From positions 1 through 26,003 of IMG/VR virus record IMGVR_UViG_3300025322_000144: a stretch of 26,003 nucleotides of DNA; one strand, 5' to 3'. Positions 1 to 26,003 of the stretch are shown piece after piece. Each line of letters starts with the position of its first letter. Position 1 is the first letter of the stretch. Both the position numbers and the translations under genes were made by a program. Source of the DNA: a virus. The notes beneath the pieces were generated by a model. The model had not been told where the DNA came from. It searched no databases and saw only the letters and a program-made list of their open reading frames with translations.

Positions 1-42
1 ATAATATATAATAAAGAATACAATAATTAATATTATAATCAT
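1..42 (-). CDS. Start of a small membrane protein, cut by the window edge
   Basis: An ATG lies directly after the TAA stop of the next gene upstream (43..306), and 14 codons stay open to the edge of the window. The visible residues are almost all Ile, Leu, Val, Phe and Tyr, which fits the beginning of a membrane-spanning helix. The base composition is extremely AT-rich, so an open frame could occur by chance, and the Shine-Dalgarno site is weak. It is reported because its position continues the back-to-back gene chain. The product is unknown. Confidence 0.35.
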   Translation of the reverse strand, partial: MIIILIIVFFIIYY

Positions 43-306
43 TTAAAACTCATATTTATTTATGTCTATAGTGCTTATTGTAGCATTCATCTTTGCTACA
101 AACGGTGCTACAATTTTATGTAGCAAGCTATGTAGTCCTTCTTCGAGTAATTCTTCTCTTGTGGTTTTGTATATCACTACCAAAGTAGGATGATATAAAA
201 ACCACCCACACTGAACGCACTCGATAGTATAAACCTTTCCTTGTCTAGTTTTAAGCCAATACGGAGGCTTTAAAAAACCTTCGCACTTAGGGCAATTATC
301 TTCCAT
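43..306 (-). CDS. Zinc-ribbon-like small protein (87 aa)
   Basis: The product opens with a CPKC pair (about residues 5-8) and has a CVQC pair near residues 30-33. This is the spacing of a treble-clef or zinc-ribbon metal site. A helical, leucine-rich tail follows, with no recognisable catalytic residues. An AGGGAGAAG ribosome site sits about 5 nt before the ATG. The start overlaps the end of the 50-codon gene upstream by 11 nt, so translation is probably coupled. Phage proteins of this type often bind nucleic acid or host factors, but nothing here identifies the partner. Confidence 0.75.
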   Translation of the reverse strand: MEDNCPKCEGFLKPPYWLKTRQGKVYTIECVQCGWFLYHPTLVVIYKTTREELLEEGLHSLLHKIVAPFVAKMNATISTIDINKYEF

Positions 307-448
307 CGTGCTTCTCCCTATCTTCTATCGGTGATAAAACTGTACTCCATGTTCTATCACATAAATTTAATTCCCATATTCTACCATATTGATCCAAAGC
401 GAAAAGAACATTTTTACTCACCGTTATTTGCCAAAATTTAATTGTCAT
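296..448 (-). CDS. Hypothetical 50-aa protein
   Basis: This short gene starts at an ATG that overlaps the TGA of the upstream 53-aa gene (ATGA) and ends 11 nt inside the next gene. The N-terminal 40 residues alternate hydrophobic and polar positions, with aromatic residues in a pattern reminiscent of a single beta-propeller blade (FALDQYGRIWEL). A lone blade could not form a propeller. No good independent Shine-Dalgarno site exists at normal spacing, which fits translational coupling. I do not recognise a family. Confidence 0.6.
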   Translation of the reverse strand: MTIKFWQITVSKNVLFALDQYGRIWELNLCDRTWSTVLSPIEDREKHDGR

Positions 449-606
449 CTTCCTGTACCGTGCCTTCTTTCTTTTGATGTCTTATATTTCCCTTGTACAT
501 CTTTTTTTTGTCGTAAATCAAGTTTAGTGTATGCAGTATAACTGATGCCATACTCTTTACTCAACCATTCCCTGAAATAAAATTTTGTTCCTTCCTTTTT
601 TGTCAT
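445..606 (-). CDS. Hypothetical basic 53-aa protein
   Basis: The ATG is preceded by AGGAGG at ideal spacing and overlaps the stop of the 45-aa gene upstream (ATGA). Its own TGA overlaps the next start. The product is lysine- and arginine-rich, with an aromatic patch near residues 9-27 and a basic tail ending in RRHGTGR. This suggests RNA, DNA or acidic-protein binding, but no domain is recognised. The strong ribosome site and the two interlocking overlaps are the main evidence that it is a real gene. Confidence 0.65.
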   Translation of the reverse strand: MTKKEGTKFYFREWLSKEYGISYTAYTKLDLRQKKDVQGKYKTSKERRHGTGR

Positions 607-740
607 TTTATCCTCCTTTTAAATTCATATCCATACGAACATCCACTACAAGTAAACGATACAGGTTTTTGATCCTCAAAGTGGATATCAAATTCTGGTG
701 AATCACACACAAAACAACAATTAGGTAAAGTAATTTTCAT
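603..740 (-). CDS. Zinc-ribbon microprotein (45 aa)
   Basis: This 45-aa product has two cysteine pairs, CFVC near residues 9-12 and CSGC near residues 31-34, each followed by aromatic or glycine residues. That is the classic layout of a minimal zinc ribbon. The start has a GGGGGAT ribosome site and overlaps the upstream stop as ATGA. The stop overlaps the following ATG in the same way. The protein is probably a complete one-domain metal-binding adaptor. Its target is unknown. Confidence 0.7.
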   Translation of the reverse strand: MKITLPNCCFVCDSPEFDIHFEDQKPVSFTCSGCSYGYEFKRRIK

Positions 741-1207
741 CTTATCCCCCATTCAGGTGCGACATCCACCAAGTAAAATTTCCCCTTAGAATAAATTGTG
801 TTAGAAGGTCTCCCCCCTGTACAACTGTTAAACTGCATATCTCTGAAATATATTCCATCTAATTTTTTTTCTATCTCATCCATAATATCATCCATTTTAT
901 CTGTCTCCGGTACAGGCTCCGGTTTTATATATTCGTGGTATGTTACTATCTCGTCATTTCTCCTTTTCTCATACCCAACAAACTCAGGCGTGGTTACATA
1001 CTTTCTCAGCTTTACAGGTATTTTTTTCTTTGCTATTTTTTCTGTTATCCTTATTCTATCAACTATAGATTCTACGGTATAATCCCCGAAAACATTACCG
1101 AACCATCTTTTCTCGATTAAATTTTTACCTATTCTGTAAACGTACCCTTCGCACTCCCCACCTATATATCTTGGAGTTTTATACAGCCCTTTGATTGGTT
1201 TTCTCAT
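737..1207 (-). CDS. Minimal protein-kinase-like protein (156 aa)
   Basis: The N-terminal part has a glycine-containing strand (GGECEGYVYRIG) followed by a lysine in LIEKRW, resembling a kinase glycine loop and the phosphate-anchoring Lys. A middle segment, VTYHEYIKPEP, resembles a hinge. The C-terminus has FRDMQFN, an Asn about ten residues later, and LVDVAPEWG, resembling the HRD, Asn and DFG metal-binding elements. At 156 aa it is much shorter than known kinases, so it may be a degenerate fold or an inhibitor. I place the start at this ATG because it overlaps the TGA of a 32-codon gene as ATGA. A GTG at 1267 would add 20 residues but has no clear ribosome site. The family call is my inference from motif spacing. 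Confidence 0.65.
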   Translation of the reverse strand: MRKPIKGLYKTPRYIGGECEGYVYRIGKNLIEKRWFGNVFGDYTVESIVDRIRITEKIAKKKIPVKLRKYVTTPEFVGYEKRRNDEIVTYHEYIKPEPVPETDKMDDIMDEIEKKLDGIYFRDMQFNSCTGGRPSNTIYSKGKFYLVDVAPEWGIR

Positions 1208-1302
1208 GTCATTACCATTATTATAATACCTATCGCCAATCCTGTCAAGAAAACTTTTAAATCCCACAAGAAATATTTGTAATGTCTTTTGTGGTGTCTC
1301 AT
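1204..1302 (-). CDS. Single-pass membrane microprotein (32 aa)
   Basis: The ATG overlaps the TGA of the 96-aa gene upstream and the TGA overlaps the ATG of the kinase-like gene downstream, both as ATGA. The product has a His/Lys/Arg-rich head (residues 2-9) followed by one hydrophobic stretch of about 20 residues (FLWDLKVFLTGLAIGIIIMV). This predicts a small inner-membrane peptide with a positively charged cytoplasmic head. The frame also contains a consensus promoter, so part of its sequence is constrained for another reason. Confidence 0.55.
   Translation of the reverse strand: MRHHKRHYKYFLWDLKVFLTGLAIGIIIMVMT
1220..1248 (-). promoter_or_regulatory. Consensus sigma70 promoter inside coding sequence
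   Basis: Read on the minus strand there is TTGACA, exactly 17 nt, then TATAAT. Both hexamers match the consensus perfectly. Transcription would start near 1213, only about 6 nt before the ATG at 1207, so the message for the kinase-like gene would be nearly leaderless, while the downstream genes keep their own ribosome sites. Confidence 0.7.
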
Positions 1303-1589
1303 ACTAATATCCCAGTCCCATCTTGATTAATATAAAACACACTCTCTTGGCACAATGCAGATTTGAAATAAAGTAACAATACCTCAATCTCTTGAGACAA
1401 TAATCTATCGCTTGCTATTTCAAAAACCCATACCGGCTCGATAAAAACTTTATCCTTTGTTCTAAAATATCCTTCTCCATCATACACCGTGAACCCATCC
1501 GATAGATGAAATATCTCACTCACTACCCATTCTTTATTGACTGGCTCACCATCGTTTAATTTTTGTGGTATGAAGATTTTGTATATCAC
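1299..1589 (-). CDS. Hypothetical 96-aa protein
   Basis: The start is a GTG that overlaps the TGA of the upstream 38-aa gene (GTGA), with AAAGGA about 6 nt upstream. The first 50 residues are rich in beta-forming and aromatic residues, including a DGxxVYDGEG turn. The last half looks helical (SQEIEVLLLYFKSALCQ). No catalytic or metal-binding pattern is evident. It is acidic overall, and I do not recognise the family. Confidence 0.7.
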   Translation of the reverse strand: MIYKIFIPQKLNDGEPVNKEWVVSEIFHLSDGFTVYDGEGYFRTKDKVFIEPVWVFEIASDRLLSQEIEVLLLYFKSALCQESVFYINQDGTGILV

Positions 1590-1702
1590 TTTTTATCCTT
1601 TCTGGAAAACATCATTCCACAGTTTTCACACCTGAACCATAATAGTTTTCCGAGTTGCCCTAAAAAATTTAATGCTCCACTACACAACCGACATGGTTTC
1701 AT
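1586..1702 (-). CDS. Zinc-ribbon microprotein (38 aa)
   Basis: Although only 38 aa, the product has a complete four-cysteine pattern, CRLC at residues 4-7 and CENC near residues 25-28, and ends in a basic tail. An AAAGGAGGATAGA ribosome site precedes the ATG, one of the best in the window. The start overlaps the upstream TGA (ATGA) and the stop overlaps the next GTG (GTGA). It is likely a stand-alone zinc-binding adaptor of unknown target. Confidence 0.7.
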   Translation of the reverse strand: MKPCRLCSGALNFLGQLGKLLWFRCENCGMMFSRKDKK

Positions 1703-1857
1703 TCTATCCTCCTTTCCCATTCCGTTTTGATAAGAGACCTATCCTCTCCGATCCGCTTCAAAGTCTCCATAGGTTTTATGTTAGCATCTTTTACTATCTT
1801 TGTCAAGATGTCCCTGTAGGTCTCCATCTTTTGTCTGTTGTTTTTTCTCTTACCCAT
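1699..1857 (-). CDS. Hypothetical basic 52-aa helical protein
   Basis: The product is highly charged and predicted helical, with a basic N-terminus (MGKRKNNRQK) and alternating acidic and basic residues after it. The start overlaps the end of the 134-aa gene by 8 nt, and the stop overlaps the following ATG. The frame contains the ribosome site of the next gene near its end, and a promoter-like sequence in its middle. No family is recognised. Charge and size suggest a nucleic-acid-binding or host-interaction peptide. Confidence 0.6.
   Translation of the reverse strand: MGKRKNNRQKMETYRDILTKIVKDANIKPMETLKRIGEDRSLIKTEWERRIE
1778..1806 (-). promoter_or_regulatory. Probable sigma70 promoter inside coding sequence
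   Basis: On the minus strand there is a perfect TTGACA, 17 nt, then TAACAT (four of six matches to TATAAT). The predicted start is near 1771, about 70 nt before the strongly initiated 38-aa gene. Confidence 0.5.
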
Positions 1858-2254
1858 TTAAATCCTGCTTTGCTTTAATCCACAGTGTCAAGAAGGTTTC
1901 ATCGTGATCCGGTTTTAACTCAAGAAGTAACTCAATAACTCTGCTCAATAGACTGTGGTATTGACTGATCCTTTCTACTATATCCTGTGTTTTATTCCCT
2001 GTTTCTGGTATTGCTGTTGATGGGTTCGGAGTCTTAAATACATCGTCCACCGTTATATTATCCTTATTCAAGTCTTTCTTCTCAACTGAGGGCAACTTGG
2101 TGGCCTTTACGGGACTATCCTGACTGACTACCTTCCCCTTCTTTAGTGAATTACAATACCCACAAAGTTTTAAATCAGTATTCACCTTCACTCCTGCCCT
2201 AAAAACTGATTCATTACATTTCTTGCATACGAAAAGCAAAGTTTTATTTCTCAT
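1850..2254 (-). CDS. Zinc-ribbon protein with helical C-terminus (134 aa)
   Basis: The N-terminal 40 residues carry CKKC (about residues 10-13) and CGYC (about residues 31-34), a zinc-ribbon-like layout. A lysine- and proline-rich, probably disordered linker (about residues 37-88) follows. The C-terminal helical segment contains repeated leucines (LLSRVIELLLELK), suitable for a coiled coil or protein contact. A GAGAGGATAAA ribosome site precedes the ATG, which overlaps the upstream gene by 11 nt. The layout of metal knuckle, tether and helix suggests an adaptor that links a nucleic acid or protein surface to a partner. The actual role is unknown. Confidence 0.75.
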   Translation of the reverse strand: MRNKTLLFVCKKCNESVFRAGVKVNTDLKLCGYCNSLKKGKVVSQDSPVKATKLPSVEKKDLNKDNITVDDVFKTPNPSTAIPETGNKTQDIVERISQYHSLLSRVIELLLELKPDHDETFLTLWIKAKQDLNG

Positions 2255-2381
2255 TCTGTTTTATCCTCTCTTTATACCATATCACAAAACAAACTGGGCA
2301 TTGAAGCCTTACTGTCAGTTCTGAGAAATGATATTCTATAGGTTTGACCATGTTATGACAACCTGTACATTTCTCTTTCAT
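2244..2381 (-). CDS. Zinc-ribbon microprotein (45 aa)
   Basis: The product has CTGC at residues 5-8 and CPVC near residues 28-31, with a beta-rich stretch between them and a basic C-terminus. This is a near-complete minimal zinc ribbon. The ATG comes right after the TAA of the 58-aa gene, with AGGAAATAA as a ribosome site. The stop overlaps the start of the 134-aa gene. Function is unknown. Confidence 0.7.
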   Translation of the reverse strand: MKEKCTGCHNMVKPIEYHFSELTVRLQCPVCFVIWYKERIKQNEK

Positions 2382-2558
2382 TTATTTCCTCATTGTGTCT
2401 TGTTTTACTTTGATACTATCGAGCAATAATGATAAACTTTTTAGTGCCTCGATCAATTCTCTCTCAGTAATTGAGGGGAGATACGCTTGTTTTAATACCC
2501 TTGTCAATATCTCTTGTGCCTGTTTAAGTCTGAATAACTCAACGTGCGTGAATTTCAT
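2382..2558 (-). CDS. Hypothetical helical 58-aa protein
   Basis: The product is predicted almost entirely alpha-helical, with two amphipathic helices around residues 5-25 and 31-50, and no cysteines. The ATG overlaps the TAA of the upstream gene as TAATG, with a GGAGTGAG site just before it. It probably forms a helical hairpin or dimer. I do not recognise a family, and the evidence for it is the overlap pattern and the absence of any competing frame of comparable quality. Confidence 0.6.
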   Translation of the reverse strand: MKFTHVELFRLKQAQEILTRVLKQAYLPSITERELIEALKSLSLLLDSIKVKQDTMRK

Positions 2559-2746
2559 TAAGACTCACTCCATTCAACATAGGCAGTCAAATCTCTGTAC
2601 AAATCACTTGACGTACCACCTGGATTAAATTCCGCCCCTGCAAAGTCATCCGCTTCTTTTTTGCTTAAATTCCCCAATAGCTGTACAAGAAATTTCAATT
2701 CAGTGTAGTTAAATTCGACTGTGTATTTTGCATTTACTTTTGCCAT
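2558..2746 (-). CDS. Hypothetical 62-aa protein
   Basis: The product has a beta strand, a leucine-rich helix (TELKFLVQLLGNL) and an acidic C-terminus. An AAGGATAAAACA site precedes the ATG. A consensus promoter lies about 45 nt upstream, so this gene would be the first on that transcript. The short conserved-looking strand-helix pattern is common in phage early proteins, but no family is identified. Confidence 0.65.
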   Translation of the reverse strand: MAKVNAKYTVEFNYTELKFLVQLLGNLSKKEADDFAGAEFNPGGTSSDLYRDLTAYVEWSES

Positions 2747-2750
2747 TGTT

Positions 2751-2909
2751 TTATCCTTTCCTTAGAGATTGACTTTCTGTTACCATCTTATTATACACTA
2801 TCCTTGACAATCTGTCAAGCGGAGTGATCTTATCAGATAACTTGATCTTACTTTCGATCAACTTGAACGCTTCTTTTCTCGATAGATTTTGGAAATCTGT
2901 TAGTTTCAT
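2751..2909 (-). CDS. Hypothetical 52-aa helical protein overlapping a promoter
   Basis: The ATG overlaps the TAA of the 104-aa gene (TAATG), with GGAAGGGAT upstream, and the stop falls 4 nt before the next ATG. The product is basic and helical (FQNLSRKEAFKLIESKIK). The second half of the frame is superimposed on a perfect promoter and palindrome. Either the protein is real and dual-coded, or the frame is only an open promoter region. I favour a real gene because both ends fit the chain. Confidence 0.5.
   Translation of the reverse strand: MKLTDFQNLSRKEAFKLIESKIKLSDKITPLDRLSRIVYNKMVTESQSLRKG
2790..2819 (-). promoter_or_regulatory. Consensus promoter with palindromic operator over the -35
   Basis: The minus strand reads TTGACA, 17 nt, TATAAT, all consensus. 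The -35 hexamer is half of a perfect 7-3-7 inverted repeat (CTTGACA, GAT, TGTCAAG; plus-strand 2803-2819). A dimeric regulator bound there would block RNA polymerase. The start would lie near 2783, upstream of the 62-aa gene. Confidence 0.7.
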
Positions 2910-3223
2910 TAATCCCTTCCTTTCAGGCATATATCACATAATTGTGATAGGTGTTTAAAATACTCGAAAGTGTACCACGTCCCACAATAGGGACATTTTA
3001 ATTCCCAATCGAGAAAGTCTATTACTCTTGTGAAAAAACTGCTATCACACAAGAATGACCATGTTCTATTATCTTTCCCTTTGCCCATACTATAATCATT
3101 TATAGTATGTTCTAATAGAAAATCCCCTGGCTTGCTCCATCTTTCCCTTGCTATTCCTTGAAATACTCTGCACTCTTCCCCAGTTTTTTTGTTAAATACT
3201 TTTAAACCTACTTCCTTGTACAT
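2909..3223 (-). CDS. Zinc-ribbon protein (104 aa)
   Basis: The first two thirds form a beta-rich region without clear motifs. The C-terminus carries CPYC (about residues 77-80) and CDIC (about residues 95-98) flanking an aromatic helix (WYTFEYFKHL), consistent with a zinc knuckle. A GAGGATAAA site precedes the ATG, which starts 1 nt after the HicA-like stop. An intragenic consensus promoter about 50 nt upstream would make this the first gene on its own transcript. Function is unknown. Confidence 0.75.
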   Translation of the reverse strand: MYKEVGLKVFNKKTGEECRVFQGIARERWSKPGDFLLEHTINDYSMGKGKDNRTWSFLCDSSFFTRVIDFLDWELKCPYCGTWYTFEYFKHLSQLCDICLKGRD

Positions 3224-3224
3224 T

Positions 3225-3413
3225 TTATCCTCTTTCTATCAGATTAGCTCTGACTAGTCTGTTTAATTCCTTCTCTTGAATTATATCATGAGAGTTATGT
3301 CTTGTCAAGGTGAATGTCAAGGATTGATACTTAACCATGACATGCGAACCTTTGCAATATCTAATTTCACAACCACGATTGACAAGCAATTTTTCAAGAT
3401 CACGGTATCGCAT
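3225..3413 (-). CDS. Orphan HicA-like mRNA interferase-fold protein
   Basis: HicA/YcfA toxins are about 60-80 aa double-stranded-RNA-binding-fold ribonucleases with a G-S-H catalytic motif, then a beta hairpin ending in an R/P-H-x motif, and a C-terminal helix. This 62-aa protein has KGSH (about residues 21-24), the beta pair ending LTRHNSHD (about 36-43), and the final helix KELNRLVRANLI, in the right order and spacing. A HicB antitoxin is not seen on either side. The neighbour upstream is a peptidase-like gene. It could act as a host mRNA cutter during infection, or be an inactive RNA-binding relative. The fold call is reasonably firm; the activity is inference. Confidence 0.75.
   Translation of the reverse strand: MRYRDLEKLLVNRGCEIRYCKGSHVMVKYQSLTFTLTRHNSHDIIQEKELNRLVRANLIERG
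3280..3308 (-). promoter_or_regulatory. Consensus sigma70 promoter inside the HicA-like gene
   Basis: The minus strand has TTGACA, 17 nt, TATAAT, a full match, with the predicted start near 3273. A second TTGACA lies 12 bp further upstream as a direct repeat (plus-strand TGTCAAGG at 3303 and 3315), which may be a regulator site. Confidence 0.7.
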
Positions 3414-3421
3414 TCAATCCC

Positions 3422-3838
3422 CTATGGTTTTCTCTGGATATCTTTGATAATCCATCTTCGATTATTCTGTTTAGAATGTTTCATAAATTCATCCCAAGTA
3501 CAAGGCTTGTCTGCGTTCGGATTGTATATCAATCCATCTTCAAATGCTATAGCGTGGTTCCCGTACATATCACCCACTATTATTATTCCCTTGCCTGAGA
3601 GATCAATCGGACAATTATCATCGGACGGAAGTATACTCTGCCTATTTATAAATCTCTTAGTGTCATACCATACTGCAAGGGAAGATATCAGTTGATGTTG
3701 CCAATTGCTGATGGCTATGGTTTTATATTTATTCTGTTGTGTAGGATAGTATCTTGACCAATGTTTATAGTTAAGACTTTCCACCATACATACCGCAGCT
3801 AACCAACATTGATTAGGTTTTTGTTTGATATGTTTCAT
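3422..3838 (-). CDS. Papain/C39-like cysteine peptidase candidate (138 aa)
   Basis: C39-like and related papain-fold peptidases start with Q-x-C-W-x-A-A and have a late H-A-[IV] followed by a D/N residue. Here the N-terminus has QCWLAAVCM with Cys at residue 11. A later segment reads GNHAIAFEDG with His at about residue 95, followed by YNPN with Asn at about 106. This gives a plausible Cys-His-Asn triad. The length suits the stripped-down domain used in phages and in peptide-processing transporters. The ATG overlaps the TAA of the upstream gene (TAATG). The substrate is unknown: it could process a phage protein, a peptide or a host protein. Confidence 0.7.
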   Translation of the reverse strand: MKHIKQKPNQCWLAAVCMVESLNYKHWSRYYPTQQNKYKTIAISNWQHQLISSLAVWYDTKRFINRQSILPSDDNCPIDLSGKGIIIVGDMYGNHAIAFEDGLIYNPNADKPCTWDEFMKHSKQNNRRWIIKDIQRKP

Positions 3839-4041
3839 TAGCTTACCTTGTCGATTAAACCGTTTTTAACTGTTATTGTAGCGTACCACGATCTTTTTGT
3901 AAATGGGCATGGCCCGACTACACAATACTTTCCATCCCCTTTATATTCCGCTCCAAACATACTTGTTTCAATAAAACTAGGTTCTTTCCCGATTGCTTGC
4001 TTCAATTCTTTTTTTGTTTTAAAACCGTATATTCCCATCAT
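3838..4041 (-). CDS. Hypothetical 67-aa protein
   Basis: The N-terminus is a helical segment (KTKKELKQAIGKEP), followed by a beta-rich half with GAEYKGDGKYCVVGPCPFTKRSWYATITV. The single cysteines do not form a metal pair. A TAGGAG site lies about 9 nt before tandem ATG codons; I use the first. The stop overlaps the peptidase-like gene start. The leader just upstream is repeated before the 59-aa gene. The family is unknown. Confidence 0.7.
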   Translation of the reverse strand: MMGIYGFKTKKELKQAIGKEPSFIETSMFGAEYKGDGKYCVVGPCPFTKRSWYATITVKNGLIDKVS

Positions 4042-4044
4042 GGT

Positions 4045-4078
4045 ATTTACTCCTATGTTATATTGTTATGTTATCTTA
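4045..4078 (-). repeat. Repeated leader, copy 1
   Basis: The stretch between the stop of the 59-aa gene and the ribosome site of the 67-aa gene shares its AT-rich core and TAGGAG end with the stretch at 4260-4289 (on the plus strand, both contain TATATTGTTAT and end in TTATCTTA). It could be a duplicated regulatory or processing site. Confidence 0.5.
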
Positions 4079-4255
4079 CTTGGAAAGTTTACCGTACCCA
4101 GTATCTTCTAGATATTGATAATAGTCCCAAACATTCCCGTATTTTTTCTCTTCATCGATCAATTCTGCGATCTCTTTTTGGCAATCCAAACATAGCAAGA
4201 TATAACTATCTTGCATTTCTTTTAATTTTTTGCAGTTTATACACTTGCATTTCAT
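4076..4255 (-). CDS. Zinc-ribbon protein (59 aa)
   Basis: The N-terminus is cysteine-rich (CKCINC, about residues 3-8) and a second pair CLDC sits at about residues 22-25, followed by an acidic helix with many Tyr and Glu. It is a compact metal-binding head with an acidic tail, like several neighbours. The ATG is preceded by AGGAG at 9-10 nt and follows copy 2 of the repeated leader. The partner is unknown. Confidence 0.7.
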   Translation of the reverse strand: MKCKCINCKKLKEMQDSYILLCLDCQKEIAELIDEEKKYGNVWDYYQYLEDTGYGKLSK

Positions 4256-4259
4256 GATG

Positions 4260-4289
4260 TTTAACTCCTATCATTATATTGTTATCTTA
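4260..4289 (-). repeat. Repeated leader, copy 2
   Basis: This intergenic stretch starts at the stop of the Gp88-like gene and ends with AGGAG for the 59-aa gene. It shares an AT-rich core with copy 1 at 4045-4078, and a shorter third match (TTTACTCCTATTGTT on the plus strand) lies before the 43-aa gene at about 5520-5534. It contains TATAAT but no good -35. Confidence 0.5.
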
Positions 4290-4964
4290 TCGTACCACAA
4301 AACCACTAATATCTTTTTTAGCTTTACCTTTGGGTTTTAATCCTATCACACTAGATGGACTATCTAAAAACCTTAAATCGTTATCATCGCCACTAACCAC
4401 AGTATATCCATGCCATTTATTAGGCATACTTTCAAACAATACTGCTACACTTCCACCACAAGATAATACTTCAAGACATTGGATATCATTTAATTCTGAT
4501 CTTGAAAAGGTAAGATGGTAATTTTTAGGTAACAAGCCTGATAGAAATTTTATCATCATACTCAGGCTTTTTGTATAATCATAGAATTGGATATTGTGGA
4601 ATTGCTCGAATATGTTAAAGATCGTCCAATTTAAATCTGACGTTCCATTTAATCTTACCACAGGAATAAAACCTTTTTTTCTAGCATACTTCTCAAAGTT
4701 TTTAATCTCTCTTTTCAACTGAGATATAAAACTTTCTCTATCGTTAAAGAAGTATTCAGTTTTTCTTTTTCTAGCATTCTGAATACTGTTAAATTGACCC
4801 CTGCCAGCAGTATTCAAGCAAGTAGAAACACACCCAGGACTAGCGTATGGGCATACATTATGCCCACTAGTGTTACTTGGCGATAAATACAGGATTGCTG
4901 TCATATACCCCTGTTTTTGGCCCTTAACGGTTTTATAATTCTTGTCAATGTTTAATAACTTCAT
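4287..4964 (-). CDS. Phage Gp88-like protein
   Basis: The product matches the Gp88-type phage protein (first named from mycobacteriophages) in motif order. It has MTAILYLSPSNTSG, then CPYASPGCVSTC with cysteines at about residues 38, 45 and 49, then TAGRG, a basic RKRKTEYFFNDR helix, PVVRLNGTSDLNW near 101-113, QFYDYTK, and LTFSRSELN. The length (225 aa) is normal. The invariant cysteines suggest a metal centre, and the later motifs suggest an enzyme, but no activity is established. The TAATG start couples it to the zinc-ribbon microprotein upstream. It is the largest gene in the leftward arm. Confidence 0.85.
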   Translation of the reverse strand: MKLLNIDKNYKTVKGQKQGYMTAILYLSPSNTSGHNVCPYASPGCVSTCLNTAGRGQFNSIQNARKRKTEYFFNDRESFISQLKREIKNFEKYARKKGFIPVVRLNGTSDLNWTIFNIFEQFHNIQFYDYTKSLSMMIKFLSGLLPKNYHLTFSRSELNDIQCLEVLSCGGSVAVLFESMPNKWHGYTVVSGDDNDLRFLDSPSSVIGLKPKGKAKKDISGFVVR

Positions 4965-5116
4965 TATATACCTCTCTCGTGTAAGTTAGCTGCAATTTCA
5001 CTATCAAAACTTTCAATTAAATCTATACATTCTAGGCAAAATAAATCACTATCAGAATATGTTATGTTAGTTATTTTAAAATTTTTTCCGCACCTATCAC
5101 AAATTAGGGCTTTCAT
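4964..5116 (-). CDS. Zinc-ribbon microprotein (50 aa)
   Basis: The product has CDRC at residues 6-9 and CLEC near residues 27-30, followed by an acidic helix. It is the minimal four-cysteine layout. The stop overlaps the Gp88-like ATG as TAATG, which couples the two genes. The ribosome site (AAGAGAG) is weak. Two metal-rich proteins encoded in tandem may act together, but this is inference from position only. Confidence 0.7.
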   Translation of the reverse strand: MKALICDRCGKNFKITNITYSDSDLFCLECIDLIESFDSEIAANLHERGI

Positions 5117-5133
5117 TTTTTTATACTCTCTTG

Positions 5134-5328
5134 TTATATACCTTTTTCTATTTGTTTCCTAACATACTCTCTAAACTTATCTTCACTAAATCTTGTGTTA
5201 TCCTGAGCAAGTGTATTGATTAATTTATCGTAAACTGATGAGACTCCATCCAATTCTGTTTCATTTTTGACATCCAGAATACTTTCAGCAATTACGTTTG
5301 CCAATTTTATGTAGTCTTTTCTCGTCAT
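5134..5328 (-). CDS. Hypothetical 64-aa helical protein
   Basis: The product is acidic, helical and typical of small phage early proteins (MTRKDYIKLANVIAES at the start, REYVRKQIEKGI at the end). An AGGAGAATAAA site precedes the ATG. A TTGACA-N17-TAGGAT promoter-like sequence ends about 20 nt upstream, so it would be first on a short-leader transcript. No family beyond the generic helical type is recognised. Confidence 0.7.
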   Translation of the reverse strand: MTRKDYIKLANVIAESILDVKNETELDGVSSVYDKLINTLAQDNTRFSEDKFREYVRKQIEKGI

Positions 5329-5348
5329 TTTATTCTCCTATTTAGTTT

Positions 5349-5377
5349 ATCCTATCACAAGGTTTTAAATTTGTCAA
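5349..5377 (-). promoter_or_regulatory. Probable sigma70 promoter before the 64-aa gene
   Basis: On the minus strand there is a perfect TTGACA, 17 nt, then TAGGAT (four of six). The predicted start near 5342 leaves a leader of about 14 nt that still contains the ribosome site. Confidence 0.5.
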
Positions 5378-5383
5378 GCAATT

Positions 5384-5515
5384 TCAATTCCGATTTTTAG
5401 GACATTCAATATCGTGTACTTCTTTTAGGTAAATTTCTAATGCACTATCCAACGTAATATTCTTGTTTAGACTCAGAATACATATATAGTCGAATTCTTG
5501 TTGTGTTAGGTGCAT
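5384..5515 (-). CDS. Hypothetical 43-aa protein, first in the leftward operon
   Basis: This small frame has an ATAGGAG site before the ATG and ends about 7 nt before the -35 of the next promoter. The product is acidic with helix-forming stretches (LTQQEFDYICILSL, DSALEIYLKEV). It is the gene nearest to the origin region and may be the first translated on the leftward transcript. I do not recognise it. Confidence 0.6.
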   Translation of the reverse strand: MHLTQQEFDYICILSLNKNITLDSALEIYLKEVHDIECPKNRN

Positions 5516-5543
5516 TTTTATTTACTCCTATTGTTTATGGTTA

Positions 5544-5633
5544 GTGTCATTTAATAGGTTTAATATGCAATAGCTATGCCATGCCTATTATTTGCATAAA
5601 TATATGATTTAATTACTGTACAATAAATGACAC
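5544..5633. repeat. Long-spaced 10-bp inverted repeat
   Basis: GTGTCATTTA (5544-5553) and its reverse complement TAAATGACAC (5624-5633) flank 70 bp of AT-rich sequence with no gene. The pair lies upstream of the leftward operon, so a dimer or looping regulator is possible. No convincing promoter hexamer pair is seen in the stretch 5516-5700. Confidence 0.5.
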
Positions 5634-5702
5634 ACTATGTAAATATGTAACCAATTCCACAATATCATGACAATAATTGACACAATAAGACTTGATAGGA
5701 CA

Positions 5703-5816
5703 AGTGTACATTATTGTACACTATAGCATATTACTATAGCATAGTATAATGTATAACATAATGCTATATACAATATATAGGGCTTGCTATAATATGTTAC
5801 ATACTATATATAGTAT
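5703..5816. repeat. AT-rich palindrome and direct repeat cluster (possible unwinding region)
   Basis: There are three elements. The first is an 8-4-8 inverted repeat, AGTGTACA-TTAT-TGTACACT (5703-5722). The second is an 11-bp direct repeat, ACTATAGCATA (5720-5730 and 5733-5743). The third is a perfect 16-bp palindrome, ATACTATATATAGTAT (5801-5816). The whole stretch is nearly pure A+T and directly precedes the DnaA-box array, as expected of a duplex-unwinding element. Confidence 0.6.
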
Positions 5817-5823
5817 AGTATAG

Positions 5824-5923
5824 CTGTTGATATCCTGTTGATATGCTGTGATTATCCTGTGATTATCTTGTGGATATCCTGTGAATAAACCTGTTGATAT
5901 CCTGTGGATAACCTGTGTATAAC
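5824..5923. other. Replication origin candidate: nine tandem 11-bp DnaA-box-like units
   Basis: Nine consecutive units follow one another: 5824, 5835, 5846, 5857, 5868, 5879, 5891, 5902 and 5913. All are 11 bp except the sixth, which is 12. The pattern is roughly CTGTKGATAWC. Units 6, 8 and 9 contain TGTGAATAA, TGTGGATAA and TGTGTATAA, whose reverse complements fit the bacterial DnaA box TTATNCACA; unit 8 is the exact TTATCCACA. A spacing of about one helical turn puts all sites on one face. The left neighbour is an AT-rich palindrome zone, and transcription diverges from here in both directions. Direct reading of the repeats is firm; the origin role is inferred. Confidence 0.75.
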
Positions 5924-5939
5924 TTTGCCCTTACCCAAG

Positions 5940-5970
5940 CCACCCCACCCCAGGCCAGGGGGAAGGGTGG
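5940..5970. other. GC-rich hairpin beside the iterons
   Basis: CCACCC (5940-5945) pairs with GGGTGG (5965-5970) and CCCC (5948-5951) with GGGG (5958-5961), with a CA/GAA internal loop and an AGGCCA tip. It stands out in an AT-rich zone. No T-run follows on either strand, so a classical terminator is unlikely. A primase or single-strand initiation hairpin is a possibility. Confidence 0.6.
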
Positions 5971-6072
5971 TCAGATGGGGACTGAATTTTCGCATACTTT
6001 TGCATAGAACCCTATCCCACAGGGTTGTGGTAGAATATATTTTCAATAACCCTCCTTTTTTGGTCAATAAAC

Positions 6073-6102
6073 TTGACTTTGGCACTTTCAATATGATATA
6101 AT
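6073..6102 (+). promoter_or_regulatory. Strong rightward promoter for the late/morphogenesis arm
   Basis: TTGACT (five of six) is separated by 18 nt from a perfect TATAAT, and TGA precedes the -10 to give an extended TGnTATAAT element. It is the only convincing promoter facing the structural genes in the window. Predicted start is near 6109. Confidence 0.7.
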
Positions 6103-6150
6103 TATAGTATACACTTCAATCATACCTTCATCATCTTCATTAAATCTGAA

Positions 6151-6178
6151 TTATATATTATAATAATATAATATATAA
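6151..6178. repeat. 12-4-12 AT palindrome in the leader of the rightward arm
   Basis: TTATATATTATA (6151-6162), spacer ATAA, then TATAATATATAA (6167-6178) form a perfect inverted repeat. It lies between the rightward promoter and the first plus-strand ORF, so it would be in the leader RNA, or could be a protein-binding site. Confidence 0.6.
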
Positions 6179-6198
6179 AACCTCCTATAATAATAACA

Positions 6199-6393
6199 AT
6201 GAATATAATATTAAAGACTATAACTTATTTTAATAATAAAATAAACAAAAAACTCACTTATATATATAATAATATTTATACTTTTGATTTGGTGGATTTA
6301 TTATTATATATTGTATTGATTATATTATTCTTTCCTGTATTATATTTATTTACAGGAATTCTTACATTAATTAAATTCATTTATAAATATTAA
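6199..6393 (+). CDS. Small membrane protein candidate (64 aa)
   Basis: The frame encodes a polar, Asn- and Lys-rich head followed by a hydrophobic stretch of about 30 residues (LVDLLLYIVLIILFFPVLYL and onward) that would cross the membrane once or twice. There is no purine-rich ribosome site before the ATG, and the region is AT-rich, so the frame could be fortuitous. Its place just after the main rightward promoter and before the metallopeptidase-like gene makes a real small membrane protein plausible; a holin is conceivable but unsupported. Confidence 0.4.
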   Translation: MNIILKTITYFNNKINKKLTYIYNNIYTFDLVDLLLYIVLIILFFPVLYLFTGILTLIKFIYKY

Positions 6394-6415
6394 TATTCAT
6401 TGGCAGGAGTTGGTT

Positions 6416-6871
6416 GTGCATAGGATATTATTTGATGTCCCATACGAAATAATTAAATCTTTTGAATCAAGAATATTAATTACTAAAATAAAAAAAGATT
6501 TTACTATATTACAATTGTTTAATGAATTGATTAAAGTAATTAAATCCAAACCTATTATCCTGATTGAAAAACTGGGGGGGATTTGTGGTACGAATTGGGA
6601 AGAGGAAGGCCCCCACAGAGAAGATATTATTAAAATTGATCCAAGACTTCGCTTGGCAGAACTCCCAGGGGTTTTAATACATGAGTTATTTCATACTCTA
6701 TTCCCTCAACTTCATGAGAATGAAGTATTATCTCTGGAATTTATGTTTGTGAAAAAAGCTAAGAAATGGCAAATAAATAAGATTGTAAACCTTTCGGTGC
6801 AGTATTGTAAACTTGATTTTCGGTTTTATATTAAAAGGGTTCATGTAAAAAATATTCTAAAGAGGAAATAA
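6416..6871 (+). CDS. HExxH zinc metallopeptidase-like protein (151 aa)
   Basis: The central part contains LIHELFHTLFP, an HExxH zinc motif at about residues 89-93, followed by LHENEV, which may give further ligands. The preceding stretch GPHREDIIKID is beta-like. This is the signature of small zincin-type peptidases such as those in SprT- and M78-like phage proteins. I choose GTG at 6416 because GGAG lies 6 nt before it; a TTG at 6410 lies directly against the same site. The gene joins the small terminase by TAATG. A run of seven G within the frame (about 6574-6580) could be slippage-prone. Prohead processing is possible by position, but no substrate is shown. Confidence 0.7.
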   Translation: MHRILFDVPYEIIKSFESRILITKIKKDFTILQLFNELIKVIKSKPIILIEKLGGICGTNWEEEGPHREDIIKIDPRLRLAELPGVLIHELFHTLFPQLHENEVLSLEFMFVKKAKKWQINKIVNLSVQYCKLDFRFYIKRVHVKNILKRK

Positions 6872-7491
6872 TGGGTGGGTTTAACGATCCTGAAACTAAT
6901 AAGAAGGCCCAAGAAAAAAGTTTGGCCACTAGACGTGCAAAGAAAAATACTCAGTTGATGAAACTGTTTGATGATGATATCCCTCCTACTCCTGTAGATC
7001 AATTGAGTGCTGAATCATTCAAGGAGTTACTTCCAGGGTTTCAGCCTTCTTTAGCACAACTGAAAATACTTGCTGTGGCCCTCAGTTTAGAACATGGTGA
7101 TTCGATAAGAGGATGGTTTAAAGCTGCTGAACTGAATAGGAATGATTGGTATATATGGATCAGGAATCCAGATTTTACAACATGGTGGAATAAAAGTTTT
7201 AATAAGGGGATCGAACAATATCGTGGTGAGTGGGTTGCGATTGGACTCCGCAGGATGAACTCGAATGACCCTGACAGATTCAATTATTGGAAAGCTGTAG
7301 GAGAGAAAATATTCGGGTTTATCACAGAGTTGAAAGTTAAGCAAGATAAAAGTCCAGAGGAAGAACAACTTACTAAGGAATTATTAGAGTTAGTTAAAGA
7401 TGTGAATATGGAAAGAAATATGAAACAAGTTGATGGAGAAGTTATTGATATAGTGATACCGAAGGAGATTGAAAATAATGGTGTTAGCTAA
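6871..7491 (+). CDS. Small terminase subunit
   Basis: The protein (206 aa) has a basic N-terminus and a helical DNA-recognition region. The middle carries the repeated helical pattern seen in phBC6A51-type small terminases, including GWFKAAELNRNDWYIWIRNP and FTTWWNKSF, in which a helix-turn-helix binds the packaging site. A lysine- and glutamate-rich coiled stretch follows (about 150-180). It probably forms a ring that recognises pac or cos DNA and delivers it to the large subunit. It overlaps the upstream gene by TAATG and the next gene by 14 nt. The family assignment is by motif pattern. Confidence 0.7.
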   Translation: MGGFNDPETNKKAQEKSLATRRAKKNTQLMKLFDDDIPPTPVDQLSAESFKELLPGFQPSLAQLKILAVALSLEHGDSIRGWFKAAELNRNDWYIWIRNPDFTTWWNKSFNKGIEQYRGEWVAIGLRRMNSNDPDRFNYWKAVGEKIFGFITELKVKQDKSPEEEQLTKELLELVKDVNMERNMKQVDGEVIDIVIPKEIENNGVS

Positions 7492-7747
7492 AAATGTAAC
7501 TGCTGATGATGCACAAGTTTCTACGGTAGGAAGTCTTTGGGGATATTCGGTAAGAAAAAATATTGCCTTTTATATTACTCTTAGAAGCGGGAGTGTTTCT
7601 GGTAGTATTCTGGCGCATATAGAAGCTACTGGTGCTGGTGGAGAATCTACTGTATTTTTTAATAAAGGTGTAGCAGCTAGTGGTATATACGCTAATCTTG
7701 AATCTGGTACATTCCCAACAGGACTTGTAATTTATTTTGGTGGATAA
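7478..7747 (+). CDS. Beta-rich virion protein candidate (89 aa)
   Basis: The product is short, Gly/Ser/Thr/Ala-rich and beta-rich (GSVSGSILAHIEATGAGGES), ending in YFGG, a composition common in head decoration or tail appendage proteins. A GAAGGAG site lies 10 nt before this ATG. A TTG at 7469 lies almost on the site and is less likely. The gene starts inside the last codons of the small terminase. I do not recognise a specific family. Confidence 0.65.
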   Translation: MVLAKNVTADDAQVSTVGSLWGYSVRKNIAFYITLRSGSVSGSILAHIEATGAGGESTVFFNKGVAASGIYANLESGTFPTGLVIYFGG

Positions 7748-7759
7748 GGAGTGGAATAA

Positions 7760-8761
7760 GTGCGTAGACAAAGTGCCCCTCAAGCTAATGATAGTGGAGA
7801 AGTTGTAAGGAATATTCCTTCCGGTACACAGGATGTGAATATTGTGGGTGGGGGTGGTAGTGGAGTACAATATGATGAAGATACTGCTTCTGTTGCTGCT
7901 GAAAAAATTACAATGGCAGGGGTTGTTCGTAAAGATACTGCTGTTTCTTTAGTTGATACTGATGGAGATAGAACAGAATTAGAAGTAGATTCTGCTGGTA
8001 GACTGCATGTAAGTGCAAGTGCTGGTGTTGATGTTACTGATCGTGCGCTTCGTGATAATGGGAAGGTTGATATAGCTGCCTTCGATGCTTCACTTCCAGC
8101 AGGAACAAATAATATTGGTGATGTAGATGTTTTGAGTTTACCGCTTCCAACAGACGCTAGTACAGAAACTACTTTAGCTCTTATTAAAGCTAAAACCGAT
8201 AATCTTGACGTAGCATTATCTACTCGTACAAAACCAGCAGATACACAGAATGTTCAGATAGCTGCTGAGACAGCAAATAAGATTGAAGTCCAGGGAGATG
8301 TAGCGCATGACGCTGCTGCTGCTGGCAATCCAGTATTAATAGGAGTTAGAGCAAATGCTAATGAACCAACTGCTGTCGCTGATGCAGATGCAACACATCT
8401 TTGGGCTGATCTTTTTGGAAGATTGGTTGTTTTAACAGGACATCCTTCACCAGAGGCTCCTGTTACAGCTAATGGCGGTGCTGCTGGATTATCAGTAATT
8501 GCTGCTCCAGGTGCAAGTCTTAGTCTTTATATTTGTAAAGGAAGTGTTCATAATAGTGCAGCAACAGAAAGTGTTATTTCTTTGAGGGATGGTGCTGCTG
8601 GCACAATTCGCTGGACTATTAATGCTGCTGCTGATGGTGGTGGATCATTATTTGATTTTGGTTCAAGAGGATGGAAATTAACAGCTAATACTGCTTTAGT
8701 TGCAGATATAGGAGCAGCTACAGGATATATTAATATTACAGAATACTATATAGCACCATAG
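7760..8761 (+). CDS. Virion structural or fibre-like protein (333 aa)
   Basis: The protein starts at a GTG with AAGGAG just upstream. Its Ala, Gly, Val, Asp and Thr content, low charge, and repeated beta strands suggest a virion surface or fibre protein. The N-terminal region holds disordered-looking NDSGEVVRNIP and GGGGSG segments, a middle part carries TDASTETTLALIKAKTDNLD (a motif frequently met in phage baseplate or fibre proteins), and the end is beta-rich. Neighbours on both sides are of the same type. Its place between the terminase subunits is unusual. A precise role is not identifiable. Confidence 0.65.
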   Translation: MRRQSAPQANDSGEVVRNIPSGTQDVNIVGGGGSGVQYDEDTASVAAEKITMAGVVRKDTAVSLVDTDGDRTELEVDSAGRLHVSASAGVDVTDRALRDNGKVDIAAFDASLPAGTNNIGDVDVLSLPLPTDASTETTLALIKAKTDNLDVALSTRTKPADTQNVQIAAETANKIEVQGDVAHDAAAAGNPVLIGVRANANEPTAVADADATHLWADLFGRLVVLTGHPSPEAPVTANGGAAGLSVIAAPGASLSLYICKGSVHNSAATESVISLRDGAAGTIRWTINAAADGGGSLFDFGSRGWKLTANTALVADIGAATGYINITEYYIAP

Positions 8762-8771
8762 GAGATTCAGC

Positions 8772-9452
8772 ATGGCATGGGTTAGAACACAAAATGTTTC
8801 AGGGAATAATAGTAATAATCCAAGCACCTCAATATCTAGGACTATCACAGCACCAGCAGCAGGTAGTTTGATTGTAACTGCGGTTGCAATCGACAAGAAT
8901 TCTGGAACACTTACTACCCCCAGTGGTTTTACACTTCTTAATAATCATGTAGCAACTGATGTATCAGGAGGGTTAGCATATAAAGTTTCTGATGGGACTG
9001 AGACAACTGTGGTATGGAGTTGGGTAACATCTCATGAAGCATGTTCTTGGGTTGGTGTGTATACAGGACTTTCTTCAATACCAGAAGATGCGAAGGCAGA
9101 AGCCAACTCTGGTTCAAGTGCGGTTACTTCACAGACTAGCGGTACAACAGCAGCAATCGCTGGAACACCAGAACTAGGAGTAGCTGTAATGGCAGCAGAT
9201 ACCGCTAACAACGTATTCACAGGCAGAGCATGGAGTAATGGTTTTGCAGAGATAGCATTTCAACCTGGAGATAATGGTGTAATCGCAGGAATGAGTATAG
9301 CAGAAAAAAACATAATTTCTGCTGGTACTGTAGAAACCACATTTAGTACAACAGACAGTGGAGATCAACTATGGGCGAGTGTGGCGACATTTAAAGAGGA
9401 AGCTGTTGTTGGTGGATTAAAAACATTAGCACTCACAGGAGTTGGAAAATAA
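8772..9452 (+). CDS. Beta-rich virion protein (226 aa)
   Basis: The sequence is Ser/Thr/Ala-rich with repeated short strands, and near the N-terminus resembles beta-sandwich surface proteins of phages (SISRTITAPAAGSLIVTAVA). Later it has TFSTTDSGDQLWASVATF, again strand-rich. There is no signal peptide. It could be a decoration or appendage protein. The ATG lies 10 nt after the upstream TAG, with AGGAG between, and the next gene begins at its stop as TAATG. Confidence 0.65.
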   Translation: MAWVRTQNVSGNNSNNPSTSISRTITAPAAGSLIVTAVAIDKNSGTLTTPSGFTLLNNHVATDVSGGLAYKVSDGTETTVVWSWVTSHEACSWVGVYTGLSSIPEDAKAEANSGSSAVTSQTSGTTAAIAGTPELGVAVMAADTANNVFTGRAWSNGFAEIAFQPGDNGVIAGMSIAEKNIISAGTVETTFSTTDSGDQLWASVATFKEEAVVGGLKTLALTGVGK

Positions 9453-9760
9453 TGTGGAAATTAATAAAATTATTTTTTTGGGTTTGGCGTTCTAAGCAGT
9501 TAAAAGAAGCATGTGAATATTCCATCACAAAGACAGCCAAGGATATATCATTCAGTTATGCTGATAATGATATGGTGAAGCAAGCAGAGTCCCACCAGTG
9601 GGCAAAGTTGTATATGAAGGAGTATGGTGGAGAAGCAAGTGATTCAGAGATAAATTTAATGATCGAGATATTATTTCAGTTAAAGAGGGGGAATAAGAAT
9701 GGCAACTGTAACTTTGAAACGAAAAGCACTTCGATTAGGAAGAGCATCTGCTCAACCTAA
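9452..9760 (+). CDS. Small helical protein with hydrophobic N-terminus (102 aa)
   Basis: The N-terminal residues (MWKLIKLFFWVWRSKQ) are hydrophobic and aromatic, suitable for membrane or protein insertion. The remainder is helical and charged. The ATG overlaps the upstream stop (TAATG). The last 62 nt overlap the next gene in another frame, and the residues there (NKNGNCNFETKS and onward) look like run-on coding rather than a conserved end. The function is unknown. Confidence 0.6.
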   Translation: MWKLIKLFFWVWRSKQLKEACEYSITKTAKDISFSYADNDMVKQAESHQWAKLYMKEYGGEASDSEINLMIEILFQLKRGNKNGNCNFETKSTSIRKSICST

Positions 9761-9911
9761 TGATTGGGATGATTTTGTAACAGCATTAAATAAACTTACT
9801 ACATTGTGCAATGAGTTGAAGGCAGATTTTAATGCTCATGCTCACGGTGGAGCCGGTACAGATACCACAACCTCTGCTGCGGATGCAGATAGTTTTGCTC
9901 AAAAAGCATAA
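9699..9911 (+). CDS. Small virion-associated protein candidate (70 aa)
   Basis: An AGAGGGGGAATAAGA site precedes the ATG. The N-terminus is basic, the middle is a helix with DWDDFVTALNKLTTLCNELKADFNAH, and the tail has the HAHGGAGTDTTT low-complexity segment that often ends phage structural proteins. It overlaps the previous gene by 62 nt in a different frame. It is likely a small tail- or head-associated protein. Confidence 0.6.
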   Translation: MATVTLKRKALRLGRASAQPNDWDDFVTALNKLTTLCNELKADFNAHAHGGAGTDTTTSAADADSFAQKA

Positions 9912-9948
9912 TAATTTTAGCTTATCTACCATGTGTAGAAAAAGTAAC

Positions 9949-9968
9949 GATATTGTTTGAACAATATC
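9949..9968. repeat. 20-bp palindrome before the large terminase
   Basis: GATATTGTT, centre TG, then AACAATATC form a near-perfect 20-bp palindrome in the only gap (about 76 nt) between 9452 and 13601. A TCTAC-CATGT-GTAGA hairpin lies just upstream (about 9925-9939). No T-run follows, so it is more likely an operator or RNA stem than a terminator. Confidence 0.55.
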
Positions 9969-9987
9969 AGTTCACGAAAGATGAACA

Positions 9988-11490
9988 ATGGAAATTACTG
10001 AACAAAGAATAAAAGAATTATCTGCTGAAAGTAAAGTTGGAGCATTGAGAGCTATTTATGCTAATGACTTCAAATTATTTAGGAAGAATTTAGTTTACAC
10101 TCTTGATGAACATGATACAACTGGAAATGCTATTAAGAAATTTCCAGCATGGGCTTACTTGGATGAATTGGATAATGACCTCCTTCAATATCGGTGGCTG
10201 TTCGTTCTTAAATCAAGGCAGATGATGGCAACTTGGGAGTTGGTATCTTATTTACTTTGGACTATTCTCTTTCATAAAGGTAAGAAGGTAGCCTTTCAAT
10301 CAAAGAAGGGTGATGATGCTGATGCTCTTGTACAAAGGGCGAAGGTGATATATGATCATCTTCCTAAGTGGAAGCCTCTAGCAGAGTTTAGTTATTCCAG
10401 AATCAAGGTTCCAGAGATGTATTCGGATGGGTATGGCATCCCACAAGGCCCTGACCAGCTTAGATCATACACTTTCTCGGTGATATTTTCTGATGAGTTT
10501 GGATTTCAAGAACAGCTTCAAGATACATTTAGTGCTTCTAAGCCAGCAGTTGATGGGGGAGGACAATTTATAGCTGTAACAACTTGGCCCAAAGGCAGAG
10601 CCAATTTTAAAAAGAATTGGATGCAGAATCCAGTGTTTCAACAACCAAAGGGAAAATTAGTAAAACTTCATTACAGTAGACGACCAGACAAAGATGATAT
10701 TTGGAAAAGAGAAGCCAGGAAGGGATATACAGAAGAAGCATGGAATCGTGAGCAGGAAATGATTGAATTAGGAGAAGGTAGAAGAAGGATATTTGAACCA
10801 TTCAGTGAACTTCGTCATATTAATTCTGGTTTGATATACCAGAAGGAGAAAGTAGTATTAAGAGGTTGGGATTTTGGATTTCATCGTCCTGCATGTTCTT
10901 GGAGCCAGATAGATGATCAAGATAGATGGAATGATTTGTACGAAATATTAGGACAAGATGAGATTTTAGAGAATTTTGCTCCAAAAATTATTGCAGAAAG
11001 TAATATAAGATATCCTGACGCTACGTTTATAGATTATTGTGATTATGCTGGAATGCAAAAATCAGATAAAAACAGAAGAACATCTATCGAAATATTGAGA
11101 GATTTTATTAAACAGCATCCTATTTGTCGTCCTAATCTTGATATTGAAGATGGACATGAAATAATCAGGAAGAAAATGGTTATGTGGATTGGGCCTAGAC
11201 CTGGATATCAAATTCACCCATCGTGTGTGAATAGTATTGATGGATTTTTGTCAGGATATATTTATGCTAGAGATGGTAAAACTCCAACAGGCGATTTAAG
11301 AGATGAAGATGAGAAGGAAAATAATGAAAAAGATTATTACAAACATCTTCAAGATTGCCGAAGGTATAAAATCCAAAATATTTATACCAATAAGGGAGAC
11401 AAAATGAATACTGAAACAAAACTTAATGCCAGACAATCTAATTCTTATAATTCTGCATTGTTAAGGATGAATGCGAGAAGGGGAATGTAA
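9988..11490 (+). CDS. Large terminase subunit (packaging ATPase-nuclease)
   Basis: Residues 74-83 are LKSRQMMATW, a Walker A region of the R-Q-M type used by many terminases. Residues 164-171 (SVIFSDEF) form Walker B with the catalytic acids, and TTW (198-200) is the coupling motif. The C-terminal RNaseH-type nuclease domain begins at GWDFG (Asp at about 295), continues with IDYCDY (about 348-353), and ends with HLQDCRRY (about 449-456), giving the expected metal-binding acids. The length of 500 aa is normal. It translocates DNA into proheads and cuts it. The start site has only a weak ribosome site, and the gene overlaps the portal start (TAATG). Confidence 0.93.
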   Translation: MEITEQRIKELSAESKVGALRAIYANDFKLFRKNLVYTLDEHDTTGNAIKKFPAWAYLDELDNDLLQYRWLFVLKSRQMMATWELVSYLLWTILFHKGKKVAFQSKKGDDADALVQRAKVIYDHLPKWKPLAEFSYSRIKVPEMYSDGYGIPQGPDQLRSYTFSVIFSDEFGFQEQLQDTFSASKPAVDGGGQFIAVTTWPKGRANFKKNWMQNPVFQQPKGKLVKLHYSRRPDKDDIWKREARKGYTEEAWNREQEMIELGEGRRRIFEPFSELRHINSGLIYQKEKVVLRGWDFGFHRPACSWSQIDDQDRWNDLYEILGQDEILENFAPKIIAESNIRYPDATFIDYCDYAGMQKSDKNRRTSIEILRDFIKQHPICRPNLDIEDGHEIIRKKMVMWIGPRPGYQIHPSCVNSIDGFLSGYIYARDGKTPTGDLRDEDEKENNEKDYYKHLQDCRRYKIQNIYTNKGDKMNTETKLNARQSNSYNSALLRMNARRGM

Positions 11491-13601
11491 TGCCAGAAGA
11501 AATTTTAGAAGAAGAATCTAGTCAAGAATTTCTGATCGACAATAAAAATTACGCAGAAGATACAGAGAAAGCTGCCGAGGCGTTATCTTTTCTTGACAAA
11601 GTTTCTACAGAATTGCAGATGCGTAGAGGGCTATTGAATGCGAAGTATTTAGAGTATTACAATATTTATCGCTGTACATTTGATGTCAGATATTATAATG
11701 GTGAAGCACAAGTTTACGTTCCTATTTTGAGAAAAGCGTGTGAGCAGTTTGTTTCAAGAATTAAAAGAGCATTGTTTCCCACCGATGATGTTTTTGATGT
11801 AGAACCAACCGACAATGATATGGATGATGAATCTGATGCTATTTATGATTACATGAAATGGCAGGTAGAAAAAAGAGTTAAGCTAAAGCAAAAAGTTGAT
11901 AGATTTCTTAGACAGCTTGTCATGTACGGATGGGCAGTGATTGAATGCGGATGGGAAGAAGAAGTTAAGAAAATTATAGGATTAAGAAAGAGGCAAACGC
12001 CAGTAAGAATAAAACAAACTGATCCCATCACTGGAAATACTTATTATGAAGAAACTGGTGAGATGGAGACAGTTATTGAGGAAGCTGAAAAGAAAATTGT
12101 AAAGAAACGCAATCCAACATTTGATGTACAAGATAATTTCGCTACATATTTATGGCCACACACAGCTAATGATATAGATGAAGTGGTTGGGGTAATCACT
12201 TTAAGTAAACAGACTCGAAATCATCTAGTATCACAAATGAAAAAAGGGATATATGTTAATGTCAATATACCAGAAATATCTCTGGGAGATGTATCAGACC
12301 AGTGGAATTGGTCAAAGGAATATAGATTAGCCAAAGACGGATTGACCGATCAGGAAGATTCACAAAAAACCTTCTTTAGAGCAACACTTATTAAATATCA
12401 AGGTCTTTATAACTGGGGAACAGAAGATGATCCAGACGAGCAAGAAACGATAATCACGACTATCGGTGGGAAGATTTGTATTGAATTAAGGAAGTGTCAG
12501 TATTTTGATAATGAGAAGCCATTTCTACTTGGTCGCATTAATGAGTTAATGAATGAAATTTATTCTTCTGGTATGTATGAGCCTTTGGCTTCATTACAAT
12601 ATTATTTTAATGATACAGCTAATCAGACATTTGATAGTAATTATTATTCTCTTAACCCTATTGTCAAGTATGACCCAGGCAGAGTAGTAAATATAGCTTC
12701 TATCGCATTCGCACCTGGGGCTATGTGGGCATTAACCGACCCTTCTGCTGCTGATATCATCAGACCACCAGAAGTGGCTTCTATCGGATTTAGCATCATG
12801 GCACAAGTTAAGGGATTGATCGAAGAATATCCTGGTTTACAGAATATACCAATGACGGGAAGAAAGGCTGCGTTGCATATACAAGCACTTCAGCAAGAAT
12901 ATTCACTTCCAGTACAGCAGATCGTTGAGAATTTAGAAGATACTATAATGTCTCCTTGGTTAAAGAAGGCTTATAGCAGAGTACAACAATTCTTGAATAA
13001 AGCAGAGATTGTGAGGGTAACTGGTAGAAAGGGTGCTAAATATTGGAGAACAATCGACCCTGAGAATCTCGTAGGAGATTATAATTTTTATTGGAGAGGG
13101 GCTAATCAGACTACCAACATACATATTAAATCACAACAAATAGCACAATTCTTAAACACAATGGCTCCTTGGGTACAATTAATGATGCAGCAACAGAAAT
13201 TACCTAATATTGAATGGCTATTGAAAGAATACTGGTCAGATGGGCTTGCTATGGATGGTGAAGATAAACTATTCATCAGTATGCAGGATGAAAGAGCATT
13301 ACCTCCTGAGATTGAAAATATGATTATGGCATTGGGCAAGCCACTTCCAACTAGCATGGGGGATGACCACCAAGGACACATGCAAGCACACCAACCATTA
13401 CTACAATCAGACATGCCTGAAATTGTGGAAATAGCCAGAATGCACATGGAGAAGCATCAGAAAGATTTTGAAAATATGCAGAAATTAATGCAGCAACAAG
13501 CTGCTGCTCCACCACCAGAACCACCAGCAGAGCCAGGACAGGAAGTGGAAGGCGAAAGAATGATGGAAGGAAATCAACCAATAGGAAATTTTAGGGGGTA
13601 G
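11490..13601 (+). CDS. Portal protein
   Basis: At 703 aa it matches the large portals of podoviruses such as P22 and N4 relatives. The N-terminal region has an acidic lead, then a helical crown/wing section with YVPILRKACEQFVSRIKRALFP. A long middle region includes WPHTANDIDEV and QYYFNDTANQTFDSNYYSLNP. The stem/clip end has MTGRKAALHIQALQQEYSLP, and the C-terminus is Gln-, Met- and Pro-rich with repeated CCA proline codons. Twelve copies should form the DNA entry ring. It follows the large terminase by TAATG overlap. Family identity is by size, gene order and motif character rather than by alignment. Confidence 0.88.
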   Translation: MPEEILEEESSQEFLIDNKNYAEDTEKAAEALSFLDKVSTELQMRRGLLNAKYLEYYNIYRCTFDVRYYNGEAQVYVPILRKACEQFVSRIKRALFPTDDVFDVEPTDNDMDDESDAIYDYMKWQVEKRVKLKQKVDRFLRQLVMYGWAVIECGWEEEVKKIIGLRKRQTPVRIKQTDPITGNTYYEETGEMETVIEEAEKKIVKKRNPTFDVQDNFATYLWPHTANDIDEVVGVITLSKQTRNHLVSQMKKGIYVNVNIPEISLGDVSDQWNWSKEYRLAKDGLTDQEDSQKTFFRATLIKYQGLYNWGTEDDPDEQETIITTIGGKICIELRKCQYFDNEKPFLLGRINELMNEIYSSGMYEPLASLQYYFNDTANQTFDSNYYSLNPIVKYDPGRVVNIASIAFAPGAMWALTDPSAADIIRPPEVASIGFSIMAQVKGLIEEYPGLQNIPMTGRKAALHIQALQQEYSLPVQQIVENLEDTIMSPWLKKAYSRVQQFLNKAEIVRVTGRKGAKYWRTIDPENLVGDYNFYWRGANQTTNIHIKSQQIAQFLNTMAPWVQLMMQQQKLPNIEWLLKEYWSDGLAMDGEDKLFISMQDERALPPEIENMIMALGKPLPTSMGDDHQGHMQAHQPLLQSDMPEIVEIARMHMEKHQKDFENMQKLMQQQAAAPPPEPPAEPGQEVEGERMMEGNQPIGNFRG

Positions 13602-13607
13602 AGAAGA

Positions 13608-13775
13608 ATGAAACATGGAACACCAGAACACAAAGAAGAAATGAAAAAGAGGATGAAAAAACCCTCACCCAAAATGCTCGGTAAAGGTATGGCAAGAAAA
13701 GCAGTAGAAGCATTGCATAAACGTAAAACTCGATTAGAACAAATGGAAGCACAATTGGAAGGGAAGTCATTTTAA
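13608..13775 (+). CDS. Small basic 55-aa protein
   Basis: The product is rich in Lys, Arg, Met and Glu (MKHGTPEHKEEMKKRMKKPSP and an ALHKRKTRLEQMEAQLEGKSF tail). It is a helical, nucleic-acid-like peptide that ends with the motif K-S-F. The ATG has a GAGAAGA site just after the portal stop, and the stop overlaps the next start (TAATG). It is the first of three short genes in a row. Function is unknown; condensation or packaging support is possible. Confidence 0.65.
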   Translation: MKHGTPEHKEEMKKRMKKPSPKMLGKGMARKAVEALHKRKTRLEQMEAQLEGKSF

Positions 13776-13960
13776 TGGAAATGGATTATAAAGCCATAGA
13801 GTTGTTAGAAAAGGCTATAAAATTACATCAAGTTCACATGGATTATCCAAAAACTGCTGATGTAGAATCTCAAAATAAGCTAATGATGTATATTAAAGAT
13901 GCACACCAAGCATTAAAAGAAAACTTTATAGAGGAAAAGATGGAAGGAGTAAAATTTTAA
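13775..13960 (+). CDS. Small helical 61-aa protein
   Basis: The product has an acidic N-terminal helix (LLEKAIKLHQVHM), a middle stretch with PKTADVESQNKLMMYIKDAHQAL, and ends in KF like its neighbours. The pattern resembles short proteins that sit downstream of portal genes in many metagenomic podoviruses. The TAATG overlaps at both ends indicate coupled translation. The specific role is unknown. Confidence 0.65.
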   Translation: MEMDYKAIELLEKAIKLHQVHMDYPKTADVESQNKLMMYIKDAHQALKENFIEEKMEGVKF

Positions 13961-14157
13961 TGGCTGGAAAAGTAGAAAAAGTAATGGGAGAGTATAAAAG
14001 AGGCACGTTGCATAGAGGTAAGAAAGGCCCAGGGAAAGGTGCAAAAGTAAAGAGTAGGAAACAGGCTGTGGCGATTGCTCTCAGCGAAGCTAGGGAAGCA
14101 GGAGAGAAAGTTTCTCCATCACCAGCAGAAAAACGATTAAGAGGGAAGAAATTTTAA
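13960..14157 (+). CDS. DUF6496-like small basic protein (65 aa)
   Basis: The sequence KVMGEYKRGTLHRGKKGPG followed by VKSRKQAVAIALSEAREAG matches the conserved layout of a small phage domain (DUF6496-like): a K-V-M-x-E-x-K strand, a glycine/lysine turn, then K-S-R-x-Q-A-[IV]-A-I-A-L-S-E-A. It is strongly basic. In other phages it also lies among the head genes. A DNA-binding role is likely but unproven. TAATG overlaps couple it on both sides. Confidence 0.8.
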   Translation: MAGKVEKVMGEYKRGTLHRGKKGPGKGAKVKSRKQAVAIALSEAREAGEKVSPSPAEKRLRGKKF

Positions 14158-14234
14158 TGGGTAAAACGTGGAAGGATTCTGAAAGTAAGAAACCTATTTA
14201 TACAAGTAAAAAACAAATTAAGAGCAGGGGGTAA
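14157..14234 (+). CDS. Micro-ORF (25 aa) ending inside a tRNA
   Basis: It opens by TAATG overlap with the previous stop and encodes a Lys/Ser-rich peptide (MGKTWKDSESKKPIYTSKKQ and onward). Its TAA stop at 14232-14234 uses bases 8-10 of the tRNA. The gene continues the coupled chain, but its small size leaves room for doubt. Confidence 0.5.
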   Translation: MGKTWKDSESKKPIYTSKKQIKSRG

Positions 14235-14299
14235 GTCAGTAGTAGACTACTCGGCTTGGAACCGAGAGGACATTGGTGCGAATCCAATCTCCCTGACCA
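14225..14299 (+). tRNA. tRNA-Pro (UGG), atypical
   Basis: All four arms can be drawn: acceptor CAGGGGG/CTCCCTG, D stem AGTC/GACT, anticodon stem CTCGG/CCGAG with loop CTTGGAA, T stem ATTGG/CCAAT, discriminator A and an encoded CCA at 14297-14299. The anticodon is TGG, which reads CCA proline codons, frequent in the portal tail. C1:G72 with A73 fits bacterial tRNA-Pro identity. The D loop (AGTAGTA) lacks the GG pair, the T loop has TGCGAAT with G instead of T at position 55, and position 37 is A rather than the G normal in tRNA-Pro. Confidence 0.9.
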
Positions 14300-14316
14300 A
14301 ATTAAGGAGAATATTA

Positions 14317-14511
14317 ATGGCAAAAAGAGCAATGCCCACTGTTCCTGGGACACCAAAATATCCAAGAGGGGAACCACTTTTATTACCTAGAGCAAGAAAA
14401 AGGAAAGCCAGGGTTGCTCCATACCCCAAAGAATTTGAAAAAGAAATAGAAGGAGAAAGAGAAGAAAGATTACAACGACTTGAAAAACGATTAAAAGGTA
14501 GAGCAATTTAA
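14317..14511 (+). CDS. Small basic 64-aa protein
   Basis: The product is strongly basic and proline-rich at the start (MAKRAMPTVPGTPKYPRGEP), then Arg- and Lys-rich, ending in a charged helix (REERLQRLEKRLKGRAI). An AAGGAGAATATTA site precedes the ATG, 17 nt after the tRNA CCA end. It may bind DNA or the scaffold; no family is recognised. Confidence 0.65.
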   Translation: MAKRAMPTVPGTPKYPRGEPLLLPRARKRKARVAPYPKEFEKEIEGEREERLQRLEKRLKGRAI

Positions 14512-14522
14512 GGAGATGATAG

Positions 14523-14873
14523 ATGGACTTTCAAAATCTTAGTGCAGATTATGAGAAATTAACAAAGTGTTTAAAGGATGCTGAGGAATTTGATAAACTA
14601 TGTAAAGAGAATCCAGAACACATAAAACAAGTGTTTTTGGACGGAATGAAATCCGAGTTTTGGAGATTTTTTCAGGGCTGCATGGTTAGAACCAAATGGA
14701 GTATGGAACAAAATCTGAAGGGAAAAACAATAAATAACTTGGATGATTGTATTACACTAGCAAAGTTTAATACAATATATAAACAGACAGATGAATTAAT
14801 AAATTTTCCTGAGAATTTCTTAAAGACACTTTTGAAAATACAGGAAAAAACAAATGCCAAAATCGCTGGCTAA
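14523..14873 (+). CDS. Hypothetical helical 116-aa protein
   Basis: The product is almost wholly helical, with cysteines at scattered positions that do not form pairs, and mixed charge. An AAGGAGATGATAG site precedes the ATG. It sits between small basic proteins and the scaffold-like gene, so a head-assembly role is plausible. I find no catalytic or binding motif. Confidence 0.7.
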   Translation: MDFQNLSADYEKLTKCLKDAEEFDKLCKENPEHIKQVFLDGMKSEFWRFFQGCMVRTKWSMEQNLKGKTINNLDDCITLAKFNTIYKQTDELINFPENFLKTLLKIQEKTNAKIAG

Positions 14874-14893
14874 GCGTAAAATAGGAGGATATA

Positions 14894-15565
14894 ATGGCTG
14901 ATCAAGAAGCGTCAGATCAGGTTGACGTTAAAGATACTGATGAACAGAAAGAAGATACAGAGGAAGTTAAAGAAGAAGAAGTCGTTGAGGAAGAAGAATC
15001 AGAGCATGAAGAAAAAGTGCCTTATTCTCGATTCAAGGAAGTTGTTGATGAAAAGAATACACTTAGAGGTTTGACTGATACTCTATCTCAATTAGTTACT
15101 CAAAATAGAGGATTGACACCAAAGGATAAGGAATTTGAGTGGCCCGAAGATGTCGATGCTAATACAAGAAAAGCTGTAGAACAATATTACAGACAATTAT
15201 CTGGCAAGCAAAATGCAGCCAATGAGGAAATCTTAGGGGCTGTTATTGACAGACTTGATGAAGTAAAGGCTTCTGTTGCTAACCCTCAAATTAAAAAATA
15301 TACCAGGGAGATAGATACTATTCGTAAAGAATATTCTAATTCAGGGGCATATTTAACTAGGGAACAGGCATTTGAAATTGCTGTTACTAGGGGGTTGATT
15401 AAGAAAACTTCCACTGGAAAACTCATTGTTAAAAAGTCTGATGTCAGAATAAGCAAAGAAAAGACCAATAACAATGTCAGTTCTTCTAAGGATAAAATAA
15501 AGAAGCCCATGCGAGACATGAATGACAAAGAACTAGATGAAAGCATGGTTGATGTAAAATTTTAA
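14894..15565 (+). CDS. Scaffolding-like head assembly protein (223 aa)
   Basis: The N-terminal 40 residues are extremely acidic, followed by VPYSRFKEVVDEKNTLRG, a motif typical of capsid scaffold and assembly proteins encoded just before the major capsid gene. The middle is helical and charged, suitable for coiled coils, and the C-terminus is basic, which in scaffolds binds the capsid shell. The length and place directly upstream of the capsid gene fit. An AGGAGGAT site precedes the ATG. Confidence 0.75.
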   Translation: MADQEASDQVDVKDTDEQKEDTEEVKEEEVVEEEESEHEEKVPYSRFKEVVDEKNTLRGLTDTLSQLVTQNRGLTPKDKEFEWPEDVDANTRKAVEQYYRQLSGKQNAANEEILGAVIDRLDEVKASVANPQIKKYTREIDTIRKEYSNSGAYLTREQAFEIAVTRGLIKKTSTGKLIVKKSDVRISKEKTNNNVSSSKDKIKKPMRDMNDKELDESMVDVKF

Positions 15566-15580
15566 GGAGAGTGATTTTTA

Positions 15581-17005
15581 ATGTTCAAGTGGTTATCCAA
15601 TAAGCTATCTTCTTGGTTACAACCTAAGATGGCTGGTGGAGCAGATACCACATCCACTGTTCTCGGTAATTATACCGTACAGTCTGGATCAGACGCTATC
15701 CAGTACATTGCAGAAAAAACTCTTAGGATTGCTTATAAGATTCTAAGGTTCTATGAAATGGGTGATAAGGCAGTATTGCCTTCTCAATCATCCAAGACAT
15801 TCCAATATACTCGATATGAGCGTTTACCATTACCTTTCAGTGTAATTAGTGAAGGTAATGAGGGTAGCTCTACTACAATGAGTATTTCAACTGTTACTGC
15901 GACTGCGGAACAGTGGGGAGCATACGTTACAATTACTGACGTTGCTGAATTAACAATTAAACACAAGCCTCTACAAAAGGCTCTACAACTATTAGGGTTT
16001 CAGAGTGGTGAAACAGTTGAGCGAGAATGTTTTAATGTCGTTGCGACTGGAACATCTATCTTCTATCCTGGTACTATTGCAAATAGATTTTCACTAACCT
16101 CTACCGATGTAGTTACTTCTGATACATGGCGTAGGATGGTGGCAAGTCTACGAGCTAATGGTGCTATGGGAATGGAACGTGCGCCAGGGGTTGCCGATCC
16201 AGAGTTAGGAGATCATTATGTATCTATTCTTGATTCCTACATGGAGTTTGATGTATCATCTGATCCTGATTTTATTGACTCAGTTAAATACGCTGCTGCA
16301 AAGAGGTTATGGAATGGAGAGATTGGAGAGTTCTTAGGTGTTCGTTTTCTACGATCCAATTCACTTCCAACTTTAACATCTGCTGCTGCACCTACCACAA
16401 ATATTAATGAAGGTGGGGGAGATTTGGCACTACGTTATCACCGGATTCTAGTTGTAGGTTTCGATACTACATTCAATTATCCTAGCGTAATCTACCAAGT
16501 TTCAACTGAGGATGTTGGTGCTGCCGATACTGATGACTCTGTTACCGTAGTGTTACCATCTACTGCTACACTACGATATAAGATTTACTGGGCAACATCC
16601 GCATCAGATATTACCGCTTCTAGTGCTGCAAACGCAGCTATTACTAAGTATGTTCAAGGTTCAGATCAATATTTTGCTGCATCAGCAAGTATTGAGATTG
16701 GAGATACTGCCAATGCCAATGGTACTACAATCTTCGCAATCGCTACCTCCGGTACAACTGCTGGTAGCTTACTTGACGAAATGGCATCAGCTAGTTCCAA
16801 GACTCACCTTGGATTCTTATTCGGTAAGGAAGCATACACCGTTGTTGATCTACAAAACTTACAGTCTACACTAACCCCTCCTGGGGCAAGTGATAGTAAT
16901 CCTCTAGCATTAAGACGTAAAGCTGGATGGAAGATTATGTTCAAATGCGTAATCAACAACAACAACTTCTTCAATCGAGTAGAAGCTGAATCTTCATTTG
17001 ATTAA
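15581..17005 (+). CDS. Major capsid protein, N4-gp56-like
   Basis: The N-terminal part shows the N4-gp56-type pattern: a hydrophobic KILRFYEMGDKAVLPSQSSKT strand region, FTRYERLPLPF, then TATAEQWGAYVTITDVAELTIKHKPLQKALQLLG. This matches the HK97-fold E-loop and spine region of that family. The C-terminus ends with WKIMFKCVINNNNFFNRVEAESS, the family's closing strand. The 474 aa length is longer than many members because of a Ser/Thr/Ala-rich insert at about residues 295-385, possibly a surface domain. The AAGGAGAG site precedes the ATG. It forms the icosahedral shell. No stable RNA terminator follows, but a structured gap does. Confidence 0.88.
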   Translation: MFKWLSNKLSSWLQPKMAGGADTTSTVLGNYTVQSGSDAIQYIAEKTLRIAYKILRFYEMGDKAVLPSQSSKTFQYTRYERLPLPFSVISEGNEGSSTTMSISTVTATAEQWGAYVTITDVAELTIKHKPLQKALQLLGFQSGETVERECFNVVATGTSIFYPGTIANRFSLTSTDVVTSDTWRRMVASLRANGAMGMERAPGVADPELGDHYVSILDSYMEFDVSSDPDFIDSVKYAAAKRLWNGEIGEFLGVRFLRSNSLPTLTSAAAPTTNINEGGGDLALRYHRILVVGFDTTFNYPSVIYQVSTEDVGAADTDDSVTVVLPSTATLRYKIYWATSASDITASSAANAAITKYVQGSDQYFAASASIEIGDTANANGTTIFAIATSGTTAGSLLDEMASASSKTHLGFLFGKEAYTVVDLQNLQSTLTPPGASDSNPLALRRKAGWKIMFKCVINNNNFFNRVEAESSFD

Positions 17006-17007
17006 AA

Positions 17008-17052
17008 TTAGCCTATGAACCATCTACGGTTCTAAGTAGTAGAATAGGCTAA
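17008..17052 (+). ncRNA. Structured RNA element after the capsid gene, possible pseudoknot
   Basis: TTAGCCTAT (17008-17016) pairs perfectly with ATAGGCTAA (17044-17052). Inside, GAACC (17017-17021) pairs with GGTTC (17028-17032). The loop of that hairpin contains TCTAC (17023-17027), complementary to GTAGA at 17039-17043, giving a possible H-type pseudoknot. No T-run follows, so a rho-independent terminator is unlikely. The element starts 2 nt after the capsid stop. Function is unknown. Confidence 0.55.
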
Positions 17053-17080
17053 AAGGGTGGAGTAGGTATAATTCGGTAAA

Positions 17081-17160
17081 ATGGTTCTTGACAATACAAT
17101 GTCTAAAAGGAACTAGCTAATATCCGATGACCGAGGATGATCCTGGGAGCAGGATGAGGG
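17081..17160 (+). other. Second potentially folded stretch in the capsid-downstream gap
   Basis: Two weak foldings exist. GTTC and GACA (17084-17093) pair with TGTC and GAAC (17100-17113). ATCCT (17140-17144) pairs with AGGAT (17151-17155) over a GGGAGC loop. A TTGACA at 17088 lacks a matching -10. Small ORFs of 11 and 18 codons occur but lack support. The stretch may extend the element at 17008 or be an untranslated leader for the AT-hook gene. Confidence 0.35.
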
Positions 17161-17184
17161 TTATTACTCAAAAAAGAGGATGAA

Positions 17185-17685
17185 ATGTCCAACCAATTAG
17201 AATTAGATTTTACTGAAAAAGAAATTATAGTAAAGAAGCGTGGTAGACCCCCAGGCTCAAAGAATAAGAATAGCAGGAAAGAGAATGTAGATACTCATTT
17301 GGCTCATACCCAAAAGATAGAAGGTGCAAGTCCTTCTCCTGCTACCAATGATGATAGATTTGATAAACTAGAAAGATCAATTAATCTTCTTACTCAGATA
17401 GTATCTGGACTGGTAGATCAGAAGAAATTAGACGCTGATGCGTTGGCAGACACAGCCAAAACAGTACAGGAAAAATTAGAAGATACTGGGGAAAAAAAAG
17501 TCAAGATAAATGTGAAGCCAGAAATAATAATTAATGGAGCTAGATATTGTGGGATAGTTGAAGTCCCTGTTAGTTTGGCAAGCCGACTAAAAGGAATGAT
17601 GGAGACAAGAGAAGAAGCAAAAAGGAAAGAATTAGAATATATAGAACACCCAATATTAGAATTGGCAGTATTAAAAGGCAATTAA
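17185..17685 (+). CDS. AT-hook protein (166 aa)
   Basis: Residues 17-26 read KKRGRPPGSK, a consensus AT-hook, which inserts its G-R-P core into the minor groove of AT-rich DNA. A long probably disordered segment follows, then a leucine-containing coiled-coil stretch (FDKLERSINLLTQIVSGLVD), and a C-terminal beta-rich piece with PEIIINGARYCGIVEVPVS. The genome is AT-rich, so such a protein could coat or organise it, or tie packaged DNA to the head interior. It lies right after the capsid gene. GAGGATGAA precedes the ATG. The AT-hook is seen directly; the role is inferred. Confidence 0.75.
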   Translation: MSNQLELDFTEKEIIVKKRGRPPGSKNKNSRKENVDTHLAHTQKIEGASPSPATNDDRFDKLERSINLLTQIVSGLVDQKKLDADALADTAKTVQEKLEDTGEKKVKINVKPEIIINGARYCGIVEVPVSLASRLKGMMETREEAKRKELEYIEHPILELAVLKGN

Positions 17686-17698
17686 ATAGGAGAAAACA

Positions 17699-17962
17699 AT
17701 GTTCAACTTTTTTAAAAGGAAGCCGGTTGCTATTATTCAGATTTCAAGATTAACAGCAACAGAAGAAAATACCAGTGTTACAGTTAATGCTTTTAAACTA
17801 GATAGGAAAGAAATTTATAAAGCCATGCAAGAAGCAGGGGAAGCATTAAGACTAAGGCTTATTGAAAATAATTTGGTAGCACAGCGTTGCATGACGGAAG
17901 AAGTAAAAGAAGATAATGTTCAAGATACATCTGAATTTAAAAAGAGCAAGGTGAAAAAGTAA
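17699..17962 (+). CDS. Hypothetical 87-aa protein
   Basis: The N-terminus has a short basic-hydrophobic MFNFFKRKP, then a strand-rich stretch (VAIIQISRLTATEENTSVTVNAF), a helix with ALRLRLIENNLVAQRC, and a charged tail. AGGAGAAAACA precedes the ATG. The stop overlaps the next gene's ATG by TAATG. No family is recognised; its place between the capsid and adaptor genes suggests a head-tail connection role. Confidence 0.65.
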   Translation: MFNFFKRKPVAIIQISRLTATEENTSVTVNAFKLDRKEIYKAMQEAGEALRLRLIENNLVAQRCMTEEVKEDNVQDTSEFKKSKVKK

Positions 17963-18663
17963 TGGCAGTAAGAATAGCAAAGACAGCTATAATCAGTATT
18001 GCTCAACAGAATGTGGCTAGAGGGACAGAATTAAACACTATATGCGATGACAAGTTAAATCTAATTGTCGATCAATTATATAATGACTTTTCATGGCCTA
18101 GTAATCAGATATCTGCTTCCATCACATTAACTGCTAATCTTAGCACATGGACTGTTCCTACAGATTATGCCAAGGGGCTGTTTGGGAAGTTAATATTGCC
18201 TAATAGCTCTCCCCCAATCGAGATTACTTTGCCACTGTTGTCTTTTGTTGATTACGGATTGATTAGTGCCCAAAGTCAACCAGGGCAACCACAGATATTA
18301 AATATTAACAGACGAGTGGACACTGGTGGAGAGATACAATTATCCGGTACGGTATGGCCTGTTCCAGATCAAACATATTCTGGTAAATTATATTATCATG
18401 CTATTCAAATTTATGATGTAGCCGATGCTGCTGCGCCAGCATTTCTTGATATAAAAACATTAACTGAATTGCTTACCAATGAATTAAGAGGAATGGGATA
18501 CGGTACAGATGTTGGCATACCATACGATCCACAGATGTTGGAAAAGGTGTTGGGTAGGATGCGTAGAAATATGGCTGATGAAGGAATATATCCACAGAGA
18601 GCGAAGTTAGATGGTAGAATATTCAGACATAGACCTAGAACAGCTTCATGGCTCTCAGAATAG
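17962..18663 (+). CDS. Head-tail adaptor (tail tube A / gp11-like)
   Basis: The protein (233 aa) begins with helices typical of podovirus adaptors (RIAKTAIISIAQQNVARGTELNTICDDKLNLIVDQLYNDF split over two segments), with a conserved WPSN, and continues with strands and the helix that caps the portal ring. Similar genes in T7-like and P22-like phages encode proteins of 190-230 aa placed after the capsid gene. It should connect the portal to the nozzle. The neighbouring nozzle-like gene supports this. No enzyme motif is seen. Confidence 0.65.
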   Translation: MAVRIAKTAIISIAQQNVARGTELNTICDDKLNLIVDQLYNDFSWPSNQISASITLTANLSTWTVPTDYAKGLFGKLILPNSSPPIEITLPLLSFVDYGLISAQSQPGQPQILNINRRVDTGGEIQLSGTVWPVPDQTYSGKLYYHAIQIYDVADAAAPAFLDIKTLTELLTNELRGMGYGTDVGIPYDPQMLEKVLGRMRRNMADEGIYPQRAKLDGRIFRHRPRTASWLSE

Positions 18664-18672
18664 GAGAAACTA

Positions 18673-18873
18673 ATGACACCATTTGAATATCTTGTAGGAT
18701 CACTAATAGTGGGATTGTATATTAATGGATTTGTGTATTATAAATTAGCAGTTAAGGAAGCTGTAAAAGTTAAAGCAGAATTAATGATATTAAGAGAGAA
18801 TGATCTTAAACATATAAATGAAATGCTATCACAAATCACCGATCATATATTTCGTTTAGCAAAGAAGGATTAA
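18673..18873 (+). CDS. Single-pass membrane protein with coiled-coil tail (66 aa)
   Basis: The N-terminus has a hydrophobic helix (FEYLVGSLIVGLYINGFVYY), then a Lys- and Glu-rich helix with a heptad-like run (KAELMILRENDLKHINEML). This layout resembles inner-membrane spanins or envelope contacts, but it sits between adaptor and nozzle genes rather than in a lysis cassette. TAGGAG, shared with the adaptor stop, precedes the ATG. The role is open. Confidence 0.6.
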   Translation: MTPFEYLVGSLIVGLYINGFVYYKLAVKEAVKVKAELMILRENDLKHINEMLSQITDHIFRLAKKD

Positions 18874-18874
18874 A

Positions 18875-20623
18875 ATGTCCAAAAAGGATTTAAAATTCAC
18901 TGGTGGATTAAATTTATTTGTACCTCCACATGAGGTAGCAGATAATCAGGCGCAGACTTTAGAAAATATGGAGATACGTCCGACCAGTATTGATGGTAAT
19001 TTAACTTTCTATGCTCTTACAGCAAGATATTCTTACAAGAGATTACATGGCTCCGATCTAGGGATAATCCCAAGAAATTTGGTGGAGTTTGTCCAAGTGA
19101 ATAGTGGAGTAGGAGTTAAACAGTTTACTGGGGCTGGATTAAATGATGCTACGTTTGGTGGTACTTATGTAGGATCAACTGTTTTATCCACCTATGAAGT
19201 AGAGATAGATGCCACAGGAACCCCCGATACTTTTAAATGGAGAAAAGATGCAGGAGGATATACCACAGGGGTAGCTATCACTGGTTCTGCTCAGACGCTT
19301 GCGGAAGGAGTAACAATCACTTTTGCAGCCACTACAGGACATACACTAGGGAATAAGTGGATAGTTAATGTATCTCCATCTGGTACTAAATGGTTAGTTG
19401 TTGGGGGATTAGGAGCAGGCACTACCTTTGTAATTAAAGCACTTCGAGATGGACAGACAACCCCAATACAAGTCAGTTCTCAAGCTACCGTTAGTGCAGG
19501 GGTATGCAGCTTTTTGTTATTTAATAATTATCTATATTATACTGATGGAAACAAAGCATGGCGTAAGTGGGATGGGTTAGATGATACAGCCAGTGGGTTT
19601 ACCACAATAACCAAGTATGGTATTCAACATAAAAGTAAAGCAATATATCTAAATGATGTTACTAATAACAAACCCCATCGGTTTTGGGTTAGCAATACCG
19701 GAACACCAGAAACAGTACCAGCAGCTAACAGTTTTGACGTAGGAGAATCCACAGATGCTTTAGTTGCAGGGATTGACCAGACGGAAAGATGTATATTAAT
19801 TAAAGAAAAATCTATGTATGGATTTTACTTAGCTCCTACACTTACAGAATCAACTATACTTAGAGGGGATCAATGGAAGGGATCAGTAAGCCCTCTAGGG
19901 GTTGTTTGGGGATCATTCGGTACATATATTTATAGTGCTGATGCTGGTATCCAATCTATATCAGGTCTTTATATAGAACCAAGTGTGTTACAACTTTATA
20001 ATAAATTTAAAGGATTTCAAAATACTGCTGCTGCATTAATGTTCAGAGAAGATCAAGTTTTAATTAGTACAAAATCTGATTCAGGACAAAGTAAAAATAA
20101 TAGGATTTATTTGGTAGATATATTAGATGAAGAAAACTTGAAGGTGTATCAATATAATATTCCCATAGTAGTTTTCTGCCAAAATAAAGGAATATTAACA
20201 TTCGATAAAAGATTAAAAGCTATCGAAGATGATGGGACAAATAGATATATAGTTGAATTAGATCAGAGAATATCTACAGCAGAAACTAATATATCATGTT
20301 TGGTTAAGACAAAAGATTTTTCCTTAGAAGATATTGGTCGTTTTAAGAAATTGAATTATATAGTGTTGGAATTCAACGCACCTAACACAGTGAATGCCGT
20401 AACATTAAAAATATATGGTGATGGAGTATTAAAAGAGACACTTACATTCACCCCAACTGCTACAGGACATAATATTAAAAAGTTTTTACCAAAGAGACAT
20501 TTATCATTCGGGAAGCACATAACATTTCAGATAGAGTATACACAACCAGCTAGTAATACTGATAGATTTGCATTATTTGATAGCAGCTATTTTGATTATG
20601 ATACAGAACAAAGGGTAGACTAA
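18875..20623 (+). CDS. Tail nozzle/hub-like protein (tubular B / stabilisation)
   Basis: The 582-aa protein has GGLNLFVPPHEVADNQAQ and LENMEIRP near the start, a pattern shared by P22 gp10-like and T7 gp12-like nozzle proteins in which a beta-propeller-like body follows. The body is rich in strands with repeated short turns (WVNVSPSGT-type and YYTDGNKAWRKWDGLDD). The length fits. It should close the tail and contact fibres. The gene overlaps the next by TAATG. The assignment rests on motif pattern and order. Confidence 0.65.
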   Translation: MSKKDLKFTGGLNLFVPPHEVADNQAQTLENMEIRPTSIDGNLTFYALTARYSYKRLHGSDLGIIPRNLVEFVQVNSGVGVKQFTGAGLNDATFGGTYVGSTVLSTYEVEIDATGTPDTFKWRKDAGGYTTGVAITGSAQTLAEGVTITFAATTGHTLGNKWIVNVSPSGTKWLVVGGLGAGTTFVIKALRDGQTTPIQVSSQATVSAGVCSFLLFNNYLYYTDGNKAWRKWDGLDDTASGFTTITKYGIQHKSKAIYLNDVTNNKPHRFWVSNTGTPETVPAANSFDVGESTDALVAGIDQTERCILIKEKSMYGFYLAPTLTESTILRGDQWKGSVSPLGVVWGSFGTYIYSADAGIQSISGLYIEPSVLQLYNKFKGFQNTAAALMFREDQVLISTKSDSGQSKNNRIYLVDILDEENLKVYQYNIPIVVFCQNKGILTFDKRLKAIEDDGTNRYIVELDQRISTAETNISCLVKTKDFSLEDIGRFKKLNYIVLEFNAPNTVNAVTLKIYGDGVLKETLTFTPTATGHNIKKFLPKRHLSFGKHITFQIEYTQPASNTDRFALFDSSYFDYDTEQRVD

Positions 20624-21729
20624 TGAAACTTTACGATTATAGTAGACGGAGATCGAAGTCTAAAGACATTCAATTCGATCAACTAGATGAAGAAATAAGA
20701 CGGATTTGGGATGCTTTGTATAATAGGAGAGGACAATATTCAGATCAATTTGGTGGAGCAGGAAATGACCCCTTTACTAATATTTATGGAGTAGGACGGG
20801 TAGGTGGGCCAGGATATTCAAGAGAAGAAATTTTGGCAAGAATACCAAGAGGAACGAGTACGACATTACCTTTTGATCCTCTTACTGGATTACCTTCTAC
20901 TCCATCTTTTGTGAAGCAACAATTTTCTATTCATCCTCCTGGGCCTTATCCAGTTACAGTAGGTGCTAGTATACCAGCACCATCAGGAATACCAATAGGA
21001 TATGTTGGTAGAACATTTGGTTATTATATCCCTACAACTGGGGCACAAGATTTGGTTGAAATTAAACTAAAAGGCCCAAACATTACTGATCCAGTTATAG
21101 AAACCATTGCTCCGAGTTTTGGGGGAGGGTCAGAATTTGCTGTAAGATACAATACTTTGTTAGATGAAGGAGAATATATAGAAGTAGTAGTTAATAAAAC
21201 AGCTAGTGATGTGCATTTCCCTGTAGCACAAACTTATTCAGGACATTTTACACTTTTATTAATTGCAAAATGGCCATTAGGTCAAACAGACACTTTAAAT
21301 CTTGGTTATGGTATTAATTTAAAATTTATAAGAGTTAAAGTAGCTCCAACTTCTACACTAGGGACTCCTATATATACTTCGCCAGCAAATAAAGTATCAT
21401 ATATTCCATTAGAATATGTTGCACTAAGATTTACTGGAGCAGTTTCAGGTTCTCCTACTGCAAAATGGAGACATATACCAGTGGATACAGCAGTTCCAAC
21501 TGTAGCGTTCCCTGGATTATATCTCTGGAATCTAGGGAGTAGATATATGAATACTCCTTTTCAATCTCCATTTGCGGCTTCTGCATCCTCAATCGGTTCA
21601 TCAGGATTTCCATTACTTGAACCAGGAGATCAGTTTCTTGTAACTCCACCATCAACTACTGCTGGTACTTTTATTATAGCACATTTTCCGGTATATGAAA
21701 TTGATTTAACTGAAACTTTAAATTTTTAA
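20623..21729 (+). CDS. Tail fibre/appendage-like protein (368 aa)
   Basis: The N-terminal 50 residues form a basic region and a helix (LDEEIRRIWDALYN), followed by a Gly/Pro-rich linker with GPGYSREEILARIPRG. The remainder is beta-rich with low charge (TGAQDLVEIKLKGPNI, GTFIIAHFPVYEIDLTETLNF), as in fibres or receptor-binding appendages. No enzymatic lyase motif is visible. It overlaps the nozzle-like gene by TAATG. The receptor cannot be predicted. Confidence 0.6.
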   Translation: MKLYDYSRRRSKSKDIQFDQLDEEIRRIWDALYNRRGQYSDQFGGAGNDPFTNIYGVGRVGGPGYSREEILARIPRGTSTTLPFDPLTGLPSTPSFVKQQFSIHPPGPYPVTVGASIPAPSGIPIGYVGRTFGYYIPTTGAQDLVEIKLKGPNITDPVIETIAPSFGGGSEFAVRYNTLLDEGEYIEVVVNKTASDVHFPVAQTYSGHFTLLLIAKWPLGQTDTLNLGYGINLKFIRVKVAPTSTLGTPIYTSPANKVSYIPLEYVALRFTGAVSGSPTAKWRHIPVDTAVPTVAFPGLYLWNLGSRYMNTPFQSPFAASASSIGSSGFPLLEPGDQFLVTPPSTTAGTFIIAHFPVYEIDLTETLNF

Positions 21730-21740
21730 TAGGAGATAAA

Positions 21741-22172
21741 ATGATACTTCGTAAACCGAATTTTCAAGATATTTATAAAGCAACACAAGTATTAAGTGAT
21801 GATGAAGAAGAACAGAAACAGATATTACAAGAGTGGTTGTATCAGCATAAAAATAATCCTTCATTTTTTAGTTATGTAATAGTAAAGGATCATGAGGTAC
21901 TAGCTGTTGTTACAGGATGGTTCTATGAAGAAACAACTATCGTATCAATAGGAAGAATCGAAGGGAATGAAAAATTAAAACAAACATTATTCAATAAAAT
22001 ATTGAAAGCGTTTGATCCTGAAAAAATAACTGTTTCATTAAAAGAGTTGGATAGATTTGCTTCCAATTTTAAAGTAGAATCTTACAATCTAGTTTGGGAT
22101 AGACTAGAAAAAGAAGATGAGGTTATAGAAACCGATGAAAATAGTACGAGTGTTGAAGAAAGAAACGATTAA
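21741..22172 (+). CDS. GNAT-like fold protein, possibly degenerate (143 aa)
   Basis: The first residues (MILRKPNFQDIYKATQVLSDD) follow the N-terminal strand-helix of acetyltransferases. The middle has YVIVKDHEVLAVVTGWFYEETTIVSIGRIEG, resembling strands 2-4. The acetyl-CoA-binding Q/R-x-x-G-x-G/A motif is not clear, so the enzyme may be inactive or structural. It overlaps the second GNAT-like gene by 38 nt. TAGGAGATAAA precedes the ATG. Confidence 0.6.
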   Translation: MILRKPNFQDIYKATQVLSDDEEEQKQILQEWLYQHKNNPSFFSYVIVKDHEVLAVVTGWFYEETTIVSIGRIEGNEKLKQTLFNKILKAFDPEKITVSLKELDRFASNFKVESYNLVWDRLEKEDEVIETDENSTSVEERND

Positions 22173-22590
22173 GAAAGTTTTTGAAGCATTGAATGAGAGT
22201 TTTGAAAAAGAAGGTAAGTTTGGGAATTATGGGATAAGTTATAATCTGGAAGATTTTACTGACTTCTGGTTAAACGAGGGAGATGATGGATTTTTACTTG
22301 CAGCTATTGAAAATGATAAAGTAGTCGGTGGGATTGGGGGAAGTATTATCCCATCCAATTTCAATAAAAATTTAAAATTTGCAAGCGAATTATTTTGGTT
22401 TGTATTAAAAGAATATAGAGATAAAGATGTAGGAAAAAAGTTGTATGTAAATTTTGAACAGTGGGCTTGTGATAAACAAGCTACTAATATTATGATGATT
22501 GGCTTGGAAGATTTAAAAGATGTTGAAAAATTCTATCAAGCAAATAATTTTAGTAAATTAGAAACAACATGGATAAAGAGGGTGAGTTAA
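22135..22590 (+). CDS. GNAT-family acetyltransferase (151 aa)
   Basis: The GNAT fold is visible. The N-terminal half ends with FLLAAIENDKVVGGIGGSI, the strand pair before motif A. Motif A region is LFWFVLKEYRDKDVGKKLYV with an R-D-K-D-V-G-K-K turn that would bind acetyl-CoA. The C-terminal part has EKFYQANNFSKLETTWIKR, the typical final strand. A phage GNAT in the tail module could modify a host or virion protein. Its start lies within the end of the previous gene, with only a weak ribosome site. The catalytic target is unknown. Confidence 0.78.
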   Translation: MKIVRVLKKETIKKVFEALNESFEKEGKFGNYGISYNLEDFTDFWLNEGDDGFLLAAIENDKVVGGIGGSIIPSNFNKNLKFASELFWFVLKEYRDKDVGKKLYVNFEQWACDKQATNIMMIGLEDLKDVEKFYQANNFSKLETTWIKRVS

Positions 22591-23439
22591 TTGGCTCATA
22601 AAATTGGAAAGAAATTTGAGAAAAGTGTGTTAAGACCTATAGGAAAATTCCAGGGTAAAGTATGGAGAAGAACATTACCTATTGCTACAGGTGCGTTGGG
22701 AGGATTTTTAACAGGTGGGCCTATGGGAGCTATCATGGGTGGGGCTACAGGACTTAAAGGTGCTTTACAAAAAGGGGGACAGCCAGTTACTTTTGGTAAT
22801 CTATTTAAATCCGCAGGAATGGGAGCGTTAGGAGGATTGGGTTCTAGTGCGCTTATGGGAGCAGGAGGCATGTTTGGAATCCCTGGTGGGGGTCTTAGCT
22901 CAATGTTAGGACTGGGAGGACAAACTGGTTTACTCGGCGGTCTAGGAAGTGGATTAGCCGGAATGTTAGGAATGGGAGGAGGTGGTGCTGGTGGAGCAGG
23001 ATTAGGATTATTCGGTGGAGGTGCTGGTGCTGGTGGTGGCCTTGGTTCAATGCTTGGTTTAGGTGGTGGTGCAGGAGGGGGTGGAGGATTTTTAAGCACT
23101 TTACTAGGTGCAGGAGGTTTACCCCAATTGGCATCCACAGTATTAGGTTATGGTGGAGCAAGACGACAAGAGAGGCGAGAATCTGAAACAGGAGATATTC
23201 AAAGATCATTGTTAGGACAGGGACGTGAATTAGCTGAATTAAGTCCAGAAGCTAGAAAAGCTATGTTGGCTAGAGCAAAAGAGAGTATTAGAGCATCACA
23301 AGCAGAGAGAGGTATCTTTACAAGCGGTGTAGGTGCTGCTGCCGAAGCAGAACAATTACCATTAATTGAGGCACAATTAAACCAACTAGCACTACAAAAT
23401 CTAATCAATATCTCAGGTGCTTACGGTCAGGCTTATTAA
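22591..23439 (+). CDS. Glycine-rich membrane-active/ejection protein (gp14-like position)
   Basis: The protein starts at TTG with AGAGGGTGAG upstream. It has a basic N-terminus, then a long Gly/Ala/Leu/Met-rich hydrophobic region with many glycine clusters (about residues 35-190), followed by a charged helical C-terminus (AELSPEARKAMLARAKESIR). This resembles internal core proteins that form a channel in the host envelope on ejection. Gene order parallels T7 gp14. No proven membrane helices can be assigned because of the glycine richness. Function is by analogy. Confidence 0.6.
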   Translation: MAHKIGKKFEKSVLRPIGKFQGKVWRRTLPIATGALGGFLTGGPMGAIMGGATGLKGALQKGGQPVTFGNLFKSAGMGALGGLGSSALMGAGGMFGIPGGGLSSMLGLGGQTGLLGGLGSGLAGMLGMGGGGAGGAGLGLFGGGAGAGGGLGSMLGLGGGAGGGGGFLSTLLGAGGLPQLASTVLGYGGARRQERRESETGDIQRSLLGQGRELAELSPEARKAMLARAKESIRASQAERGIFTSGVGAAAEAEQLPLIEAQLNQLALQNLINISGAYGQAY

Positions 23440-23451
23440 GGAGTGATTAAC

Positions 23452-24489
23452 ATGCCACAAAGAACAAGTGCAAGTATGTACTTAGCAGATAGATTGCGTG
23501 AAATAGCTGTACAAAATGTAGCTGCTGCTCAAGCCCAGGCTGATGAAGAAAGACAAATTAGAGTACAAACTAAGATATCTGAAATACAATTTGAGCAACA
23601 GAAAAAAATTCATCAACTTGCTTTAGAAGAAACTAAGAGAATTGAACAAGAAAAACTTGGTAAAGAAATTGTTGGTAATGTCAGTATGGGATTTAATCTT
23701 CAAAAACATGCTCATTTAATTTCTGATGATCCACAAGAGAGAGAAAGATTAAAAGGTATCGGGAAATGGATGCAAGATACTGGTAAATCTGCCGAAGAAC
23801 TTACAGGAGTTATGAAAACTCTAGGAACAAAAGAAACTGGTGCTGAAAGAATAGCCAGGAGAAAAGAAGAAATACTATTAGCAGATACCGAAAAATATAG
23901 TAAATTTACTACAGCTATAGCAGATTATACTCCTGAACAATTATCAGATAAGAAAATTCAAGCAGGATTAATGAAACATCTGGCAGGAGTTACTGATACA
24001 GGTAAAATTAAAGAAGCAAGAGAATATATAAAATATTTATCTTCTCAACCTAAAACACAATTACCTCCTGAAGTAAAATTGATGTTTGATGAACATAAAG
24101 CATTAAGCAATCAAATGCAGAGTGAATTGTTTAAAGCAGAAAAAGAAGAATTAGATTTAGAAGAAGTTAAAAATAGATATGCACCACTTCTTAACCAAAG
24201 AGCAGATGTGGTAAATGCTTATTTAGCAGAACAGGGAGAAGAACCAATATTAGAAACATGGAGTCCTGAAAAAGAAACAACTCCCAAATGGGGGTTTGGA
24301 TTCTTTGGTGGAAAAGAAATAACTAAGATTAAGCCAAAGAAACCAGTTGGTAAGCAGCCTGAAACTAAAGAGACTCCTAAATCTAAACCTAAGAAGGATA
24401 TTAGTATCAGAACGCAGGAAATAATAACAGACAATCCTAAATTAACAGATGATGAAATAACCGAAAAATTAAGGGAAGAAGGATATTAA
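23452..24489 (+). CDS. Coiled-coil internal virion protein candidate (345 aa)
   Basis: I start at ATG 23452, which has AAGGAG 8 nt upstream; a GTG at 23443 overlaps that site. The protein is rich in Gln, Lys and Glu and almost wholly helical, with heptad-like sequence in the N-terminal 70 residues (AAAQAQADEERQIRVQTK and onward). The C-terminus is Lys/Pro-rich and ends in a short helix with KLTDDEITEKLREEGY. It lies where T7 gp15 lies. It probably is a core or ejection protein. The similarity is positional, not sequence-based. Confidence 0.6.
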   Translation: MPQRTSASMYLADRLREIAVQNVAAAQAQADEERQIRVQTKISEIQFEQQKKIHQLALEETKRIEQEKLGKEIVGNVSMGFNLQKHAHLISDDPQERERLKGIGKWMQDTGKSAEELTGVMKTLGTKETGAERIARRKEEILLADTEKYSKFTTAIADYTPEQLSDKKIQAGLMKHLAGVTDTGKIKEAREYIKYLSSQPKTQLPPEVKLMFDEHKALSNQMQSELFKAEKEELDLEEVKNRYAPLLNQRADVVNAYLAEQGEEPILETWSPEKETTPKWGFGFFGGKEITKIKPKKPVGKQPETKETPKSKPKKDISIRTQEIITDNPKLTDDEITEKLREEGY

Positions 24490-24492
24490 TAA

Positions 24493-26003
24493 ATGGCTCT
24501 ACCAATCCCTAGACCACATATAGTAGCAAGGGTTAATAGAATTATTGCTCCATTTAAAAGTGAAGTTGTTATTAAAGATTTGCCTAAAGGACAACAATAT
24601 CAGATTGCCCAAATTAAAATGAGTCCAGAAGTATATCGTAGAGAGAATAGAATTCCTCATTTAGCAAATGCTGAAACAGGGGAAATATTAGCTACAGGAA
24701 AACCTGGACAGGATCACATGGATTTAGTAAAAGAATATAGTGGTACAACCCCTTATGATCCAGGGGCTATAAAGAAAAAATTACCATCAGGAGATAAATT
24801 GGCTTTTATTGAAGAATCTCCTGTTGATATTTCTTATCGTTTCGCTACTGCTAATAAAGAACAAAAAGCTATAGCTGAAAAAATGTATGAATCTTCATTA
24901 ATTAAATCTTTGCAAGAAAAATTTCCCGATCAGCCTGTTATTAGTTTGGGAGCGGAAGTATATGCTACTGGTTTAGAAGGTAGAGTAGCTGGAATTGTGT
25001 CTCAATTTGAACACCCAGAAAAAACTGATGTTGATAGAGTTAAAGGTATATTAGGAAAATTTGAAAAAACTAAACCAATTAATCCTAATAGATTATATAA
25101 TCCTAACGATCTTTATAAATGGGATGAAGCCGGTACTCGTATTAAGAAAACTCCAGAAGAATTTGTTGAACAAATAATGGAAGATTATCATGTTGATCCT
25201 GAATACGGTCAAGATTTATATAACTTCTTAGAGATACAAGAGGGGCATGAAGAAGCAGAGAAAATGGGGATAGTTTTTGCAGCACCAGAAGAATTATTAA
25301 AAGGAGTAACAGAAATGCCTCCTTACCAAAAAGGAGTATATACATTAAAGGGCTTAACACTTGGTTTAGCTCCTACAGCTAAAATTACTACCACTCCATT
25401 TGAATCTCAATTAATTGATGAATTGGTTGCCATTGGTGGATATATGGGGGTATCACAAACATTACGGGTTTTAAATCGTGGAAATAAACTTTATAACTCT
25501 ATCAAAACAAAACCAGTTACAGAAGCCAGTTTAAATAAACAGATTAAAGAAACTGGGCTTAATCCAGAAGAATTAACAAGAGAACAGAAGATTGATTTTG
25601 AGCATACACATAATTATACTCCCGATCCTGATGTAGAATTACAATTTCAAAATGTGGAAAAAGTTACTAAAATGAAACAGCTTGAAGGATTAACAGAACC
25701 GGAGATGGGGCAAGTTGTCAGTCATAGATATGAGGCTCAAAATATAAAAGCCAGAAAAATGCGAGGTTTGGAAACAGCAGAGCAAACATTAAAAAGACAA
25801 CTACCACCAGAATCTCCTGCTACACAAGCAGCCAGAGAAGCACAAGATTTTGAAGCTGCTAATAAAAATTATGATGAATTAATTAATGATGCTGCCGAAT
25901 CTGGATATCTAACAACATGGGAAAAAATGAGTGGCTCATTTAGAAAATTAGCCACTACTTCTATAGTAGCAATTAAACAAGCAGGAGACGCAGGAAGGGA
26001 ACT
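24493..26003 (+). CDS. Large internal/ejection protein, truncated by the window end (gp16-like position)
   Basis: The frame opens at an ATG after AGAAGG and stays open to the end, giving at least 503 codons. The N-terminal part has FKSEVVIKDLPKGQQYQIAQIKMSP, and the middle and end are helical with KIDFEHTHNYTPDPDVELQF and LTTWEKMSGSFRKLATTSI. No transglycosylase motif is visible in the part present. Its place and length fit a large core protein released into the host. The rest lies outside the window. Confidence 0.65.
   Translation, partial: MALPIPRPHIVARVNRIIAPFKSEVVIKDLPKGQQYQIAQIKMSPEVYRRENRIPHLANAETGEILATGKPGQDHMDLVKEYSGTTPYDPGAIKKKLPSGDKLAFIEESPVDISYRFATANKEQKAIAEKMYESSLIKSLQEKFPDQPVISLGAEVYATGLEGRVAGIVSQFEHPEKTDVDRVKGILGKFEKTKPINPNRLYNPNDLYKWDEAGTRIKKTPEEFVEQIMEDYHVDPEYGQDLYNFLEIQEGHEEAEKMGIVFAAPEELLKGVTEMPPYQKGVYTLKGLTLGLAPTAKITTTPFESQLIDELVAIGGYMGVSQTLRVLNRGNKLYNSIKTKPVTEASLNKQIKETGLNPEELTREQKIDFEHTHNYTPDPDVELQFQNVEKVTKMKQLEGLTEPEMGQVVSHRYEAQNIKARKMRGLETAEQTLKRQLPPESPATQAAREAQDFEAANKNYDELINDAAESGYLTTWEKMSGSFRKLATTSIVAIKQAGDAGRE

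Follow-up and report, generated by a model that had tools for sequence, protein, structure and literature searches.

Does a tandem series of DnaA-box-like units, lying between the two divergent gene arms of a phage, mark the place where host DnaA starts replication? The question is raised by positions 5824 to 5923 of the viral record IMGVR_UViG_3300025322_000144, analysed here over a stretch of 26,003 bp (hereafter the window), for which a preliminary description made from the letters alone had proposed a phage origin consisting of nine 11-bp iterons with DnaA boxes. The best single reading is that the array forms the DnaA-binding core of a phage replication origin, a reading to which we give slightly better than even chances. 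Host DnaA very likely binds such a sequence and likely assembles on it; that the array is an origin is less safe a conclusion, since boxes of this kind also occur at inferred or predicted terminal repeats and at record ends. Box identity, phasing, location at the divergence point and the gradient of the units spoke for the proposed origin, and the end-placed boxes of isolates against it.

The array and its flanks

TRF reported the array at 5824-5921 (period 11, 8.8 copies, 78% matches, score 96), the highest score among the 21 rows obtained for the window. Eight of the nine units measure 11 bp and unit 6 (5879-5890) measures 12 bp, which causes a one-base slip of the register; the boxes are separated by 2 bp, with one exception of 3 bp. 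Read 5' to 3' on the plus strand, units 1 to 5 are CTGTTGATATC, CTGTTGATATG, CTGTGATTATC (twice) and TTGTGGATATC, and units 6 to 9 are CTGTGAATAAAC (the 12-bp unit), CTGTTGATATC, CTGTGGATAAC and CTGTGTATAAC. From the first to the ninth, their inner 9-mers match TGTGGATAA at 7, 7, 6, 6, 8, 8, 7, 9 and 8 of 9 positions, a trend from weak units at the left to near-consensus units at the right. Six units are degenerate and three hold an exact TGTGNATAA box (starting at 5880, 5903 and 5914, all on the plus strand and thus TTATNCACA on the minus strand), with no other exact box in the 26-kb window.

The number of boxes is in itself ordinary, as three or more exact boxes per 26 kb were obtained in 25 of 100 shuffles and boxes with at most one mismatch were not enriched over a reversed control in the four records of the phage family. 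The signal is the clustering of the boxes: three within 5516-6198 were obtained in none of 2000 dinucleotide shuffles of this region, and at lag 11 these shuffles scored 46 at most, compared to 64 for the real sequence. The array as described, nine units of about 11 bp with three boxes, is confirmed, and its periodicity, previously called almost perfect, exceeds all 2000 shuffles at lag 11 but is broken by the 12-bp unit 6. Inspection by eye revealed no obvious DnaA-trio beside a box.

The array lies in a 683-bp divergent region without a convincing gene (Table 1), and the genes of the ORF list on either side point apart, so that transcription diverges there as had been stated. The short leftward ORF at its left edge has a counterpart in a sister species, and the next leftward ORF starts at 5328. 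Two mechanical ORFs that cross the array (5852-6091, minus strand, 79 aa, TTG start; 5904-6101, plus strand, 65 aa, GTG start) were taken as chance. The first large gene on the left (4287-4964) encodes a GP88-family protein (PF17338, E 3e-47), and farther left a 62-aa HicA-toxin-like protein (3225-3413) scores slightly below the Pfam cutoff (26.7 vs. 27 bits). On the right, behind the rightward promoter, a 153-aa protein (6410-6871) carries the HExxH motif HELFH and has no PHROG or Pfam match.

Table 1. Coordinates of the array and of neighbouring features in the window.
Feature	Position	Strand	Basis
Tandem DnaA-box-like array, nine units, one direction	5824..5923	+	TRF, unit reading, shuffles
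Exact TGTGNATAA box, form TGTGAATAA, unit 6	5880..5888	+	Box scan
Consensus DnaA box TGTGGATAA, unit 8	5903..5911	+	Box scan
Exact TGTGNATAA box, form TGTGTATAA, unit 9	5914..5922	+	Box scan
Short ORF of 43 aa, leftward, bounds the 683-bp region on the left	5384..5515	-	By eye, below ORF-list cutoff
Hydrophobic ORF of 64 aa, first of the rightward genes, bounds the 683-bp region on the right	6199..6393	+	ORF list, alignment
Palindromic AT-rich zone on the left flank of the array, possible unwinding element	5700..5823		Fold, stability profile
Least stable DNA of the window by the stability profile (6149-6248 and 6296-6395, 100 bp each), other possible unwinding region, coding in part	6149..6395		
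GC-rich block, G tracts at its end	5926..5980	+	Alignment, fold
Conserved element GGGGACTGAATTTTCGCATACTTTTGCATAG, 31 bp	5977..6007	+	Alignment with the sister records G001/G002
Sigma-70-type promoter TTGACT-N18-TATAAT, TG before second hexamer, rightward	6073..6102	+	Scan, alignment

Unstable AT-rich DNA flanks the array on both sides. The AT-rich palindromic zone noted on the left is supported by its fold, which was equalled by only 3 of 200 shuffles (z -2.6), and includes 5722-5821, which the stability profile ranks fourth among the 100-bp stretches of lowest stability picked in the window; the least stable DNA begins about 225 bp rightward, beyond the GC-rich block. This block preserves its C-rich-then-G-rich order in the sister species. 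A GC hairpin, earlier described as a flank of the array, can be drawn there, yet 119 (plus strand) and 135 (minus strand) of 200 shuffles fold as well, and the differently shaped hairpin of the sister species was matched by 184 and 160 of 200 shuffles; its stability being no better than that of shuffled sequence on either strand in either species, it was dropped as an origin element. Directly after the G-rich tracts found in both species comes the conserved element GGGGACTGAATTTTCGCATACTTTTGCATAG, with 28 of 32 aligned columns identical. The promoter, downstream of the array with 149 bp between them, is identical to that of the sister species at 29 of 30 bases.

GC skew, taken over 5-kb flanks, is -0.23 before the array and +0.19 after it, a local flip at percentile 0.950 in the window and 0.995 in the sister record G002. 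Because gene direction turns at the same place, this reversal is no proof of an origin, and skew cannot separate replication from transcription where both turn at the array. The minimum of global cumulative GC skew had given a seemingly strong result for closed array contigs but proved misleading, as a minimum at the contig start is trivial; the local flip percentile was therefore used.

Relatives of the window and their genes

A terminase search of IMG/VR returned nine loci, among which three belong to the species of the window and hold the same three exact boxes. Two others, G001 and G002, represent a single sister species (86% TerL identity to the window). These two records share 28.3 kb at 99.8% at one end and 3.0 kb at 100% at the other, from which a circle of about 41.7 kb follows. 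At the syntenic place, the sister species has just two units, TTGTTGATAAC CTGTGGATAAC, which by eye best fit units 7-8 of the window (20/22) and which MAFFT placed elsewhere in the array. Place, consensus box and frame are thus kept between the species and copy number (nine vs. two) is not, a comparison of flanks that involves two species only. Besides two of the boxes, the promoter and the 31-bp element are kept at this place.

The left arm of the sister genome encodes a fusion of Prim-Pol, PriCT-1 and DnaB-like helicase, which was also confirmed in the species of the window, together with a family A polymerase, a Cas4-like nuclease, endonuclease VII, MazG, a dATP/dGTP diphosphohydrolase-type protein and a lysozyme-type hydrolase. 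A pseudopilin-like protein (T2SSG, N_methyl) was also observed in this arm (L019:19506-19922). The PolA of a further record (G003:C1:21815-22818) appears as two matches, one of them with an internal TGA, whereas the same-species record G004 gives one unbroken match; the split may be either an assembly error or a variant.

A six-frame search for DnaA domain IV was negative in all 43 records covered (the four family records and 39 other array records), while 10 of 14 control genomes were positive. As the family records lack this domain, the reader of the boxes would be host DnaA. Likewise, none of the 33 family proteins scanned with Pfam, a subset of the ORFs, matched a Rep or DnaA family, so that a Rep initiator encoded nearby, as in iteron plasmids, was not found among them. 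If the array is read by the DnaA of the host and not by a Rep protein of the phage, the term iteron is a misnomer.

More remote members of the family were sought with a TerL alignment, which gave 13 loci. Two relatives at 49% (L337 and L338) hold only 1.5 and 1.1 kb of upstream DNA, short of the array region; one at 33% (L339) has one exact box and one at 23% (L340) has none. An alignment of Prim-Pol returned the same four records and no further ones. When four distant relatives were read whole, three lacked the exact box, and the fourth, Anabaena phage A-4L, had five scattered matches, two of them being the same site in its two terminal repeats. The whole region had no DNA match among 50,697 phage records, and the array of the window alone had 8 weak ones (best E 7e-3). 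Ten TerL relatives at 26-40% were found in bacterial contigs (Calditrichaeota, LCP-89, Phycisphaerae, Candidatus Hatepunaea and other bacteria), which is insufficient to assign a host.

Phased arrays in other viral records

Three exact boxes with 2-bp spacers were found in at least 120 stretches of IMG/VR, compared to one for the reversed pattern. Grouping of the 120 listed loci by similarity of DNA and protein within 3 kb gives 44 clusters, the largest with 54 members, loci with short flanks being possibly over-split. Among the matches listed, 105 of 120 arrays lie outside ORFs of at least 100 aa, compared to an ORF coverage of 66%. An ORF is present on both sides of 61 listed arrays (24 divergent, 32 co-directional and 5 convergent), and 44 more are at an edge. 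Terminase and DnaA families were searched in the 39 listed records of at least 20 kb, DnaA and PolA also in the four family records; Terminase_6N was found at E<=0.001 in 24 of the 39, with 21 exceeding its cutoff.

Another scan, in which pairs of boxes separated by 0-24 bp were sought, yielded at least 118 further loci with 165 neighbouring pairs, which are neither a random sample nor clustered by kinship. Among the matches listed, gaps of 2, 3 and 4 bp occurred 36, 39 and 12 times, with a second peak at 12 bp (21 pairs) and no pair at 0, 1, 5 or 6 bp; this pattern is helical phasing.

Skew was followed in 21 array contigs of 30-70 kb, of which 7 were dropped for a short flank and 14 were usable with 5-kb flanks. 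The median flip percentile of the latter was 0.91 (one-sided KS p 0.001, uncorrected for kinship, several contigs coming from the 54-member cluster and not all being independent); it exceeded 0.89 in eight contigs and was lower in six, including two at 0.06 and 0.14.

A strict query with a four-copy consensus (E<=0.01) matched 62 of 50,697 phage records, vs. 7 of 72,556 plasmid records. The earlier remark that most lytic phages carry no such array fits the isolates, but arrays recur in many uncultured phages. Our literature search, with partial coverage of subscription papers, found no survey of tandem DnaA-box arrays in phages.

An origin read by host DnaA and its alternatives

The layout recalls E. 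coli oriC where, in the excerpted text of a review that reports the low-affinity arrays of Rozgaja et al. (2011), low-affinity sites 2 bp apart and in one direction become occupied cooperatively, starting at a high-affinity site next to them (PMC4451416). Against that account, the window has in common 2-bp gaps, the same helix face, one direction per array, weak sites near a high-affinity site and AT-rich DNA nearby, so that both a DnaA-box cluster and same-direction spacing of about one helical turn beside a consensus box are found. It differs by having one array instead of two opposed ones, with nine units and three exact boxes, and by its place in a phage genome; the likeness is one of sequence layout.

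By analogy, host DnaA would first occupy the rightmost units 8-9 with their consensus boxes, and perhaps unit 6. From there, a DnaA-ATP filament could grow leftward over the weaker units, as all units share one direction and recur about once per helical turn; in this filament, a one-base step would result from the 12-bp unit 6. The filament might strain and open neighbouring AT-rich DNA, either the left palindromic or the right AT-rich zone, and the phage Prim-Pol/helicase and family A polymerase would enter the bubble, from which forks would leave along the divergent arms. Nucleation at units 8-9 with growth leftward to the palindromic zone would be the simplest version. Binding, opening, loading and replication start at the array are all steps that we infer.

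Several observations fit an origin. The nine same-strand units with three exact boxes lie at a divergence point where skew reverses. The sister species retains two boxes, the promoter and the 31-bp element. DnaA domain IV was found neither in the family nor in the 39 other array records, the Prim-Pol/DnaB-like helicase and PolA are present, and the IMG/VR arrays listed point the same way by their recurrence, helical phasing, placement outside ORFs and skew flips. Against it stand the confounding of skew with transcription, the two units instead of nine in the sister species, the low flip percentiles of six in 14 contigs, the location of the least stable DNA beyond the GC block, the exact box being absent from three of four distant relatives and scattered in A-4L, and the boxes or arrays near ends in isolates and in 5 of 21 contigs.

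Phage replication regions with DnaA boxes are known, among them oriR of P1, and both lambda and P1 combine few boxes with a phage initiator (O and RepA, respectively), whereas no initiator family was found among the scanned proteins of the window's family. For lambda, DnaA is reported to protect two box-like sites downstream of pO in vitro, which likens the ori/pO region to the window by its DnaA boxes (PMC3985674). The description of Pseudomonas phage vB_PseuGesM_254, as excerpted, gives a tailed phage with an Ori-Finder-predicted origin that has DnaA boxes and an AT-rich stretch as in the window; this origin is a prediction only, and tandem phasing does not figure in the excerpted description from which the likeness is taken (PMC11512268).

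The alternative that survives best, although rather unlikely in our view, is that the array belongs to packaged ends, where DnaA or the repeat structure itself would help in end processing or would pause and anchor incoming DNA, on the model proposed for T5 and its injection stop. Ten isolate regions were opened from the 62 matching records, and six have boxes at or near an end. The T7-like Berlinviruses P483, A7, nasanit and NJ2 each have 3-5 exact boxes after the terminase gene, in a stretch where we infer the terminal repeat to lie; in Siara, a terminal repeat predicted by PhageTerm contains two near boxes and a single exact one, and Seahorse has three boxes about 50 bp from the record end, while those of FBKp16, BD5, DC31 and AmPh_EK80 are not placed at an end. 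The terminal regions of Berlinviruses resemble the window in having several CTGTGGATAAC-like units on one strand near the terminase, but these lie downstream of it with irregular spacing, whereas the array of the window lies upstream and between divergent arms. T7 itself is not known to require DnaA, which also counts against an origin. Among IMG/VR contigs, the array is at most 250 bp from an end in 5 of 21 (0.25 expected), G005 has its array within an end repeat of 221 bp, and one contig of the family (L007) begins at about position 6052 of the window. Phage A-4L, related by its portal at 25%, has the two-arm layout with an 810-bp terminal repeat at the divergence point. The injection stop signal of T5 also holds repeats, palindromes and DnaA boxes according to the excerpted description by which it is compared with the window (PMC13250531).

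Two-step DNA entry is, however, a feature of T5 and none is known for the phage of the window, and the A-4L repeat contains one exact box and no array. Six contigs of two species, including the window, run uninterrupted across the array, and no exact end repeat of 20-399 bp was found in the window or in G001-G004, all of which may be fragments whose ends need not be those of the packaged DNA. The TerL of the window has no Pfam match, matches gp17 of the headful packager T4 in PDB (E 6e-8) and shows no detectable similarity to the T7-type TerL of A-4L; it differs from the T7 type, which also sets the window apart from the Berlinviruses.

A second alternative, improbable to our mind, is transcription control, in which DnaA on the array would regulate the divergent promoters and couple phage expression to the DnaA-ATP level of the host. 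The conserved sigma-70-type promoter downstream of the array and the two sites protected near lambda pO, as excerpted (PMC3985674), are in line with such a role, as is the divergent share of the listed arrays (24/61 vs. 24% expected by gap length, p 0.006). Nine consecutive sites nevertheless exceed the need of a promoter, and the 37 remaining arrays lie between co-directional or convergent ORFs. That the array is a sink, which would titrate host DnaA on the model of datA and stop new rounds of host chromosome replication during infection, is quite improbable: many sites on a multicopy genome would suit it, and unit number being immaterial would agree with nine units in one species and two in the other, but it requires neither strict helical phasing, nor same-strand order, nor a fixed place in both species. 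Least credible of all are true iterons that bind a phage-coded protein and merely resemble DnaA boxes, since, although five of nine units match the consensus at just 6-7 of 9 positions, the same tandem 9-mer recurs in at least 44 clusters of viral contigs and neither a Rep- or DnaA-family match (33 Pfam-scanned proteins) nor DnaA domain IV (six frames) was found in the family.

The chief interest of the locus lies in the wide recurrence of phased arrays in phage records and in a use of DnaA by phages that is directly testable. We tentatively propose, while holding it to be less probable than its contrary, that such arrays are a widespread device, arisen or acquired repeatedly in phages without a dnaA gene, by which host DnaA would be docked on phage DNA in filament form. 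In some phages, such as that of the window, this would take place at a divergent origin, in others at a genome end, entering or terminal, and a single host protein would thereby serve replication start, entry or host takeover. If host DnaA starts the replication of these phages, infection would be tied to the cell-cycle state of the host (DnaA-ATP), which can be tested, and oriC-like arrays reduced to 2-9 boxes would offer ready-made minimal substrates on which to test the filament model of DnaA. If the arrays act at genome ends instead, the functions of DnaA would extend to the entry or packaging of phage DNA. Phasing of 11 to 13 bp across many viral contigs moreover gives an independent evolutionary readout of the spacing rules of DnaA boxes.

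Eight of the phage records that match the four-copy consensus are small (4.5-5.6 kb; H21, H27, H43-H46, H64 and H65), five being named Microviridae, microvirus or gokushovirus and three "bajarodmic virus". Microviruses are ssDNA phages that replicate by rolling circle, and the presence of the consensus in records of this type is odd. A 93% match to the four-copy consensus was also observed in a 3,465-bp plasmid of the insect symbiont Palibaumannia (H89, NZ_CP011788.1:3333-3377).
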